Shown here: one piece after another, positions 1-64,000 of the stretch
Layout of the letters: each line of letters starts with the position of its first letter
How positions within the stretch are numbered: the first letter of the stretch is position 1
Assembly (NCBI RefSeq): GCF_003426815.1
Contig: NZ_QKYK01000010.1
Location: 1 to 64,000 of the forward strand
Reading direction: 5' to 3'
DNA length: 64,000 nt
Source: Desertimonas flava
GTDB lineage: Bacteria; Actinomycetota; Acidimicrobiia; Acidimicrobiales; Ilumatobacteraceae
The notes under the pieces: generated by a model
What the model was told of the DNA's origin: nothing
The model's database searches: none
What the model saw: only the letters and a program-made list of their open reading frames with translations
Program-made: the position numbers and the translations under genes

Positions 1-531
1 CGCCGCCGCGTCGTCATCGGTGCGCGGCGGCCGGGCCAGGCTCCGGGCGACGACGACGAGGGTCGCCGACGCGGCGACGGCCCCGGCAAGGCTGGGCACG
101 ACGGCGTGCCACGGCGCCCCCTGCCGGCGCGTCGCGGCGGCCCACGCACCGACGAGCCCGAGCGCAGCGACGCCGGCGATCCCGACACGCACGTCACGGC
201 GCAGCCCCACGACACCGACGATCAGCGCGGCGAACACGGCGAGGATCGTGCCGATGCCGATCAGCAGCGCCGGCTTGTCGTTCGTCCCGAACGTGTCGAT
301 GGCGAACTCCTTGAGGAAGACCGGCACGCGATCGATCACGCGGTCGCCGACGTCGAGCACCGGTGACCGCCAGTCACGCCGGAACCCGGCGACGAACTCG
401 GCTCCCGCCAGGGCCACGCCGCCGATCACCAGGCCGGTGACAGCCGCGAAGCGCCGCGTGGGCGGCGACGTTTCGGTTGTCGATGACGACGAGGTGGACG
501 GGAGGAGAGATCGAGGCGTGCCGGAGTTCAC
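1..531 (-). CDS. Membrane-anchored molybdopterin-dependent oxidoreductase, N-terminal part (cut by window edge)
   Basis: An open frame runs from a GTG near 531 off the left edge, about 177 residues visible. After a Ser/Thr/Pro-rich leader there are about four hydrophobic segments, and between the first two lies FAIDTFGTNDKPALL. That segment resembles the membrane N-terminus of actinobacterial sulfite-oxidase-like molybdopterin enzymes, which I recall from family knowledge. The catalytic domain would lie outside the window, so the function rests on this membrane region alone. The start is uncertain: a TTG lies two codons upstream and no strong ribosome site is visible. It lies downstream of rodA on the same strand, about 100 bp away. 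Confidence 0.6.
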   Translation of the reverse strand, partial: MNSGTPRSLLPSTSSSSTTETSPPTRRFAAVTGLVIGGVALAGAEFVAGFRRDWRSPVLDVGDRVIDRVPVFLKEFAIDTFGTNDKPALLIGIGTILAVFAALIVGVVGLRRDVRVGIAGVAALGLVGAWAAATRRQGAPWHAVVPSLAGAVAASATLVVVARSLARPPRTDDDAAA

Positions 532-610
532 ACCCAAGGTTCGTCAGCGACCGCCCCGCGGATTGGGCGTGGCGATCGCCGGCTCTGCCGGCCTCGGGGG
601 CCGCGGGCCG

Positions 611-635
611 GTCAGGTCAGGTCAGGTCAGGTCAG
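611..635. repeat. Five tandem copies of GTCAG
   Basis: The pentamer GTCAG is repeated five times without interruption. The stop codon of rodA (632-634) lies inside the last copy. Read on the minus strand, every second base-shifted unit supplies TGA triplets, so the tract gives stop codons in all frames at the end of rodA. It may vary in copy number by slippage. Confidence 0.8.
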
Positions 636-1783
636 CGCATGCGGCGCATGTGCACGCTCTGCACGAGGCCGAACATCACGTACCACACGATGAGTCCGGA
701 CCCGCCGTACGAGATGAACGGCAGCGGCAGGCCGGTGACGGGGAGGATCTTCATCGTCATGCCGACGTTCTGGAACACCTGCCAGACGAGCATGGTGAAC
801 ACGCCGGCACAGACGTAGGTCCCGAAGCGGTCGCGCGAGAGGTGGGCGATGCGCCAGATGCGCAGGAGGGCGACGATGAACAGACCGAGCACGACCGCGC
901 ACCCGGCGAGGCCGAACTGCTCACCGAGGGCGGCGAACGGGAAGTCGGCCCAGATCACCGGGATGTCGGCGTTGTTGGTGAGCGGTCCCTGCAGCCAGCC
1001 CTTGCCGAAGATGCCGCCGGTGCCCAGCGCCTGCTGGGCGAGGTCGACCTGGTACGACACGCTGCGGAGCTCGGGGTTCTTCTCGTCGAAGAGCACACGG
1101 ATCCGGTCGAGCTGGTACTCGTTGACGAACTTGCCGGCGAGGGCGGCGAGCACCGTGGCGAGGGCGAGCGCCGAGTAGGCGACGATGTACTTGAAGCGCG
1201 CACCGGCCACGAGCAGCATGCCCATCGCCATCGCGGCGAGCACGGACGCCGATCCGAGGTCGGGCTGGACGAGCACGAGCACGCCGGCGATGCCGACGAT
1301 GATGAGGCCGCCGATGAAGCGCGGATAGCTCACCTCGTCGGAGCGTTCTTCGTGCAGGTAGGCGGCGACGGCGATGAGCACCGCCACCTTTGCGAGCTCG
1401 GCGGGTTGGATGTTGATGGGGCCGATGTCGAACGAGATGAGGTCCTGGCCCGTCACCTTGCCCATGCCGAGGAGCAGGACGAGCAGTCCGACCGTGCCGA
1501 GATAGAGCGTGCCGGCCCGGTGGCGGAACCAGTCGTAGTCGACGGCCATGACGACGAACAGCACGATCGTGGCGAGCACGATGAAGATGACCTGCCGCTC
1601 GAGGAACTGGTACGGGTCGGCGCGCCGGGTACGGGTGGCCGAGTAGATGGTGGCGCAGCCGACGACGGTGAGCAGTCCCTGCACGAGCAGCAGCACCCAG
1701 TCGACGTTGCGACCGGGCGAGGCCGGCGAGGCGCGGATGTTGCCGAGCCCCGAGTCGGGCTTGCGATGGAGCAACGTCGGCAC
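632..1783 (-). CDS. rodA: Peptidoglycan glycosyltransferase RodA (SEDS family)
   Basis: A 383-residue polytopic membrane protein of the FtsW/RodA/SpoVE family, which polymerises lipid II glycan strands for lateral wall growth together with a class B PBP. About ten membrane segments are visible. The C-terminal stretch with PVTGLPLPFISYGGSG is the family signature, and the conserved NVGMT segment precedes it. The start is GTG at 1783. It lies 39 bp downstream of mrdA, its usual partner, in the order mreB-mreC-mreD-mrdA-rodA. Length and order are typical. Confidence 0.95.
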   Translation of the reverse strand: MPTLLHRKPDSGLGNIRASPASPGRNVDWVLLLVQGLLTVVGCATIYSATRTRRADPYQFLERQVIFIVLATIVLFVVMAVDYDWFRHRAGTLYLGTVGLLVLLLGMGKVTGQDLISFDIGPINIQPAELAKVAVLIAVAAYLHEERSDEVSYPRFIGGLIIVGIAGVLVLVQPDLGSASVLAAMAMGMLLVAGARFKYIVAYSALALATVLAALAGKFVNEYQLDRIRVLFDEKNPELRSVSYQVDLAQQALGTGGIFGKGWLQGPLTNNADIPVIWADFPFAALGEQFGLAGCAVVLGLFIVALLRIWRIAHLSRDRFGTYVCAGVFTMLVWQVFQNVGMTMKILPVTGLPLPFISYGGSGLIVWYVMFGLVQSVHMRRMR

Positions 1784-1822
1784 GGCGAAAACGATAGGGG
1801 CGAGGCGTGCGGGCGCTGGACG

Positions 1823-4120
1823 TCAGTCCTGGGCGGTGGCGATGGTCGGCGGCCGTGGCGTCACGTTGTTGCCGTCGCTGCCGGCCATGCACTCGGTGCC
1901 CGTTCGCGGCCAGTCGACCGCGGCCCGGTCGCTGTCGAGATCGAGCGGCTCGGACAGCGACGGGATCGGCAGGCGCGCCTGGTCGGCCAGCCCCATGAAC
2001 ATGCACTTCACCACCGGCGCTGCGGCCCGGGAGCCGAAACCCGACTTCTCGAGGTAGGCGACGACCGTGTAGGTGTGCGCCGGGTTCGGGTCGTTGTAGT
2101 TGAAGGCGGCGAACACCGACGAGTCGTTCCACCCGTACGAGTTGGCGCCCTGGGCCGTGCCCGTCTTGCCGGCCAGGGGAATCGTCCAGTTGAGCGAGTT
2201 GTAGAACTGGCCCTCCATCAGCTCGCCGGCGGTGGTGCTGCGACCGTTGCGCCCGTTGCCGAGGATGTTGTCCCGCAGGCCGTAGAGGATGAGATCGCGG
2301 TACTCCTGCGGCATCGGCACGTCACGCCACTCCGGAGCCATTCCCTGCACCAGGACCGCCCGGGACAGGTCGACGAACCCGGGTTGCGGGCTGGCCGGCG
2401 TGTTCGGCGCGTAGATCGCCTGCACCACCCGCGGGGTGAGCCACTTGCCGTTGTTTGCCAGCGTGGAGTAGGCCGTGGCGAGCTGGATCGGCGTGGCGGC
2501 CAGGAGACCCTGGCCGATCGACAGGTTGATCACGTCGCCCAGCAGCAGGTTCGGCTGTTCGCCCTCGGCGAGCACCCCGCGCTCCACCAGGTCGGCCTTG
2601 TTGGCGTTGGTGGGCACCCGGCCGTCGTACTCGCTGGGCAGGTCGATGCCCGTGTCGCGGCCGAACCCGAACTCCATCAGCCAGCGCGAGAGCAGCTCGT
2701 GCTCGGTGCCCTCGCCTGCTTGGAACATCTTCTCGGCCAGCCAGTAGAAGAACCCGTCGCTCGACACCGCCAGGGCGCCGGCGGCGTCGAGCCGCTGGTA
2801 CACACACGGTCGTCCGTTGCCACAGACGCTGTTGCGCCACGAGCACTTCCACCCGTTCTGCCGGCACTCCTCCGGGTCGATCGAGCGCGCCTCGTAGATG
2901 CCGTCGTCGTCGTACGTCGAGCCCGTCTCCATGATCTCCGGCCCCGCCATCAGCGCCGACCAGATGACGAACGGTTTGAACGTCGAGCCGAGGTTGTACT
3001 GCCCCTGCACCGCGCGGTTGGTGAGCGAGGCCTGGTCGGGATCGTCGCGCGGCTCTCCCGCGCTGTTGAGGACAGGATTGCCGTCGCGGTCGAGCAACGG
3101 GTGCTTGAACAGCTCGTCGAACTTCTCCCGACCGATGTCGGCGCCGAACCAGCGGTTGTCGTAGGTTGGATAGCTGGCCATCGCGGCGACCTGGCCGGTC
3201 TGGTTGTTCATCACGACGACCGAGCCGGCGGGCGCGTCGTAGTTCACGTACAGACCGCACGTGAGGCATTCGAGCTGGCGCGTGCCGTCGGGTTTGCGCA
3301 CCATCTGGTTGCGGGCTTGCCAGTTGCGCTGGATGTGCAGGCGGGTGACGAGCAGCTGCTCGGCGTAGAGCTGGATGTCCCCGTCGATCGAGAGCTGGAC
3401 GTCCTGGCCGTTGATCGGCTCGGTGCGGCTGATCTCGCGGAGCACCCGCCCGGACGAGTCGATCTCGTAGACGGCCCGGCCCCACTCGCCGTGGAGGACG
3501 GTCTCGTACGACTGCTCCACACCGGCTCGCCCGACGTCCTCGCCCTGGTTCGACGTGTCGTAGCCGAGGTCCTTGTAGTAGTCCTCGTCCTCGGCCGTGA
3601 TCGAACCCATGTAGCCGATGACGTGCGACGCCAGGGGCGCATACGGGTACACCCGGCGCCAGTCGTACTCGAACGCCACGCCCGGGAAGTCCTCGATCCG
3701 CTCCATGATCGCGGCGATCGTGCCCTCGCCGACGTCCTCCTGGAGCGGCAGCGGCCGCAGCGGGTTGTAGCCCCCGACGTCATACCGGCGCTCCATCTCC
3801 TCGACCGGCTGGTTGAGCCAGCCCGAGAGCCGCTCGAACAGCAGGGCCCGGTTGGAATCCCGGCGGATCGCGTCCCGCGACACGACGACGTTGACGACGC
3901 GCTCGTTGCCCGCCAGGAGGCGGCCGTCGACGTCGAAGATCTGCCCCCGCTCCGGCGGGATCAGCAGCGTGCGGGTGTTGCGCGAGTCCACCTGCGCCTG
4001 GAGCCCGTCGGCCTCCACGGCCTGCAGGAACCACAGGCGGGCACCGAGGGCGCCGAAGAGGATGATGCCGACCACCGCCAGCATCCCCAGCCGCGCCGCG
4101 CGCTTGTCGGACGTGGGCAT
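1823..4120 (-). CDS. mrdA: Penicillin-binding protein 2 (class B transpeptidase, elongasome)
   Basis: A 765-residue class B PBP with one N-terminal membrane anchor (about residues 10-33), a dimerisation/pedestal domain and a C-terminal transpeptidase domain. The active-site motifs are STFK (S379-K382), SSD (453-455) and KTG (652-654). It should cross-link peptidoglycan made by RodA, encoded directly downstream. At 765 residues it is longer than usual for PBP2. Unusual features are six cysteines in the extracytoplasmic part: C285 and C288, then C419, C426, C433 and C439 in an insert between the first two motifs. A copy of the dispersed 101-bp repeat family begins 8 bp upstream of the ATG. Confidence 0.93.
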   Translation of the reverse strand: MPTSDKRAARLGMLAVVGIILFGALGARLWFLQAVEADGLQAQVDSRNTRTLLIPPERGQIFDVDGRLLAGNERVVNVVVSRDAIRRDSNRALLFERLSGWLNQPVEEMERRYDVGGYNPLRPLPLQEDVGEGTIAAIMERIEDFPGVAFEYDWRRVYPYAPLASHVIGYMGSITAEDEDYYKDLGYDTSNQGEDVGRAGVEQSYETVLHGEWGRAVYEIDSSGRVLREISRTEPINGQDVQLSIDGDIQLYAEQLLVTRLHIQRNWQARNQMVRKPDGTRQLECLTCGLYVNYDAPAGSVVVMNNQTGQVAAMASYPTYDNRWFGADIGREKFDELFKHPLLDRDGNPVLNSAGEPRDDPDQASLTNRAVQGQYNLGSTFKPFVIWSALMAGPEIMETGSTYDDDGIYEARSIDPEECRQNGWKCSWRNSVCGNGRPCVYQRLDAAGALAVSSDGFFYWLAEKMFQAGEGTEHELLSRWLMEFGFGRDTGIDLPSEYDGRVPTNANKADLVERGVLAEGEQPNLLLGDVINLSIGQGLLAATPIQLATAYSTLANNGKWLTPRVVQAIYAPNTPASPQPGFVDLSRAVLVQGMAPEWRDVPMPQEYRDLILYGLRDNILGNGRNGRSTTAGELMEGQFYNSLNWTIPLAGKTGTAQGANSYGWNDSSVFAAFNYNDPNPAHTYTVVAYLEKSGFGSRAAAPVVKCMFMGLADQARLPIPSLSEPLDLDSDRAAVDWPRTGTECMAGSDGNNVTPRPPTIATAQD

Positions 4121-4127
4121 TACTGCT

Positions 4128-4200
4128 GCGTTCCCCGGCTACGCAGGCCGCGTGCTTGCCCGCTCGAACTCCGGGACGCTCGCTGGCGCTCGCTCACGCT
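4128..4200. repeat. Single diverged copy of the dispersed 101-bp repeat family
   Basis: This stretch shares GCGTTCCCCGGC, ACGCAGGCCG and CGCTCGAACTCC with the array at 15585-15935, in the same order and orientation, then ends in the same GCTCGCT-type low-complexity block. The middle of the unit is shortened. It lies between mreD and mrdA, immediately upstream of the mrdA start, and occupies much of the 178-bp gap there. No gene is apparent in the rest of the gap. Confidence 0.7.
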
Positions 4201-4298
4201 CCCGCATCTCACGGCCACCATTGTTACAGTTCCGTGGCAGAACGGGACGTCGTACCTTCGGCTGATTTTCCGGCGATCGACGCCGGTGACCGGGCGCA

Positions 4299-4844
4299 TC
4301 ACGTCTCCGGCGTCGGCCGCGGCGCCACCTTGGTCCAGTCGGTGCGCTTCACCTTCACGCACCACCGGCCGATCGGCGCCAGCACCGGGCTGAGCACCAT
4401 CGCCGCCGCGGCGACCACACCCACCACGCGGACCCAGCGGAACGTCACGTCGTGCTCCTCGCCGAGGAACGCCCGCACGACCGGCACCGCCGACTCCCCC
4501 ACCGCCGCCCCGAGACCGGTGAACAGGGCGATCAGCCACCACTGCGGGTCGACGGTGATCGACAAGGAGTACCCGGCGACGTAGCCACCGAGTCCCATCG
4601 TGAGGGAGGAGGAGCCCACCGGCGTGCCGGCTCGGAGGTCGTACATCAGCCCGAGGGCGAACCCCGCCAACGCGCCACGCTGCGGGCCGGCCGCCGCACC
4701 GGTTGCCGCGGCCAGGGCGAGGACGACCTGGACGATCACGCCGGCCGGGCGCAGATCGACGAAGAGCGTCTGTTGCAGCGCGACGAACAGCATGCCGACG
4801 AGCATCAGCCGGGGCACCGGTCCCTGTACGAACGAGGCGAACAT
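4299..4844 (-). CDS. mreD: Rod shape-determining protein MreD
   Basis: A 181-residue membrane protein with about five hydrophobic helices. It sits between mreC and mrdA, where MreD is expected. The N-terminus has the family-like pattern of a first helix followed by LRPAGVIVQVVLALAAATG and then GFALGLMYDLRAGTPVG, matching the conserved G-x-x-x-D region. MreD bridges MreC and the cytoplasmic MreB filament system. It starts at ATG 4844, 82 bp after the mreC stop. Sequence conservation in this family is weak, so the call leans partly on position. Confidence 0.9.
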   Translation of the reverse strand: MFASFVQGPVPRLMLVGMLFVALQQTLFVDLRPAGVIVQVVLALAAATGAAAGPQRGALAGFALGLMYDLRAGTPVGSSSLTMGLGGYVAGYSLSITVDPQWWLIALFTGLGAAVGESAVPVVRAFLGEEHDVTFRWVRVVGVVAAAAMVLSPVLAPIGRWCVKVKRTDWTKVAPRPTPET

Positions 4845-4926
4845 CAGCGGGTCGGGCGGAGGGTCCGGGCATCAGTCGGCAACGGAGTCGTGGCGTCGTG
4901 CCAGGCCGGGCAACGCGGCGAGCCGG

Positions 4927-6033
4927 TCAATCGTCGGCCTCGGACTCGGGCTGGTAGAGGATCACCTCGACGAACTCGAGGCTGTTGATGTCGACGATCG
5001 GCGCCACCTCGATGGTGAGGCCTTCCGCCGGCGAACGCCGGTCGACCGACGCGACCACGCCGACGAGGAGGTTGGGCGGGGCCAGGCCCTGGCTCCCGCC
5101 GACGGTGAGCACCGCGTCGCCCGGCACCGGTGACCCGAATGCCGGGGTGTCGGCCACCAGCTCGATCACCGGGTACTCGCCGGGGCCGCGCCCGGTGAGG
5201 AGTCCCGTCTCCCGCTCGGGGTCGACCACCGTGGTGGGAGGTGCGGGGATCGTGGTGGTGGGGGCGCTCGAGTCTCCGGTGACCTCGGGGGCTGCCGTCG
5301 TGGTCGTCGTCGAGGAGGTCGTGGTGGCGGCGGTGGGCGGCGGCTGCACGACCGGGACGGTCGTGGTGGGCTCCACCAGCGAACCGTCCGGCGTCGTCTG
5401 CGGCGGCGGCGCCGTGGTGGTCGTGGTGGTCGTGGTCGTGGTGGCGAACTGCGGCTGCGGGAGCTCGTCCTCGGGACGGACGATCTTGACGTGCAGCCAG
5501 TAGTTGGTGTCGGTGAGGAGGCGCACGACGGACCGGTCGGCCGTCACCTCGGTGATCTTGCCCACCACGAATCCCGACGGCGAGATCACCGGCATGCCGA
5601 CCCGGATGCCGTCGTTGCGGCCCTTGTCGATCTCGAGCGTCTGGTCGATGTTGCTCGGGCTCAGGCCGACGACGCTGGCCGAGACGCGGGGGAAGTCACC
5701 CACCGTCTCGAGATCGGCTGCGGCCTCGAGCTCACCGAGGCGGGCGAGCAGGCTGCGCGCGAGGATGGTGTCGGCCTGTTGGGCGTCCCGCTCGTTCCGC
5801 AGCCGGCGGTTCTCCTCCTGGAGATCGTCGTAGTCGGTGATCCCCCGCCACGCGTTGCGCACCGGTCGGGCGACCACCTCGGCCGCCGATTCGAACGGGC
5901 GCAGCGCCTGGTTCCACGCCGATCGTGCGCTGTTGAGGATCGAGTTGCCCCGGAGGTCGAGCGTGATGAGCAGGAGCGACGACAGGATCAGCAGGATGAT
6001 GGCCCGGCGCCGACCCGGCGAGTACAGCGACAT
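4927..6033 (-). CDS. mreC: Rod shape-determining protein MreC with Thr/Pro-rich insert
   Basis: A 368-residue periplasm-facing scaffold of the elongasome. It has one N-terminal membrane helix (about residues 11-27), a coiled coil (about 68-105) and the beta-sheet MreC domain beginning near residue 118. The domain is interrupted by a strongly Thr/Pro-rich, low-complexity segment from about 198 to 270, including an unbroken run of ten threonines. The C-terminal strand region then resumes (about 277-362). The insert makes it longer than standard MreC. It is cotranscribed with mreB (25 bp upstream) and mreD. Confidence 0.94.
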   Translation of the reverse strand: MSLYSPGRRRAIILLILSSLLLITLDLRGNSILNSARSAWNQALRPFESAAEVVARPVRNAWRGITDYDDLQEENRRLRNERDAQQADTILARSLLARLGELEAAADLETVGDFPRVSASVVGLSPSNIDQTLEIDKGRNDGIRVGMPVISPSGFVVGKITEVTADRSVVRLLTDTNYWLHVKIVRPEDELPQPQFATTTTTTTTTTAPPPQTTPDGSLVEPTTTVPVVQPPPTAATTTSSTTTTTAAPEVTGDSSAPTTTIPAPPTTVVDPERETGLLTGRGPGEYPVIELVADTPAFGSPVPGDAVLTVGGSQGLAPPNLLVGVVASVDRRSPAEGLTIEVAPIVDINSLEFVEVILYQPESEADD

Positions 6034-6058
6034 GGCGCGTCGGGCGGCTCGGCCGCCG

Positions 6059-7093
6059 TCAGTCGTCGCCGCCGAGTGACATCAGGCCGCGCATCGCGTC
6101 GATGTTCTCGAGCGCGCGGCCGGATCCGATGACGACGCTATAGAGGGGCTCGTCGGCGACGCGGATCGGCATGCCGGTCTCGTGGGCCAGGCGCTCGTCG
6201 AGTCCGCCGAGGAGGGCACCGCCACCGGTGATGCAGATGCCGTCCTCCATGATGTCGGCAGCCAGCTCCGGCGGCGTCTTGTCGAGCGTGGTCTTCACGG
6301 CGTCAACAATGGCAGCTACCGGCTCGGCGAGGGCTTCGCGCACGTGTTCCGTGGTGAGCTGGATGGTGCGCGGCAGTCCCGAGATGAGGTCGCGACCGCG
6401 GATGTCGGCGGTGAGCTCCTCCTCCATCGGCCACGCCGACCCCATCTGGATCTTGATCTCCTCGGCGGTGCGATCACCGATGGCCAGGGAGAACTCCTTC
6501 TTCACGTACTGCATGACGGCGTCGTCGAGCTCGTCGCCCGCCACACGGACGGACTGCGCGGTGACGATGCCGCCGAGGCTGATGACGGCGACCTCGGTGG
6601 TGCCGCCGCCGATGTCGACGACCATGTTGCCGCTCGGCTCGTGGACCGGCAGGTTGGCGCCGATGGCCGCGGCCATCGGCTCCTCGATGATGTGCACCGG
6701 CTTGCGGGCGCCCGCGTACTCGGCGGCATCCTGGACGGCGCGCTGTTCGACGCCGGTGATGCCCGACGGGACGCAGATGACCATCCGCGGCTTGTTCCAC
6801 TTGCTGGCGTGCACCCGCTGGATGAAGTAGCGCAGCATCTTCTCGCACACCTCGAAGTCGGCGATCACGCCGTCCTTCAAGGGACGGATCGCCTTGATGT
6901 GATTGGGTGTGCGGCCCATCATCCGCTTGGCCTCGAGGCCCACGGCCACCGGCTTGCCGTCGTTGATGTTGATGGCGACCACCGACGGCTCGTCGAGCAC
7001 GATGCCCTGCCCGCGCACGTAGATCAGCGTGTTCGCGGTGCCGAGGTCGATCGCCAGATCTCGACCGAGGCTGAGCGGGTTGTTGCGAGCCAT
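6059..7093 (-). CDS. mreB: Rod shape-determining protein MreB (actin-like)
   Basis: A 344-residue actin homologue that forms membrane-associated filaments and positions wall synthesis. Visible are the phosphate-1 motif DLGTANT near the N-terminus, VDIGGGTTE in the middle and the adenosine region [13 protein letters not shown] near the C-terminus. The start is ATG 7093, giving the family-typical N-terminus [18 protein letters not shown], with AAGGAG seven bases upstream. A longer frame to 7261 exists, but its extra residues are not MreB-like. It is the first gene of the mreBCD-mrdA-rodA cluster. Confidence 0.97.
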
Positions 7094-7163
7094 ACGGAAC
7101 TCCTTGGGCATGAGCGAGGCCGTCGCGGAGGTCGCGCCAGGCCCGGCAGCCGATCCCGAGAGG

Positions 7164-7574
7164 TTACAGTTTCGGGAAGAAGATGTTGATCTCGCGCTCG
7201 GCGGATGCGAGCGAATCGGAGCCGTGCACCAGGTTCTCGGTGAACAGGATGCCGAGGTCACCTCGGATCGTGCCGGGGGCCGCCGAGCGGGGGTTGGTGG
7301 CGCCCATCATCGTGCGCACGACCTCCCACGTGTCCTCCGGTCCCTCGAGCACCAGGGCGACGACGGGCCCGCGGCTCATGAAGGCGACGAGGTCGTCGTA
7401 GAAGCCCTTCCCGACGTGCTCCTCGTAGTGGCGAGAGAGGGTGTCGGCGTCGAGCTGGCGGAGGTCGAGAGCGACGATCTTCAACCCCTTGGCCTCGAAG
7501 CGGCTGAGGATGGCGCCGACGAGCCCGCGCTCGACGGCATCGGGCTTCAACAGGACGAGCGTGCGATCAGACAT
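7164..7574 (-). CDS. ndk: Nucleoside diphosphate kinase
   Basis: A 136-residue enzyme of normal length that transfers phosphate from ATP to NDPs. The N-terminus [16 protein letters not shown] and the active-site segment NLVHGSDS, with the phosphohistidine, are clear. It starts at ATG 7574 and ends 70 bp before mreB on the same strand. No other nucleotide gene is adjacent. Confidence 0.97.
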
Positions 7575-7604
7575 GGCTGCCAACGCTACCGACGCGCAGC
7601 CGCA

Positions 7605-7639
7605 AGTGTTACGGGTGGTTCCAGCCCGCCCGTAACACT
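7605..7639. terminator. Hairpin between a secreted-protein gene and ndk
   Basis: An 11-bp perfect stem (AGTGTTACGGG / CCCGTAACACT) encloses a 13-base GC-rich loop. It lies 12 bp after the stop of the secreted-protein gene at 7652 and 30 bp before the ndk start. It could end transcription of the upstream unit. No U-tract follows, so it may instead be a processing site. Confidence 0.45.
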
Positions 7640-7651
7640 CGACCGGATGTC

Positions 7652-8788
7652 TCAGCCGGCGGCGACCGAGGGACAGAGCGTGGCCAGGGCGACGTCCCAC
7701 GCCCGCTGGGTGTCGGCGGGGTTGGCCGCCGGGAACACGCCTCGCACGTAGTTGTCGTAGTCGGCGAAGGCGACGCCGGTCGACGCGTTGGCGCATGCCC
7801 AGAGGCCGACGAAGGCCGTCTCGGGCACCGTCACCTCGTTCGTCGAGAACCAACCGAGACCCTGGTTGTAGACGTACGTGTCGAACGCCGCGGGGTCCGC
7901 GGCCACGATCGAGTCGAACAGCGCCTGCACCGTCGCGTCACACGGGGTGACCGTGTCGCGAATGGAGATGATGTCGGCGCACGTGAAGTCGCGCGGACCG
8001 TCGGCCGTGCGGATCTGGGTCGTCGTTCCCGCCGTGGGCGGCACCGTCGGCACCGTCGGGATCACGCCGGTGGTCGTCGCCGGCACGGTCGGAACCGCCG
8101 CGGTCGCGGGGACCGTCGGCACACCGGGCACGGTCGTGATCGCCACCGTTCCGACCGGCACGGTGGTCGGCGTCTGGGCGGCCACCTCGGCGGGGACGTG
8201 GAAGTCCCACTCCGAGCTGCGGGTGTGCTGCAGTTCGGGGCACACGTAGGTCATCGCCGCGTCGAACAGCTTCTCGTTGGCGCTGGCCGAGTAGTCGGTG
8301 AACGTCAGCAGCTGGTAGTCGAGCCAGACCAGGTCGTCCTCGCCCTTGAGCACGCCGATGCACGCGTACAGCACGCTCTCGTTGAACTCCCAGTCGTGGT
8401 CGCCGACCGGCGCCCACACGCCGAGGCTGATCGGCAGGTCGGATGCGTACAGCAACCCGAGCTTGCCGCCGAACAGGTTGAAGCCCTCGGCCGCCGCGGC
8501 AGGGCAGGGGTCGGTGGAGGTCGGCGGCTGGATCGCCTGCTCGCACGTGGTGTACACCGGCAGCGTGCCGCTCGTCGACGGTGTGGAGACCGGCCCCGTG
8601 GTCTGGTCGAACGTCGTCGGCGCCCCCGGCTGCGTCGTCGGCGCCGCGGGGGTCGTCGGCGGCACGGTCGGGGGCACGGTGGGCGGGGCCTGGGCGGGCG
8701 AGGACGCGGCCGCCGTTCCTGCGGTGACGGCGCCGAACGAGGCGGCGGCAGCGACGGCGACGGTGGCGATGGTTCGCGTGATGGTCAT
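7652..8788 (-). CDS. Secreted Thr/Pro-rich protein with two related cysteine-containing modules
   Basis: A 378-residue protein with a signal peptide (about residues 1-28, ending AAASS) and two Thr/Pro/Val-rich linkers, about 33-65 and 225-285. Each linker is followed by a similar module: one contains LYACIGVLKG ... AMTYVCPE, the other LWACANASTG ... ALATLCPS. The paired cysteines and spacing recall the small DUF732-type domains of actinobacterial secreted proteins, though that match is from memory and weak. It starts at ATG 8788, only 11 bp after the zinc peptidase gene, so the two are probably cotranscribed. The function is unknown. Confidence 0.75.
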   Translation of the reverse strand: MTITRTIATVAVAAAASFGAVTAGTAAASSPAQAPPTVPPTVPPTTPAAPTTQPGAPTTFDQTTGPVSTPSTSGTLPVYTTCEQAIQPPTSTDPCPAAAAEGFNLFGGKLGLLYASDLPISLGVWAPVGDHDWEFNESVLYACIGVLKGEDDLVWLDYQLLTFTDYSASANEKLFDAAMTYVCPELQHTRSSEWDFHVPAEVAAQTPTTVPVGTVAITTVPGVPTVPATAAVPTVPATTTGVIPTVPTVPPTAGTTTQIRTADGPRDFTCADIISIRDTVTPCDATVQALFDSIVAADPAAFDTYVYNQGLGWFSTNEVTVPETAFVGLWACANASTGVAFADYDNYVRGVFPAANPADTQRAWDVALATLCPSVAAG

Positions 8789-8799
8789 CGGTCCTTCGT

Positions 8800-9528
8800 T
8801 CACGGGAAGACGGTCGGGGCCAAGGTGTTGCACGCCGCGATGCCGTCGTCGAACCCGAGGGTGAACGATGCGACGCGCTCGGCAGCGGTGCCATGGGTAC
8901 GGTCGGGGATGTTGGGATGGGAGATGAACAGGAGCACCGCCTCGGCCTCCTGGTAGTCGTCGCCCTCGAGCATTCCCTGCTTGAGGGCGAAGTCGGTCCA
9001 GGCGCCGGCGATGCAGTCGGCCTGCAGCTCGTCGGCGAGGATCTGGGCCTCCGTGTTCCCCACGTGGTTGCGCAGGTTCTGGTAGTGGTGGGCGTACTCG
9101 TGGGCCATGCTCACCGGGAGCGACATGTCGCCGTAGATGTCGGTGTACTCCTCCCACACGCCGAGCCCGCCGATGTAGACCGTCATGTCGAGCGGGCAGT
9201 AGAAGTACGACATCTCGTCCGCCGGTGGGCCGGTGCAGGGATCGTCGAACGTGTCCCCCAGCGCCACGTAGAACAGCGTCGGCAGGGCCTCGTCGGGATA
9301 GCTCTCGAGGAAGAACGCGTCGACCTGGGGCTTCGTGCAGAGGAGGTATTGCTTCATGTGGTCGCTGGCGGTGAACACGCCCTCGAACGTCTCGGTCGGA
9401 CAGCCGTCGGGGCCGAGAGGCGGGGTGGTCTGTGCCGCCGACGTGGCCGGGACCGAGGCGGATCCGGCGAACGGGAGGAGCATCGAGGCGACGGCCGACA
9501 CAGCACTCAACCCGATCGCTCGCCTCAC
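8800..9528 (-). CDS. Secreted neutral zinc metallopeptidase-like protein
   Basis: A 242-residue protein with an N-terminal signal peptide (MRRAIGLSAVSAVASMLLPF region). The motif HEYAHHYQ provides the HExxH zinc site, and ADELQADCIAGAW downstream supplies the likely third ligand, as in the putative neutral zinc metallopeptidase (YpfJ-like) family. I chose the GTG at 9528 because GGGAGG lies about six bases upstream and it gives a proper signal peptide. The overlapping ATG two bases upstream runs straight into a stop. It is coupled to the secreted protein downstream, which may be its substrate or partner; that link is inference. Confidence 0.85.
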   Translation of the reverse strand: MRRAIGLSAVSAVASMLLPFAGSASVPATSAAQTTPPLGPDGCPTETFEGVFTASDHMKQYLLCTKPQVDAFFLESYPDEALPTLFYVALGDTFDDPCTGPPADEMSYFYCPLDMTVYIGGLGVWEEYTDIYGDMSLPVSMAHEYAHHYQNLRNHVGNTEAQILADELQADCIAGAWTDFALKQGMLEGDDYQEAEAVLLFISHPNIPDRTHGTAAERVASFTLGFDDGIAACNTLAPTVFP

Positions 9529-9649
9529 ATCGCCCTCCCCAGGCACGCTCACGGGGGACCACTCCGCCCGCTCACCGGACAGTACCTGGCCGGGGCAACC
9601 GCCGCAGGCAATATCGGGCGAGATCGCCGTTACGGGCGCCGGCGAGCCG

Positions 9650-10951
9650 TTACGGGGAGTACTTGAGGATCGCACCCCGAGCGGCGCCGGCCACGTACAG
9701 CGAGCCGGTGGCGAGGATCGCATCGTCGCCGTCGGCCCCGCGCAGCGCCGCCCGGCAACCCTCCTCGACGGTGTCGAAGGCGAGCACCTCGTCGCAGCCA
9801 AGCTCGACGGCCGCCTTGGCCACCGCGGCCGCGTCGGCCGCGCGGGGCGACGGTGCCGTGCACGCGATGACGACGTCGAACTCGTCGGCGCGCAGCGCCT
9901 CCAACATCGCCTTCGGCTCGCGCAGCGTGCCGACGACGAGGATGCGACGGCCCTCGGGGTCGAAGTTGTCGAAGAAGACCTGAGCGCACGTGTCGCCGCC
10001 GGCCGGGTTGTGGGCACCGTCGACGATGGCGAGCGGCTGGTGCGTGAGCACCTCGAACCGCCCCGGCATCGTCACCATGGCGAACCCCTCGTTGACGACG
10101 TCCGGCGACAGCGGCGCGGCGAAGAACGCCTCGGCGGCCGTGAGGGCGAGCGAGGCGTTGTCGCCTTGGTGGGCGCCGTGCAACGGCACGAAGACCTCGG
10201 GGTAGATGGTGGTGGGCGTGCGGATGTCGACGAGGCGGCCGCCGAGGGCGAGCTGGTTCCCCGCCGTCTCGAAGTCGGCCCCACGCAGTAGACGGGTGGC
10301 CGCCGGCTGTTCGGCGAGCACGTCGACGAGCGCCGGATCGAGCTCGCCGATCACGGCCGCGCTGCCCGGTTTGATGATCCCCGACTTCTCCCTGGCGACG
10401 TCGGCGAGCGTCGGTCCGGCGAACTCGTTGTGGTCCATGCCGATGTTGGTGACCACGGCGACCTGGGCGTCAACGACATTGGTGGCGTCCCACCGCCCGA
10501 GCAGCCCGACCTCGACGACCGCCACGTCGACGGCGGTGTCGGCGAAGTACCGCAGCGCCGCCGCGGTGACCGCCTCGAAGTAGTTCGGCCGCACCCCGGC
10601 CAGGCCTTCGAGGTCGGCGACGGCGGCGATCTGCTCGGCGAAGTCGTCGTCGGGGATCGGCTCGGCGTTCCGTGCGATGCGCTCGTTGATGCGCTCGAGG
10701 TGGGGGCTGGTGTACGTGCCGACCTGCAGCCCGTTGGCCATCAACAGGCGGGTGATCATCTGCGACGTCGAGCCCTTGCCGTTGGTGCCGGTGACGTGGA
10801 TCACCGGGTAGGCGAGCTGCGGGTCCCCCATCGCCCCCACGAGGCGGGCGATCCGGTCGATCGTCGGCGACTCGATTCGTCCGGTGTTGTTGTAGGACGC
10901 GTGATCGTCCAGGTAGGCCAGCGCCTCGCCAAAGTCCACGCCCGCAGTCAA
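9650..10951 (-). CDS. folC: Folylpolyglutamate synthase / dihydrofolate synthase
   Basis: A 433-residue Mur-ligase-family enzyme that adds glutamate to folates. The P-loop is GTNGKGS (about residues 55-61), followed by TSPHLERINERI. The central region has VTNIGMDH and the C-terminal ligase domain has VDGAHNPAG. The start is a TTG at 10951; a GTG at 10939 is an equally plausible alternative and gives a more typical N-terminus. It lies downstream of the frameshifted gene and upstream of the secreted peptidase. Confidence 0.94.
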   Translation of the reverse strand: MTAGVDFGEALAYLDDHASYNNTGRIESPTIDRIARLVGAMGDPQLAYPVIHVTGTNGKGSTSQMITRLLMANGLQVGTYTSPHLERINERIARNAEPIPDDDFAEQIAAVADLEGLAGVRPNYFEAVTAAALRYFADTAVDVAVVEVGLLGRWDATNVVDAQVAVVTNIGMDHNEFAGPTLADVAREKSGIIKPGSAAVIGELDPALVDVLAEQPAATRLLRGADFETAGNQLALGGRLVDIRTPTTIYPEVFVPLHGAHQGDNASLALTAAEAFFAAPLSPDVVNEGFAMVTMPGRFEVLTHQPLAIVDGAHNPAGGDTCAQVFFDNFDPEGRRILVVGTLREPKAMLEALRADEFDVVIACTAPSPRAADAAAVAKAAVELGCDEVLAFDTVEEGCRAALRGADGDDAILATGSLYVAGAARGAILKYSP

Positions 10952-10974
10952 CCACCCGATTCACCCCATCCGAT

Positions 10975-12023
10975 TCACCCGTCCGAGTGTTGAAGCGCTC
11001 CCGAGTGTCGGGTGCCCCCCGTCTGGACGTTCAACACTCCGATGGACCTCGCCCGCTCCCGGTAGAGCGACAGCAGTTCGTCCGCGAGCCGCTCGACGTC
11101 GACCATGTCGAGCTCGGTCACCGGCTCGACCTGCCAATCGCCACGATGGCGCGATCGCATCCGGCGGGCGTCGCGCTGCGCTCCCTCGAGACTGCGATGC
11201 TCGTGGTGGAGGTCGAGCTCGATCCCCCAGCGGACCTCGGGGACGGAGAGATCGGGGTGGGTCGTGACCTCTCCCGGCAGCGACAGCTCCCATTGCGGGA
11301 CGATGGGGACGCCGCGCCGCAACAGGGCGTCGCCGAGGACGACCTCGGGATGGGAGTCCTGCGATTGCTCGCCGAGGCGCGCCAGCGTGAGGCGATACGT
11401 GATCGTGCCCCGTCGGGCCGGATGGCAGAGCCGGCCGCCGACGGCGAACAGCTCCTCGTCCGTCACCATGCGGCGATCACGCATCTGCTCCACGATCGAG
11501 AGGTGGTCGAGCGGCGTGTGGTAGCGGCGAGATCGAACGCCAGGCGGGGCGCCGACGCGACCGTGATCCCGTCGTCGCGGCGCCGACGGTCGTCGCGCCG
11601 GATCTTCGTCGATTGGCGGAAACGAACGCCGGGCATCGGGTCGATGTGCACGCCGTGAGGCAGGCAGATATCGACGAGGAACGTGCGCGGCTGGCGGCGC
11701 AGTTTCGCCAGCACGGCCGCCGCCGGCCCGGTGACGAAGCCGCTCGGGTACAGGCAGCTGAGCATGCGACAACGGTGCTCGAGCGTCGGCTCGGCCGAGG
11801 TCAGGACATAGACGCCGCGGGCGAAACGCACGACGACGCCCAGGCGCATCAGGCGAGCGAGCGCCTTGCGCCCGACGTGGCATCGCTGCAGCTCGGCGGC
11901 GGTGGCGACGCCGTGGTGGGTGCCGAACCACTTGGCGGCGGCCGGCGTGAATGGTGACGTGGGCAAGGGACCCTCCCAGGGCCATGCGCTCAGCGAGCGC
12001 CGGGGCTGGGGGGATGTCGGCAA
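10975..12023 (-). pseudogene. AbiEi-like HTH / endonuclease-like protein, broken by a frameshift
   Basis: Two overlapping frames together make one protein of about 350 residues. The upstream frame (from ATG 12023) encodes a winged-helix region of the type IV AbiEi antitoxin kind (GVATAAELQRCHVGRKALARL ... GVYVLTS) and runs to FDLAA. The coding signal then continues in another frame as TPLDHLSIVEQMRDRRMVTDEELFAVG, ending in a nuclease-like region with PDLSVPEVRWGIELDLHHEH. One base appears to be missing near 11515-11530. The gene is a pseudogene, uses frameshifting, or reflects a sequencing error. Its last codons lie inside the downstream repeat copy. Confidence 0.75.
10984..11041 (-). repeat. 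Palindromic element, copy A (inverted relative to copy B)
   Basis: Read on the minus strand, this stretch matches copy B at 12073-12130 with about five mismatches in 56 bases. It begins GAGTGTTGAACGTCC and ends TTCAACACTC, so the ends are themselves inverted repeats. It supplies the last codons of the frameshifted gene and lies 33 bp before folC. Confidence 0.85.
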
Positions 12024-12063
12024 CGGCGACCCTACTCCGACGGTGTCACACCGACGCTGGGGC

Positions 12064-12138
12064 CAACCCGTCCGAGTGTTGAACGTCCGGACGGGGGGCG
12101 CCCGAGACTCGGGCGCGGTTCAACACTCGGGTGGGTTG
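12064..12138 (+). repeat. Palindromic element, copy B
   Basis: The core GAGTGTTGAACGTCC ... TTCAACACTC (12074-12128) is extended outwards by CAACCC / GGGTTG, giving about 21-bp imperfect terminal inverted repeats around a 33-base GC-rich centre. It is about 90% identical to the reverse complement of copy A, 1.03 kb away. It sits between clpX and the start of the frameshifted gene. No target-site duplication is obvious. Confidence 0.85.
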
Positions 12139-12159
12139 AGGTGAGGGCCGGGAGCGGGG

Positions 12160-13440
<1,281 letters not shown>

Positions 13441-13512
13441 GCCTACGTCTCCGTTCGCTGTCGACTCTGATCCGCTACCAGCTGATCCACTACCTGATCC
13501 GCAACCCGGAGG

Positions 13513-14145
13513 TCAGCGGATTGCCCCGCTCTGGTCGATGACGTCGCGAGACTCGATCACGTTGTCGATGATGCCATACTCCAACGCCTCCCTTGCCTCC
13601 ATAACGAAATCGCGGTCGGTGTCGGCGTGGACCCGCTCGACGGTCTGGCCGGTGTGCTTGGCGAGGATCTGCTCGAGCAGGTCCCGCATACGCAGGATCT
13701 CCTTGGCGGCCAGCTCGAGGTCGGACACCTGGCCGTAGCCGGCGCCGCCGTGGGGCTGGTGCAGCAGCACCCGCGAGTGGGGCAGCGCGAGGCGCTTGCC
13801 CTTGGTGCCCGCCGCCAGCAGGACGGCCGCCGCCGACGCCGCCTGCCCGAGGCAGATGGTGGCGATGTCGTTGCGGATGAACTGCATCGTGTCGTAGATG
13901 GCGAACAGCGACGTGATGTCACCGCCGGGGCTGTTGATGTAGATGTTGATGTCCTTGTCGGGGTTCTCCGACTCGAGATGGATCAACTGGGCGCAGATGA
14001 GGCTGGCGATCTGGTCGTCGATCGGCGTCTGCAGGAAGATGATGTTGTCCTTGAGCAGCCGGCTGTAGAGGTCGTAGGCGCGCTCGCCCCGGCTCGTCTG
14101 CTCGACCACATTCGGGACGAGGTAGTTGTAGGCGTCGAGATTCAT
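13513..14145 (-). CDS. clpP: ClpP, proteolytic subunit
   Basis: A 210-residue serine protease of the ClpP family. The catalytic serine is in GQAAS (S104), the histidine in LLHQPHGG (H129) and the aspartate in the DTDRDF segment (about 175-180). It forms the degradation chamber used with ClpX. It starts at ATG 14145, six bases after the tig stop, so it is probably translationally coupled to tig. Many actinobacteria carry two tandem clpP genes. Only one is present here, and no second copy lies in this window. Confidence 0.97.
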
Positions 14146-14151
14146 CGGGCG

Positions 14152-15564
14152 TCAGCTCTCTGCGTGGTCGTGGTCGTGACCGTCGTGGTCGTGACCCTCA
14201 TGATCATGGTCGTCGTCGAGGGCGGCGAGTTCCTCGTCGTGTTCGTGGTGGCGGCCGGCGATGAGCGGCTCGCGGTCGAGGGGTTCACCCGCCTCGTCGA
14301 CGATCTCGACGTTCTCGAGCAGCCAGTCGAGCGCCTTGGTCTTGCGGATCTGCGCCTTGAGCTCGGGTACCAGGCCGTTGGCCTCGTAGGCCTTGCGGAT
14401 CTGCTTGGGCTTCTGGCCGATGTGCAGCGACAGGTGCTGGTACTCGGCCTCGATGTCGTCGTCGTCGATCTCGATCCCCTGGGCCGTGGCCACGGCCCGC
14501 AGGGCCAGATCGACCTTGACGGCCTGTTCGGCCTGGGGCCGGAAGTTCTCGACGAACGCCTGCGGGTCCTGGCCGGTGGCGCCGAGGAACTGCTCGACGT
14601 TGATGCCCTGGGCGGCGAGCTGCCGGACGGTCTGCTCGACCCGGCGCTGCATCTCGCTGCGCACGAGCGGCTCGGGGACCTCGAACTCGCCGAGGGCGAC
14701 GAGGCCCTCGGTGGTCTTGCCGATCAGCACGTTGCGGGCCTGCTCGAGCTTGCCGGCGGCGATGCGCTCGCGCACCGACTCGCGCCATTCGGCGACCGTC
14801 TCGAACTCGCCGAGGTTCTCCGACACCCACTCGTCGGTGAGCTCGGGGGGAACCAGCTCCTGCACCTTCTGCACGGTGACCGTGAAGTCGGCTTCCTCGC
14901 TGGTGCCCTTGGGCGTCGTGGTGAAGGCGAGCTCGGCGCCCGCCGACGCGCCGACGATCCGATCGTCGAAGTCGTCGGCGATCCAGCCCTGGCCGACCTC
15001 GTAGGACCAGTCCTCGGTGTTGAGGCCGGTGACGGGCTCGCCGTCACGTGTGGCGGCGAGGTCGAGCGTGACGAAGTCGCCGCGCTCGGCCGGACGGTCG
15101 AGATCGGACAGCGTGCCGTGACGACGCAGTTCGGCCGTCAGCTCGGCCTCGACCTCGTCGTCGGTCGCTGCCGGATTGGGGAGCTCGACGCGCAGCCCCT
15201 CGTAGCCGGGGACGACGACCTCGGGGCGAACCTCGCACGTGGCGTCGAAATCGACCGGGCCGGCTTCCTCGCCGGACGTGATCTCCACCTCCGGCGTGGC
15301 GATGAGGTCGACCTCATGCTCGACGACCGCCTTGCGCAGGTACTCGGGAATGGCATCGCGCAACGCCTGCTCCCGGGCCGGGGCGACGCCGATGCGGGCC
15401 TCGAGCACGCGGCGCGGCACCTTGCCGGCGCGGAACCCGGGGATCCTCACCTCACGGGCGATGCGGCGGAACGCCTGGTCGATGTCGCGATCGAACTCGG
15501 TCTCGTCGATCGTGACCGAGAGCTTGACCTTGTTGCCCTCGAGGGCCTCCAACGAACTCTTCAC
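14152..15564 (-). CDS. tig: Trigger factor (ribosome-associated chaperone) with His/Asp-rich tail
   Basis: A 470-residue trigger factor. The N-terminal ribosome-binding domain contains the FRAGKVPRRVLE signature (about residues 44-55), followed by the FKBP-like prolyl isomerase domain and the helical C-terminal domain. The last 30 residues are dominated by His and Asp (several HDH repeats), which looks like a metal-binding tail. The start is GTG at 15564. It is first in the tig-clpP-clpX operon, and the 101-bp repeat array begins 21 bp upstream of the start. Confidence 0.96.
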   Translation of the reverse strand: MKSSLEALEGNKVKLSVTIDETEFDRDIDQAFRRIAREVRIPGFRAGKVPRRVLEARIGVAPAREQALRDAIPEYLRKAVVEHEVDLIATPEVEITSGEEAGPVDFDATCEVRPEVVVPGYEGLRVELPNPAATDDEVEAELTAELRRHGTLSDLDRPAERGDFVTLDLAATRDGEPVTGLNTEDWSYEVGQGWIADDFDDRIVGASAGAELAFTTTPKGTSEEADFTVTVQKVQELVPPELTDEWVSENLGEFETVAEWRESVRERIAAGKLEQARNVLIGKTTEGLVALGEFEVPEPLVRSEMQRRVEQTVRQLAAQGINVEQFLGATGQDPQAFVENFRPQAEQAVKVDLALRAVATAQGIEIDDDDIEAEYQHLSLHIGQKPKQIRKAYEANGLVPELKAQIRKTKALDWLLENVEIVDEAGEPLDREPLIAGRHHEHDEELAALDDDHDHEGHDHDGHDHDHAES

Positions 15565-15584
15565 AGATTGACCAGGCTATCTAT

Positions 15585-15935
15585 GGCGTTCCCCGGCCAC
15601 GCAGGCCGTCGCGCCGGCTCGCTGCGCTCGCCTCTCCGCTCGAACTCCAGGACGCTCGCTGCGCTCGCTGAACCCCACCAGCTCTGGCGTTCCCCGGCCA
15701 CGCAGGCCGTCGCGCCGGCTCGCTGCGCTCGCCTCTGCGCTCGAACTCCAGGACGCTCGCTGCGCTCGCTGAACCCCACCAGCTCTGGCGTTCCCCAGCC
15801 ACGCAGGCCGTCGCGCCGGCTCGCTGCGCTCGCCTCTGCGCTCGAACTCCAGGACGCTCGCTGCGCTCGCTGAACCCCACCAGCTCTGGCGTTCCCCAGC
15901 CACGCAGGCCGTCGCGCCGGCTCGCTGCGCTCGCG
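15585..15935. repeat. Tandem array of a 101-bp repeat (three full units plus a partial fourth)
   Basis: Units begin at 15585, 15686, 15787 and 15888, exactly 101 bp apart, and differ by only one or two bases. The fourth stops after about 48 bases. Each begins GGCGTTCCCC and contains GGCTCGCTGCGCTCGC and GACGCTCGCTGCGCTCGC. The array fills most of the gap between tig and the OB-fold gene (15565-15980). Long frames on both strands here are periodic and not gene-like. A diverged single copy lies at 4128-4200. Confidence 0.93.
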
Positions 15936-15942
15936 GCGAGTG

Positions 15943-15977
15943 CGTTCCGAGATAGTGCCAGGCACTATCTCGGAACG
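15943..15977. repeat. Perfect 35-base palindrome (AGTGCC-A-GGCACT core)
   Basis: Seventeen bases (CGTTCCGAGATAGTGCC) are followed by one base and the exact reverse complement. It lies four bases after the stop of the OB-fold gene on the minus strand and beside the tandem array. Position fits a bidirectional terminator, but there is no U-tract. Sister copies lie at 38071-38105 and, diverged, at 45479-45507. Confidence 0.9.
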
Positions 15978-15980
15978 GGC

Positions 15981-16328
15981 CTAGGGAATGAGGGTGTAGG
16001 CGGGGTTGAAGATGACGTTGCGATCGCGCTCGGGGACGGCCACGCCCTCCAGGATCACGGCTCGGCCGTGCTCGATGCCACCGATCGAACGGCGGCCGGT
16101 GAACACGGCCGTGATCGACCCGCTGCCGTCCGAGATCATCACCTCGAGCGTGGGAACGCCGTGACGGGGAGCGATGACGACGCGAGAGATCTCCCCACCC
16201 ACGCGGATCGGCCGGCGCGGCACCACGCCCGACAGCGGTGACAGATCGAGCCCGGCGAACCGCTGCGACAGCCGCGTCCGCTCCAACTCCTCCACCGACG
16301 CCCGCAACCGCTGCCCCAACTTCGACAT
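15981..16328 (-). CDS. Small OB-fold nucleic-acid-binding protein
   Basis: A 115-residue protein. After a helical N-terminus (MSKLGQRLRASVEELE), it has an OB-fold-like series: IRVGGEISRVVIAPRHGVPTL, then VMISDGSGSITAVFTGRRSI, then GRAVILEGVAVPE. This matches the short actinobacterial proteins annotated as OB-fold nucleic acid binding domain proteins, related to the tRNA-anticodon-binding/RecG-like fold. The start at 16328 lies just after the SDR stop (16331), so it is probably cotranscribed with the SDR and downstream of it. The specific role is unknown. Confidence 0.8.
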   Translation of the reverse strand: MSKLGQRLRASVEELERTRLSQRFAGLDLSPLSGVVPRRPIRVGGEISRVVIAPRHGVPTLEVMISDGSGSITAVFTGRRSIGGIEHGRAVILEGVAVPERDRNVIFNPAYTLIP

Positions 16329-16330
16329 CG

Positions 16331-17164
16331 TTACCGCAATGTAGTGAGGCCGCCGTCGACAACGAGCGACTGGCCGGTGACGTAGGACGACTCGTCCGAC
16401 AGCAGGAAGAGGGCCGCGTAGGCGGTCTCCCAGGCCGTGCCCTGGCGCCCGAGCGGGATCGGCGCCTTGGTGCGCGACGGTCGTCCGGCCGACGCCACTC
16501 GGCCGAGCGACGTGTCCATCAGACCGGGAGCCACGACATTGGCGCGGATGCCGCGCCGCTCCCCTTCGACGGCGACGTGGCGCATCAGCCCGACGAGACC
16601 CGCCTTCGACGAGTCGTACGCCGGGATCCTGGTCCCGGGCTTGATCCCGGCGACCGACGAGATGAACACGATCGACGAGCGGTCGTCCACCACGGGCAAG
16701 ACGGCCCGGGCGACGAGCATCGCGCCACGCAGGTTGACCGCGAACACACGGTCCCAGGTCTCGGCATCGGTGCCATCGAGGCCTCGGCCCCCGCCGATGC
16801 CCACGTTGTAAACGACCCCGTCGAGACCGCCGAGCGCGTCGGTCGCGTCGGCGACGAGGGCGCCGACGGCGTCGGGGTCGGCGACGTCGGACACAGCGGC
16901 GAGGAACGTCGAACCCTCGGCGGCGACGAGTGACGAGGTTCCCGTGAGGTTGCCGGCAGACACATCGGAGCCGAAGACCGTCGCGCCCTCACGGGCGCAC
17001 AGCGCCGAGATCGCCCGGCCGTTGCCGATGGGAGCGTCGGCGAGCCCGTAGTCGTTCTGCCCGGCCCCGACCACGAGGATCCGCCGGCCGGTGAGTCGCC
17101 CGCGTCCCGGCGACCGGCCGGTCGCCTCTGGCGGCAGCGGCGGGTCGGACGCGGCGTCGCTCAC
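16331..17164 (-). CDS. SDR family NAD(P)-dependent oxidoreductase
   Basis: A 277-residue short-chain dehydrogenase. The nucleotide-binding region VVGAGQNDYG...IGNGRA is a spaced variant of the usual TGxxxGIG. The catalytic residues are in SSVAG (about S169/S170) and YDSSK (Y183, K187). The C-terminus YVTGQSLVVDGGLTTLR is typical. The start is GTG at 17164, overlapping the stop of the upstream gene in GTGA, so translation is likely coupled. The substrate cannot be told from sequence. Confidence 0.9.
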   Translation of the reverse strand: MSDAASDPPLPPEATGRSPGRGRLTGRRILVVGAGQNDYGLADAPIGNGRAISALCAREGATVFGSDVSAGNLTGTSSLVAAEGSTFLAAVSDVADPDAVGALVADATDALGGLDGVVYNVGIGGGRGLDGTDAETWDRVFAVNLRGAMLVARAVLPVVDDRSSIVFISSVAGIKPGTRIPAYDSSKAGLVGLMRHVAVEGERRGIRANVVAPGLMDTSLGRVASAGRPSRTKAPIPLGRQGTAWETAYAALFLLSDESSYVTGQSLVVDGGLTTLR

Positions 17165-17706
17165 CGCCCGGCCTTGCGCGTGGCCACCTCGACGGGATCC
17201 TCCTCGATGTCGATCCCGATGGTCTCCAGATAGCGGCTGACCAGCATGTAGTAGCCGATCGTGACGACGAGCTCCTGCACGCCGGCCTCCCCCACCACGG
17301 CGATCGCCGCGGCGAGGGTGTCGTCGCCGGCGCGCACGTTGGCGACGACGTCGTCGGTGAAGCGCAGGACCGCCCGCTGCGCGTCGTCGAAGGCAGCGGC
17401 GTCGGGCCCCTCCCGGAGGGCGGCGATCAGGTCGTCGGACGCGCCGACCGATCGGGCGATGCGATCGTGCTGGTGCACCTCGTAGGCGGCACCCGACAGG
17501 AGGCCGACACGGACGATCGCCAGTTCTCGCAGCAGCGGGTCGAGCGGCGACGTCAAGAGAATGTGGTTGCCCAACCGGGTGAACGCCCGCAGCAGCCCGG
17601 GCGAGCCGGCGAGCATGCGGAAGATGTTGAGCGGCGGCATCTTGGCGAGCAGCGCCGCCGACTCGGGGTCGAGGTCGTCCGCCGGCGGGTAGGGAATTCG
17701 TGCCAT
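17161..17706 (-). CDS. Carboxymuconolactone decarboxylase / AhpD-like family protein
   Basis: A 181-residue all-helical protein of the CMD family. The conserved region LRELAIVRVGLLSGAAYEVHQHDRIAR corresponds to the AhpD-like core, with Glu and His retained. The usual CxxC of peroxidase-active AhpD proteins is absent, the two positions being G and Y here, so it is probably not a disulfide reductase of that type. ATG 17706 is the likely start because upstream sequence belongs to the TrkA-type gene. It overlaps the SDR gene by four bases, so the pair may act on the same compound. Confidence 0.88.
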   Translation of the reverse strand: MARIPYPPADDLDPESAALLAKMPPLNIFRMLAGSPGLLRAFTRLGNHILLTSPLDPLLRELAIVRVGLLSGAAYEVHQHDRIARSVGASDDLIAALREGPDAAAFDDAQRAVLRFTDDVVANVRAGDDTLAAAIAVVGEAGVQELVVTIGYYMLVSRYLETIGIDIEEDPVEVATRKAGR

Positions 17707-17710
17707 GCCG

Positions 17711-18382
17711 TCAGGAACTCGTGAGGAGGCTGTTGACCTCGTCTTCGGAATCGGTGGTGACGAGCACGATGACCTCGTCGCCCGCCCGCAACAGCGTGTC
17801 GCCGCGGGGCACGATGAGCCGCCCGTTGCGGAGCACCGCCACGACCGTCGCGTCGCGGGGCACGCGAAGTTCCTCGATCGTCTTGCCGTCGAGCGGTGAG
17901 CCCTCGGCGAGGGTGACCTCGGCGAGCTTGGCCCGCCCACCTTCGAACGACAGCAGGCGGATGAACGACCCGACGGCCACGGCCTCCTCGACGAGGGCGG
18001 CGAGCAGGTGCGGCGTCGACACGCTCACGTCCACGCCCCAGACCTCGTTGAACAGCCACTCGTTCTTCGGGTTGTTGACGCGGGCGACGACGCGGGGCAC
18101 GCCGAACTCCTGCTTGGCAAGCAGCGAGATCACCAGGTTGTCCTCGTCGTCGCCTGTCACGGCGGCGACGACGTCGGCCTCCGACAGCCCGGCGGCTGTG
18201 AGCGCCTCGATCTCGCAGGCGTCGCCCTCGCGCCAGTCCACCCCGATCGGCTCGCCGGACGCCGCGGCCCGGGACACGACGTCGCGGTCGTTGTCGATGA
18301 TGAGCACCGAGTGCCCCTGGCCATGCAACTGCTCGGCGATGAACCGGCCGACGCTTCCCCCGCCTGCGATGATCACACGCAT
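17711..18382 (-). CDS. TrkA-type potassium channel/transport regulator (second of pair)
   Basis: A 223-residue cytosolic protein with an RCK_N Rossmann domain (MRVIIAGGGSVGRFIAEQL, then acidic LIIDND at the end of the second strand) and an RCK_C domain (LAEVTLAEGSPLDGKTIEEL through GDEVIVLV). Such proteins bind NAD(H) or nucleotides and gate potassium uptake. Its ATG overlaps the stop of the other TrkA-type gene, so they probably form a heteromeric pair like mycobacterial CeoB/CeoC. The divergent KimA-like importer at 19155 fits a potassium role. Confidence 0.92.
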   Translation of the reverse strand: MRVIIAGGGSVGRFIAEQLHGQGHSVLIIDNDRDVVSRAAASGEPIGVDWREGDACEIEALTAAGLSEADVVAAVTGDDEDNLVISLLAKQEFGVPRVVARVNNPKNEWLFNEVWGVDVSVSTPHLLAALVEEAVAVGSFIRLLSFEGGRAKLAEVTLAEGSPLDGKTIEELRVPRDATVVAVLRNGRLIVPRGDTLLRAGDEVIVLVTTDSEDEVNSLLTSS

Positions 18383-19080
18383 CAGTGCCCCGCTTCCCGC
18401 TGGCTGCCGGCCGGACTGGCCTGCAGCCGAGCGTCCACCTCGGCCACGGCCGAGACGGCCACGGCGATGTACAGGAGGTCGCCTTCTTGGGCGACGGTCT
18501 TGTCACTGGCGACGAGCGCCGCACCCATGCGGCCGACGGCGGCGACACGCGTGCCGGTCTCCTCCTCGAACTCGGTGATCGTGCGTCCGACCCACGACTT
18601 CGTCACCGATCGCTCGACGATGCTCACGGCGGCCGTCGGGTCGGTCCACTCGGCACCGGTGGGATCGGGAAGCAGCCGGCGCATCACCTGGTCGGTGGTC
18701 CACGCCACCGTGGCGACCGTGGCGAGCCCGAGCCGTTGATAGATCGCCGCCCGCCTGGGGTCGTAGATGCGGGCCACGACCCGCTCGATGCCGAACGTCT
18801 CGCGCGCCACGCGGGCGATCAGGACGTTCGAGTTGTCGCCGTTCGTGACGGCGGCGACCGCTCCAGCTTGTTCGACACCGGCCTCGACGAGACGGTCCCG
18901 GTCGAAGCCGATGCCCTGGATCTTCTGGCCCCGGAAGTCGTCGGGAAGCCGTCGGAACGCTTCGGCCCGACGATCGATGATGGCGACCGTGTGGCCGTCG
19001 TCGAGGAGTTGTTGGGACAGGGCCGAGCCGACTCGGCCGCATCCCACGACGATCACGTGCACTCGGCCGAGTGTATGCAC
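18382..19080 (-). CDS. TrkA-type potassium channel/transport regulator (first of pair)
   Basis: A 232-residue protein with RCK_N (VHVIVVGCGRVGSALSQQL, then VAIIDRRAEAF) and RCK_C-like parts. It ends in a short basic/polar tail. The start may be the ATG at 19080 or the internal GTG seven codons in that begins VHVIVVG; the latter gives the more typical N-terminus. It is first in the two-gene unit with the 17711 gene and divergent from the importer, with a gap of only about 75 bp. Confidence 0.9.
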   Translation of the reverse strand: MHTLGRVHVIVVGCGRVGSALSQQLLDDGHTVAIIDRRAEAFRRLPDDFRGQKIQGIGFDRDRLVEAGVEQAGAVAAVTNGDNSNVLIARVARETFGIERVVARIYDPRRAAIYQRLGLATVATVAWTTDQVMRRLLPDPTGAEWTDPTAAVSIVERSVTKSWVGRTITEFEEETGTRVAAVGRMGAALVASDKTVAQEGDLLYIAVAVSAVAEVDARLQASPAGSQREAGH

Positions 19081-19111
19081 AGCGCCGCAACGGGACAGGG
19101 TTGCGGACGGT

Positions 19112-19141
19112 TTGACGCGAGGACGCCCCGGTGGTCATAGA
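19112..19141 (+). promoter_or_regulatory. Possible sigma-70-type promoter for the KimA-like gene (leaderless)
   Basis: TTGACG (19112-19117) and CATAGA (19136-19141) are separated by 18 bases. A start of transcription about seven bases further would fall near the ATG at 19155, leaving almost no leader, and no ribosome site is visible before that ATG. Leaderless mRNAs are common in actinobacteria. No ydaO/c-di-AMP riboswitch fits in this gap. Confidence 0.4.
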
Positions 19142-19154
19142 GTGCGAAACTCGT

Positions 19155-21020
19155 ATGGTCTCACTGGCCAAGCGCCTCCTGATCGGCAAGCCGATCGCCA
19201 CATCCGAAGAAGGGCACCAGCGGCTCCGCAAGCGTGTGGCCCTTCCGATCTTCGCCTCCGACGCGATGTCGTCGACGGCGTACGCGACTGACGAGATACT
19301 CCACGTGCTGGTCGTGGTCGCCGGCGTGGGCGCTGTGGCGTTCAGCCGGCTGGTGCCGCTGGCGATCGTCGTCGCCGTTCTGCTGTTCATCGTCATCCTC
19401 TCGTACCGCCAGACCATCCACGCCTACCCGTCGGGTGGCGGGGCCTACGTCGTGGCCAAGGAGAACCTCGGCGCGATCCCGTCGCTCGTCGCCGGGGCGT
19501 CGCTCCTCACCGACTACGTCCTCACGGTCGCCGTGTCGGTCGCGGGCGGCGTGCTCGCGATGCAATCGGCGTTCGACTTCGACGAGTCGCTGCGGGTACC
19601 GCTGTGTCTCGGGCTGGTCGCCATCGTGACGGTCGCCAACCTGCGCGGGCTGCGCGAGTCGGGGGCGCTGTTCGCCCCACCGACGTATCTCTACATCGTC
19701 ATGCTCGGCGTGCTGATCGTCGTCGGCCTGTACCGGGTGTGGTTCCGCGACCTCGGGCCGATCCCGGCCTCCCAGCTCTCCGAGGAGGCGCGGGAGCTGG
19801 CGAGCCACACCAAGACCCTCGGCGTGTTCATGCTGCTGCGGGCCTTCTCGTCCGGTGCCGTCGCCCTGTCGGGCGTGGAGGCGGTGTCCAACGGCGTCCA
19901 GACGTTCCGCAAGCCCGAGAGCCGCAACGCGTCGATGACGCTGGCGATGATGGGGCTCGTGCTCGGGTCCGGCTTCCTCGGCATCTCGATCCTCGCCTCG
20001 AAGCTCAAGCCGTTCCGCGACGACGCCGACCCGACCGGGATCGCGATGATGGCCGAGCACGTCTTCGGCGGCAAGAACGTCCTGTTCTGGATCATGCAGA
20101 TCTCGACGTTCGCCATCTTGGTGCTCGCTGCCAACACCGCCTACGCCGGCTTCCCGTCGCTGTCGTCGATCATCGCCCGTGACGGCTACCTGCCGCGGCA
20201 GATGTCGAACAAGGGCGACAAGCTCGTGTTCTCCAACGGCATCATCTTCCTCGCCGCGATGGCTGCGGTGCTGATCATCGTCTTCAAGGGCAACATCACC
20301 GCCCTGATCCCGCTGTACGCGTTCGGCGTGTTCACCGGGTTCACGTTGAGCCAGGCCGGCATGGTGATGCACCACTGGCGACTGCGCGAACCGAAGTGGC
20401 GACCGTCGCTGGCGATCAACGCCTTCGGTGCGGTGTCCACGGGCGCGGTCGCGCTCATCGTGGTCGTCACCAAGTTCACGACCGGCGCGTGGATCCCGGC
20501 CGTCGTGATCCCGATCATGGTGGTGGGGTTCCGCGCCATCTGGAAGCACTACCAGGGCGTCGGTTCGTCGGTACGTGTGGAGCCGGGATACAAGCCGCAG
20601 CGGCACACGCACACCGTGGTGATCCTCGTCGGTTCGGTCCACCGAGGAGTGCTCGACGCCGTCCAATACGCCCGCGAGCTCGCCCCCGACCGCCTGATCG
20701 CGGTGTCGGTGGTCACCGGTCCCGAAGAGCAGGAGAAGCTCGCCAAGGCGTGGGAACGGTACGAGATCCCGATCCCGGTGCACACGCTGCTGTCGCCCTA
20801 CCGGGAGCTGACGGGCCCCGTGCTCGCCTATCTCGACGAACTCGACGCCGACACGGTGGACGACATCATCACGGTGATCATCCCCGAGTTCGTGACTCAG
20901 TGGAAGACGCAGTGGCTGCACAACCAATCGGCGTTCGCGCTGAAGGCCCGTCTCTTGTACCGGCCGAACACCGTCGTCACCTCGGTGCCGGTGATCGTGG
21001 AATCCAGCCCGGCGGAATAG
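19155..21020 (+). CDS. KimA-like potassium importer (APC superfamily)
   Basis: A 621-residue permease with about 12 membrane helices and a cytosolic C-terminal domain of about 150 residues (from about residue 480). The stretch SYRQTIHAYPSGGGAYVVAKENLG resembles KimA/YdaO proteins, high-affinity potassium importers regulated by c-di-AMP through the cytosolic domain. The divergent TrkA pair supports potassium transport. ATG 19155 gives MVSLAKRLLIGKP; a GTG at 19131 would add eight unlikely residues. An amino acid substrate remains possible, since many relatives are annotated simply as APC permeases. Confidence 0.8.
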   Translation: MVSLAKRLLIGKPIATSEEGHQRLRKRVALPIFASDAMSSTAYATDEILHVLVVVAGVGAVAFSRLVPLAIVVAVLLFIVILSYRQTIHAYPSGGGAYVVAKENLGAIPSLVAGASLLTDYVLTVAVSVAGGVLAMQSAFDFDESLRVPLCLGLVAIVTVANLRGLRESGALFAPPTYLYIVMLGVLIVVGLYRVWFRDLGPIPASQLSEEARELASHTKTLGVFMLLRAFSSGAVALSGVEAVSNGVQTFRKPESRNASMTLAMMGLVLGSGFLGISILASKLKPFRDDADPTGIAMMAEHVFGGKNVLFWIMQISTFAILVLAANTAYAGFPSLSSIIARDGYLPRQMSNKGDKLVFSNGIIFLAAMAAVLIIVFKGNITALIPLYAFGVFTGFTLSQAGMVMHHWRLREPKWRPSLAINAFGAVSTGAVALIVVVTKFTTGAWIPAVVIPIMVVGFRAIWKHYQGVGSSVRVEPGYKPQRHTHTVVILVGSVHRGVLDAVQYARELAPDRLIAVSVVTGPEEQEKLAKAWERYEIPIPVHTLLSPYRELTGPVLAYLDELDADTVDDIITVIIPEFVTQWKTQWLHNQSAFALKARLLYRPNTVVTSVPVIVESSPAE

Positions 21021-21040
21021 CCCCACTATCCTCGTCACCG

Positions 21041-21310
21041 ATGCAGTTCTGGAAGCCGCACTCCCTCGCCAAGCCCCACGACGGGCAACTCGACCTGCGC
21101 ATGGGCGACCGGGTCCGCACGGTCGTCGACCTTCCCGGCGTCGCTGAGGGATCCGAAGGCAGGGTGATCCTCGCCAACGGCTTCAACTGGCAGCGGTACC
21201 GAGTCCTCTTCTCCAACGGCGTCGAGGTGGCCGATCTCGATCAGCGACACATCGAGCCGGTGGGCAAGGCGGCCAGGCGTCTGGCGAAAGCGGCCGCCAA
21301 GGCGGGCTGA
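21041..21310 (+). CDS. Small conserved-looking protein, KOW/SH3-like
   Basis: An 89-residue protein starting at ATG 21041, 20 bases after the importer gene on the same strand. The central part reads as a small beta barrel: MGDRVRTVVDLPGVAEGSEG, then VILANGFNWQRYRVLFSNGVEV, resembling short KOW- or SH3-type domains. The C-terminus is Lys/Ala-rich (GKAARRLAKAAAKAG) and could bind nucleic acid. The function is unknown; cotranscription with the importer is likely from spacing. Confidence 0.7.
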   Translation: MQFWKPHSLAKPHDGQLDLRMGDRVRTVVDLPGVAEGSEGRVILANGFNWQRYRVLFSNGVEVADLDQRHIEPVGKAARRLAKAAAKAG

Positions 21311-21419
21311 CGCCGCCGACGAGCCGGATCACACCAGGTCGTCGAATTTCACAAGAAGTCACAGTCTGAAATACGGTGACGGCTCCGACCACCCGATTCT
21401 CCCTCGGAAGGAGCCAGCG

Positions 21420-22343
21420 ATGGCCAACCCGCAGCCCGCGATCTTGACCAACCTCACCAAGTATCAGTGGTACACGCACTTGAGTCGTGTCGAGGGCGCC
21501 GATCTCGGCGTCATCAAGAAGGCGCTCAACGACGTGCGGGCCGCTGGTACCGACGTCGGTGTCACGGTGCCGGTCAATGTGTGCTTGCTGTTCGGCCCGA
21601 CACTGCTGGCCGACCTCACCAACGACATCCCCGAGGACTTCCAGCCGTATCCGGGCTACGAGTCGCCCGACGGCAAGGTGGCCAAGGGCACGCAGGAGGA
21701 GCTCCTCCTCTGGGTGCACTCCGACGACAAGGACCTCTGCTGGGAGACCCAGTTCAACTTCCGCAACGCCGTCGCCGGCCACATGAACGTCGCCCGTGAG
21801 ACGCCGACGTTCATCTACCGCAACAGCCTCGACCTCACCGGCTTCATCGACGGCACCGGGAACCCGGAGCCGCACGAACAGCACGACCGGGCGATCATCG
21901 ACGAGGGCCAGCCGGGTGCCGGGGGGTCGTTCTGCATCGCTCAGCGCTGGGTGCACGACCTGAAGTACTTCAACGGCCTGTCGCTCGAGGAGCAGCAGAA
22001 CGTGTTCGGCCGCACGAAGGACGACTCCACACGGCTCGACGTGCAGGTGCCGACGTCGCACCTCGCCCACGTCGAGCTTCGCGAGGGTGACACGGCGGAC
22101 GCGTCGAAGCCCAAGCGTGGCGAGATGGTGCGCCGGTCGACGCCGTACGCCTTCCACGACGGCACCGTCGGCCTGTACTTCATGGGCTTCTCGAAGACCC
22201 AGGCCGTGCTGCGCGAGCGCATGGAGGCGATGTACGGGCAGAACGGCCAGCCGCGTGACGCCATCACCGACTACTCCACGCCGGCGTCGGGTTCGTACTA
22301 CTTCGCTCCGTCAGTCGAGACGCTCGACGCCGCCCTGGCCTGA
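21420..22343 (+). CDS. DyP-type heme peroxidase (YfeX-like)
   Basis: A 307-residue dye-decolorizing peroxidase. GFIDG at 141-145 carries the catalytic aspartate (D144). H214 in TSH is the likely heme ligand, and the arginines in RRSTPYAF (about 238-239) the likely distal arginine, as in class P (YfeX-like) enzymes. No signal peptide is present. GGAAGGAGCC just upstream is a strong ribosome site. No encapsulin gene is nearby, and the C-terminus lacks an obvious encapsulation peptide. Confidence 0.93.
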   Translation: MANPQPAILTNLTKYQWYTHLSRVEGADLGVIKKALNDVRAAGTDVGVTVPVNVCLLFGPTLLADLTNDIPEDFQPYPGYESPDGKVAKGTQEELLLWVHSDDKDLCWETQFNFRNAVAGHMNVARETPTFIYRNSLDLTGFIDGTGNPEPHEQHDRAIIDEGQPGAGGSFCIAQRWVHDLKYFNGLSLEEQQNVFGRTKDDSTRLDVQVPTSHLAHVELREGDTADASKPKRGEMVRRSTPYAFHDGTVGLYFMGFSKTQAVLRERMEAMYGQNGQPRDAITDYSTPASGSYYFAPSVETLDAALA

Positions 22344-22364
22344 GGCGACCGAACGCACTGACGG

Positions 22365-22408
22365 CGAAGGGCGCCGTCCGGACGGAGACGTCCGGGCGGC
22401 GCCCTTCG
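22365..22408. terminator. Strong GC-rich hairpin after the DyP gene
   Basis: A stem of about 19-20 pairs with one mismatch (CGAAGGGCGCCGTCCGGACG / CGTCCGGGCGGCGCCCTTCG) closes a four-base loop, 21 bases after the DyP stop. It lies between convergent genes and is the likely bidirectional terminator. CGTTT follows on the plus strand rather than a long U-tract. Confidence 0.7.
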
Positions 22409-22480
22409 AGCGTTTCGGCCATGCTGTCGCCAGCCGGCCTGAGTCTGATCAGCGTGTGGCCCTGATCAGAGTGTGGCCCG

Positions 22481-23692
22481 TCAGAGCGTCTCGGGGAGGG
22501 TGAAACCGCTGGACGAGTCGGTCGGCACGTTCTCGGGAACGTTGCAGCCGGAGGTCGCGGGCGGATATTGCACCGTTGCCGTGTCGGTCGGGTTGACGGT
22601 GAGCACCACGGTCAGGCCCTGGTGCAGATGAGCGTCGCTGGAGTCGGGAACCCACTGGCCGTTGGCGTACCGCCAACCCGGCCAATCCGTGGCGTTGCCG
22701 CCGGCGTCGACGCTCGCCCCGGGGTAGACGAACTGCACGGTGTCGCCGACCCTGAACGTGACCGAGTGCGTGGCGACGGTCGTCCCGTTGACGTCCACGA
22801 AGCTGACCGTGCCCGTGCGGCCGTCGAACACCGGGTCACCGCCGAAGGTCACGGCGATGTACGGCGCGTCCTTGTGACACAGCGGCGTCACGGCGGCGAT
22901 GCGCACCGTGGGCGCCGTCGTCGTCGAGGTCGTCGTCGAGGTCGTCGAGGATGTCGTCGACGTCGTCGTCGTGTCGTCCGGAGCACACGCCTCGGCCTCC
23001 TCGTCGGTCAGCGGCCGGGTGATCGTCTCGACGACCGGTTCTCCGTCCCTCACCTTGTCCCAGGTGTCGGTGTCGTAGTTGTAGACCGCGACGTAGTTGG
23101 TGGTCGTCCTGGTTCCGGTGACCTCGGTGTCGCCGGTGGAGCAGTCGCCCCACTCCTCGATCACGTCGGGCGGGAATGACGGCGGCTCGCCGCACGGGAT
23201 CTCCGCGCCCTTGACCGTGCGCTCGCCGGTCTGGGTCCAGCCGTCTCCGTCGGGCGGGCCGCTCAGCCAGCCGGTGGTCTCGTATGTCGTGCCCATCTGC
23301 GTCTGACGGGACTCGCCGCTCTTCACGAACCGGTAGTCACGTACGACGTGGTCGGTGTGGTCGTCGTGGGGCTCCCACCATTCGCCGAAGTTGCCGGACT
23401 CGATGACCTCGACGTCCTCGATCGACCACCTCGGGATGCCGGCGTCCCACCAGGTCCAGTCACCGACTTCGGTGACGTCGCCGTCGGGGAGGAGGTGCGT
23501 GACCGTGATCCGGACCTGCTTCTTGTACAGGTACTCCGTCTTGTAGACGGGCGTCGCCCGCTCGTACTGGTACTCGATGACCTGCTCGTAGCAACCGGTC
23601 GTGGTGCCGCCGTTCTCGGTGTGTGGGGCTGCGGTGGCCCGCGGCGCGGCAACTGCCGCGCCGCTGACTGCCACCACTGCCGCCACCATCAC
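22481..23692 (-). CDS. Secreted protein with Thr/Ser-rich linker; signal peptide apparently frameshifted
   Basis: About 400 residues. A hydrophobic N-terminal stretch ends AAVAAPRATA. A Trp/Tyr/Asp-rich domain with paired cysteines follows, then a Thr/Ser linker of about 20 residues (about 245-268) and a C-terminal beta domain resembling plastocyanin-type cupredoxin or Ig folds (VSFVDVNGTTVATHSVTFRVGD, HLHQGLTVVLTV). I know no family for it. In-frame starts (GTG 23695, ATG 23692) lack the basic start of a signal peptide. One base frame away, ATG 23717 supplies MSLVKRAL, so a one-base insertion is likely. The protein ends FTLPETL with no membrane anchor. Confidence 0.7.
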   Translation of the reverse strand: MMVAAVVAVSGAAVAAPRATAAPHTENGGTTTGCYEQVIEYQYERATPVYKTEYLYKKQVRITVTHLLPDGDVTEVGDWTWWDAGIPRWSIEDVEVIESGNFGEWWEPHDDHTDHVVRDYRFVKSGESRQTQMGTTYETTGWLSGPPDGDGWTQTGERTVKGAEIPCGEPPSFPPDVIEEWGDCSTGDTEVTGTRTTTNYVAVYNYDTDTWDKVRDGEPVVETITRPLTDEEAEACAPDDTTTTSTTSSTTSTTTSTTTAPTVRIAAVTPLCHKDAPYIAVTFGGDPVFDGRTGTVSFVDVNGTTVATHSVTFRVGDTVQFVYPGASVDAGGNATDWPGWRYANGQWVPDSSDAHLHQGLTVVLTVNPTDTATVQYPPATSGCNVPENVPTDSSSGFTLPETL

Positions 23693-23952
23693 CAAGCGCG
23701 CGCTTGACGAGTGACATGCTCGTGTATCCGCCTTTTCTGCCGCCGAAGGTCGACCGTCCGCTTGGTCGATGGTTCCGCCCCTTCGAAGGCGTCAGTAGTG
23801 AACACCCTCAAGGCTGTCGTGCGCAAGGGATTTCTCGAATCGGTGTCGAGAACGCAGTCCCATCGCCTGGCCGGGCCAGGTTTTCGCCCGTACGCCCGAG
23901 CACCGGAGATCGGCTCTCTACGCAGGCACTCCGGCCGGTACGGTCGCGTCGC

Positions 23953-24684
23953 ATGCCCGACGACCTCGTGCTCCGCTCCGACCGCGACGGGCTGGCGACG
24001 CTCACGCTCAACCGCCCCGACAAGCTGAACGCTCTGACGCCGGGCTCGTTCGTGGCGCTGCGGGCCCATCTCGACGCGATCGCGACCGACGAGTCGATCG
24101 GCTGCGTGGTGCTGCAAGGGGCCGGGCGTTCGTTCTGCGCCGGGCACGACCTCGGCGCGATCGCCGACCACGAACGCCCGCCGAGCAAGCATTTCGAGCC
24201 CGAGACGGTCGACGCCCTCGAGCTGTTGCCGCAGCCGACGATCGCCCGTCTCCACGGGCACTGCTTCACCGGTGGGCTCGAGCTGGCGCTCGGCTGCGAC
24301 GTCCTCGTCGCCGGCGAGTCGACCGTGCTCGGCGACACCCACGGGCAGTGGGGCCTGGCCCCGGTGTGGGGGATGTCGGTCCGGCTCCCCGAGCGCATCG
24401 GGCGATCACGGGCCAAGGAGTTGATGTTCACCAGCCGGCGGATCTCCGGCACCGACGCGGCGGCGATCGGTCTCGTCGATCGCGCCGTCCCGGACGACCA
24501 GCTCGACGACGCCGTCGCCGCGCTGGCGGCCGAGATCCTCGCCAACTCGTGGGGCACCAACCGCATCGACAAGCTGCTCCTCGCCGCCGGCGTCGACCGG
24601 ACGCGGACCGAGGCCCTCCTCCACGAGCGGGAGCTTCCCTACGGCCTCCCGGCCGACATGGCCGAGCGCATGTCCCGCCACTGA
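23953..24684 (+). CDS. Enoyl-CoA hydratase/isomerase family protein
   Basis: A 243-residue crotonase-fold protein. The oxyanion-hole regions are GAGRSFCAGHDL and GHCFTGGLELALGCD. The glutamate in GLELAL corresponds to the first catalytic Glu of hydratases. The usual PE of the second catalytic Glu is replaced by TH in LGDTHGQWGLAP, so simple hydratase activity is doubtful. The start is ATG 23953. The 235 bp upstream to the divergent secreted-protein gene holds both promoters, and I saw no further gene in it. Confidence 0.9.
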   Translation: MPDDLVLRSDRDGLATLTLNRPDKLNALTPGSFVALRAHLDAIATDESIGCVVLQGAGRSFCAGHDLGAIADHERPPSKHFEPETVDALELLPQPTIARLHGHCFTGGLELALGCDVLVAGESTVLGDTHGQWGLAPVWGMSVRLPERIGRSRAKELMFTSRRISGTDAAAIGLVDRAVPDDQLDDAVAALAAEILANSWGTNRIDKLLLAAGVDRTRTEALLHERELPYGLPADMAERMSRH

Positions 24685-24701
24685 CGGTCCGGTTCCGGAC
24701 G

Positions 24702-24732
24702 TGACGGGATGTGTCTCTGTCACATCCCGTCA
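24702..24732. terminator. Hairpin between convergent genes (TGACGGGATGTG family)
   Basis: A perfect 12-bp stem (TGACGGGATGTG / CACATCCCGTCA) with a seven-base loop lies between the convergent ends of the crotonase and transketolase genes. A near copy lies at 53740-53767. It probably ends transcription from both sides. Confidence 0.65.
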
Positions 24733-24736
24733 GGCG

Positions 24737-25915
24737 TCAGGTGTAGGTGTCGAGGAGTTGGCGGAGGGCGGCGAGCAGGCCGTCGGCGTCGAGGCCGTAG
24801 TGGGCGTACAGGGCGGCGGGCGGGCCGATGGGAACGTGCTCGTCGGGCACGTCGACGCGCCGTACCCGCACGTCGTGGTGACCGCCGTCGAACAGGGCCT
24901 CGACGACCGCCGTGCCGAGCCCGTTGGTGTGATTGTGTTCCTCGGCGACCAGGACCCGCCCCGTCCGCGCCGCCGCGGCAACCGCACCCGTGTCGAGCGG
25001 CTTGACCGTGTGCATGTCGTAGACGGCGACCGCTGCACCGGTCTCGGCACGTAGCCGCTGCGCGGCCGCGACGGACGGGTGGACGGTGGAGCCGGTGGCG
25101 ACGATCGCCGCGTCGCCGCCGTCGACGACGCGGATCGCCTCGCCGAACCTCACGTCGGGCACGTCGCCGTACACCTCGGGATCGCGTCCCCGTCCGAGGC
25201 GGATGTACATCGCGCCGGGGTGATCGACCGAGGCACGGAGCACGCCGCGCAGATGGTTGGCGTCGGTGGCACAGACCACCGTGAGGTCGGCGATCGTGCG
25301 CATGATGCCGAGGTCCTCGAGGGCGTGGTGGCTCGTGCCGTAGAACCCCATCGACATCCCGGAGTGATGACCGATCACCCGGACCGGCAGATGCGGGTAG
25401 GCGCAGTCGGTGCGGATCTGCTCACACCCGAGCAGCGCCGAGAACGAGGCGAACGTCGCCGCGTACGTCACCATGCCCGACGCCGCCATCCCGGCGGCGA
25501 CGGTGATCATGTTCTTCTCGGCGATGCCGAGGTTGAAGAAGCGGTCCGGGTGGCGACCAGCGAAGTCGTTGAGTCGGTTGGCCTTGGCGAGGTCGGCGGT
25601 CAGGACGGCGATGCGGTCGTCATGGTCGGCGAGATCGGCGAGCTCCTCCCCCAGCACGAACGCCGGGATCGCGCGCTGCTGATCGCTGCCGTCGGACGAC
25701 CGCTCGTCCCGCAGTCGCGTGGCCCCCGACGCCGTGCCGCGGAAGACCTCGGCCGTGTCCTGCACGTCGCCGGAGTCGGCGGTGGAGCGGAGATCGTCGC
25801 TCGCTGCGCTCACGACGCCACCTTGGGGGCTGCGCCCCCGCTCGCTGAGCTCGCGCCCCATCGCCGCGCCGGCTCGCTGGCGCTCGCTCGGGCGGCCGTC
25901 GCTCGCTGCGCTCAC
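24737..25915 (-). CDS. Transketolase-like protein, C-terminal subunit (pyrimidine-binding and C domains)
   Basis: The C-terminal half of a two-piece transketolase of 392 residues if GTG 25915 is used. The thiamine pyrophosphate pyrimidine-binding domain spans about 85-250 (RFFNLGIAEKNMITVAAGMA with the conserved Glu; HHSGMSMGFYGTSHHALEDLG). The C-terminal domain follows. GTG 25915 overlaps the stop of the N-terminal subunit. A second GTG, 102 bp downstream (25813), begins with an identical 18-base sequence. The residues between are Ser/Arg/Gly-rich and look repeat-derived, so the original start may be 25813. Substrates may be sugars or a specialised precursor. Confidence 0.88.
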   Translation of the reverse strand: MSAASDGRPSERQRAGAAMGRELSERGRSPQGGVVSAASDDLRSTADSGDVQDTAEVFRGTASGATRLRDERSSDGSDQQRAIPAFVLGEELADLADHDDRIAVLTADLAKANRLNDFAGRHPDRFFNLGIAEKNMITVAAGMAASGMVTYAATFASFSALLGCEQIRTDCAYPHLPVRVIGHHSGMSMGFYGTSHHALEDLGIMRTIADLTVVCATDANHLRGVLRASVDHPGAMYIRLGRGRDPEVYGDVPDVRFGEAIRVVDGGDAAIVATGSTVHPSVAAAQRLRAETGAAVAVYDMHTVKPLDTGAVAAAARTGRVLVAEEHNHTNGLGTAVVEALFDGGHHDVRVRRVDVPDEHVPIGPPAALYAHYGLDADGLLAALRQLLDTYT

Positions 25916-25917
25916 GA
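25796..25917. repeat. Low-complexity GCTCGCT repeat block within the start of the transketolase C gene
   Basis: An 18-base sequence (minus strand GTGAGCGCAGCGAGCGAC) occurs at both ends, 102 bp apart. In between are further GCTCGCT/GCGCTCGC variants, including GCCGGCTCGCTGGCGCTCGC. The composition matches the core of the 101-bp repeat family at 15585. The block keeps the reading frame (34 codons). Confidence 0.75.
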
Positions 25918-26745
25918 CAACCCCGCGGCCAGCTCGGCCATGACGTCGTCGTAGTCCTCACCGACGAGGTTGCCCACGTGCCAGTCGAGCGACAGTTCCA
26001 TGCGGGCGACTCCCCGTCCCTTGATGGTGTCGGCGATGATCGCCTGTGGCTGGCCCCGCTCGGCCCTCGGCAGATCGGAGAACGTGGCCACGATGGTGTC
26101 GAGGTCGTGGCCGTCGATCCGCTGGACGTGCCAGCCGAACCCGGCGAAGCGATCGGTCAGCGGCTCGACGCTCATCACCTCGTCGGTGAACCCGTCGATG
26201 CACATCTGGTTGCGGTCGACGACCGCCACGAGGTTGCCGAGCTCGAAGTGCCCGGCCGCCATGGCCGCCTCCCAGACCTGTCCCTCGGCGAGCTCGCCGT
26301 CGCCGAGCATGCACCACGTCCGATGATCGCTCCCCCGCACGCGACCGGCGAGGGCGATGCCGACGGCCGCCGAGAGGCCGTGCCCGAGCGAGCCGGAACT
26401 GAAGTCGACACCGGCGATCTTCTTCATGTCCGGATGATCCCCGTAGCGGCTGCCGAATCGCGTGTAGTCGTCGAGCTCGCTCGGCTCGAAGAAGCCGAGA
26501 TCGGCGAGGATGGGATACAGCCCGATCGCCGCATGGCCCTTCGACAGCACGAAGCGGTCGCGATCGGGCCAGGCGGGTTCGCCGGGACGAAGCCGCAGGG
26601 CGTGGTAGTAGAGCGCCACGAGCAGCTCGGCGGCCGAGAACGACGACGCGTAGTGGCCGGCCCCGGCTATGCGCGACAGTCGCACGGTCTCGGTACGGAC
26701 GAACCGGGCACGATCGCGCAGATGGGCGAGCAGGTCATCGCTCAT
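25912..26745 (-). CDS. Transketolase-like protein, N-terminal subunit (pyrophosphate-binding domain)
   Basis: A 277-residue thiamine diphosphate-binding half. It shows H71 in SKGHAAIG, GSLGHGLS (H122) and the GDGELAEG...N motif (148-179) that binds the magnesium-pyrophosphate. ATG 26745 has AAGGAG six bases upstream and overlaps the TetR stop in ATGA. With the downstream half it makes a complete transketolase. Split transketolases occur in many actinobacteria and archaea and often serve specialised pathways rather than the main pentose phosphate pathway. Confidence 0.92.
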   Translation of the reverse strand: MSDDLLAHLRDRARFVRTETVRLSRIAGAGHYASSFSAAELLVALYYHALRLRPGEPAWPDRDRFVLSKGHAAIGLYPILADLGFFEPSELDDYTRFGSRYGDHPDMKKIAGVDFSSGSLGHGLSAAVGIALAGRVRGSDHRTWCMLGDGELAEGQVWEAAMAAGHFELGNLVAVVDRNQMCIDGFTDEVMSVEPLTDRFAGFGWHVQRIDGHDLDTIVATFSDLPRAERGQPQAIIADTIKGRGVARMELSLDWHVGNLVGEDYDDVMAELAAGLS

Positions 26746-27428
26746 GTGGACTCCTTCTTCCAGCGTTGCTTGGACGATGGGCGAGACGACGCTCCGGGCG
26801 AGCCGGAGACAGCGGGCAACGGCACGAGATACCGACGGTTCGCGCCGAGGGACACGAGGAGGGCATCGAGCAGCAGGTCGATGCGTTGGCGGGTGATCAG
26901 CTCGGGGTACACCAGACCCTGCAGGCCGATGCCGTCGACGAACCCGACCAGCAGATCGGTGACGACGTCGGCCTTGCGCTTGCGATCGATCTGCCCGGCC
27001 CGCTGGCTCTCGCGGACGAGGTCGAGGATGCAAGTGCGCCATCCGTCGTGGTCCCGGTGCTGCAGCGTGCGCAGGGCCGGCTGGTTGAGGGCGCGGGCCC
27101 AGAAGTTGACATCGAGCGTGAGCTCGAACTCCCGCTCCTCGTCGAGTGGAAGGGCCTGCCGCAGGGCGTCCCGCAGCCGCGTGACCGGCCGGGCGTCGGC
27201 CGGCATCTGGTCGAGACGGTCGCGGATCTGCTGATCGGCCCGTTCCAGTGCCGACCGCAGGATGTCGTCCTTCGTGGGGAAGTAGTGCGCCAGCGATCCC
27301 GTCGAGTACCCCGACTCGAGGGCGATCTCGCGGACGGTCGTCTTCTCGAGTCCGCACCGGTTGATGACGCGCCAGACCGCCTCCACCAGCTGCTGTCGGC
27401 GCTCCTCGTGGTCGACGATCTTCGGCAC
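26742..27428 (-). CDS. TetR family transcriptional regulator
   Basis: A 228-residue repressor-type regulator. The N-terminal HTH (about residues 12-58) includes GLEKTTVREIALESGYSTGSLAHYF. The C-terminal ligand domain resembles BetI-like TetR_C members. The C-terminus is basic (SSKQRWKKEST) and overlaps the start of the transketolase N gene, so it is coupled to that operon. The divergent ABC importer gene starts 150 bp away. The shared gap contains CGGACGTCCG, a possible operator, so it may control both units. Confidence 0.92.
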   Translation of the reverse strand: MPKIVDHEERRQQLVEAVWRVINRCGLEKTTVREIALESGYSTGSLAHYFPTKDDILRSALERADQQIRDRLDQMPADARPVTRLRDALRQALPLDEEREFELTLDVNFWARALNQPALRTLQHRDHDGWRTCILDLVRESQRAGQIDRKRKADVVTDLLVGFVDGIGLQGLVYPELITRQRIDLLLDALLVSLGANRRYLVPLPAVSGSPGASSRPSSKQRWKKEST

Positions 27429-27440
27429 GCTTCCTCCGGG

Positions 27441-27470
27441 TTGACACCGTAGTCCGCTCGCGGCATTGTT
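27441..27470 (+). promoter_or_regulatory. Possible promoter for the ABC importer operon
   Basis: TTGACA at 27441-27446 is a perfect -35 match, with ATTGTT at 27465-27470 as a possible -10 after 18 bases. It reads toward the importer operon starting at 27579. The region is less GC-rich than its surroundings. It lies 13 bp from the start of the TetR gene on the other strand. Confidence 0.45.
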
Positions 27471-27474
27471 AACA

Positions 27475-27484
27475 CGGACGTCCG
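27475..27484. promoter_or_regulatory. Possible operator, perfect palindrome CGGACGTCCG
   Basis: This 10-base palindrome lies just downstream of the possible -10 in the TetR/ABC divergent gap, where a bound repressor would block both directions. GGACGTCC cores also occur elsewhere in the window, so the assignment to this TetR protein is a guess from position. Confidence 0.35.
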
Positions 27485-27578
27485 AAATAGATCATCGACC
27501 GGAAACACGGTCGGGGGATGATCGACGTCGACCGGCTGCCAGGCGGCGCCGGAACCGGACGAATTTGAGGGGAGCACG

Positions 27579-29198
27579 ATGAGGTCCACCACCGACGCCG
27601 CGCCGCGGCGGCACCGCCGACGGCTGGGAATTGCCGCGACCGCGGCCGTCCTCGCCGTGTGGGCGGGATCCGCCAGCACCAATGCAGGCGGCAGGCCGGC
27701 ACCGCAGGCGGCAGACGCCCGCGAGCTGCTGATCGCCCGCGACATGGACCTGACCACGCTGGATCCCGGCCTGGTCTACTGCGACACCTGCCAGATCTAC
27801 CTGACGGCGGTGTACGAGACCCTCGTCGGCGTCGACCCGGCCGATCTCAACGTGCTCGTGCCACGCCTCGCCGAGTCGTGGGAGGCCAACGCCGACAACA
27901 CCCAGTTCACATTCACGCTCGACGCCGATGCCCACTTCGCCGACGGCGCTCCGGTCACGTCGGCCGACGTGAAGTTCTCATGGGACCGCCTCGCCGGGCT
28001 CGCCGGCTCGGCGTCGTACCTCATTGCCGGGGCCACGATCGAGACACCAGACGAACAGACCGTGGTCGTGACGTTCGAGCAGCCCAACTCGGCCTTCCTC
28101 AGCGTCGCCGCCGCCCCGTACCTCGCCATCACCAACTCGGCCCTCGCCGAGGAGAACGGGGCGACGACGAGCGCCGACACCGACACCGCCGAGCCGTGGT
28201 TCCTCGAAAACTCCGCAGGCAGCGGCCCGTTCGTCCTCGAATCGTACTCCGACGGCGAGGAGCTGGTGCTCGTGCGCAACGACGACTACTGGGGCACGCC
28301 GAGCGTCTTCCCCGGTGTCACGTTGAAGCAGGTCGTCGACTCCACGTCCCAGTTGCAGCAGCTGCAGCAGGGCGACGTGGACATCGCCATGCAGATCAGC
28401 TTCGACTCGATCGGGGAACTGGAGGGCGACGCCGAGATCACGACCGAGATCGTCAACTCCTACAACTTCGTCTACGTGGCATTGAGCCCCGGCGCCCCCG
28501 GGGGCGAGGAGCTCGCCAATCCCGACGTGCGCAACGCCATCCGTATGGCGCTCGACTACGAGGGCATCCTCAACACCACCGTGGGCGGCAACGGCCGACT
28601 GCAGGCGTCTCCGATCCCCAACGGCTTCGCCGGCTCCGAGGATCTCCCGCTCCCGGTGCAGGACGTGGAGGGAGCCCAGGCGTTGCTCGACGCGGCCGGC
28701 GTCGATGGCCTCACCCTGCGCGCCGCCTACCCCGCCGTCAACGTCTATGGCGTCGACTTCGACACCTTGATGGCGAAGGTGCAGCAGGACCTGACGGCGA
28801 TCGGCGTCGAACTGGAGCTCGAGCCGCTGGAGTTCGCACAGTGGGTCGAGCAGATCACCGGCGACGGCATCCCCGTGACCGCCGTGTACTTCGCACCCGA
28901 TCACGTCGACCCCAGCCAGTACGTGCAGTACTTCGGGATGGTCGAGGGGTCGGCGTGGCTGGGCCGCAGCGGCTTCGACGCCAACCCCGAGCAGGACGAC
29001 CTTCTGGCCCAGGCGCTGGCGGCGAGCGGCGAAGAGCGGACGGCGCTCTACGCCCAGCTCGGTCAGGCGATGATCGACGACGCGATCATCCTGCCGCTCG
29101 TCAACCCCGATCTCGTGCTCGCCTACGCCGCCGACCTGACTGGCGTCCGCTACAGCGCCTGCTGCAACCTGGAACTGGGGAGCGTCGGCATCTCGTGA
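27579..29198 (+). CDS. ABC transporter substrate-binding protein, family 5 (peptide/dipeptide type)
   Basis: A 539-residue extracytoplasmic binding protein. The basic N-terminus (APRRHRRRLGIAATAAVLAVWAG) is a signal peptide, possibly twin-arginine type, without a lipobox cysteine. The mature part shows the SBP_bac_5 pattern: MDLTTLDPGLVYCDTCQIY, LAESWEANADNTQFTFTLDADAHF and GAPVTSADVKFSWDRL. GGGGAG lies upstream of ATG 27579. It heads a six-gene plus-strand operon. The ligand is unknown: a peptide, an amine or an opine-like compound would all fit. Confidence 0.93.
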   Translation: MRSTTDAAPRRHRRRLGIAATAAVLAVWAGSASTNAGGRPAPQAADARELLIARDMDLTTLDPGLVYCDTCQIYLTAVYETLVGVDPADLNVLVPRLAESWEANADNTQFTFTLDADAHFADGAPVTSADVKFSWDRLAGLAGSASYLIAGATIETPDEQTVVVTFEQPNSAFLSVAAAPYLAITNSALAEENGATTSADTDTAEPWFLENSAGSGPFVLESYSDGEELVLVRNDDYWGTPSVFPGVTLKQVVDSTSQLQQLQQGDVDIAMQISFDSIGELEGDAEITTEIVNSYNFVYVALSPGAPGGEELANPDVRNAIRMALDYEGILNTTVGGNGRLQASPIPNGFAGSEDLPLPVQDVEGAQALLDAAGVDGLTLRAAYPAVNVYGVDFDTLMAKVQQDLTAIGVELELEPLEFAQWVEQITGDGIPVTAVYFAPDHVDPSQYVQYFGMVEGSAWLGRSGFDANPEQDDLLAQALAASGEERTALYAQLGQAMIDDAIILPLVNPDLVLAYAADLTGVRYSACCNLELGSVGIS

Positions 29199-29219
29199 GC
29201 GCCGCGGCCGCCGCACGGC

Positions 29220-30233
29220 ATGGGTAGCTATCTGCTGCGGCGGCTCGCCGTCACCCCGATACTGCTGTTCGGGATCCTGACCCTCGCGTTCATCATCGCC
29301 CGGCTCATCCCGGCCGACCCCCTGGCGTCGATCGTGGGTGAGCGGGCGATGAACAACGAGGTGGTCGTCGCCGCGGCACGCAAGAAGTGGGGCCTCGACG
29401 GCTCGATCCTGGAGCAGTACTTCTCGTACCTCCGCAACGTGTTCTCCGGCGATCTCGGTACGTCGTTCCGCACCCGCAAGCCGGTGACGTCCGATCTGTG
29501 GGATCGGCTGCCGGCGACCGCCGAGCTGGGGCTGGCCGCGCTCCTGTTCGGCGGCATCGGCGGCGTGATCCTCGGCGTCGTCTCGGCCCGGCACCAGAAC
29601 CGCCTCGTCGATCACGTCGCCCGGCTGACCGCACTGGTCGGTTCCTCGCTCCCGGTGTTCTGGCTCGGACTGGTCGTCCTGTACGTGTTCTACGCCCGCC
29701 TCGGCTGGTTCCCCGGCCCGGGACGGCTGCCGTCACGGGTCGACCCTCCCGACCACGTCACCGGGCTCTACACGATCGACGCCCTGCTGGACGGCAACCC
29801 GAGCCTCGCGTGGCAATGCCTGCGCCAGCTCGCCCTGCCGGCGCTGGTGCTCGGGTGGAGCCTGATGGGCATCGTGTCCCGGCTCGTCCGGGCCGCGACC
29901 CTCGACGAGTTGCACGCCGACTACGTCCGCACGGCGAGGGCGAAGGGCCTCGACGAGGGTGGCGTCATGCGGCACCACGTGCTGCGCAACTCGCTCACCC
30001 CGGTGATCACGATCATGGGCCTGATGCTCGGCGTGGTCCTCACCAGCGCCGTGCTCACCGAGACGGTCTTCTCGTGGAACGGCATCGGTTCCTACGCGGT
30101 CGAGTCGACCACGCGGCTCGACTACCCGGCGATCAACGGCGTGTGCCTGACGGCCGGCGTGATCTTCCTCGTCAGCAGCCTCCTGGCCGACATCGCCTAC
30201 GCCGTCGCCGACCCGAAAGTGCGCTTGTCATGA
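29220..30233 (+). CDS. ABC transporter permease (DppB-like)
   Basis: A 337-residue inner-membrane permease with six helices. The N-terminal segment LLRRLAVTPILLFGILTLAF is DppB-type. The EAA loop contains DYVRTARAKGLDEGGVMRHHVLRNSL, which contacts the ATPases. It starts 21 bases after the binding-protein gene and ends in a four-base overlap with the next permease. Confidence 0.93.
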   Translation: MGSYLLRRLAVTPILLFGILTLAFIIARLIPADPLASIVGERAMNNEVVVAAARKKWGLDGSILEQYFSYLRNVFSGDLGTSFRTRKPVTSDLWDRLPATAELGLAALLFGGIGGVILGVVSARHQNRLVDHVARLTALVGSSLPVFWLGLVVLYVFYARLGWFPGPGRLPSRVDPPDHVTGLYTIDALLDGNPSLAWQCLRQLALPALVLGWSLMGIVSRLVRAATLDELHADYVRTARAKGLDEGGVMRHHVLRNSLTPVITIMGLMLGVVLTSAVLTETVFSWNGIGSYAVESTTRLDYPAINGVCLTAGVIFLVSSLLADIAYAVADPKVRLS

Positions 30234-31117
30234 GCCTCGCCGATCCGACGATCGACGCCGTTGCCGTGGCGGCGCGCCCGTCCGAGGCCGGACGCTGGGC
30301 GACGATCCGCTCGGCCTTCCGCCGCCCGACGATCGCCATCGGAACGGCGGTGCTGGTCGCGTGGGCGATCGTCGCCATCACGGTGCCGATCTGGGGATGG
30401 GCGACGCCCACCGAGGCCGTCGGTGAACGGCTCAGCTCGCCGAGCTGGTCGCACCTGCTCGGGACGGACTCCCTCGGCCGCGACGTGTTGCTGCGCACGC
30501 TCCACGGGGCCCGCCAGTCCGTGCCGGCCACCGCCGTGGTGATCGCCGCCACGGCGGTGATCGGCGGCCTCCTCGGCGCGATCGCCGGGTTCCGAGGAGG
30601 ATGGATCGACTCGGTGATCATGCGGGCGAGCGACATCGTTCTGGCGTTCCCGCCGATCTTCCTCGCCATGGCCGTCGCCGCGGCACTCGGTCCCGGTCTG
30701 CGCAACACGGTGATCGCCGTGATCCTCGTCTGGTGGCCGTTCTACGCGCGCCTGCTGCGCGGCCAGGTGCTGTCGATCCGCAATCGTGAGCACGTGGAGG
30801 CGGCGACGTCGGTGGGTGTCCCCCGTCATCGCATCCTCCGCAAGCACGTCCTGCCGCTGGCCTTCACCCCGGTCCTCGTCAACGCGACGATGGACTTCGG
30901 CCAGGTCGTGATCCTCACGGCGTCGCTCAGCTTCCTGGGTCTCGGCGCCGCCCCACCGTCGCCCGAGTGGGGGCTGATGATCGAGGACGGGACGAAGAAC
31001 TTCTACCAGTGGTGGATCTCGCTCGGGCCCGGGCTGGCGATCCTGTCGATCTCGCTCGCCGCCAACTTCCTCGGCGACGGCCTGCGCGACCACTTCGACG
31101 TGAGGTCTCGCAGCTGA
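30230..31117 (+). CDS. ABC transporter permease (DppC-like)
   Basis: A 295-residue permease. It has the DppC hallmark [20 protein letters not shown] after the first helix and an EAA loop with [23 protein letters not shown] 30230 overlaps the dppB-like stop in ATGA. The longer frame upstream antisense to conserved sequence is not used. It pairs with the 29220 permease to form the membrane channel. Confidence 0.93.
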
Positions 31118-32100
31118 TGCCGCTGCTCGAGATCCGTGACCTCAACGTCCGCTTCGGCACCGAGGCCCGTGCGCTCCACGCCGTGCGCGGCATCGACCTC
31201 GACGTCGGGGCCGACGAGGTGGTGGCGATCGTCGGGGAGTCGGGGTCGGGCAAGAGCGTGACGATGCTGTCCGTGCTCGGCCTGCTGGGTCCGAGCGCTC
31301 GCGCCAGCGGGAGCATCGTCTTCGACGGCATCGATCTGCTCGATGCGTCGCCGGCGACGTTGCGAGGCATCCGCGGGCGACGCATCGGGGTGGTGTTCCA
31401 GGACCCGATGACGTCGCTCAACCCGGCGCACACGGTCGGTCACCAGCTGGCCGAGGCGGTGCGGATCCACCAACGCGGCGACCGCGGCAACGCCACGCGC
31501 CGCGCCGCAGAGCTGCTCGAGCTGGTCTCGATCAGCGACGTCGGGCGGCGCCTGCGCAACTACCCTCACGAGCTGTCGGGTGGCATGCGCCAGCGGGTGA
31601 TGATCGCCATGGCCCTCGCCAACGATCCCGAGCTGCTCATCGCCGACGAGCCGACCACGGCGCTGGACGTGACGATCCAGGCGCAGATCCTCGACGTCCT
31701 CGCCTCCGTCCAGCGCGAGCGCAAGCTCGCCGTCGTGCTGGTGACGCACGACCTCGGCGTGGTCGCCGGCCTCGCCCAGCGCGTGGTCGTGATGTATGGA
31801 GGTCGGGTCGTCGAGCAGGGCGGGGTCGTCGACGTGTTCCACCGTCACCACCACCCCTACACACGAGGACTGCTCGCCTGCCTTCCGCGGCTCGACCGGC
31901 GTCACGACCTCGTTCCGATCGGGGGCGCTCCTCCGTCGCTGGACCAGCTTCCCGGCGGATGCGCCTTCCACCCGCGATGCCCGGTCGCCATCGATCGCTG
32001 CCGGACCGAGGCGCCGGAGCTGTTGCCCCGGGGTTCGACGTCGGCCGCGTGCCACGTGGCGGCGATGCCGGTCGCCATCGGCAACGGAGCCACACCATGA
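31117..32100 (+). CDS. ABC transporter ATP-binding protein (DppD-like)
   Basis: A 327-residue ATPase. Walker [10 protein letters not shown]-loop [15 protein letters not shown], signature LSGGMRQRV, Walker [13 protein letters not shown] and H-loop [10 protein letters not shown] are all present. The C-terminal oligopeptide-transporter extension has cysteines ([16 protein letters not shown]) typical of the iron-sulfur cluster motif seen in DppD/OppD. ATG 31117 overlaps the preceding stop by one base (TGATG). Confidence 0.94.
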
Positions 32101-33128
32101 CGGCGTTGCTCGACGTCGAGCATCTCGTGAAGACGTTCGCCATTCGGGGCCGGCCGTTCCGGCGCTCGACGGGTCGTGTCCACGCGGTGGCCGACGTGTC
32201 GTTCCACCTCGATCGCGGCGAGACCCTGAGCCTGGTCGGCGAGTCGGGCTGCGGCAAGAGCACGACGGCCCGCTGCGTCGTCCGCACCGTCGAACCGGAC
32301 AGTGGGTCGATCCGCTTCGCCGGTACCGACCTGATGCAGCTCGGCACCGAGGAGTTGCGGGTCATGCGCCGCCGCTTCCAGATGGTCTTCCAGGATCCGC
32401 AGGCGACGCTGACACCCCGGATGAAGGTCGGCGAGCTCCTGGCCGAGCCGCTGCGCGTGCACGGCATCGATCCCGGGCGCGAGGACCAGCGGGTGGCCGA
32501 GCTGCTCGACCTCGTCCAGCTGCCCCGCAGGGCCGCCGAGCGATATCCCCACCAGTTCTCCGGCGGACAGCGCCAGCGCATCGGGATCGCCCGGGCGCTG
32601 GCACCGCGCCCCGACATGCTGGTTCTCGACGAACCCGTGTCGGCCCTCGACGTGAGCATCCAGGCCGAGATCGTCCGGCTGCTGGAACAGCTGCGGACCG
32701 AGCTCGACCTGGGCTACCTGTTCATCGCCCACGATCTGTCGGTCGTGCGGCATCTGAGCGACCGGGTTGCGGTGATGTACCTCGGCCGCATCGTCGAGCA
32801 GGGAACGGCCGAGGACGTCTACGACCGGCCGGGCCACCCGTACACGCAAGCGCTGCTGTCGGCGGTCCCCATCCCCGACCCCCTCGTCGAGCGGCAGCGG
32901 CGGCGCATCGTGCTCGCCGGCGAGGCGCCGACGCCCATCTCGCCGCCGTCCGGCTGTCACTTCCGGACCCGCTGCTGGAAGGCGACGGAGCGCTGCGCGC
33001 TGGAGGTGCCCCTGCTGGCCGATCCGGGGATCGGTCACCCCGTCGCTTGCCATCATCCCGAGTCGACCAGCGTGCTGCCGACTCTGTCTCCACTCCCGTC
33101 CCCGACCCTCGAAACGGAGGCGCTGTGA
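32097..33128 (+). CDS. ABC transporter ATP-binding protein (DppF/OppF-like)
   Basis: A 343-residue ATPase. Walker A GESGCGKS, Q-loop VFQDPQATLTPRM, signature FSGGQRQRI, Walker B LVLDEPVSALD and H-loop IAHDLSVVRH are intact. The C-terminus again carries the oligopeptide-type cysteine motif (GCHFRTRCWKATERC). It overlaps the DppD-like gene by four bases and the aminotransferase start by four bases. Both ATPases look active, giving a complete importer. Confidence 0.94.
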   Translation: MTALLDVEHLVKTFAIRGRPFRRSTGRVHAVADVSFHLDRGETLSLVGESGCGKSTTARCVVRTVEPDSGSIRFAGTDLMQLGTEELRVMRRRFQMVFQDPQATLTPRMKVGELLAEPLRVHGIDPGREDQRVAELLDLVQLPRRAAERYPHQFSGGQRQRIGIARALAPRPDMLVLDEPVSALDVSIQAEIVRLLEQLRTELDLGYLFIAHDLSVVRHLSDRVAVMYLGRIVEQGTAEDVYDRPGHPYTQALLSAVPIPDPLVERQRRRIVLAGEAPTPISPPSGCHFRTRCWKATERCALEVPLLADPGIGHPVACHHPESTSVLPTLSPLPSPTLETEAL

Positions 33129-34387
33129 CGCCCACCAACTCCATCACGCCCACGACCGACGACGTCCGCCCCCGCCAGGCGGACCGTGCCCTGCGCGCCC
33201 GTGCCGCGGCCGTGATCCCGGGCGGCATGTACGGCCACCAGAACGTCGCCCGCCTCCCCGCCGCACTCCCCCAGTTCCTCGAGCGTGGCGAGGGCTGCCA
33301 CATTTGGGACGTCGACGGCAACGAGTACGTGGACTTCATGTGCAGCTACGGGCCCATCGTGCTCGGGCACCGGCACGCCGCGGTGGAGGCAGCGGCGGAG
33401 GATCAACGCCGGCGGGCCGACTGCCAGAACGGGCCCGGTGCCGTGATGGTCGAGCTGGCCGAGAAGCTCGTGTCGGTGGTCGACCACGCCGACTGGGCGT
33501 TGTTCGCCAAGAACGGCACCGACGCCACCACGACGTGTGTGACGGTCGCCAGGGCGACGACGCAACGGCGCAAGGTGCTCGTCGCCGAGGGCGCCTATCA
33601 CGGTGCCGCGCCGTGGTGCACGCCGATCACCAACGGCACGACCCCCGAGGACCGCGTCCACCTGTTGCACTACCGCTTCAACGACCTCAAGTCGGCGATC
33701 GCCGCGGCCGAGTCCGCCGGTGACGACGTCGCCGCCATCGTGGTCTCGCCGTTCAAGCACGACGCCCGCTTCGACCAGGAGCTGGTGGATCCGGTGTTCG
33801 CCGCCGGACTGCGCGAGCTGTGCGACGACCTCGGAGCGGCGCTGATCCTCGACGACGTGCGGTGCGGGTTCCGGCTGGCGCTCGGTGGCAGCTGGGAACC
33901 GATCGGGGTGAAGCCCGACCTCTCGGCCTGGAGCAAGGCGATCGCCAACGGCTACCCGCTCGCCGCCGTTCTCGGCAACGATCGCTTCCGGCCCGGCGCC
34001 GAGGGCATCTTCGTGACCGGCTCGTTCTGGTTCTCGGCGGTGCCGATGGCGGCGTCGATCGCCACGATCGACTCCCTCGCCCGCGAGAGCGCCGTGGCGA
34101 CGATGGAGCGGGCCGGGCAGCGGCTACGCGACGGGATCGCCGCCCAAGCCGCCGCCCACGGTCTGACGGTGAACCAGACCGGCCCGGTGCAGATGCCGTT
34201 CATGACGTTCGAGGCCGATCACGACTACCGGCTGGCGTCGCATTGGACCGAGATCGCCGCGCGTCACGGCGCCTACTTCCATCCGATGCACAACTGGTTC
34301 CTGTCCGCTGCGCACACCGACGCCGACATCGACCGGGCCCTGGAGGCCACCGAGGCCGCCTTCGCGTCGGTCGCCACCATCGCCTGA
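33125..34387 (+). CDS. Class III PLP-dependent aminotransferase (glutamate-1-semialdehyde aminotransferase-like)
   Basis: A 420-residue aminotransferase. The fold markers are GHRHAAVEAA, FAKNGTDATTTCVTVAR, the PLP-binding aspartate in LILDDVRCGFR and the Schiff-base lysine in SAWSKAIANGYPLAAVLG. The GTG start overlaps the ATPase stop. The closest familiar group is the GSA-like class III family, which includes enzymes acting on small amino compounds as well as HemL. Its place at the end of an importer operon suggests catabolism of the imported substrate rather than heme synthesis; that is inference. Confidence 0.9.
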   Translation: MTPTNSITPTTDDVRPRQADRALRARAAAVIPGGMYGHQNVARLPAALPQFLERGEGCHIWDVDGNEYVDFMCSYGPIVLGHRHAAVEAAAEDQRRRADCQNGPGAVMVELAEKLVSVVDHADWALFAKNGTDATTTCVTVARATTQRRKVLVAEGAYHGAAPWCTPITNGTTPEDRVHLLHYRFNDLKSAIAAAESAGDDVAAIVVSPFKHDARFDQELVDPVFAAGLRELCDDLGAALILDDVRCGFRLALGGSWEPIGVKPDLSAWSKAIANGYPLAAVLGNDRFRPGAEGIFVTGSFWFSAVPMAASIATIDSLARESAVATMERAGQRLRDGIAAQAAAHGLTVNQTGPVQMPFMTFEADHDYRLASHWTEIAARHGAYFHPMHNWFLSAAHTDADIDRALEATEAAFASVATIA

Positions 34388-34394
34388 TCGGCGC

Positions 34395-35150
34395 CTACCC
34401 GTTGGCGGCCTGCGCGGCGACCCAGTCCTGGAAGCGGATCTCACCGAGCTGGGCGTCATCCTCGGGCACGAGGGTGCGCTCGCTGACCTTGACGTCCCAG
34501 TACGGCGCTTCCGGATCGGTGACGACCTGGCGCGGATCGCCCTTGGCCGCCAGCACGTTGCGGACGAGCTCGTCGAGGCGGAACTTCTCCGGTCCGCCGA
34601 CCTCGACGATGCCGTTGACCGGAGGGCCGGCCGCGGTGCGGCCGACGGCCTTTGCGACGTCGGCGGCGGCCATCGGCTGGAAGAGCACCGGTGGCAACCG
34701 GACGACGTCACCGTTCGTCGCCGTCTGGGCGATCGTCTTGATGAACTCGTAGAACTGCGTCGCGTGGACGATCGAGTACGGGATCGACGAGCTGGTGATC
34801 AGCTTCTCCTGCGCGATCTTGCCGCGGAAGTAGCTGCTGCCCGAGAGACGGTCGGTGCCGACGACCGACAGCGCGACATGGTGGCCGACCCCGGCCGCCG
34901 CTTCCGCCTCGAGCAGGTTCCGCGTCGAGGTCTCGAAGAACTCGAGCACCGCCGACTCCTCGAACGACGGCGAGTTGGTGACGTCGACGACGACCGACGC
35001 ACCCCCCATCACGTCCGCGAGACCGGCGCCGGTCATCGTGTCGACGCCAGTTGCCGGGGACGCTGGGATGGCCTCGTGGCCGTGCTCGTTCAGACGGGCG
35101 ACGACCTGCGAGCCGATGAGGCCGGTGCCTCCGATGACGACAACCTTCAT
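34395..35150 (-). CDS. NAD(P)H-binding (NmrA/atypical SDR) protein
   Basis: A 251-residue atypical SDR. The N-terminal MKVVVIGGTGLIGSQVVARL has the GxxGxxG nucleotide motif, and the rest (SVVGTDRLSGSSYFRGKIAQEKLI) resembles NmrA-type uncharacterised oxidoreductases. It converges with the aminotransferase operon, only seven bases separating the ends. It is divergent from the alpha/beta hydrolase across a 239-bp gap containing two GGACGTC motifs, the likely shared control region. Confidence 0.9.
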   Translation of the reverse strand: MKVVVIGGTGLIGSQVVARLNEHGHEAIPASPATGVDTMTGAGLADVMGGASVVVDVTNSPSFEESAVLEFFETSTRNLLEAEAAAGVGHHVALSVVGTDRLSGSSYFRGKIAQEKLITSSSIPYSIVHATQFYEFIKTIAQTATNGDVVRLPPVLFQPMAAADVAKAVGRTAAGPPVNGIVEVGGPEKFRLDELVRNVLAAKGDPRQVVTDPEAPYWDVKVSERTLVPEDDAQLGEIRFQDWVAAQAANG

Positions 35151-35389
35151 GATGAGCCTGCTTTCTGGAAGGGGTGGAGCCGACGTGCGGTTGTGGTGAA
35201 GACCGCACAGCTCGCCGGTCTGTGACAGATGGACGTCCGACCCGACGGCCCGGACGTCACGACATCGGCCTGACCGCGGCCGGACCCACCGGGGAACGGA
35301 CTGGGGACTTCGACGGACGCGAACGGGGGCGGCGCGGCGCGACGTTGCGGAGGTCGGCAACCGATCGACACGAGTGAGGAGACCCCGCA

Positions 35390-36133
35390 ATGTCCCAACG
35401 ACCCACCATCGTCCTCGTCCACGGCGCGTTCGCCGAGTCGGCGAGCTGGAACCCCGTGATCGAACGGCTCCGGCACTACGGCACCACACTGATCTCCGGA
35501 AGCCGCAACGCCTGTGACATCGTCGCCGTGGCGAATCCTCTGCGCAGTCTCGCCGGGGACGGCGCCTACGTGCGCGACGTGATCGCCGGGATCGGCGGCC
35601 CGGTGCTGCTCGTCGGCCACTCCTACGGTGGCATGGTGATCACCGAAGCGGCAGCCGACAACGACGCCGTCGTCGGACTCGTCTACGTCGCCGCCTTCAT
35701 GCCCGACACCGGGGAGTCGGCCTTCGAGCTGTCGACGAGATTCCCCGGCAGCACGCTGGGCGACGCCCTCACCGCGTACCCCGTGTCGTCGGGTGGCGAA
35801 GAGTTCGTTATCCGTCAGGACCTCTTCCACGCCCAGTTCGCCGCCGACGTGCCCGCCGAGCAGGCCGCCGTGATGGCCGTGACGCAACGACCCGTCACCG
35901 CGGCAGCCCTGTCGGATGGTCTGCCCACGGCGTCTCCCGCCTGGACGTCCATCCCGTCGTGGTGTGTCTACGGCAGCGAAGACCGCAACATCCCCGCCGA
36001 CCTGATCCGGTCCTTGGCCGATCGAGCGTCGGCCAAGGTGGCCCGCCAGGTCGTCGGCGGCTCGCACGCCATCAGCGTGTCGCGGCCCGACGAGGTGGCC
36101 GCGACGATCCTCGACGCCTACGCGACTCTGTAG
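35390..36133 (+). CDS. Alpha/beta hydrolase
   Basis: A 247-residue hydrolase of the short esterase-like kind. IVLVHGAFAESASW carries the HG oxyanion motif, LVGHSYGG the nucleophile serine (S78), and GGSHAISVSRPDEVA the catalytic histidine near the C-terminus. Relatives are often found with the NmrA-type partner encoded divergently. The natural substrate is not evident. A good ribosome site (GAGGAG) precedes the ATG. Confidence 0.92.
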   Translation: MSQRPTIVLVHGAFAESASWNPVIERLRHYGTTLISGSRNACDIVAVANPLRSLAGDGAYVRDVIAGIGGPVLLVGHSYGGMVITEAAADNDAVVGLVYVAAFMPDTGESAFELSTRFPGSTLGDALTAYPVSSGGEEFVIRQDLFHAQFAADVPAEQAAVMAVTQRPVTAAALSDGLPTASPAWTSIPSWCVYGSEDRNIPADLIRSLADRASAKVARQVVGGSHAISVSRPDEVAATILDAYATL

Positions 36134-36255
36134 TACCCGCGGCCGCGGCACGAGCACCGTGCCGGCGGACTCGCCACCCCGCCCCCCCCGGGGTCGCGCG
36201 TCCGCCGGCAGGACATCACATCGTCGGCCAGACTGGCGAGCAGGGAGGCAGTCGG

Positions 36256-37770
36256 ATGCCACACGAACCAGGAGCAGCGGAGCCCGACGATGCCGAGCTT
36301 CGCGTCGGGACACCGCAGGGACGGTGGGTGCTCGCCGCCACGGTCCTCGGCTCGGGCATCGCCTTCCTCGACGGCACCGTCGTGCAGGTCGCCCTGCCGG
36401 CGATCGGCGACGACCTCGGGGGCTCGCTCGCCGATCTCCAGTGGACGATCAACGGCTATCTCGTCACGCTCAGCGCGCTCCTCCTCCTCGGCGGGAGCCT
36501 GGGTGATCGTTTCGGGCGGCGGCGTGTGTTCGTCGCCGGTCTGGTGGCCTTCACCGTCGCGTCGGTACTGTGCGGCCTCGCCCCGTCTCCCGGCCTGTTG
36601 ATCGCGGCCCGCGCCCTCCAAGGTGTCGGCGGGGCGATGCTCGTCCCCGGCAGCCTGTCGATCGTCGCGTCGAGCTTTCACGCCGAGGACCGGGCCAAGG
36701 CGATCGGCGCCTGGTCGGGGCTCGCCGGCGTGGCGGGTGCCGTCGGCCCGTTCGTGGGCGGATGGCTCATCGACTCGGTGAGCTGGCGCTGGGTGTTCCT
36801 GATCAACCTGCCCCTCGCCGCGGTGGCGATCTGGATCACCGTCCGCCACGTCCCCGAGACCCGGTCGGCGACGGCGACCCACCTCGACGTCCCCGGCGCC
36901 GCGCTGGCGACCATCACGCTCGCCGGGATCACGTACTTCGCCATCGACCGCGGTGGCGGGCTCAGCGTCGCGTCGGGAGTCGGCGGCTTGGCGGCCGGCA
37001 TCGCCTTCGTGGTGGTCGAGCGCCGCAGCCCACAACCGATGTTGCCCGTGAGCTTGTTCGCGTCGCGCCAGTTCAGCGGCGCCAACCTGGCGACGGTCGC
37101 CGTGTACGCCGGGCTGGGCGGCGCCTTCTTCCTCCTCGTCCTGCGCCTGCAGTTCTCCCTCGGCTACAGCGCGCTCGAGGCGGGCGCCGCACTCGTTCCG
37201 TTCACCCTGCTGCTCCTCGTCCTGTCCGCCCGCGCCGGCGAGCTCGCCCAGCGCATCGGGGCCCGGGGTCCGATGACGCTCGGGCCGTTGGCGGCAGCGG
37301 TCGGCATCGTGCTGCTCTCCGGCGTGTCTCCTGGTGATCGTTACGTCAGCGGCGTCCTGCCGGGCGTCGTTGTGTTCGGGCTGGGCATGGCGCTGACCGT
37401 CGCCCCGCTCACCGCGGCGGTGTTCGCCAGCGTTCCCGACGAGTCCGCCGGAGCGGCGTCGGGCGTCAACAACGCAGCAGCGCGCATGGCCGGCCTCCTC
37501 GCCGTCGCCGCCCTTCCGTCACTCGCCGGCGTCACCACCGACGGCCCGGTGGCCGACAGCCTCGATGCCGGCTTCGCCGCCGGCATGCGCATCGCGGCCG
37601 CTGTGACGGCCACCGGAGGGCTGATCTCGTTCCTGCTCGTACGCGAGACAGCCCCGGTGCATGCTGTCCCGCAGCCCTCGGCGCAGTGGGCGTGCCACGA
37701 CCCGTCGGTCAAGAGCGAGGCGAGCCCGTCCCATCGTCCCAGCCAACCAACACCGAAAGCTCACCCATGA
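36256..37770 (+). CDS. MFS transporter, DHA2 family (14 helices)
   Basis: A 504-residue drug:proton antiporter-type permease. It shows the DHA2 motif D1 near the N-terminus (FLDGTVVQVALPAIGDDLGG), motif A (GSLGDRFGRRRVF) and motif C (GLAGVAGAVGPFVGGWL), with about 14 helices. ATG 36256 has GGGAGG seven bases upstream. The last 30 residues are hydrophilic and His/Pro-rich. The stop overlaps the start of the zinc-finger gene (ATGA). Confidence 0.92.
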   Translation: MPHEPGAAEPDDAELRVGTPQGRWVLAATVLGSGIAFLDGTVVQVALPAIGDDLGGSLADLQWTINGYLVTLSALLLLGGSLGDRFGRRRVFVAGLVAFTVASVLCGLAPSPGLLIAARALQGVGGAMLVPGSLSIVASSFHAEDRAKAIGAWSGLAGVAGAVGPFVGGWLIDSVSWRWVFLINLPLAAVAIWITVRHVPETRSATATHLDVPGAALATITLAGITYFAIDRGGGLSVASGVGGLAAGIAFVVVERRSPQPMLPVSLFASRQFSGANLATVAVYAGLGGAFFLLVLRLQFSLGYSALEAGAALVPFTLLLLVLSARAGELAQRIGARGPMTLGPLAAAVGIVLLSGVSPGDRYVSGVLPGVVVFGLGMALTVAPLTAAVFASVPDESAGAASGVNNAAARMAGLLAVAALPSLAGVTTDGPVADSLDAGFAAGMRIAAAVTATGGLISFLLVRETAPVHAVPQPSAQWACHDPSVKSEASPSHRPSQPTPKAHP

Positions 37771-38060
37771 CCACCACCTGCACCCACCTCGGCACGGTCG
37801 CCGACGTCACCCCGTCCAGCCAAGGCTGCGAGGATTGTCTCGCCATCGGCGGCCGCTGGGTCCATCTGCGGATCTGCCAAGCCTGCGGCCACGTCGGATG
37901 CTGCGACTCGTCACCCAACCGGCATGCCACCGCGCACTTCCACTCGCACCCCGACCACCCGTTGATCCGCTCCTACGAGCCGGGCGAGAACTGGTGGTGG
38001 TGCTACGCCGAAGAGCTCTTCTTCGAGCACGGCGACACGCCGTCGCCGTCCCACCCGTGA
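37767..38060 (+). CDS. UBP-type zinc finger protein
   Basis: A 97-residue protein made almost entirely of a ZnF_UBP-like domain. Likely ligands are C5, C21, C24, C37, C40, C45/C46, H53 and H57/H59, with the characteristic GHVGCCDSSPNRHATAHF segment. In eukaryotes this fold binds ubiquitin tails. In actinobacteria it often occurs as a small stand-alone protein or beside transporters. The four-base overlap with the MFS gene implies coupled expression. Its role here is unknown. Confidence 0.9.
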   Translation: MTTTCTHLGTVADVTPSSQGCEDCLAIGGRWVHLRICQACGHVGCCDSSPNRHATAHFHSHPDHPLIRSYEPGENWWWCYAEELFFEHGDTPSPSHP

Positions 38061-38070
38061 CCGTGCTGAC

Positions 38071-38105
38071 CGCCCCGAGATAGTGCCTGGCACTATCTCG
38101 GGGCG
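38071..38105. repeat. Perfect 35-base palindrome (AGTGCC-T-GGCACT core)
   Basis: CGCCCCGAGATAGTGCC, one base, and the exact reverse complement. It lies ten bases after the zinc-finger gene stop. The inner 13 pairs are shared with the 15943 copy, while the outermost pairs differ in both arms together (compensated), so pairing is kept. It may be a terminator or a mobile repeat. Confidence 0.9.
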
Positions 38106-38202
38106 GCCCGCACCGCGGTGTCACAGGAAGGCGGCTTGTGCGGTCTTCGTTGCGGTGACAACGATCCCACCACAACCCGTCGTGCGAGGATGCCTCCGCC
38201 GG

Positions 38203-38778
38203 GTGAACGCCGACCAGGCCCGCCGCGTCGCCATGGCGTTCGCCGACGCGCCGCGATCGTCCGCCGATCCGTCGATCGCCCACGCCTACGCGGACCTGAG
38301 TGAGCAGGCCTGCCGCTGGTTCGACCGGCTGACGGGTCCGCGAGGTCGGCGCCCCGTGCGCGTCGTCTACACCCGCTGCGCCGAGCCGTACGTGTCAGCC
38401 GTCGAGCTCGCCGAGTCCGTGCGTCACCACCGCGTGCTCGAGCTGTGGCCGGTGGCGTACGACCGCGATCGCCGGCCGCCGTTGCTCGACTCCCGGATCG
38501 GCGGTCCGTACGACCGCTTCCGGGCGGTTCACGACATCCTCAGCCACGGCTGGTTGCAGCTCGGTTTCGACCGCGACGGCGAGTACTCGGCGTGGCTCGC
38601 CGAAGATCGGCTGTACCGCGGAGCAGCCCGGAAAGCGTTGGCGACCGAGCTCCACGGCGAACACAGCGTGCGCTGGACGAGCGGCGACCTCGCCGACCAC
38701 AAGGCCGTTCTGCTGGACGAACGGCTCATCGAGGCATCGCGGCGCAATCGCCCACCGGCCGGCCACGAGCGCCGGTAG
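38203..38778 (+). CDS. Conserved-looking protein of unknown function
   Basis: A 191-residue protein. I chose GTG 38203 (VNADQARRVAMAFAD); a longer frame starts inside the palindrome and is unlikely. Notable is FRAVHDILSHGWLQLGFDRDGEYSAWLAEDRL, followed by ATELHGEHSVRW. The H-D-x3-H spacing and later E-x2-G recall a family in actinobacteria and phages with an FRAVHD...FGH motif, whose function I do not know. The histidines and acids could bind metal. It is followed by a LuxR-type regulator. Confidence 0.65.
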   Translation: MNADQARRVAMAFADAPRSSADPSIAHAYADLSEQACRWFDRLTGPRGRRPVRVVYTRCAEPYVSAVELAESVRHHRVLELWPVAYDRDRRPPLLDSRIGGPYDRFRAVHDILSHGWLQLGFDRDGEYSAWLAEDRLYRGAARKALATELHGEHSVRWTSGDLADHKAVLLDERLIEASRRNRPPAGHERR

Positions 38779-38865
38779 TGCCGAGTGGCTGGCATCGGTG
38801 CGGCAAGCGCGGCGGCGACCCTTAGTCTGACAGATCGATGTCGAACTCTCGGCGGGGCGGTGGGC

Positions 38866-41637
38866 ATGCTCGGCTATGAGCCCGGCCCTCCCGTGCTGCT
38901 CGGACGCAGCAACGAGTTCGACGTGTTCGACCGCCTGCTCGACGACATCCGGCAGGACAGGAGCCGAGTGCTCGTCCTGCGAGGGGAGGCCGGCATCGGC
39001 AAGTCGGCGCTTCTCGACCACCTCGCCAACGGGGCCGGCGACTGCCGCGTGCTGCGAACGGCCGGCGCGGAGTGGGAGATGGAGCTGGCGTTCGCCGGGC
39101 TCCACCAGCTCTGCCTACCGATGCTGGATCACCTCGACGCCCTGCCCCGCCCCCAGCAGGACGCCCTCGGCACGGCGTTCGGCATCGTCGCCGGCGACGC
39201 CCCGGACCGCTTCCTCGTCGGCCTCGCCGTGCTCAGCCTGCTCGCCGCATCGGCGGAGCACATCCCGCTGTTGTGCCTCATCGACGACGCCCACTGGCTC
39301 GACCACGTGTCCGCCCAGGTGCTGGCATTCGTGGCCCGCCGGCTGCTCGCCGAGTCGGTCGCCCTGGTCTTCGCGGTGCGCGATCCCAGCGACGCGGTGG
39401 AATTCGACGGACTGCCGCAACGGACGATCGGGCCACTCGGCAGCGCCGACGCCCGAGCCCTGCTCGAGTCGGCGAGTCCCGGCCGGCTCGACGAGCGTGT
39501 CCGCGACCGGATCGTCGCCGAGACCCGCGGCAACCCGCTGGCCCTCCTCGAGCTGCCTCGCGGTCTGAGCGCGGCCGAGCTCGCCGGCGGCTTCGCGCTT
39601 CCGGACGCCCGACCGCTGTCGAGCCAGATCGAGCAGGCATTCGTCCGGCGCGTGCAGGTGCTCCCACCCGATGTACAACGCCTGCTGCTCGTCGCCGCGG
39701 CCGAGCCGATCGGCGATCATGCCCTGCTTCGGCGGGCCGCCACTCGTCTCGGCATCGGGCCCGACACCGAGCTCGCGGCGGAGGGAGCCGGGCTCATCGA
39801 GTTCGGCGCGCACGTCCGTTTTCGCCACCCGCTGGTCCGATCGGCGGCCTACCGCTCCGGCAGCGCCGCCGACAGGCAACAGATCCATCTGGCACTCGCG
39901 GAGGCGACCGATGCCGATCACGCCCCCGACCGCCGGGCGTGGCACCGCGCCCATGCCGCCGTGGCTCCCGATGAATCGGTTGCCGCCGACCTCGAGCACT
40001 CCGCCGGCCGGGCGCAGCGGCGCGGTGGGGTGGCGGCGGCCGCGGCATTCCTCGAGCGGGCCGCCGAGCTCACCGCCGACCCGGGTCGCCGTGCCGGCCG
40101 CATCCTGGCCGCCGCGCAGGCCAAGCTCGACGCCGGGGCGTTCGACGCCGCAGACGCCCTGCTGACCGCGGCGGACATCGTCGACCTCGACGATCACCAG
40201 CGGGCCCGGGCGGCCCTTCTGCGCGCCGAGATCGTCTACTCCCGACAGCGCGGTACCGACGCTCCCCCACTCCTGCTCGATGCGGCGACCCGTCTCGACG
40301 ATCTCGCCGACCCGTTGGCCCGCGGCACCTACCTCGAGGCGCTCACGGCGGCGATCTTCGCGGGGCGGGCCGCGGTGTACCCGACGGTTCACGACGTCGC
40401 CGGCGCCGTCCGACGGGCGGCGGCCCGCCCGGCCATGCCGCCGACGGTCGTCGACGCCCTGCTCGACGCCATGGCCGCCCGGTTCACCGATGGCTACGCG
40501 GCGGCGGCGCCCGAGCTGCGGGCCGCGCTGGAGTCGTTCCGGGCCAACTTCGACGGCGACGCCGGCCGGTCGTTCGGACTGGCCTGGCTCCTGGCCGGCG
40601 AGCTCTGGGACGACCAGCTGTGGGAGGAGCTCTCCACCAGAGCCATCAAACTCGCTCGCGACGCCGGTACCTTCGGCCGTCTGCCCCTGGCGTTGATGTA
40701 CCGGGCCAGCGTCCACGTCCACGCCGCCGAGTTCGACGCCGCCGACGGCCTGATCGAGGAGTCGGACGCGATCACGGCCGCCATCGACACCGCCCCGCTC
40801 AAGTACACCACGGGTCTGCTGGCCGCGTGGCGGGGTAACGAGTCCTTCTCCAGCTCGCTGACGGCCGCGGCCGTTGCCGACGCCAACACCCGCGGCGAGG
40901 GGCGGGCCTTCGGACTCGGGGGCTACTTCGACGCCGTCCTCTACAACGGACTCGGGCGCTACGACGCCGCCTTACTGGGGGCCCGGACGGCGTGCGCCTT
41001 TGACGACTTCGGCGTCCGGGGATTCGCCCTCGCCGAGCTTGTCGAGGCCGGGGTCCACGGCGGCGAGCGGACCGAGGCATCCGAGGCCCTGGAGGAGCTC
41101 GAGGACCGCACGATCGCCGCCGGAACGGAGTGGTCGCTCGGCGTGCTCGCCCGCTCACGGGCGATGATGGCCAGCGGGAGCGATGCCGACGAGCTGTTCA
41201 CCGATGCCGTCGAACGGCTGGGCCGGACGCGTATCAAGCTCGATCTCGCCCGCGCTCATCTCCTGTACGGCGAATGGCTGCGGCGGGAGGGCCGGCGGGT
41301 CGACGCGCGGGACCAGCTGCGCTCGGCAGACGAGATCTTCAGCCGCGCCGGGGCCGAAGCATTCGCCGAGCGAGCTCGCCGGGAGCTCCGCGCGACGGGT
41401 GAGACCGCTCGCAAGCGCTCGGTCTCCACCCGCATCCAGCTCACCGGTCAGGAGGCGCAGATCGCCCGCTTGACCGCCGCCGGGCTCACCAACCCCGAGA
41501 TCGGCAGCCAGCTGTTCATCAGCCCCCGTACCGTCGAATACCACCTCGGCAAGGTGTTCACGAAGCTCGGCATCAGCTCACGGCGAGAGCTGCGGTCGAT
41601 CGGCGCGCAGCTCGATCTCGACGACGCACCGCACTGA
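38866..41637 (+). CDS. Large ATP-binding LuxR family transcriptional regulator (MalT/LAL-like)
   Basis: A 923-residue regulator. The N-terminal AAA/STAND ATPase domain has Walker A GEAGIGKS (about 40-47) and Walker B LLCLIDDAHWLD. A long TPR-like helical region follows. The C-terminal LuxR HTH (about 855-912) contains LTGQEAQIARLTAAGLTNPEIG and SPRTVEYHLGKVFTKLGISSR. I chose ATG 38866; a GTG at 38785 would add 27 residues of poor quality. Large regulators of this type respond to small ligands, but the target is unknown. Confidence 0.92.
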   Translation: MLGYEPGPPVLLGRSNEFDVFDRLLDDIRQDRSRVLVLRGEAGIGKSALLDHLANGAGDCRVLRTAGAEWEMELAFAGLHQLCLPMLDHLDALPRPQQDALGTAFGIVAGDAPDRFLVGLAVLSLLAASAEHIPLLCLIDDAHWLDHVSAQVLAFVARRLLAESVALVFAVRDPSDAVEFDGLPQRTIGPLGSADARALLESASPGRLDERVRDRIVAETRGNPLALLELPRGLSAAELAGGFALPDARPLSSQIEQAFVRRVQVLPPDVQRLLLVAAAEPIGDHALLRRAATRLGIGPDTELAAEGAGLIEFGAHVRFRHPLVRSAAYRSGSAADRQQIHLALAEATDADHAPDRRAWHRAHAAVAPDESVAADLEHSAGRAQRRGGVAAAAAFLERAAELTADPGRRAGRILAAAQAKLDAGAFDAADALLTAADIVDLDDHQRARAALLRAEIVYSRQRGTDAPPLLLDAATRLDDLADPLARGTYLEALTAAIFAGRAAVYPTVHDVAGAVRRAAARPAMPPTVVDALLDAMAARFTDGYAAAAPELRAALESFRANFDGDAGRSFGLAWLLAGELWDDQLWEELSTRAIKLARDAGTFGRLPLALMYRASVHVHAAEFDAADGLIEESDAITAAIDTAPLKYTTGLLAAWRGNESFSSSLTAAAVADANTRGEGRAFGLGGYFDAVLYNGLGRYDAALLGARTACAFDDFGVRGFALAELVEAGVHGGERTEASEALEELEDRTIAAGTEWSLGVLARSRAMMASGSDADELFTDAVERLGRTRIKLDLARAHLLYGEWLRREGRRVDARDQLRSADEIFSRAGAEAFAERARRELRATGETARKRSVSTRIQLTGQEAQIARLTAAGLTNPEIGSQLFISPRTVEYHLGKVFTKLGISSRRELRSIGAQLDLDDAPH

Positions 41638-41702
41638 CGCGGGTTCGGACTGGGCGTTCTCCCGGAGGCGACCGACGCGACGTTCTGCGACCGTGGTCAG
41701 GC

Positions 41703-41963
41703 ATGAGCGTCTCACCCGGACCACATCCGCAGGAGTCCCAGCTCCGGTTCCTCCGGGGCATGATCGCCGAGAACGCCGTCATCTCGGGTGACGTCGCCGA
41801 GATCGGCGTGCGGGCGTTCGCCATCCACGGGATGATCGCCGTCGACGGCGACGTGATCATGGCGAACTTCGACTCGTACGAGGCGGCGCGCCTCGTCCTC
41901 GATCTGCTTCCGGTCCCGGCGCCTCGCCTCGGCGCGAGCGCTCCGATCGGGCCCGGCCGCTGA
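41703..41963 (+). CDS. Small protein of unknown function
   Basis: An 86-residue frame starting at ATG 41703 with coding-like composition (regular G/C in third positions). The middle has MIAENAVISGDVAEIGVRAF and MIAVDGDVIMANFDSYEAARLVLDLL, which could form a compact alpha/beta fold. I recognise no family. It lies 65 bp after the LuxR-type gene and converges with the flavoprotein gene, leaving only two bases between stops. Confidence 0.5.
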   Translation: MSVSPGPHPQESQLRFLRGMIAENAVISGDVAEIGVRAFAIHGMIAVDGDVIMANFDSYEAARLVLDLLPVPAPRLGASAPIGPGR

Positions 41964-41965
41964 CC

Positions 41966-43408
41966 TCAGCGCGCCCCGCGGCCCATCAGGCGGGCGATGC
42001 CCTCCGGAGGGCGGGGAATCGCTCGGCGGGCGATCTGTCCCGGGCCCGACCAGATCAGGCTCACCTCGAGCGACGGATCGGTCGACGGGAAGTCGGAACG
42101 CACGTGGCAGCCACGGGTCTCCCGGCGCGCCGCCGCGCCGTCGAGGGTCGCACGCGCGGCGACCGCCGACGATCGCAGGTCGTAGGCCTGAGCGAGATCA
42201 CGCGGCCCGGAGACGTCGGGGTGGACGCCGACGTGCCCGATGCGCTCTTCGATGGCGTCGAGCATGGCGAGCCCACCCCGGATCCGCGTGCCGTCGCGGG
42301 TCTCGCCGGCACAGACCGACATGAGCTCGCCCATCTCGCGCTGCAGCGTGCGCACGCTCTCGGGGCCGGTCGCCGCGGCGACCGCATCGACGTCGGCACG
42401 CGCCGCAGCGACGGCATCCATGAACGCTGCCGTGTCTCGCCGGGGGACGAGGCCACCGGTGGCGTACGCACCAGCGGCCGCACCGACGATGCGTCCGTAG
42501 ACGAGCAGCTCGATCAGGTCATTGCCGGCGAGGCGGCTGGCTCCGTGGACCCCGCCCACCGCCTCACCGACCGCGTACAGGCCGGCGACCCCGGTGCTGC
42601 CGTCGGCCGGACGCACGGCGATCCCGCCGAGCGTGACGTGGGCCCGGGGCACGGCGTCGGCCGTTCCTCCGTGGTCGCCCGGGCCAATCTCGTCGAACAG
42701 GTCGAACTGAACCAGCTCGGCGTCCCGGATCCGGCCCCCCACCGCCCACGCCAGGCGCATCGAATCGCCGGTGTTCTCGTCGTGGCGGGCCGAGCTGTGG
42801 AGCCAGATCCCGCTGTGCCCGCCGGCGGCGAGCACGACGGCGTCGGCCTCGACCACGTACCTCGCACCGTCGGTCAGCCCGAAGCCATAGGCGCCGACCA
42901 CCGCCCCGGCGACCTCGAGCAAGCTCGTCACATAGATCGTGTCGTCGACCGGAACATCCAGCTCGGCGGCCCGGCGGGTGAGGGCGCGCTGGATCTCGAG
43001 TCTTGTCGACTCACCGGTGAAGGCGGCCCGCTGGAACGACTGCAGGCCGAGCTCTCGCCGCGAGATCCGGCCGTCGCGATCGTGGTCGACTCGCATCCCG
43101 TAGCGTTCGAGGTCGGCGAGGGCGCGCACGGCGCCCTCACAGACGATCTCCACCATGCGCGGGTCGGCGAGACCGCGGCCTTCCACCAGCGTGTCGGCGG
43201 CGAGCTGGAGCCATCTGTCCTCGCCGTCGGGCGTGGCGAGCGCCGCGTCGGCACCGGCGGTGGCCAGCGCCGTCCGGGCGTCCGCCGGCGGTCGCTTGCC
43301 GACCGCGACCACGGGGACGCCGCGCTCGGCCGCCTCGATCGCGGCGCGGAGTCCGGCTCCGCCGGTTCCAACGACGAGCACCGACGTGCGGATCCGGCGT
43401 GGGGTCAC
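41966..43408 (-). CDS. FAD-binding flavoprotein, succinate dehydrogenase/fumarate reductase/L-aspartate oxidase type
   Basis: A 480-residue flavoprotein. The N-terminal dinucleotide motif is VLVVGTGGAGLRAAIEA. Later motifs include VVLAAGGHSGI and the substrate/FAD region GLYAVGEAVGGVHGASRLAGNDLIELLVYGRIVGAAAGAYA, matching the family. The C-terminal region is shorter than in full fumarate reductases. The GTG start overlaps the sigma-factor stop (GTGA), so expression is coupled. No iron-sulfur or membrane subunit is nearby, so it is probably a soluble oxidase or reductase, not respiratory complex II. Aspartate oxidase is possible, but no nadA or nadC is adjacent. Confidence 0.85.
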   Translation of the reverse strand: MTPRRIRTSVLVVGTGGAGLRAAIEAAERGVPVVAVGKRPPADARTALATAGADAALATPDGEDRWLQLAADTLVEGRGLADPRMVEIVCEGAVRALADLERYGMRVDHDRDGRISRRELGLQSFQRAAFTGESTRLEIQRALTRRAAELDVPVDDTIYVTSLLEVAGAVVGAYGFGLTDGARYVVEADAVVLAAGGHSGIWLHSSARHDENTGDSMRLAWAVGGRIRDAELVQFDLFDEIGPGDHGGTADAVPRAHVTLGGIAVRPADGSTGVAGLYAVGEAVGGVHGASRLAGNDLIELLVYGRIVGAAAGAYATGGLVPRRDTAAFMDAVAAARADVDAVAAATGPESVRTLQREMGELMSVCAGETRDGTRIRGGLAMLDAIEERIGHVGVHPDVSGPRDLAQAYDLRSSAVAARATLDGAAARRETRGCHVRSDFPSTDPSLEVSLIWSGPGQIARRAIPRPPEGIARLMGRGAR

Positions 43409-44073
43409 GCCGCCTGCACCTCGTGCAGCGGGCGGCATTCGGCGACGACGACATGGATCGTCAACAGCGATTCGAGCCTCGCCGCGTCGCCGCCGCACGC
43501 GGCACCGACGAAGGCGTCGATCAAGGCGTGACGCTCGGCGGCGCTGACCGTCCGGAGCCGCTCCATCGCCGACAGGCGCTTGCCGGCACGACTCACGAGC
43601 TGACGGGTGTTGGCCTCGGTGATGCCGAGGATGGCGGCGATCCGCGAGTACGGGTACTCGAACGCCTGGCGCAGGACGAACGCCGCCCGTTCGACCGGAG
43701 CCAACCGTTCGAGGAGAAGGTGCAGTCCACGTTCCACCAAGTCGGAACGCTCGGCCCCGAGCGCCGGGTCGCCATGAGGATCGACCGGTTCGAGCGTCCA
43801 GTGCCCGACGCACGACTCATGGCGGGCCCGGGCCGACTGGGCGGCGTTGAGCGCCAACCTCGCCGTCGTGGTGACGAGGAAGGCGGTCGGGTTGAGGACC
43901 CGGCTCCGGTCGTAGGCCTGCCAACGGAGCCAGGCGTCCTGCACGATGTCCTCGGCCTCGGCGTGGTTGCCGAGGATTCGGTGGGCGACGGACAACAATC
44001 GGGCCCGGATGGCGGCGAACTGTTCGGCGGCGAACTCGTCGGCGCACCGGCTGGGGACGGAGACATTGCTCAT
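43405..44073 (-). CDS. ECF-type sigma factor (SigJ/ECF41-like, shortened C-terminus)
   Basis: A 222-residue sigma factor. Region 2 has HRILGNHAEAEDIVQDAWLRWQ, and region 4 has AAFVLRQAFEYPYSRIAAILGITEANTRQLVSRAGKRL. The EANTRQLVSRA pattern is typical of ECF41/SigJ factors, which normally carry a C-terminal SnoaL-like domain of about 100 residues. Here only about 30 residues of that domain (ERHALIDAFVGAACGGDAARLESLL) are visible before unrelated sequence and the stop. GAGGTGA lies six bases upstream of ATG 44073. It overlaps the flavoprotein gene. Confidence 0.88.
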   Translation of the reverse strand: MSNVSVPSRCADEFAAEQFAAIRARLLSVAHRILGNHAEAEDIVQDAWLRWQAYDRSRVLNPTAFLVTTTARLALNAAQSARARHESCVGHWTLEPVDPHGDPALGAERSDLVERGLHLLLERLAPVERAAFVLRQAFEYPYSRIAAILGITEANTRQLVSRAGKRLSAMERLRTVSAAERHALIDAFVGAACGGDAARLESLLTIHVVVAECRPLHEVQAA

Positions 44074-44171
44074 GGGGTCACCTCGTGACAAGTGGGGTAC
44101 TTGACGGTGACAGCGGGCAACCCGACGTCGCCTCCGTGGGAGTCCCCAGTCGGGTCCCCAGTGAGGTGGCC

Positions 44172-44396
44172 TCAATCGGCGGCGCGCCGGTTGCCGACCT
44201 CGTCCGGGTCTGTCGCAGTCTCGGCGGGCCGGACCTCCCGACCGTCGAGGGCGATCGGCTCGCTCGACGTGAACGCCGTCGGCAACCGCCGCTCGGCGAG
44301 CTGGGCATCGCCGTCGCCAGGTGAGGGCGGCTCGATGAACTCGGCTGGTTCGACGCCCGTGGGCCACACGTCGAGGTTGGAGAGGTAGAAGCTCAT
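44172..44396 (-). CDS. Small protein upstream of the sigma factor, unknown function
   Basis: A 74-residue frame from ATG 44396 (an in-frame ATG at 44432 would give 86). The N-terminus MSFYLSNLDVWPTGVEPAEF looks conserved and non-random. The rest is acidic and Glu/Ala/Pro-rich, without a signal peptide or membrane segment. It lies 98 bp upstream of the sigma factor on the same strand and may share its transcript. I cannot assign a family. A short conserved head with a variable tail would also fit a modified-peptide precursor, which is speculation. Confidence 0.5.
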   Translation of the reverse strand: MSFYLSNLDVWPTGVEPAEFIEPPSPGDGDAQLAERRLPTAFTSSEPIALDGREVRPAETATDPDEVGNRRAAD

Positions 44397-44524
44397 GATC
44401 GGAAGACCGCCCGGGCCCGTGCCGTGTGACATCGGCGCGCCGGCATCGCGCCGGACCGGCCGTCGGCGCGCTACCTTCAGCCCGCCGACCGGGGCGTGAT
44501 CGTCGAGAAGGAGCAAGCAGCCCG

Positions 44525-45469
44525 ATGAGTGGTGGATTGATGGCCCTGTGGGACGACATCGCGTCGCTCGCCAAGATGGCCGCGGCGTCCGTGGACGACG
44601 TCGGCGCGGCTGCCGCCAAGGCGAGCGCCAAGGCCGCAGGCGTGGTCGTCGACGACACGGCCGTGACGCCGAACTACGTGCGCGGCGTGGCCGCCGCTCG
44701 CGAGCTGCCGATCATCAAGAAGATCGCCATCGGCTCGCTGCGCAACAAGCTGCTGCTCATCCTGCCGGTGGCGATGCTGCTCAGCGAGTTTCTCCCCGAC
44801 GCGATGCCGTACCTGCTGATCCTCGGCGGTCTCTTCCTGTGCTTCGAGGGCGCCGAGAAGGTCTACGAGCTGTTGACCGGCACCCACGAAGAGGAGCTTC
44901 CGTCGCCCGAGGAGCTGGCAAGCCCCGAGCACGAGAGCCGGGTCGTTCGTGGTGCCGTGCGCACCGACCTCATCCTCTCGGCCGAGATCATGGCGATCTC
45001 GCTGGCGTCGGTCGAGGACGAGCCGTTCGTCACCCGGCTGCTCATCCTGATCGTCGTCGCCGTCGTGATCACGATCATCGTGTACGGCGTCGTCGCCCTC
45101 ATCGTGAAGATGGACGACATCGGACTGAAGCTGGCCCAGCGGCCGTCGGAGTCGAGCCAGCGCATGGGCAAGCGCCTCGTCGAGGCGATGCCGAAGGTGA
45201 TGAACGTGCTCGGCCTGGTCGGCACGGCGGCGATGCTCTGGGTCGGCGGCCACATCCTGCTCGTCAACATGGCAGAGGCCGGCTTCCACGGTCCCGAGGA
45301 CGTCGCCCACGACGTGTCCCACTGGTTCCGCGACCTGTTCCCGTCTGCGCTGCAGGGAGTGGCCGGCTGGCTCGGCGACACGGTCACGTCGGCGATCGTC
45401 GGGCTCGTCGCCGGGGCGATCGTCGTCACCGTGCTCCACCAGCTCCCCCGGTCGACGAAGGCCCACTGA
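44525..45469 (+). CDS. DUF808 family membrane protein (YedI-like)
   Basis: A 314-residue inner-membrane protein with about six helices. The N-terminus MSGGLMALWDDIASLAKMAAASVDD and AKASAKAAGVVVDDTAVTP are hallmarks of DUF808/YedI, as are GGLFLCFEGAEKVYE and HEVSHWF-like HDVSHWFRDLFP. Its function is not established in any organism that I know of. It starts at ATG 44525, divergent from the small 44172 gene across about 128 bp. Confidence 0.92.
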   Translation: MSGGLMALWDDIASLAKMAAASVDDVGAAAAKASAKAAGVVVDDTAVTPNYVRGVAAARELPIIKKIAIGSLRNKLLLILPVAMLLSEFLPDAMPYLLILGGLFLCFEGAEKVYELLTGTHEEELPSPEELASPEHESRVVRGAVRTDLILSAEIMAISLASVEDEPFVTRLLILIVVAVVITIIVYGVVALIVKMDDIGLKLAQRPSESSQRMGKRLVEAMPKVMNVLGLVGTAAMLWVGGHILLVNMAEAGFHGPEDVAHDVSHWFRDLFPSALQGVAGWLGDTVTSAIVGLVAGAIVVTVLHQLPRSTKAH

Positions 45470-45478
45470 GCCGCGGCC

Positions 45479-45507
45479 GGTGAGATCGTGCCTGGCACTC
45501 TCTCACC
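45479..45507. repeat. Diverged copy of the AGTGCC/GGCACT palindrome
   Basis: GGTGAGATCGTGCC, one base, then GGCACTCTCTCACC, a 14-bp stem with two mismatches. It lies between the convergent DUF808 and ABC transporter genes, nine bases after one stop and 16 before the other, as expected for a bidirectional terminator. Confidence 0.75.
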
Positions 45508-45523
45508 GCCGGCGACGCCGGGC

Positions 45524-47347
45524 TCAGGTGTAGCTGCGGGCCTGGATCTCGAACAGGTCGGCGTACTGGCCACGGCGCCGGAGCAGCTCGTCGTGCGTCC
45601 CGACCTCGACGACGTGGGCGCCGTCGAGAACGACGATGAGGTCGGCGCTGCGGACCGTCGAGAACCGGTGCGAGACCAGCACCGTGATGCGGCCGTTGTC
45701 GTTGGCGGCCCGTGCTGCGGCGGCGTAGCGCTCGAACAGCGAGTGCTCGGTCTCGGCGTCGAGCGCCGAGGTGGGCTCGTCGAGCACGACGACAAGGGGT
45801 TCGTCGCGCATGAAGCCCCGGGCCAGCGCGAGCTTCTGCCACTGCCCGTGCGACAGCTCGGCGCCGTCGTCCCAGGTGGGTCCCAGTTGCGTTGCGAGTC
45901 CGGCGGGGAGGCGTTCGACGACGTCGGTGGCGCCCGACCGGACGATCGCTGCGTCGACCGCATCGATGGAGTCGAGGCGCTCGAGATCACCGACGCCGAC
46001 GCTCTGTGACGCGACGTACTCGAAACGGAAGAAGTCCTGGAACGCTCCCGCCATCCGGCGACGCCACGCGCTCGGCGACATCTCGGTGACGTCGATGCCG
46101 TCCACGGTCACGATCCCGGAGGTCGGCCGATACATGCCGGCGAGCAGCTTGACCAGCGTCGACTTGCCGGCGCCGTTCTCGCCGACGATGGCCACGACGG
46201 TTCCCGCCGGTATCTCGAACGTCGCCCCGTCGATCGCCAGGCGGTCGGTTCCGGGATAGCGGAACGAGACGTCGTCGAACCGGATGCCGGTACGCAGGCG
46301 GCCGGGCGGTTGCTGCGTCGCTCGCTTCTCGGCGGCGGCCGCGTAGTCCTCGAGCCAGGCGAGCCGGACAGACGACTCCATCCACACGCCACGCAGGAAC
46401 CCGAGCTCTCCGGCCGACTGCGCGACGTATTGCGACAGCCGCTGCCCGGCGGCGACCACCAGCACGACCTCGGCGACGCTGCGGTCGAGCCGGCGAGCGA
46501 CCCAGGCGATGCCGAGGGCGTAGGCGGCGCCGAAGACCGCCCACGCCGCCGCCGACCAGCGCGCCGACACCCACCGGGCGCCGGCGACGGGCCGTTCCCA
46601 CGTGGCCCGGGTGGCGCGCCGCCGCGACCGCAGCTCGGGGCCGAGACCGGCGAGGCGGACCTCCTTGGCCGGCCCTGCGGTCGTCGCCACGTCGAACACG
46701 TGGCGGGCCAACCGGTCGTGGTGGGCGTTGGCCTCGAAGACCCGGTTCTCCACACCGGGCCGCCAGAACGACACCGCCAACGCCGGGGCGCCGAAGGCGA
46801 GCAGCAGGACGAGGGCGGGATGCACCGAGGCCAACAGGGCGGCCGTGATGACGAGCCGGACGATCAGGGCGATGTTGGTCAGCATCGACGAAAAGAGGTG
46901 ATCGAGCGCGAACGACTGATCGCGGAGGAGAGCGAGACGGTCGAGGTAGTCCGGTCGCTCCTGGTGCTCGATCGTCGGCACGCTGGCCTGCAGGCCGGCA
47001 ATGTGTCCTTCGACGTGCATGGCGAGACGGTCACGGAACCGCCTCGAGACGCGGTCGTTGATCACGCTGAGGTACCACGTCAGCGTGGCCGAACCGGCGA
47101 GTCCGGCCGCTGCCGTGTAGACCCGGCCCCGGTCGCCGTCGACGATGCCCTCGGTGAGGATCTTCAACCAGAGCGCCAGCACCGCGTCGGGGAGCATCGT
47201 CAGCAACGTCATCCCGAGCGACAGGGCCAGCAGCCGCGGCTCCACCCTCCACCCCAAGCGCATCAATCGCCACATCGCCGGCAGCGGCCGCGGCATCGGC
47301 TGGTCCGCGTCGGGCGGAGTGGCGAGGCCCGAATCAGGCGAGCTCAT
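45524..47347 (-). CDS. ABC exporter half-transporter (fused permease-ATPase), second of pair
   Basis: A 607-residue half-transporter: six N-terminal helices (to about residue 330), then the nucleotide-binding domain. Walker A is GENGAGKST, Walker B VVVLDEPTSALD and the H-loop VSHRFSTVRS. The signature reads LSHGQ instead of LSGGQ, so one composite ATP site of a heterodimer may be weak. The start ATG 47347 overlaps the upstream half-transporter by 14 bases. The substrate is unknown; such pairs export drugs, lipids or peptides. Confidence 0.9.
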   Translation of the reverse strand: MSSPDSGLATPPDADQPMPRPLPAMWRLMRLGWRVEPRLLALSLGMTLLTMLPDAVLALWLKILTEGIVDGDRGRVYTAAAGLAGSATLTWYLSVINDRVSRRFRDRLAMHVEGHIAGLQASVPTIEHQERPDYLDRLALLRDQSFALDHLFSSMLTNIALIVRLVITAALLASVHPALVLLLAFGAPALAVSFWRPGVENRVFEANAHHDRLARHVFDVATTAGPAKEVRLAGLGPELRSRRRATRATWERPVAGARWVSARWSAAAWAVFGAAYALGIAWVARRLDRSVAEVVLVVAAGQRLSQYVAQSAGELGFLRGVWMESSVRLAWLEDYAAAAEKRATQQPPGRLRTGIRFDDVSFRYPGTDRLAIDGATFEIPAGTVVAIVGENGAGKSTLVKLLAGMYRPTSGIVTVDGIDVTEMSPSAWRRRMAGAFQDFFRFEYVASQSVGVGDLERLDSIDAVDAAIVRSGATDVVERLPAGLATQLGPTWDDGAELSHGQWQKLALARGFMRDEPLVVVLDEPTSALDAETEHSLFERYAAAARAANDNGRITVLVSHRFSTVRSADLIVVLDGAHVVEVGTHDELLRRRGQYADLFEIQARSYT

Positions 47348-49139
47348 CGAGGACCACCTCCTCCCCCGTCTGCTCGTCCACCTCGACGAAACGGGACGCT
47401 TGCAGGTCAAACATCCGCCGGTACCTCCCGTCGAGAGCGATCAGCTCGTCGTGGGTCCCCAACTCGACCACCCTGCCCTGTTCGAGCACGCAGATGCGGT
47501 CGGCCTGGCGCACCGTCGAGAAGCGGTGCGAGACGAGCACGGTGGTGCGACCGCGGGTCGCCGCCAGCACGCGCTCGAAGATCTCCGCCTCGCCGCGCAC
47601 GTCGAGTTGGGCCGTCGGCTCGTCGAGCAGCACGACACCGGCACCCCGCCGGACCGCCGAAAGTGCTCGGGCCAGTGCGACGCGCTGCCACTGTCCCCCC
47701 GACAGGTCGGTGCCACCGGGATAGCCGGTGGCGAGGATGCGATCGAGCGAGGCCACACCAGATCCGCCAGCATCCGCCAGGGCCGCTTCCAGTTCACCGT
47801 CACTCACCCCGCCTCCCGGCGCCAGGTTGTCGCGCAGCGTGAAGTGGTAACGGACGAAGTCCTGGAAGACCGCAGTGACGTGGCGCCGCCAGACGTCGAG
47901 GTCGAGGTCGCGAAGGTCGGTGCCGTCGACCTCGACCGCTCCGGACGTCGGGTCGTAGAACCGGCAGATCAACTTGGCGAGCGTGGTCTTGCCGGCGCCG
48001 TTCTGCCCGACGATGGCGAGCGACGTCCCGGCCGGCACGGTGAGATCGAGCCCGTCCAGCACCAGGGGCCCGTCGGGGTAGCCGAACGAGACGTTGCGGA
48101 ATCGCAGTTCCGGCCCTCGTCCCCGTGCCGGGGTCGCCGTCCCGCCAACACCGCTGGGCAGTCGGCCGGCCTCGCCCATCGACGCCGACAACCGGGAGAT
48201 CGCCGCCACCGGCGCCGCCATGCCGTCGAGCGCCCAGCCCAGCCCACCGAAGGCGATGCCGCTCACTCCGACGGCGGCCTGGGTGGCGATGAGCGCCGCC
48301 CCGAGCCCGAGTCCCCCGTCGGCGGCCCGCTCCGCCAGCGACCAGAACACCAGGACGTTGGATGCGACGAGCGCGAGCAGGCACACGATCGTCGACCGCT
48401 CCCGGAGCCGCGTCGCCTCGAACTGAAGGTCACCGAGTACGCGGCGCTGGGCCCGGAAGCGATCGACGATCCAGTCGCCGAGACCGAACAACCGCAGTTC
48501 CTTGGCCGCCGGGGGGTCGACGGCAAGACGATACGAGTACTCCGCGTGGCGCTGGGCCCTCTGCACCTCGGGCGTGTTGCGGTCGTGCCACACGGCGCTC
48601 TCGCGCAACAGGACGTGGGTCGATGACCATGCGGCGACGAGCAGGATCGCCTGCCACCACCCCAGCGTCGCCAGGACCACCGCCGACGAGACACCGGTGA
48701 CGATGAGCACGAGGCCGTCGCTGATGAAGTTCATCGAGTACGACACCGGTGGTCCGGTCATGCCGATGTCGAAGTCGCGCGCCATCGTCAGGTCACCGAT
48801 CAGGTCCGGGCGCTCGAGGTGGGCGATCCCGGCCGGCGACGTCGTCACCTCCATGAGGCGATCGTGCAGGTAGGTGGAGACGCGCTCGCCGAGTGAATAG
48901 CCGACCGCCTCGTGCAACGGGCCGACGACCTGGGCGGCGACGAAGAGCAGACCGAACACGGTGAGCGGCGCGCCGAGTCCCCGACCGTGCTCGATCTCGT
49001 TCACCAGCCAGCCGACGGTGATGCCGAGCAACGGCGGGAGCACGCCGCGCAGGATCAGTCCGGTCCACCAGCAGAGCGCCCGTGCAGGCGCGGCACGCCG
49101 GACGGCGGCGAAGAATCCCCACTCCGGACTGGACGACAT
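47334..49139 (-). CDS. ABC exporter half-transporter (fused permease-ATPase), first of pair
   Basis: A 601-residue half-transporter. The membrane domain fills the first half. The ATPase domain has Walker A GQNGAGKTT, signature LSGGQWQRVALARAL, Walker B VVLLDEPTAQLD and H-loop VSHRFSTVRQAD, all canonical. It starts at ATG 49139 (MSSSPEWGFF). A longer frame to 49490 has no family-like sequence. It should pair with the 45524 product. The divergent DedA gene begins 134 bp away. Confidence 0.9.
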   Translation of the reverse strand: MSSSPEWGFFAAVRRAAPARALCWWTGLILRGVLPPLLGITVGWLVNEIEHGRGLGAPLTVFGLLFVAAQVVGPLHEAVGYSLGERVSTYLHDRLMEVTTSPAGIAHLERPDLIGDLTMARDFDIGMTGPPVSYSMNFISDGLVLIVTGVSSAVVLATLGWWQAILLVAAWSSTHVLLRESAVWHDRNTPEVQRAQRHAEYSYRLAVDPPAAKELRLFGLGDWIVDRFRAQRRVLGDLQFEATRLRERSTIVCLLALVASNVLVFWSLAERAADGGLGLGAALIATQAAVGVSGIAFGGLGWALDGMAAPVAAISRLSASMGEAGRLPSGVGGTATPARGRGPELRFRNVSFGYPDGPLVLDGLDLTVPAGTSLAIVGQNGAGKTTLAKLICRFYDPTSGAVEVDGTDLRDLDLDVWRRHVTAVFQDFVRYHFTLRDNLAPGGGVSDGELEAALADAGGSGVASLDRILATGYPGGTDLSGGQWQRVALARALSAVRRGAGVVLLDEPTAQLDVRGEAEIFERVLAATRGRTTVLVSHRFSTVRQADRICVLEQGRVVELGTHDELIALDGRYRRMFDLQASRFVEVDEQTGEEVVLDELA

Positions 49140-49272
49140 TCGAGGCACAGTCCTCCATCGTTGCCGACGGGCGATATCCGTCGGTCCGGGACGCGCCGGA
49201 CCGCAGTTCTCACGGCGACGACTGTCCCGTCCGCTGCGGCGGGTACACGGAGCAGGACCAGGGAGGTGCGAC

Positions 49273-49938
49273 ATCGCCAGCAGGATCATCGAGACGATCG
49301 CGAGGGCCGACGGCGTGACGCTCGCGCTCATCGTGCTGGCGATGGTGCTCGCCGAGAGCCTGATCCTCACCGACTTCGTGGTGCCCGGCGAGGTCGGCCT
49401 GGTCGCGGCCGGCGCCGCCGCCGCCCACAACGACACGGCGATCGCGCTCGTGATCGTGGCGGCGACGATCGGGGCCGTCGCCGGCGACACCGCCGGCTAC
49501 ACCGTCGGGCGAACGGTCGGCACTCGTGCGATCGATCGATGGCGGTGGTTGCGCAGATTGCGCCCGTCCGTCCAGCGAGCGCACCGGTACTTCACGAAGC
49601 GGGGCGGTGTCGCCGTCGCCGTGGCCCGCTGGGTGGGCGCCCTGCGCGCCGTCGTGCCGGTCGTCGCCGGGACCGCCGGGATGCCGGCGGCCCGCTTCCT
49701 GGCCTGGGACGTTCCGAGCGCGGCGGCGTGGTGCACGGTGGTCGCCACGATCGGCTTCGTGTGGGGCGACGACATCGCCGACGTCGTCGACCGGGTCGGA
49801 ATCGGCGTCTCGATCGCCGCGATCGCCGGCATCGTGCTCGTCGCGTTGATCTGGCGCCGTCGCAGGACGACCGAGGGGTCGTCCCCCGGTGACGCCCACG
49901 AGACGAGCCGGGCCGATCTCGTGGACGTCCATGGTTGA
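49273..49938 (+). CDS. DedA-family membrane protein; start codon not conventional
   Basis: About 221 residues. The DedA/SNARE-associated pattern is clear: AMVLAESLILTDFVVPGEVGLVAAGAAAAHND, DTAGYTVGRTVGTRAIDR, FTKRGGVAVAVARWVGALRAVVPVVAGTAGM, then further helices. DedA proteins are flippases for undecaprenyl phosphate or related lipids. No in-frame ATG, GTG or TTG lies near the expected N-terminus. ATC 49273 gives a typical N-terminus (ASRIIETIARADG) and has GGGAGG six bases upstream. The nearest conventional in-frame start, a GTG around 49147, would add about 40 Arg-rich residues. Confidence 0.8.
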   Translation: MASRIIETIARADGVTLALIVLAMVLAESLILTDFVVPGEVGLVAAGAAAAHNDTAIALVIVAATIGAVAGDTAGYTVGRTVGTRAIDRWRWLRRLRPSVQRAHRYFTKRGGVAVAVARWVGALRAVVPVVAGTAGMPAARFLAWDVPSAAAWCTVVATIGFVWGDDIADVVDRVGIGVSIAAIAGIVLVALIWRRRRTTEGSSPGDAHETSRADLVDVHG

Positions 49939-49977
49939 CCGGCGGTGCTGACGGGTACCGGTGGCCAGGAGAGGACG

Positions 49978-50811
49978 ATGGACCGACCGAGTGATCCGCC
50001 CGCCGCACCAGCGACGGCACGGCGACTGCATGCCTTGGACGCCATCCGCTCGTGGCCCGGCGAATCGCGCCGGCCCGCGAGCTGGCTCATCCACGTGCAC
50101 CACGAGCCCAACCGAGTATCGGAACGCGAGCTCGTGTGGGAGCGCGTGGAGCCGTGGGAGCGGATCGTCGCGGCGCGCGACTTCGAGGAGCGGGAGTGGC
50201 CGGTTCCTCACGCCGCGTCGGTTCGCTCGGCCATTCGCTACCACGTCCCCGCCGATCGACGCGCCGCCGTCGACGAGCTCGACCTCGGCCTGGTCGTGGA
50301 TGACGACGGCTTGGTGGAGGTGGTCGGCCCCGACCTGCGGACCAACCTGCTCGCACTCAACCTGATGCACGACGTGGTGACGGGGGTGCTCGCCCCCGGC
50401 GACGCCCGCCGTCGCTACGCCGACGTGACCACCACCGCCCCCGACGGTCCGCCTCACGCCGACCTGGTCAAATGCCGGTTCGACGATGTCACTCCGCTCG
50501 AGCCGGGAGCGGTGCCTCCGAGCGATCCACAGCCGGTCCCGCCGGCCGGCGCCTCGGCGCCATCCGGCAGCGTGCCGTCGACTGCGTCGCCGATCGTCGG
50601 GGTACACGAGGCCATGCCCACACCTCCACCCGACTCGGATCCGACGAGCAACCGCGACACCGACCAGGTGAACGAGCGCCGGATGACCCGTCGCCACGGG
50701 CACGATGTGGACGAGGCCGCCGAGCGGTCCTCGGGCTTCGATCTGGACGATGACCGTAGCGGTGACGATGCCGGTGACCGGCAGGCGTCCCCCGGCGAGG
50801 CGCCGGCATGA
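49978..50811 (+). CDS. Protein of unknown function, acidic C-terminal tail
   Basis: A 277-residue cytosolic protein with AGGAGAGG upstream of ATG 49978. The first 160 residues look folded: ASWLIHVHHEPNRVSERELVW, then GPDLRTNLLALNLMHDVVTGVLAPGDARRRYAD, which resembles hypothetical proteins from actinobacteria and cyanobacteria with an NxLALNL...DIV.G pattern. From about residue 165 it is Pro/Ser-rich and then strongly acidic (DLDDDRSGDDAGD) and probably disordered. The stop overlaps the FMN reductase start. The function is unknown. Confidence 0.7.
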   Translation: MDRPSDPPAAPATARRLHALDAIRSWPGESRRPASWLIHVHHEPNRVSERELVWERVEPWERIVAARDFEEREWPVPHAASVRSAIRYHVPADRRAAVDELDLGLVVDDDGLVEVVGPDLRTNLLALNLMHDVVTGVLAPGDARRRYADVTTTAPDGPPHADLVKCRFDDVTPLEPGAVPPSDPQPVPPAGASAPSGSVPSTASPIVGVHEAMPTPPPDSDPTSNRDTDQVNERRMTRRHGHDVDEAAERSSGFDLDDDRSGDDAGDRQASPGEAPA

Positions 50812-51389
50812 CCATCGCCGTGGGCTGCATCGTCGGCAGCACCTCGTCCGTCTCCATCAACCGCAAGCTGCTGAACGGGGTCATCGCGCTCGAGCGCGAG
50901 CGCGACGTCGGCGAGGAGGATGCGATGGAGTTCATCGACATCCCGATCAATCACCTCCCGCTGTACACGTACGACGCCGACGACGACTATCCGCCAGAAG
51001 CCCTGGAGCTCAAAGACGCCATCTCGCGCAGCGACGCCCTCATCATCGCCACACCCGAGTACAACCGGTCCATCCCGGGTGCGCTCAAGAACGCCATCGA
51101 CTGGGCATCGCGGCCATACGGCGAGAGCGCCTTCACCGGCAAGCCCGTCGGGATCGTCGGCGCGTCGGTCGGCGCGCCCGGCACGGCGATGGCTCAACAA
51201 CACCTCCGCAACATCCTCGCCTACCTCGACGCGCCGACACTCGGACAGCCGGAGATCTACGTGCAGTACACCGAGGAGCGATTCGCCGGCGACGGCACCA
51301 TCATCGACGCGTCCACCCGGGAACTCCTCGGCGACTGGCTGACCGCCTTACGGGACTGGATCGGGCGGGTCGCCCACGATCGCGCCTGA
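50808..51389 (+). CDS. NAD(P)H-dependent FMN reductase
   Basis: A 193-residue flavodoxin-fold reductase. The FMN phosphate loop is GSTSSVSINRKL (about residues 10-21), and the conserved ATPEYNRSIPGALKNAIDW (about 80-98) contacts the flavin. KPVGIVGASVGAPGTAMAQQHLR is the third family motif. These enzymes supply reduced flavin or reduce quinones and chromate. It is translationally coupled to the preceding unknown protein. Confidence 0.92.
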   Translation: MTIAVGCIVGSTSSVSINRKLLNGVIALERERDVGEEDAMEFIDIPINHLPLYTYDADDDYPPEALELKDAISRSDALIIATPEYNRSIPGALKNAIDWASRPYGESAFTGKPVGIVGASVGAPGTAMAQQHLRNILAYLDAPTLGQPEIYVQYTEERFAGDGTIIDASTRELLGDWLTALRDWIGRVAHDRA

Positions 51390-51441
51390 TCGGGCGGTCC
51401 GGAGCGCGACTGCGCTCGGCCCGAGAGCGGTACATGGGGTC

Positions 51442-52017
51442 ATCGACACTGAGCTCATTCCCCTCGTCGAAGACATCGCTCGCCGGCTCGCCGGGCGTCA
51501 GGTGGCCACCGCCGAATCGTGCACGGCCGGCCGGGTGAGTACCGCCCTGGCGTGCGCCGACGATGCCCAGTCGTTCCTCCGCGGCGGGCTCGTCAGCTAT
51601 CAGGTGCAGACCAAGCGGCGTCTCCTCCACGTCGATGCCGACAGCGTCCTCAGTAGCGAGGCCGCCGTCGAGATGGCCGTCGGAGCGTGTCATCATCTCC
51701 ACGCCGACGTGGCGGTCGCCACCACGGGTCTCGCGGGCGGCGAGCCGCAGGACGGCGTGGAGGTCGGCACGGTGTTCATCGCCACGTGTGTGTCGGGCCG
51801 GACGGCCGCCCGCCGATATCGATTCGACGGCGACCCACTCGAGGTGTGCGACGCCGCGACGCGTCAGGCGCTCATCGATCTCGCCCGGGCCCTACGGGCC
51901 ACGGAGAACGGAGACATCGGCCCGTCGACCGGGACGGTCGGTACCAGGCCCGGCTCGAGCGAGCCGACTGCCGACATCGCGCAGGGGGTACCCAACGGTC
52001 ATGACGCTCTTCGGTAG
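51442..52017 (+). CDS. CinA C-terminal domain (nicotinamide-nucleotide amidohydrolase-like) protein; start damaged or unusual
   Basis: About 191 residues of a stand-alone CinA_C/PncC-like protein: VATAESCTAGRVSTALA carries the active-site serine region, and AVATTGLAGG the later motif. Coding similarity starts before the only in-frame conventional start (GTG 51502), with DTELIPLVEDIARRLAGRQ. No ATG, GTG or TTG lies in frame back to a stop at 51340. One more G in the GGGG at 51436 would put ATG 51434 in frame; otherwise ATC 51442 is the start. The C-terminus extends past the domain and overlaps the next gene. Confidence 0.78.
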   Translation: MDTELIPLVEDIARRLAGRQVATAESCTAGRVSTALACADDAQSFLRGGLVSYQVQTKRRLLHVDADSVLSSEAAVEMAVGACHHLHADVAVATTGLAGGEPQDGVEVGTVFIATCVSGRTAARRYRFDGDPLEVCDAATRQALIDLARALRATENGDIGPSTGTVGTRPGSSEPTADIAQGVPNGHDALR

Positions 52018-52360
52018 TTCGCCCGGCCCCGACGAACGCGAGCCGTCGCAGCCCTGGGCCTGCCAGCTCATCAGCTTCGAGATCGCCGGCGGGGTGGTCG
52101 TCCTCGACCTGATCGCGCTCGAGGACCGCCCGGGCTTCGCGATGCAGTGGCCTCGATCGACGCCGTTCACCGTCCACTTGGCCGTGGCTCACGTGCCCGT
52201 TCGTGCCGTCGAACGCGTGCTGCGGGCGTGGACCGACTCGAGCGACGTCGTGGCGATCACGCACGGCGAGACCGACGGCAGGGTGTGGCTCAACTTCGCA
52301 TCGGACAACACCAGGCTCGTCACGCACCTCGCCGACCCCTCACCCGGTTCGCGCCGCTGA
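52001..52360 (+). CDS. Small protein of unknown function
   Basis: A 119-residue protein from ATG 52001, overlapping the CinA-like gene by 17 bases. The sequence alternates strands and helices (PWACQLISFEIAGGVVVLDLIAL, TPFTVHLAVAHVPVRAVERVL) and ends in polar residues. There is no signal peptide or membrane helix. I recognise no family. Spacing suggests coexpression with the CinA-like protein. Confidence 0.6.
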   Translation: MTLFGSSPGPDEREPSQPWACQLISFEIAGGVVVLDLIALEDRPGFAMQWPRSTPFTVHLAVAHVPVRAVERVLRAWTDSSDVVAITHGETDGRVWLNFASDNTRLVTHLADPSPGSRR

Positions 52361-52410
52361 CACGCCGGGAACGCATCGTTCCGACCTGGCCGGCGTCGTC
52401 CGCCCACCGC

Positions 52411-53700
52411 TCAACGTGCGGCGAGGCGGCACACGTTGGCGGCGAGCAGCCGACGGGCCAGAACCAGGCGGCTCGGGCCGTCGAGACCGACCAGGCTCGA
52501 GACTCGCCGGCCTGATCGCGCGCTCGCCAGCTCGACCACGGCGGGAACGACCACTTCAGGTACCCGCCACGTCGTCGGACCCATCACGAGCCGCCAGTGC
52601 CCGTCGGAGATGGGTTCGGCCCGGGGGCAGTCCGTCGCCCACGAGATCACGTCGTCGTCACCGAGGGTGTCGGCCAGAGCGGCCGCCCTCACGAACCCGG
52701 TCCGGTCGTGGATCGGGACCCCGCGGGCACGCACACGATCGACCGTCGCCTCCACGTCGGCACCCCTCAGCGTCGAGATGGCAGACTCGACAGCGTGCTC
52801 GATATCGACGGCCAGCCGGTTGCGCCTCTCCCGCGGGTGACCAAGCGGGAGCGGCAGATCCAGGTCGCTCGCGCCGTCGCGTAGCAGGCGTTCGATCACG
52901 CCCCGGTACGTCCGGGCGAACACGCCAAGCGTCAGATGCAGAGACGGCTGGTCGATGGTCTCGGCGCGGTGACGGACGCCCGCCGGGATGTACAAGACGT
53001 CACCGGGTCCGACGTCGAGGTCGCCGAGGCCGACGACGCTCCAGCGCTTGCGCCCGAACACCTGCAGGGCAAAGACCTCGTGGCCGTCTGCGTGCTCGCC
53101 GAAGCCCTGCGCCCCGGCCGGCGCGAGGTAGGCGTTGAGCTGGACCGGATGCCCGGCGTCGGCGGCGAACTCATCGGCAAATCGTGCGGCTGGAGGCCAC
53201 GTTCGGTGCAATGACTGCAGCACCACCGTGGCGCCGCCGCGCATGAGCGCCGCGACCCGCAGTCCATCGACCGTGCCGTCGACCAGCCGACCGCCGAGTC
53301 GCGCTGACGAGCAGTACTCCTCGGGGTCGACCGGTCGACCGTCTTTGATCATTCGAACCGTCGGCCGTCGCGGCGACGAACCGATCAGCGCGTCGACGTC
53401 GTCGAGGGACAGCACGTGGTCGAACGACCCCGCGCCCCGGCGCCAGAGCGGCGCCCGTCCCCACTGCCGGTCGAGGAACGGTTCGAGGTCCCCGACGACG
53501 AGTTCGAACGCGCTCGGCGACGACTCAGGCTTCGTCGCCGGTGTCCTTCGTTCCTTCGCCGCCGGCGTCCCGATCCTCCTCGGCTTCGGTCGGCTCGTCA
53601 CCGGTGTCGGCGTTGCCGCCCCCGCCGGTGTCGCGGTCTTCATCGTCTTCAGTGGGGCGCTCGTCGACCAGGTCGGCATCGGTGATGGAAGCATCGTCAC
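52411..53700 (-). CDS. JmjC/cupin-domain oxygenase (ribosomal-oxygenase-like); start uncertain
   Basis: A non-heme iron, 2-oxoglutarate-type oxygenase fold. The iron site is visible in GEHADGHEVFALQVFGRKRW (H, D, and later H in VLYIPAGVRHRAET). The N-terminal FELVVGDLEPFLDRQWGRAPLW is typical of the RoxA/NO66-like JmjC group, which hydroxylates residues in proteins. The conserved part begins near 53511. No ATG, GTG or TTG lies between there and the stop of the small peptide gene (53525). The frame opens upstream to GTG 53700, overlapping that gene completely in another frame. Confidence 0.8.
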   Translation of the reverse strand: MTMLPSPMPTWSTSAPLKTMKTATPAGAATPTPVTSRPKPRRIGTPAAKERRTPATKPESSPSAFELVVGDLEPFLDRQWGRAPLWRRGAGSFDHVLSLDDVDALIGSSPRRPTVRMIKDGRPVDPEEYCSSARLGGRLVDGTVDGLRVAALMRGGATVVLQSLHRTWPPAARFADEFAADAGHPVQLNAYLAPAGAQGFGEHADGHEVFALQVFGRKRWSVVGLGDLDVGPGDVLYIPAGVRHRAETIDQPSLHLTLGVFARTYRGVIERLLRDGASDLDLPLPLGHPRERRNRLAVDIEHAVESAISTLRGADVEATVDRVRARGVPIHDRTGFVRAAALADTLGDDDVISWATDCPRAEPISDGHWRLVMGPTTWRVPEVVVPAVVELASARSGRRVSSLVGLDGPSRLVLARRLLAANVCRLAAR

Positions 53701-53704
53701 TCAT
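53525..53704 (-). CDS. Acidic two-repeat small peptide next to the JmjC oxygenase
   Basis: A 59-residue frame from ATG 53704 with coding-like codon positions (G in first, G/C in third). After an N-terminal stretch of about 17 residues come two repeats with a 21-residue period: T18-E37 and T39-E58, identical at about 14 of 20 positions, each with EDRD, a Gly run and DTGDE. It is very acidic and lacks a signal peptide. The JmjC gene follows in another frame. It could be a substrate of the oxygenase, but no homologue is known to me. Confidence 0.6.
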   Translation of the reverse strand: MSDDASITDADLVDERPTEDDEDRDTGGGGNADTGDEPTEAEEDRDAGGEGTKDTGDEA

Positions 53705-53739
53705 GCCCGCCCGTACCCACGGGACATCGGCAGCAGACC

Positions 53740-53767
53740 TGACGGGATGTGCCGGCACGTCCCGTCA
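53740..53767. terminator. Hairpin after the GAF-LuxR gene (TGACGGGATGTG family)
   Basis: TGACGGGATGTGC and GCACGTCCCGTCA form a 13-bp stem with one mismatch and two loop bases. The last three bases are the stop codon of the GAF-LuxR gene on the minus strand. Nearly the same stem occurs at 24702-24732. Confidence 0.6.
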
Positions 53768-54877
53768 GACGTCGTCGGCGAAGAAGCCATCGGGTCCGAC
53801 CGGCCGACCGAGGCGCGGCGCGTAGATGCCGAAGAAGACGTCGGCGATCAGTTCACGCCGGCTGTTGACGCCCGCCTTCTGGAAGACCGTCTTGAGGTGA
53901 TCCTGCACCGTGTAGGTCGACACCTGCAGCGCGGCGGCGATCTCCTTGGTGGATGAACCGCGCAGGACTTCGACGACGACATCGGTCTCACGGGAGGACA
54001 AGCCGATGGCCGCGCTCAGGATGGCGACGACATCGGGCGGGCCGGCCTCGTCGATCGTGACGATGCCCCGCCGATCGCCCAGCGGAGCGCTCCGCATGAC
54101 CAACCAGGTGCCGTCGGCGGTGCGGGCCCGCTGAGCAACCGTGCGGCCGTTGGCGGCAGCGACGGCGACGGCCGAGAGCACCGACGGCTGCGATCCGTGC
54201 CCGCGATCGGCCGCCCCGAGGCGCTCGAGCCAGCGTTGGGCCGCCGGCGTCGCCTCGACGACGTCCGCACCGTTCACCACCACGACGGCCGGCCCCTGCC
54301 GCTCCGGATCGATCTGGACCGGTTCGACGACCGAGCGTACGAGCGAGGCTCTGACGGCCGCCGTGATCGGCGGAGCGACGAGGCGCAGGAACCGCTGCTC
54401 GTCGTCGCTGAACGCAGCCGCACCCGTCCGGCGCATGAGCCCCGCCCCACCCCAGCCGGCGCGCCGGTGGCGCAGCACCACCCGCAGCTCCTGACCGATC
54501 CCCATCGAGGCGAGATGCTCCCCGACCTCGGCGTGGCCGGCGCTCGCCGGCGGGCTGGAGGTGGCGTCCTGCACGATCAGCGGGGTCTGGGCCGAGAGCA
54601 GCCCGCGGTAGTGGCCAGGCGCCTGGGTCACGTACTCGAGCTCCATGAAGCGCACGGCATCGTTGCCGCTCTCGTCGAGATTGCGGCCGACCGCCGACGT
54701 CAGCATCGTCGTCGCCGGGTCGAACGTGCTCCAACACGACGCGTCGGCCGGCACCACCTGGTCGACGAGGGCGTCGACGGCACACAGCAACTCGGCCGTC
54801 ACCAGCCCGCGGGCCGACAGGCCCGCCAGCTCTCCGGCCACCCGCTCCGCCCGCAGCTCGCTCCACACGACCCGCAT
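53765..54877 (-). CDS. LuxR family transcriptional regulator with GAF-like sensor domain
   Basis: A 370-residue regulator. An N-terminal GAF-like region (about residues 35-180; WSTFDPATTMLTSAVGRNL, APGHYRGLLSAQTPLIVQD) and a PAS-like middle section precede the LuxR HTH (about 305-362). The HTH reads LSSRETDVVVEVLRGSSTKEIAAALQVSTYTVQDHLKTVF. ATG 54877 is chosen; ATG 54910 would add 11 residues. It is divergent from the VOC protein, about 150 bp apart. Confidence 0.9.
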   Translation of the reverse strand: MRVVWSELRAERVAGELAGLSARGLVTAELLCAVDALVDQVVPADASCWSTFDPATTMLTSAVGRNLDESGNDAVRFMELEYVTQAPGHYRGLLSAQTPLIVQDATSSPPASAGHAEVGEHLASMGIGQELRVVLRHRRAGWGGAGLMRRTGAAAFSDDEQRFLRLVAPPITAAVRASLVRSVVEPVQIDPERQGPAVVVVNGADVVEATPAAQRWLERLGAADRGHGSQPSVLSAVAVAAANGRTVAQRARTADGTWLVMRSAPLGDRRGIVTIDEAGPPDVVAILSAAIGLSSRETDVVVEVLRGSSTKEIAAALQVSTYTVQDHLKTVFQKAGVNSRRELIADVFFGIYAPRLGRPVGPDGFFADDV

Positions 54878-55027
54878 CTTTGCAGCCGTTGTCGCGAGCC
54901 ACCATCCCATCAATCTGGGAGGGCTGCTCCACCCCAGATCTCCGGGATCGACGGCCAGCCGGTGGCGGCGCAACATGCCGTCGTCCGCTGCAGTTCGCCG
55001 CGGACACGCCATCGAAAGGACCACGAC

Positions 55028-55480
55028 ATGATTCCGGTGACCCTCAACCACGTCGCTCTCGACGTCGCCGATCGGGAGCGCTCGATCACCTTCTACGCCG
55101 AGTTGCTCGGCGCCGAGGTGGTCGCCGAAGACTCCGAGCACAGGATCACCTTCCTGCGGCTGCCCGGCTCGGATCGCTACAGCGACCTCGCTGTCCACGA
55201 ACACCCCGACCTCGCCGGTGCGTACCCGCCGCACCAGATTCGGATGGCCCACATCGGTTGGGAGGTCGACGAGCCCGCCCATCTCGTCACGGCGTTCGAC
55301 TTCTTCACCGAGCGGACACGGGTGGTGCTCGCGGCCGACTTCCGAGTCGCCCGTTCGGTGATGGGCCTCGATCCCGACGGCCACGTCGTCGAGTTCGAGC
55401 TGTTCACCCCAGGCGCCACCGGCGAGCCGGGCTTCGCCGTCCTCGACATCGACGCCCTGCGAGCGGTCGCGCTCGCCTGA
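55028..55480 (+). CDS. VOC (glyoxalase/bleomycin resistance) family protein
   Basis: A 150-residue metal-dependent VOC-fold protein. LNHVALDVADRERSITFYAELLG is the first beta-alpha-beta unit, with the metal-binding His, and MGLDPDGHVVEFELF provides the C-terminal Glu ligand. AAAGGA lies eight bases before the ATG. Relatives include glyoxalases, extradiol dioxygenases and resistance proteins; the reaction here is not evident. Confidence 0.9.
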   Translation: MIPVTLNHVALDVADRERSITFYAELLGAEVVAEDSEHRITFLRLPGSDRYSDLAVHEHPDLAGAYPPHQIRMAHIGWEVDEPAHLVTAFDFFTERTRVVLAADFRVARSVMGLDPDGHVVEFELFTPGATGEPGFAVLDIDALRAVALA

Positions 55481-55571
55481 TTCCTCCCGGTGAGGAGGGA
55501 CGGAGCCGTCGCGGCGCGGAGTGGTCTTCCGGCCCTACTGGGTGCCCGACGGCGACGGGATACTCGACGTC

Positions 55572-56984
55572 ATGCCGTCCGACAACATGGTCCCGTCACT
55601 GCAATTCCTGGGCGGCACGGGAACAGTGACCGGCTCGAAGTACCTCGTGCGGACCGATTCCAGCCGAGTGCTCGTCGACTGCGGTCTGTTCCAAGGTCTG
55701 CGGGCACTCCGGACCCGGAACTGGGATCCGCTGCCCTTCGACGCGGCGTCGATCGACGCCGTCGTGCTGACGCACGCTCACGTCGATCACTGCGGTTACC
55801 TGCCGCGCCTGGTCGCGGCGGGCTATCGGGGACCGATCTACGCGACACCCACCACCGGCGACCTCGTCCGCATCGTCCTGCCGGACTGCGCCCACCTGCA
55901 GGAGGAGGAGGCCGAGTACGCCAACCGCAAGGGTTTCTCGAAACACGATCCGGCGCTCCCCCTGTACACGAAGGAGGACGCCGAGCGGGCGCTCTCACTG
56001 CTGCGGCCGGTCCCGTTCCACACCGACGTCGGCATCACGCCCGACATCGGCATCCGCTTGTCGCGGGCCGGTCACATCCTCGGTGCGGCAACGGTGCGAC
56101 TGACGCTGGGACGGTCCGGTCGATCGGTGGGGTTCAGCGGAGACCTCGGCCGCGGAAGTCATCCGTTCCTCGTTCCACCCGATCCTCCGCCGGCAGTGGA
56201 CACCCTGCTCGTCGAGTCCACCTACGGCGACCGGGAGCATGTCGACGAGGATCCGAGCAACCGGCTCGCCGAGGTCATCGAACGCACGGTGGGCAGGGGT
56301 GGCAGCGTCCTCATCCCGGCGTTCGCCGTCGACCGGACCGAGGTGATCCTGCATCACCTCGCCCGCCTCGTCGCCGAGGGTCTCGTTCCCCGCGAGATCC
56401 CCGTGTTCGTCGACAGTCCGATGGCGCTCGCCGCACTGCGCGTCTATCGAGAGGCGATCGCCCGACGCGATCCCGACATCCGTCCGGACGACGCCGGCGC
56501 CGACCCGTTCGCCGTGCCCCGGCTCACCGAAGTCCACGACGTCGAGCACTCGAAGGCCCTGAACCGCCCGTCGGAGCCATCGATCGTCATCTCGGCATCG
56601 GGAATGGCGACCGGTGGACGGGTGGTCCACCACCTGGCCCACTGGCTTCCCGACACTCGCAACACCGTGCTGCTCGTCGGCTACCAGGCGGACGGGACCC
56701 GCGGGCGCGTGCTGATCGACGGGGCGAGCGAGCTGAAGATGCTCGGCCGGTACGTGCGGGTCCGCGCCGACGTGGTCACCCTCCCCCAGTTCTCGGTCCA
56801 TGCCGACGCCAGCGAGCTGCTCGCGTGGCTGGCCGCAGCGTCGCCGGCGCCCGAGACCGTGTACGTCGTCCACGGTGAGCCGACCGCCAGCCGCTCGCTG
56901 GCGGCTGCCATCGCCGACTCGCTGGACTGCACGACGGTCGTCCCCCGCTACGGCGAGCGCGTCCGCCTCGACCGGCTGTCCTGA
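55572..56984 (+). CDS. Metallo-beta-lactamase/beta-CASP RNA-processing nuclease
   Basis: About 470 residues. LTHAHVDHCGYLPRLVAAG gives the HxHxDH zinc motif, and GFSGDLGRGSHPFL carries a later metal-binding aspartate. The beta-CASP insert and RMMBL end contain VESTYGDREH, SASGMATGGRVVHHL and the final histidine in FSVHADASELL. Such proteins are RNA exo/endonucleases of the YSH1 type. I prefer ATG 55572; ATG 55587 and GTG 55521 are alternatives. It opens the stress-like block. Confidence 0.92.
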   Translation: MPSDNMVPSLQFLGGTGTVTGSKYLVRTDSSRVLVDCGLFQGLRALRTRNWDPLPFDAASIDAVVLTHAHVDHCGYLPRLVAAGYRGPIYATPTTGDLVRIVLPDCAHLQEEEAEYANRKGFSKHDPALPLYTKEDAERALSLLRPVPFHTDVGITPDIGIRLSRAGHILGAATVRLTLGRSGRSVGFSGDLGRGSHPFLVPPDPPPAVDTLLVESTYGDREHVDEDPSNRLAEVIERTVGRGGSVLIPAFAVDRTEVILHHLARLVAEGLVPREIPVFVDSPMALAALRVYREAIARRDPDIRPDDAGADPFAVPRLTEVHDVEHSKALNRPSEPSIVISASGMATGGRVVHHLAHWLPDTRNTVLLVGYQADGTRGRVLIDGASELKMLGRYVRVRADVVTLPQFSVHADASELLAWLAAASPAPETVYVVHGEPTASRSLAAAIADSLDCTTVVPRYGERVRLDRLS

Positions 56985-57000
56985 GCGGACCCGCTGGTCG

Positions 57001-57471
57001 TCACTCCGGCGAGGCGCGGCGCACGGATCGGACGGCGGGGTGATCGGCGACGAGGAAGCGCCGACCGGTGATCTCGTTGGGGACGATCCGGATGATGCGG
57101 GGCTTCGGCGACAGCTGCCACGGGAACAGCGGCAGATCGGCGGCGTCGAAGCGCTCGTGGAGGTTGCGCACCTCGGTGGCCCGTCCCTTCACGATGACGC
57201 TCCACGCGATCCCCTCGACGGCATCGTATCCATCGGCCTCGAACGCCACGGCGTCGGTCGTGGCGATCGATGCCAGCTTCGTCCCCTCCGCCGTACGGAA
57301 CACGACGGTGCCATGGTCGACGATGAAGTTGATCGGGAAGATCTCGGGACCTTCCGCCACCACGACGGCAAGGCGACCGACGTCGCTCTCGCGCAGGAGC
57401 TCGAGACAGTCGTGCTCGTCGAGGACCTCGACGCCGGGCTGGCCGAGCGGGCGTTCGACGTCGGGGCCCAT
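57001..57471 (-). CDS. Pyridoxamine 5'-phosphate oxidase-like flavin-binding protein
   Basis: A 156-residue split-barrel protein. VGRLAVVVAEGPEIFPINFIVDHGTVVFRTAEGTKL is the FMN-binding core of the PNPOx-like superfamily. Active-site residues for true pyridoxal synthesis are not evident, so it is more likely an F420- or flavin-dependent reductase or a heme-binding member. The ATG overlaps the stop of the universal stress protein gene by one base (TGATG). It converges with the nuclease gene. Confidence 0.88.
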   Translation of the reverse strand: MGPDVERPLGQPGVEVLDEHDCLELLRESDVGRLAVVVAEGPEIFPINFIVDHGTVVFRTAEGTKLASIATTDAVAFEADGYDAVEGIAWSVIVKGRATEVRNLHERFDAADLPLFPWQLSPKPRIIRIVPNEITGRRFLVADHPAVRSVRRASPE

Positions 57472-58343
57472 CAAGCCGGCTCCGCCGAGGGGATGACGAC
57501 GACCGGGCACGGCGCGTGATGGACGACATGCTGGCTGACCGAGCCGAGGAGCAGGCCGGCGAAGCCGCCGCGTCCGCGGGATCCGACGACGACGAGTGAC
57601 GCGGAACCGGCGGCATCGAGAATGGCGCGGGCCGGCGTGTCGTCGACGACGAGCGGCTCGGGCGGCGCGACGAGACCGTGCAGGTCGGCACGGGCGAGCT
57701 GGTCGGCGACGAGTCGACGGGCGTCACGCTCGAGGTACGGGTAGTCCACGACCGGCGTGACGGGAACGACGAGTGGCACGATCGCCGGCTGCCACGCGTG
57801 GACCACATCCAACGCCGCGTGCCGGGTCCGGGCCTCGTCGAGCGCCCACTCAAGCGCCCGCTGCGATGTCGGGGACCCGTCGACGGCGACCACGATTCGC
57901 TCCGATGATCCCGCCTCGGCGGGCCGGGACTCGCGCACGATGGCGACGGGGACCTTCGAGTGGTGCGCGCACTGCTGGCTCACCGAGCCGAGGAGCATGC
58001 CGCGGAACCCTCCGAGCCCGCGAGCCCCGACGACGAGCAGATCGGCGTCCTCCGACGCCTCCAGAAGCGCACGGGCGGGGAGGTCGCAGATGACCCGCTG
58101 CTCGATCGTCTCCGCCTCGTCGGCAACAGCTCGGGCGATGATCGCCCGCAATGCCGACGCGGCGTCCGCTTCGGTGTAGTCCGGGCGGAACGCATCGTCG
58201 CTTGTGCCGTCGTGCTGACCGAGGAAGCTCCACGCCAGCACGGCCGTGAGCGTTCCACCCCGCAGATGTCGCTCACGGACTGCCCATCGCACGGCTTCAG
58301 CGGCCGCTGTGGACTCGTCGACTCCGACGACGATGCGTCCCAT
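57471..58343 (-). CDS. Tandem-domain universal stress protein
   Basis: A 290-residue protein with two UspA domains. The first (1-143) contains MGRIVVGVDESTAAAEAVRWA and GARGLGGFRGMLLGSVSQQ; the second (about 149-286) contains VVAVDGSPTSQRALEWALDEA and GSRGRGGFAGLLLGSVSQH. Both end with the ATP-binding GxxG...GS(V)S pattern, so both probably bind ATP. A DosR-like box lies 60 bp upstream of its ATG. It is cotranscribed with the PNPOx-like gene, as in the mycobacterial dormancy regulon. Confidence 0.94.
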   Translation of the reverse strand: MGRIVVGVDESTAAAEAVRWAVRERHLRGGTLTAVLAWSFLGQHDGTSDDAFRPDYTEADAASALRAIIARAVADEAETIEQRVICDLPARALLEASEDADLLVVGARGLGGFRGMLLGSVSQQCAHHSKVPVAIVRESRPAEAGSSERIVVAVDGSPTSQRALEWALDEARTRHAALDVVHAWQPAIVPLVVPVTPVVDYPYLERDARRLVADQLARADLHGLVAPPEPLVVDDTPARAILDAAGSASLVVVGSRGRGGFAGLLLGSVSQHVVHHAPCPVVVIPSAEPA

Positions 58344-58402
58344 GGCTGTAGTGTCGGCCCGGCGGACCACTCGTCACTAGGGCTGACCGACCGCCGGATC
58401 AC

Positions 58403-58416
58403 GGGACTTTCGGCCC
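58403..58416. promoter_or_regulatory. DosR/DevR-like box GGGACTTTCGGCCC
   Basis: The 14-base core matches the known mycobacterial DosR consensus GGGACTWWAGTCCC at 12 of 14 positions. It lies 60 bp upstream of the universal stress protein ATG and about 180 bp upstream of the P2-type ATPase, between the divergent genes, where DosR-type sites occur. No DosR-type two-component gene is in the window. Confidence 0.5.
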
Positions 58417-58597
58417 TGTGACGATGACCTGCTGCGTCGACGAGCCGTCCCCGGGTGTGTGCTACGCCCCAGATCAGGACCATCGACCCTAGGCACCCCG
58501 GGTGGCTGGGCCGATCGTGAAGCCATGACATCATCCCGCGTCGCGGTCAAAGGTCGCCGCCTCGCGATGCGGACCGGGTGACGTCGCGGCGGTGGAC

Positions 58598-61252
58598 ATG
58601 CCGACTGAGACGCACGGCGGTGCCGCAATCGGGCTCTCGACCCTCGAGGCCGCTCGGCGCCGGTCGAGCGACGGCCCGAACCGGCTGCCGGCGCCGGCCC
58701 GTCCCCGCTGGATCCGCCAGCTGATCGCTCAGCTCACCCACTTCTTCGCCCTGCTGCTCTGGGCGGCTGCCGTGCTGGCGGCGGTCGCCGGCATGCCCCA
58801 ACTCGCCGTCGCGATCGCGGTCGTCGTCGTGGTCAACGGCCTGTTCGCCTTCGCCCAGGAGCACCGCGCCGAGCGGGCCGCCGAACGTCTGCACGATCTG
58901 CTCCCCCGCCGGGTGACCGTGCGGCGCGACGGCGACGTCGTCGAGATCGATGCCGTCGACCTGGTCACCGAGGATGTCGTTCTGCTGCGGTCCGGCGACC
59001 GGATCTCCGCCGACCTGCTCCTGCTGGAGACCAGCTCCCTGGCCATCGACACGTCGACGATGACCGGCGAGAGCGTTCCTGCACACCCCGAATCCGGCGA
59101 CCGGGCCGACGCCGGCACGTTCGTCGTCGAGGGCGAGGGCGTCGCGATCGTGACGGCGACCGGCGAACGTACCCGCCTCGCCGGGCTCGCCGAACTCACG
59201 CAACGGGGCGGGCGGCGCCCGACCCCGCTGACCGCCGAGCTCGACCGCCTGGTGCGGGTCGTCGCCGTGATCGCGGTCGGTGTCGGCGTCGGCTTCTTCG
59301 GCATCTCGCTACTGGTCGGGACCCCGGCGACCGACGGGTTCCTGTTCGGCATCGGCGTCATGGTCGCCCTCGTCCCCGAAGGCCTGCTCCCCACCGTCAC
59401 GCTGTCGCTCGCCGTCGGGGCCCAGCGCATGGCCGGCCGCAATGCGCTCGTCCGCCGACTCGAGGCGGTCGAGACGCTCGGCGCGACGACGTTCATCTGC
59501 ACCGACAAGACGGGCACACTCACCCGCAACGAGATGACGGTCATGGCGATCTGGACACCCTCCACGGAGCTCGTGGTCACCGACAGCTCCGGGTACGACC
59601 CGACGCAGCCGCTGCAACTCGACACCGACGCCCACCGATCGGTCGGCGAGCTCGTGTCGACCGCCCACCGGTGCTCCGACGGCTCGGTCGTCCTCGACGA
59701 CCATGGTCGCTGGACCGCAGTCGGCGATCCGATGGAGGCGGCCATCGACGTCGTCGCCCGGCGGCTCCGGCTCGAGCCGTCGCCAACAGCGAGCACGAGG
59801 TTTCCGTTCGACCCGCACCGCCGGCGCATGTCGGTGCTGCACGGCACCTCGTTGAGTGTGAAGGGCGCGCCGGACACCACGCTTCCCCGCTGCACGCCGG
59901 ACCCGGGAGCCGCTGACGCCGTCGAGCGGTTCGCCCATTCCGGCTGGAGGGTGCTCGCCGTCGCGCAGCGAACCATCGCGCCCGGCGGCGAGGTGCAGGC
60001 CGCCGATGCGATCGAGAACAATCTCGAGCTCGCCGGCCTGCTGGCCTTCGCCGACCCGCCTCGACCCCACGCCGCGGAGGCACTCGCCGCGTGCCGACGG
60101 GCCGGCATCAAGGTCGCCATGGTCACCGGCGACCACCCCGCCACCGCCCGCGCCATTGCGGAGGAGGTCGGGCTCAGGCTCGATGATGCGCCGGTCCTGC
60201 TCGGGGCCGATCTCCCCGAAGATGGCGAGGTCCTCGGTGCGCTCGTCGATCGGGATGGCGCCGTCATCGCTCGCGTCGCTCCCGAGGACAAGCTGCGCAT
60301 CGCCGAGGCCCTCCGCCGACGCGGCCACGTGGTCGCCATGACGGGCGACGGTGTGAACGACGGGCCGGCACTGCACGCCGCCGACATCGGCATCGCCATG
60401 GGCCGGTCGGGCACCGACGTCGCCCGCGAATCAGCCGACCTCGTCCTGCTCGACGACGACTTCGCCACCGTCGTCGCCGCGGTCGAACAGGGTCGGGCGA
60501 CCTTCGGCAACATCCGTCGCTTCCTCACCTACCACCTCACCGACAACGTCGCCGAGCTCACGCCGTTCGTCGTGTGGGCCCTGTCGGGCGGCCGCTTCCC
60601 GCTCGCCATCGGCGTGCTGCAGGTTCTCGCCCTCGACATCGGCACCGATCTCGTGCCCGCCCTCGCCCTTGGTGCCGAACGCCCGCGGCCCGGGCTGCTC
60701 GACCGACCCCCGATCAGCGGCCACCTCGTCGACCGCCCCCTGCTGGTGCGGGCGTTCGCGCGACTGGGGCCCACGGAGGCGGCCGTGTCGATGGCTGCGT
60801 TCGTCGCATCGCTCATCGCCGTCGGTTGGCGGCCGGGTGCCGACGCCCCGACCGGCGTGGCGCTCTACACCGCCTCCGGGGCAGCGTTCGCCGCCATCGT
60901 GGTCGGACAGATGGCGACCGCACTGGCCTGTCGCAGCAGCCGCCGGTGGGTCGGCGACGTCGGCGTACGGGGGAACCGGCTCCTGCTCGCGGCCATCACC
61001 ACGGAGATGGCCGCCCTGACCGTGTTCCTCGCCGTGCCCCCGGTGGCCCGACTGCTCGACCATCGACCGCCATCGACGCTCGGCTTCGCCGTCGCCCTCC
61101 TCGCCGTGCCCGCCATCGTGGCCGTCGACTGGGCCGACAAGCACCAGCGGTCGCGACGCCCTCAGGAAGGCCAGCCCGCCGATCACAGCCACCCACTGCA
61201 CCGCCGTCATCAACCTCACCTGAGCACATCTACAGCAAGGAGCCCGTCATGA
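58598..61252 (+). CDS. P2-type (calcium/cation) ATPase
   Basis: An 884-residue pump. TGES (156-159), VPEGL (259-263), the phosphorylated aspartate in DKTGTLT (D303) and TGDGVND (582-588) are intact. The last 200 residues hold the C-terminal helices (NVAELTPFVVW, DIGTDLVPALALGAE). The pattern matches P2 cation ATPases such as CtpF of mycobacteria; the ion is not certain. The C-terminus is His/Arg-rich. The ATG at 58598 follows a GTG two codons earlier. The stop overlaps the zinc-finger microprotein. Confidence 0.92.
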   Translation: MPTETHGGAAIGLSTLEAARRRSSDGPNRLPAPARPRWIRQLIAQLTHFFALLLWAAAVLAAVAGMPQLAVAIAVVVVVNGLFAFAQEHRAERAAERLHDLLPRRVTVRRDGDVVEIDAVDLVTEDVVLLRSGDRISADLLLLETSSLAIDTSTMTGESVPAHPESGDRADAGTFVVEGEGVAIVTATGERTRLAGLAELTQRGGRRPTPLTAELDRLVRVVAVIAVGVGVGFFGISLLVGTPATDGFLFGIGVMVALVPEGLLPTVTLSLAVGAQRMAGRNALVRRLEAVETLGATTFICTDKTGTLTRNEMTVMAIWTPSTELVVTDSSGYDPTQPLQLDTDAHRSVGELVSTAHRCSDGSVVLDDHGRWTAVGDPMEAAIDVVARRLRLEPSPTASTRFPFDPHRRRMSVLHGTSLSVKGAPDTTLPRCTPDPGAADAVERFAHSGWRVLAVAQRTIAPGGEVQAADAIENNLELAGLLAFADPPRPHAAEALAACRRAGIKVAMVTGDHPATARAIAEEVGLRLDDAPVLLGADLPEDGEVLGALVDRDGAVIARVAPEDKLRIAEALRRRGHVVAMTGDGVNDGPALHAADIGIAMGRSGTDVARESADLVLLDDDFATVVAAVEQGRATFGNIRRFLTYHLTDNVAELTPFVVWALSGGRFPLAIGVLQVLALDIGTDLVPALALGAERPRPGLLDRPPISGHLVDRPLLVRAFARLGPTEAAVSMAAFVASLIAVGWRPGADAPTGVALYTASGAAFAAIVVGQMATALACRSSRRWVGDVGVRGNRLLLAAITTEMAALTVFLAVPPVARLLDHRPPSTLGFAVALLAVPAIVAVDWADKHQRSRRPQEGQPADHSHPLHRRHQPHLSTSTARSPS

Positions 61253-61389
61253 CCGAACGCGTCCACCAGTGCCCGTATTGCGAACTGCGCTTCGGCTACG
61301 CCAACGACCTCAAGGACCACGTGATCCACGACCATCCGGACCACGCCGAGGCCTTCCTCACGGTCGAACCCCACGAACTTCCCCACTGA
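61249..61389 (+). CDS. 46-residue C2H2-type zinc-finger microprotein
   Basis: A 46-residue frame from ATG 61249 with AAGGAG six bases upstream. QCPYCELRFGYANDLKDHVI places C8, C11, H24 and H27 or H29 as zinc ligands in a C2H2 pattern. The tail is His/Asp/Glu-rich. It overlaps the ATPase stop (ATGA), so it is translated in step with the pump. It may be a DNA-binding or metal-sensing partner, but nothing in the sequence decides this. Confidence 0.75.
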   Translation: MTERVHQCPYCELRFGYANDLKDHVIHDHPDHAEAFLTVEPHELPH

Positions 61390-61439
61390 ACCGCGGCGCC
61401 GGCGGGCATCCGCCGACGCGATCCAAGGAGCACAACACC

Positions 61440-61835
61440 ATGACGAAATTCATCCACCACCTCGAACTCGACGTTTCCTTCGAGAAGGCCGTCGAACAGG
61501 TCAAGCTGGCCCTCGCCGATCAAGGCTTCGGCGTGCTCACCGAGACGGATCTGCAACAGACGTTCCACGACAAGCTCGGCATCGACACCGCTCCGCAGGT
61601 GATCCTCGGCGCGTGCAATCCTCGGCTCGCCCATCGAGCCCTCGAGATCGACCCCCGCGTCGCCGTTCTACTGCCGTGCAACGTCGTCGTTCGTGACCAC
61701 CACGGCCACACCGTGGTCGACGCGTTCGAACCAGCCGTGATGGCCACCCTCACGGAGAACTCCGAGCTCGCGGCCGTCGCCGACGAAGCGTCCGAACTCA
61801 TCCGAGAAGCGCTCGACAAGCTGGCCGACCGCTGA
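61440..61835 (+). CDS. DUF302 family protein
   Basis: A 131-residue cytosolic protein of the DUF302 family (FEKAVEQVKLALADQGFGVLTETDLQQTF, LGACNPRLAHRALEIDPRVAVLLPCNVVVRD). The conserved ACNP and LLPCN segments have cysteines. AAGGAG lies nine bases upstream of ATG 61440. DUF302 proteins recur beside cation ATPases and hypoxia genes. The biochemical activity is not established. It ends 13 bases before the convergent ATPase gene. Confidence 0.93.
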   Translation: MTKFIHHLELDVSFEKAVEQVKLALADQGFGVLTETDLQQTFHDKLGIDTAPQVILGACNPRLAHRALEIDPRVAVLLPCNVVVRDHHGHTVVDAFEPAVMATLTENSELAAVADEASELIREALDKLADR

Positions 61836-61847
61836 CGCCGAGCGTCG

Positions 61848-64000
61848 CTACGGCGAGGCCTCCAGCTGCCCGACCTCCTCGACCGGTTGCGAGCCGGCCG
61901 GGAGGTCGAACAGCGTGAAGTACTCCTCTTCCTCCTGGGCGAAATGGAGCGTGAGGATGGCGTGGAGCCCGTAGAGCAGCTGCCGGAGGTCGCCGACGTC
62001 GCCTTCATCGGGGTGCTCGGGGTCGATGCTGTCGAGGAGACGCCCGAGCCGGCGAACGAGTCGCTCGATCTCGGCGTGGGCCCGGCCCATCGTCGCCGTG
62101 GCTCCCTCGATGCCGAGGATGCGCTCGACGATCGGGTAGAGCTCGCGACCTTCGCTCAGCTCGTGGGGCAGGAGCTGTTCGATCAGGATGCCCTGGACGC
62201 GCCGGACCCGTGCCATCGCACCAGGGTCCGGACGCGCGCTCAGCGCGTCGGCGGTGGCTCGGAGGTCGTCGAGCCGCGGCCGCAACGCTGCGTGGTCAGC
62301 GATGATGCGCCGGGCAAGGTCGGCGTCGGCGGGGCTCATCGCATCACGCCGGCGCGTCGAGAATCGCGCCCGCAGAGCGTTGAGGATCGCTGCGGCGTCG
62401 ATGCCCTCCTGGGCGAGGGCTCCGACGACGGGGGGCAGCAGCCCGACCCCGGCGATTCCCATTGCCACCAGCGACAGACCGATGCCGACCAGCACGCTCT
62501 GGCGGGCGATTCGCATCGTCCTCTGTGCGATGTGCATCGCATCGGCGACGCGGTCGAGGCGATCGGTCATCAACACGGCGTCGGCGGTCTCGGCGCTGGC
62601 GACGCTGCCCGTGCCGCCGATGGCGACTCCGACGTCCGCCTCGGCCAACGCGGCGGCGTCGTTGACGCCATCGCCGATCATCAACGTCGGCCCGTGCGCC
62701 CGTTCGTTGCGGACGATGTCCACCTTGTCGGCGGGGCTGCACTCGCCGCGGACGACATCGATGCCGAGGAGCACGGCGACCGATTCCGCCGTACTGGAGC
62801 GGTCGCCGGAGACCATCACGGCGCGGGTGATGCCGTGCTGCCGCAGCGTCCGGATGGTGCGGCTGGCGTCGGGCCGGACGGGATCGTCGAGCAGCACGGC
62901 CCCGGCCGGCTGTCCGTCGATCGCCACGAACACGGTGAGCGCCCCGTCGAGCTGGGCCCGCCGGCGGATCGCCGACGCCCAACCGGGCGCAGCGTTGGCG
63001 GCGGCCCAGGCCGCCTTCCCGACCGCCACGAAGTGATCGCCGACGCGACCGCGTGTCCCCGCCCCGGGCACCTCCTCGACCAGGTCTGGTTGCTGCAGCG
63101 ACAGGCCCCGGTCGCGAGCGGTGCGGACGAGCGCGGTGGCCAACACGTGAGACGACATCTGGTCGAGGGACGCGGCATACCGGAGCAGCTCGGACGCCGG
63201 CCACGGTCCGGTGGTGACGATGTCGACCACAGAGGGTCGTCCGAGGGTGAGCGTGCCCGTCTTGTCGAGGAGGAGAACCTTCGACCTGGCGAGCTGCTCG
63301 AGGACTGTGCCGCCCTTGACGATGACGCCACGCGATGCGGCACGAGAGATTCCCGACGTGATGGCGACCGGCGCGGCCAGTACGAGCGGGCAGGGCGTGG
63401 CGACCACGAGCACCGCGACGGCCCGGGTGGCGTCCCCGGACAGCACCCACGCGGCGATGGTCGCCACGGCCGCAGCGAGGAGGAACAGGCCGGCGTAGCG
63501 GTCGGCGAGGCGGACGAATGCGGCGTTCGCGGCATCGGCCTCCGCCGCCTCGGCGAGCCGGACGATCCCGGCATACGTGCTGTCGGCGGCCGTGGCCGTC
63601 GCCCGCATCCGGAACGGAGCCCCTGCGTTCGTCGCCCCGCTGCGCGCCGGGTCGCCGGTGGCGAGCTCGACGGGCACGTGCTCGCCGGTCAGGGCCGACT
63701 CGTCGATCACCGCGGCGGTGCTCTCGACACGCCCGTCGACGGGGATGACCTCACCGATCTGGACGACGAGCAGATCGCCAGGCACGACGTCGGCGAGCTC
63801 CCGGGAGATCAAGCCGGCGGCCTCGACGCGATGGACGTGTCGCGGGCTGCGGTCGCGGAGCGCTCGCAGCTCACGTCGCGCTCGCCGAGTGGCCCGGTCC
63901 TCGAGTGCGCGACCGGTGGCCAGCATCAGGCTGATCACGGCGCCGGCGAGGAACTCGCGGGTGAGGAACGTGCCGAGGAGCGCCGCCAGGGCGATCACGT
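61848..64000 (-). CDS. P1B-type metal ATPase fused to a C-terminal hemerythrin-like domain (N-terminus beyond window)
   Basis: The frame runs off the right edge, about 717 residues visible, beginning DVIALAALLG in a membrane helix. Pump motifs are TGEH, the membrane TPCP motif (VVATPCPLVL), DKTGTLT and GDGVND. TPC in place of CPC marks the P1B-5 group, nickel/iron exporters that carry hemerythrin domains in known family members. The C-terminal 170 residues are hemerythrin-like: DHAALRP, LPHELSEGRELY, GRAHAEIERL and LHAILTLHFAQEEEEYF supply the His/Glu ligands. A dimetal centre there could sense oxygen or iron. Confidence 0.88.
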   Translation of the reverse strand, partial: VIALAALLGTFLTREFLAGAVISLMLATGRALEDRATRRARRELRALRDRSPRHVHRVEAAGLISRELADVVPGDLLVVQIGEVIPVDGRVESTAAVIDESALTGEHVPVELATGDPARSGATNAGAPFRMRATATAADSTYAGIVRLAEAAEADAANAAFVRLADRYAGLFLLAAAVATIAAWVLSGDATRAVAVLVVATPCPLVLAAPVAITSGISRAASRGVIVKGGTVLEQLARSKVLLLDKTGTLTLGRPSVVDIVTTGPWPASELLRYAASLDQMSSHVLATALVRTARDRGLSLQQPDLVEEVPGAGTRGRVGDHFVAVGKAAWAAANAAPGWASAIRRRAQLDGALTVFVAIDGQPAGAVLLDDPVRPDASRTIRTLRQHGITRAVMVSGDRSSTAESVAVLLGIDVVRGECSPADKVDIVRNERAHGPTLMIGDGVNDAAALAEADVGVAIGGTGSVASAETADAVLMTDRLDRVADAMHIAQRTMRIARQSVLVGIGLSLVAMGIAGVGLLPPVVGALAQEGIDAAAILNALRARFSTRRRDAMSPADADLARRIIADHAALRPRLDDLRATADALSARPDPGAMARVRRVQGILIEQLLPHELSEGRELYPIVERILGIEGATATMGRAHAEIERLVRRLGRLLDSIDPEHPDEGDVGDLRQLLYGLHAILTLHFAQEEEEYFTLFDLPAGSQPVEEVGQLEASP

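Follow-up and report, generated by a model that had tools for sequence, protein, structure and literature searches.

An acidic repeat peptide and a NO66-type JmjC oxygenase as a putative RiPP-like precursor/modifier pair in Desertimonas flava and its relatives

Analysis of a 64,000-nucleotide stretch of Desertimonas flava DNA (contig NZ_QKYK01000010.1, positions 1 to 64,000; referred to here as the window) identified an acidic repeat peptide gene and the gene of a NO66-type JmjC oxygenase, which are interpreted as a RiPP-like precursor/modifier pair. The enzyme would bind the head of the peptide and oxidise residues of its repeats, most simply aspartate, and we assign this reading a probability of approximately 0.6. 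Two sequence features of RiPP systems are present, namely a precursor comprised of a leader-like head and a core, and a modifying-enzyme gene that is co-encoded and co-inherited with it. Processing or export genes, which are usual and not obligatory in such systems, were not widely conserved in the surroundings of the 93 loci compared. We infer that the enzyme modifies its partner peptide, which is probably its substrate.

The peptide gene lies on the minus strand at positions 53525 to 53704 (stop codon included) and starts with ATG. It encodes 59 residues, which read in the translated open frame as MSDDASITDADLVDER, PTEDDEDRDTGGGGNADTGDE, PTEAEEDRDAGGEGTKDTGDE and a final alanine. The first 16 residues, MSDDASITDADLVDER (53657 to 53704, minus strand), form a leader-like head that carries the family motif (L/I)-x-D-x-D-(I/L/M). 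The two core-like repeats of 21 residues each follow on the same strand, PTEDDEDRDTGGGGNADTGDE at 53594 to 53656 and PTEAEEDRDAGGEGTKDTGDE at 53531 to 53593, and both contain the positions that are invariant among repeats of this type. An initial annotation, made from the letters alone, had proposed a 59-residue peptide directly before and overlapping a JmjC-type oxygenase frame, with a head-plus-repeats layout. Both proposals were borne out, and the same layout was seen in relatives. The repeats start with PTE and end with DTGDE, and they were as described in carrying EDRD, a Gly-rich part and that DTGDE; their length had been given as 20 residues and is 21. The differences between the two repeats are mostly silent, with a pS of 0.72 (10.5 of 14.5 sites) and a pN of 0.18 (8.5 of 48.5 sites).

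No second copy of the peptide was found in the window's genome at E ≤ 0.001. A 40-base DNA match (C6) was considered as a second peptide and rejected, the surrounding frames containing no repeat peptide. The window peptide belongs to no Pfam or NCBIfam family, and eight of its relatives gave no Pfam or NCBIfam name above the cut-off. A 'daptide' match in one relative (L036) covered nine residues (E 0.009, 15.8 bits against a cut-off of 25) and was judged to be due to chance. A sigma-70 promoter scan of positions 52200 to 54000 found none.

The oxygenase open frame spans 52411 to 53700 on the minus strand and covers almost all of the peptide gene, being read in the +1 frame relative to it. The folded part of the protein, a JmjC (ROX/NO66-type) 2-oxoglutarate oxygenase, was placed at 52411 to 53526 (stop codon included) by Pfam, PDB matches, AlphaFold2 and Foldseek; it begins at about 53526, at the peptide stop, with a pLDDT of 91 over the first ten residues. 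The protein matched Pfam JmjC_2 (PF08007) with an E-value of 3.5e-20 and 72.3 bits (curated cut-off 22), and its solved-structure matches in the PDB were NO66, MINA53 and YcfD. The AlphaFold2 model, built from 62 aligned sequences, had a mean pLDDT of 93.1, and its top Foldseek match was NO66 (4ccn, E 2.9e-21). Comparison of this model with NO66 recovered the full-length architecture of a JmjC domain, a middle helical part and a C-terminal winged helix. The model of a relative, L107, matched the ribosomal-oxygenase fold with a Z of 26.4 and an rmsd of 4.2 over 389 aligned residues.

Numbering residues from 53526, the first two Fe(II) ligands, H145-A-D147, lie at 53086 to 53094 and the third, H186, at 52969 to 52971, both on the minus strand. 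The first pair was assigned by alignment with NO66, and all three are invariant in 62 sequences, in agreement with the original suggestion that the enzyme keeps its iron ligands. K160 (53047 to 53049, minus strand), equally invariant in the 62 sequences, aligns at GRKRW/GRKLW with a residue of NO66 that we take to be the 2-oxoglutarate-binding lysine. The window enzyme thus shares with NO66, MINA53 and YcfD/RoxA (PF08007) the whole-length fold, the C-terminal winged-helix part, the HxD...H triad and the 2-oxoglutarate lysine. No second copy of the oxygenase was found in the window's genome, and in the oxygenase tree the window sequence forms a long branch (1.13).

Related loci were collected by a scan using one genome per species, in which at least 505 were confirmed and 80 were kept as further loci. 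The peptide was sought with a regular-expression finder that demanded the head motif and an acidic tail of at least 12% D/E, which partly builds in the universality of both. It was found in 82 of 96 oxygenase loci, or in 80 of 93 when the duplicates L052 and L053 (the same records as L037 and L039) and the remote homologue L049 were set aside. The same pattern occurred in 3 of 390 same-size windows elsewhere in these loci, and none of 10 remote JmjC homologues had it. One locus, L046, was dropped before the 96-locus count, and L046, L049, L052 and L053 were left out of the neighbour, frame and core-type counts. Eight of the 14 misses had little upstream sequence (L035, L042, L083, L084, L090, L100, L122 and L127). 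The peptide was present by eye in L034, L045 and L129, present in a broken frame in L120 and partly masked in L081; none was seen in L049.

The same type of peptide as in the window lies directly upstream of the oxygenase in L034, L036 and L040 (of which L005, L007 and L011 were first, narrower copies), each with two PTEDD.NLDAPGE..(K/Q)DTGDE repeats. The C-terminal end of a further peptide of this type is visible at the contig edge in L035. Three other window-type loci, L037, L038 and L039, have the peptide gene upstream of the oxygenase in divergent orientation. The annotation had also named two observations that would contradict it, a small frame not conserved in relatives with the oxygenase, or one forming part of the oxygenase there; when these were looked for, neither was the case.

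A sample of 396 genomes of the phylum was then searched with an oxygenase profile. Matches at E ≤ 1e-30 were obtained in 58 genomes, or about one in seven, the window's own included. Of the 64 matches, 60 were examined; G000 and G011, which were already in the set, and two further places in G483 were left out. The peptide pattern used was slightly wider than in the 96-locus and control searches. Among the 51 loci scoring approximately 297 bits or more, the finder detected the peptide in 44, three others had 136 bases or fewer upstream, and the peptide was recognised by eye in L176, L178 and L183. One high-scoring locus, L182, had no such peptide, an observation that counts against the main reading. 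Of the 48 high-scoring oxygenases that have upstream sequence, 47 are therefore accompanied by the peptide, recognised by the finder in 44 and by eye in 3. The oxygenases of 272 bits or less showed the peptide in 0 of 9 places; a finder match at L198 was a Gly-rich frame and was judged spurious. Several genomes are common to the phylum sample and the relatives set (L150/L060, L154/L064 and L170/L063), and the two pairing counts are thus not independent. The contrast between 47 of 48 and 0 of 9 indicates that the pairing is a property of one PF08007 enzyme group, as delimited by score. The dedication of the peptide to a JmjC enzyme, as first put forward, is upheld by these counts, and the peptide is almost certainly the dedicated partner of a single group of NO66/YcfD-type JmjC oxygenases, those with high scores.

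The peptide was under purifying selection, with pN/pS values of 0.02 to 0.28, in all 17 of the related-locus pairs compared, which were chosen by hand. Three core types were distinguished: PTE, in the window and seven relatives; DxD (for example DADGTDADG); and GADGG (for example GPADGGANPGGHDGGADGSA). Most GADGG repeats are 20 residues long (134 of 153 units). In the PTE repeats, P1, T2, E3, D9, D17, G19 and D20 were invariant in 14 of 14 repeats (12 of them distinct) from seven peptides. The median net charge of the peptides was −19. The head motif was listed in 81 peptides, the window's included, having been demanded by the finder, and L129, L178 and L183 have GADGG repeats without it.

The peptide type followed the oxygenase tree, requiring 5 changes against a mean of 24.2 for shuffled types, with 0 of 200 shuffles as low; 4 of the 62 rows were untyped in this comparison, the seven PTE rows, L042, L045, L081 and L129 were among those typed by hand, and L041 was typed GADGG by rule while its repeats look like DxD. 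The window grouped with L034 within a starred set that comprised six PTE rows. An exception was L040, its peptide being close to that of L036 and its enzyme a long branch placed elsewhere.

The start of oxygenase translation was examined in the window and its relatives. The oxygenase frame from 53571 to 53416 contains no ATG, GTG, TTG, CTG or AT(A/C/T) codon. The nearest candidate starts are GTG 53601 and ATG 53643, both inside the peptide gene, and GTG 53415. With the last of these, F17, invariant in 62 sequences, would be lost, as would V11, G12 and D13, which show little or no variation in a 13-sequence alignment. The window oxygenase may start inside the peptide gene or at an unusual codon, or there may be a sequence error. 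Among 78 co-directional loci, the oxygenase is in the −1 frame relative to the peptide in 41, in +1 in 21 and in 0 in 16. An NTGA stop/start overlap was present in 37 of the 41 loci of −1 frame (CTGA in 18, TTGA in 12 and GTGA in 7), suggesting that CTG serves as a start codon. No ATG, GTG or TTG was listed near the peptide stop in 21 of the 78 loci, the search having been shortened for five rows (the window, L036, L040, L074 and L109) whose alignment started before that stop; for the window, a complete recheck was made. In L040, a GTG lies 5 bases after the peptide stop, and the enzyme of a Micromonospora pair has a clear ATG. A programmed frameshift joining peptide and enzyme was considered and rejected, since all three relative frames occur and no common frameshift fits them. 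It is simpler to suppose that the enzyme is initiated independently, in many cases at a CTG that overlaps the stop.

In some relatives, peptide and enzyme lie in one frame with a single TGA between them. An artificial fusion of this kind from L107 (Gordonia), in which the TGA was read as Trp, was modelled by AlphaFold2 with a 39-row alignment, eight rows of which contained the peptide part. Head residues 1 to 10 (MALDDDDITT) had a pLDDT of 95, with a helical turn at 5 to 7 and a strand at 9 to 11, and residues 17 to 85, comprising the repeats, had a pLDDT below 50, about 39. In the simplest reading of the model, strand pairing docks the head on the enzyme and leaves the repeats free. The model represents one read-through fusion of a relative and not the window pair, made without a scrambled-head control and without a view of the contact surface.

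The candidate head-binding domain of the window enzyme is the C-terminal winged-helix-like domain at 52411 to 52665 (minus strand, stop codon included), delimited by DSSP of the model. This part comprises strands at 302 to 306, 310 to 315 and 318 to 323, a helix at 324 to 335, a turn at 342 to 344 and a helix at 350 to 362. The RRE order is three strands followed by three helices, and the middle helix here is minimal, a three-residue turn. The strand/helix order required of an RRE in PMC12710340 is close to that of the window domain. Homology to PqqD or an RRE by sequence was considered and rejected: PqqD (PF05402) was not among the Pfam matches of 47 oxygenase members, and hhalign against 20 PqqD sequences gave a probability of 0.5 percent, no better than the controls (0.2 and 0.4). 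Fold searches returned no named RRE entry, an absence that is not evidence.

Neighbouring genes were compared by clustering 4838 open frames of at least 80 amino acids from the 93 loci. A Suc_Fer-like gene (PF06999) lies directly downstream of the oxygenase in 56 of the 93 loci, the identity of this cluster having been checked against Pfam on two members. Suc_Fer-like proteins have been linked to thioredoxin-like [2Fe-2S] ferredoxins. Where there was room for it, the gene was present in 33 of 52 GADGG, 15 of 17 DxD, 8 of 11 untyped and 0 of 7 PTE loci, types being assigned by a rule similar to that used for the tree. In the phylum sample, 43 of the 51 loci with high scores carried it and none of those of 272 bits or less did. 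It is absent from the window, and the window's genome contains no PF06999 match. Apart from the Suc_Fer-like gene, the peptide, the oxygenase and the frames antisense to the oxygenase, no cluster was represented in more than 12 of the 93 loci, small clusters not being annotated singly. No transporter, protease or second modifying enzyme was widely conserved beside the pair in the 93 loci, which fits the original remark that no transporter or protease is adjacent; a cluster of ABC-ATPase genes was found in 7 of the 93, of which the window is one, and its distance and strand varied. Genes for an MNIO, an arginase, a B12-rSAM enzyme or a TldD-type protease were neither among 11 window frames compared with Pfam nor widely conserved in the relatives.

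The ribosomal oxygenases NO66 and YcfD have ribosomal protein substrates, and macrocyclisation by a 2-oxoglutarate dioxygenase is reportedly the subject of Xia et al. 2025. No description of the present pair was found among the open-access titles and abstracts listed, subscription literature being mostly outside the scope of the search. NO66, MINA53 and YcfD act on ribosomal proteins according to their PDB titles, whereas the window group has a dedicated acidic repeat peptide gene. The nearest prior art is Bregman et al. 2025 (PMC12710340), which reports that PF08007 proteins of fish and algae have strands and helices in an RRE-like order and, in one sentence, places the closest bacterial homologues in RiPP-like contexts; the abstract and sections 6 and 7 describe no peptide, motif or product for these homologues. 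A JmjC enzyme, BipG, hydroxylates ornithine in a RiPP precursor according to passages of PMC12707348, and BipG, BpmG and PbsQ, as presented in passages of PMC12707348 and PMC12257519, resemble the present system in combining a JmjC or cupin-like enzyme with a ribosomal precursor. In the biphenomycin-type systems, as the passages in PMC12707348 have it, ornithine is tailored among MNIO, arginase, B12-rSAM and protease genes, whereas the present system has an Asp-rich repeat peptide. Beta-hydroxylation of Asp in a precursor is reported in passages on nitrilobacillin PesHI and the graspetide SmaO/SmaX (PMC13060819, PMC13097080). PesH differs in being an MNIO and not a JmjC enzyme, and the same passages mention no multi-repeat acidic core for PesHI or SmaO/SmaX. 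A passage in PMC13097080 also mentions an oxygenase pair that converts Asp to hydroxy-Asp and then to aminomalonate.

Other explanations of the small frame were weighed against the precursor/modifier reading. The region is rich in long open frames (82 of at least 50 amino acids overlap 48000 to 58000), as would be expected if the peptide were a chance frame in high-GC DNA; the conservation of position and the selection across the phylum, set against a control rate of 3 in 390, leave this idea with next to no probability, and we count it as refuted. The frame could alternatively be a translated leader for the oxygenase, acting by translational coupling or attenuation, with an incidental amino acid sequence. 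The NTGA overlaps and the lack of a clear start of the window enzyme's own fit such a role, but purifying selection acts on the amino acids in all 17 pairs, and the three divergent loci, together with the occurrence of all three relative frames among the 78 loci, misfit a purely cis role; we regard this as very unlikely. It is also rather improbable that the peptide is a partner or brake whose head binds the enzyme while its acidic, disordered tail blocks or escorts it, with a ribosomal protein as the true substrate, as for NO66 and YcfD. The ribosomal-oxygenase fold extends over the full length of the enzyme, and a peptide of such net charge could mimic a nucleic acid or a partner surface. 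A brake, however, has no obvious need for units of 20 to 21 residues with position-specific invariant residues, the alternative repeat types follow the enzyme tree, and the lower-scoring JmjC_2 proteins inspected in the phylum are without the peptide (9 places; 10 loci).

JmjC enzymes hydroxylate the side chains of Asp, Asn, His, Arg and Lys. Asp was present in 81 of 81 cores (a composition count in which the L034 peptide, overlooked by the finder, was entered by hand), a figure conditioned by the finder's demand for an acidic tail. Arg was absent from 48 of the 81 cores, Asn from 38, His from 25 and Lys from 67, and the filter favours none of these missing residues. The initial annotation had suggested Arg beside Asp as a target. 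Position 8 of the PTE repeats, the Arg of EDRD in the window, is occupied by Arg in 6 of 14 repeats, by Leu in 7 and by Asn in 1, the sister peptides having Leu or Asn there. This variation and the absence of Arg from 48 cores make Arg an unlikely target on compositional grounds and Asp the best guess, and we put the chance that Asp is the main target at about even. The peptide might instead be a substrate for chemistry other than Asp hydroxylation, at another residue (His, Asn, Pro or Thr) or by further oxidation (cleavage, crosslinking or an aminomalonate-type product), perhaps differing between clades. The PTE, DxD and GADGG cores differ strongly, P1, T2, E3 and G19 are as invariant as the aspartates, Thr, like Gly and Ala, is found in 81 of 81 cores, and the aminomalonate route in the passage of PMC13097080 offers a precedent. 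Of D, N, H, R and K, on the other hand, Asp alone occurs in every core, subject to the acidity filter, and such other chemistry appears unlikely.

Under the precursor/modifier reading, the oxygenase would hold the head, as a helical turn and a short strand in the model, and the disordered repeats would be kept tethered close to the active site. In each repeat, side chains would then be oxidised with O2 and 2-oxoglutarate, the simplest chemistry being beta-hydroxylation of Asp at the invariant D9, D17 and D20 of the window-type repeat. As no transporter or protease accompanies the pair and the Suc_Fer-like gene is the sole other widely conserved neighbour, the product is probably cytoplasmic. 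It would be a poly-anionic, hydroxylated and possibly metal-binding peptide; a metal-binding role is doubtful at present. Equally tentative is the broader proposal of a widespread, undescribed class of minimal peptide systems, in which a NO66-type oxygenase would act alone, its C-terminal domain reading the (L/I)xDDD(I/M) head, Asp being beta-hydroxylated at set positions of each repeat, and the product serving in cytoplasmic metal binding or buffering, for example of iron, with a Suc_Fer-like iron-sulfur partner in many cases. If this were true, animal and bacterial ribosomal oxygenases and a RiPP-modifying enzyme would share one substrate-recognition scaffold. For a JmjC family whose known role otherwise concerns ribosomal proteins, the pairs provide ready substrate candidates. 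They also offer a system of just two genes in which to study how such an enzyme chooses residues in a peptide, and a large set of peptides that had no Pfam or NCBIfam name in the cases tried.

The surroundings of the pair in the window were also inspected. The upstream open frame, at 53765 to 55384 on the minus strand, has a LuxR-type (GerE) domain (PF00196, E 6.2e-12) and ends 60 bases before the peptide gene on the same strand; it may or may not belong with the pair. An ABC transporter lies at 47337 to 49490 on the same strand as the pair, approximately 3 kb past the oxygenase and separated from it by other genes. Of the 11 neighbouring frames scanned against Pfam, two had no match, and the other neighbours were CinA, an FMN reductase, a VTT-domain protein, a glyoxalase, a beta-CASP nuclease-like protein, a pyridoxamine-oxidase-like protein and a universal stress protein.

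The frame of the window oxygenase (52411-53700, minus strand) contains no ATG, GTG, TTG, CTG or AT(A/C/T) start codon between 53416 and 53571, a stretch that extends from the second repeat of the acidic peptide to the conserved N-terminal helix of the oxygenase. Despite this start-less stretch, the oxygenase is otherwise intact in appearance. Among the loci of relatives, the peptide stop and the oxygenase start overlap as CTGA in 18 of the 41 loci in which the oxygenase lies in the -1 frame relative to the peptide. In nine relatives with this overlap (L043, L044, L047, L048, L079, L091, L103, L123 and L126), no ATG, GTG or TTG was found near the peptide stop, which suggests that their oxygenases initiate at CTG.

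A Suc_Fer-like gene was located directly 3' of the oxygenase in 56 loci, including L100 (1229-2191) and L122 (1270-2163), with a 4-base overlap between the two genes in many loci. The Suc_Fer-like identity (PF06999) was confirmed in two members of this set. No Suc_Fer-like gene was present in the window-type loci.

An ABC transporter gene (PF00005; window 47337-49490) lies on the same strand as the window oxygenase, approximately 3 kb beyond it; members of its cluster were observed near 7 of the 93 loci, at varying positions. The window genome has one PqqD-like match (PF05402; G000:C23:304537-304734), on a contig other than that of the window. Approximately 2 kb beyond the oxygenase of L034, an open frame (9682-10491) ends in IDGMCGVY and, judging by this end, resembles a mycofactocin precursor. 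At L046 (G133:C9), several JmjC_2-like matches lie near one another on the same strand; no adjoining acidic peptide was identified at the two places examined (L017 and L029).

The peptides of L040 and L036 are very similar, and their oxygenases are distant on the tree, with L040 forming a long branch; this mismatch could reflect transfer, fast evolution or misplacement. The peptides of L129, L178 and L183 carry GPADGG..DGGADGG repeats, yet have no (L/I)xDDD(I/M) head motif. In L127, positions 1-200 lie at a contig edge, 5' of the oxygenase, and hold a frame with GGGGLLGGGGDASGDT-like repeats that may represent a further core type. Upstream of 3347 in L120, a Micromonosporaceae MAG locus, a frame change within the repeats breaks the peptide gene, through either sequence error or decay. 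Long peptides of roughly 145-205 amino acids were found in L082, L089, L114, L128 and L131, from Kribbella and one genome labelled Streptomyces. Four of the five end in GNSGSW and the fifth (L131) in GNSGS, termini that differ from the ..GSA or ..DA of other peptides.
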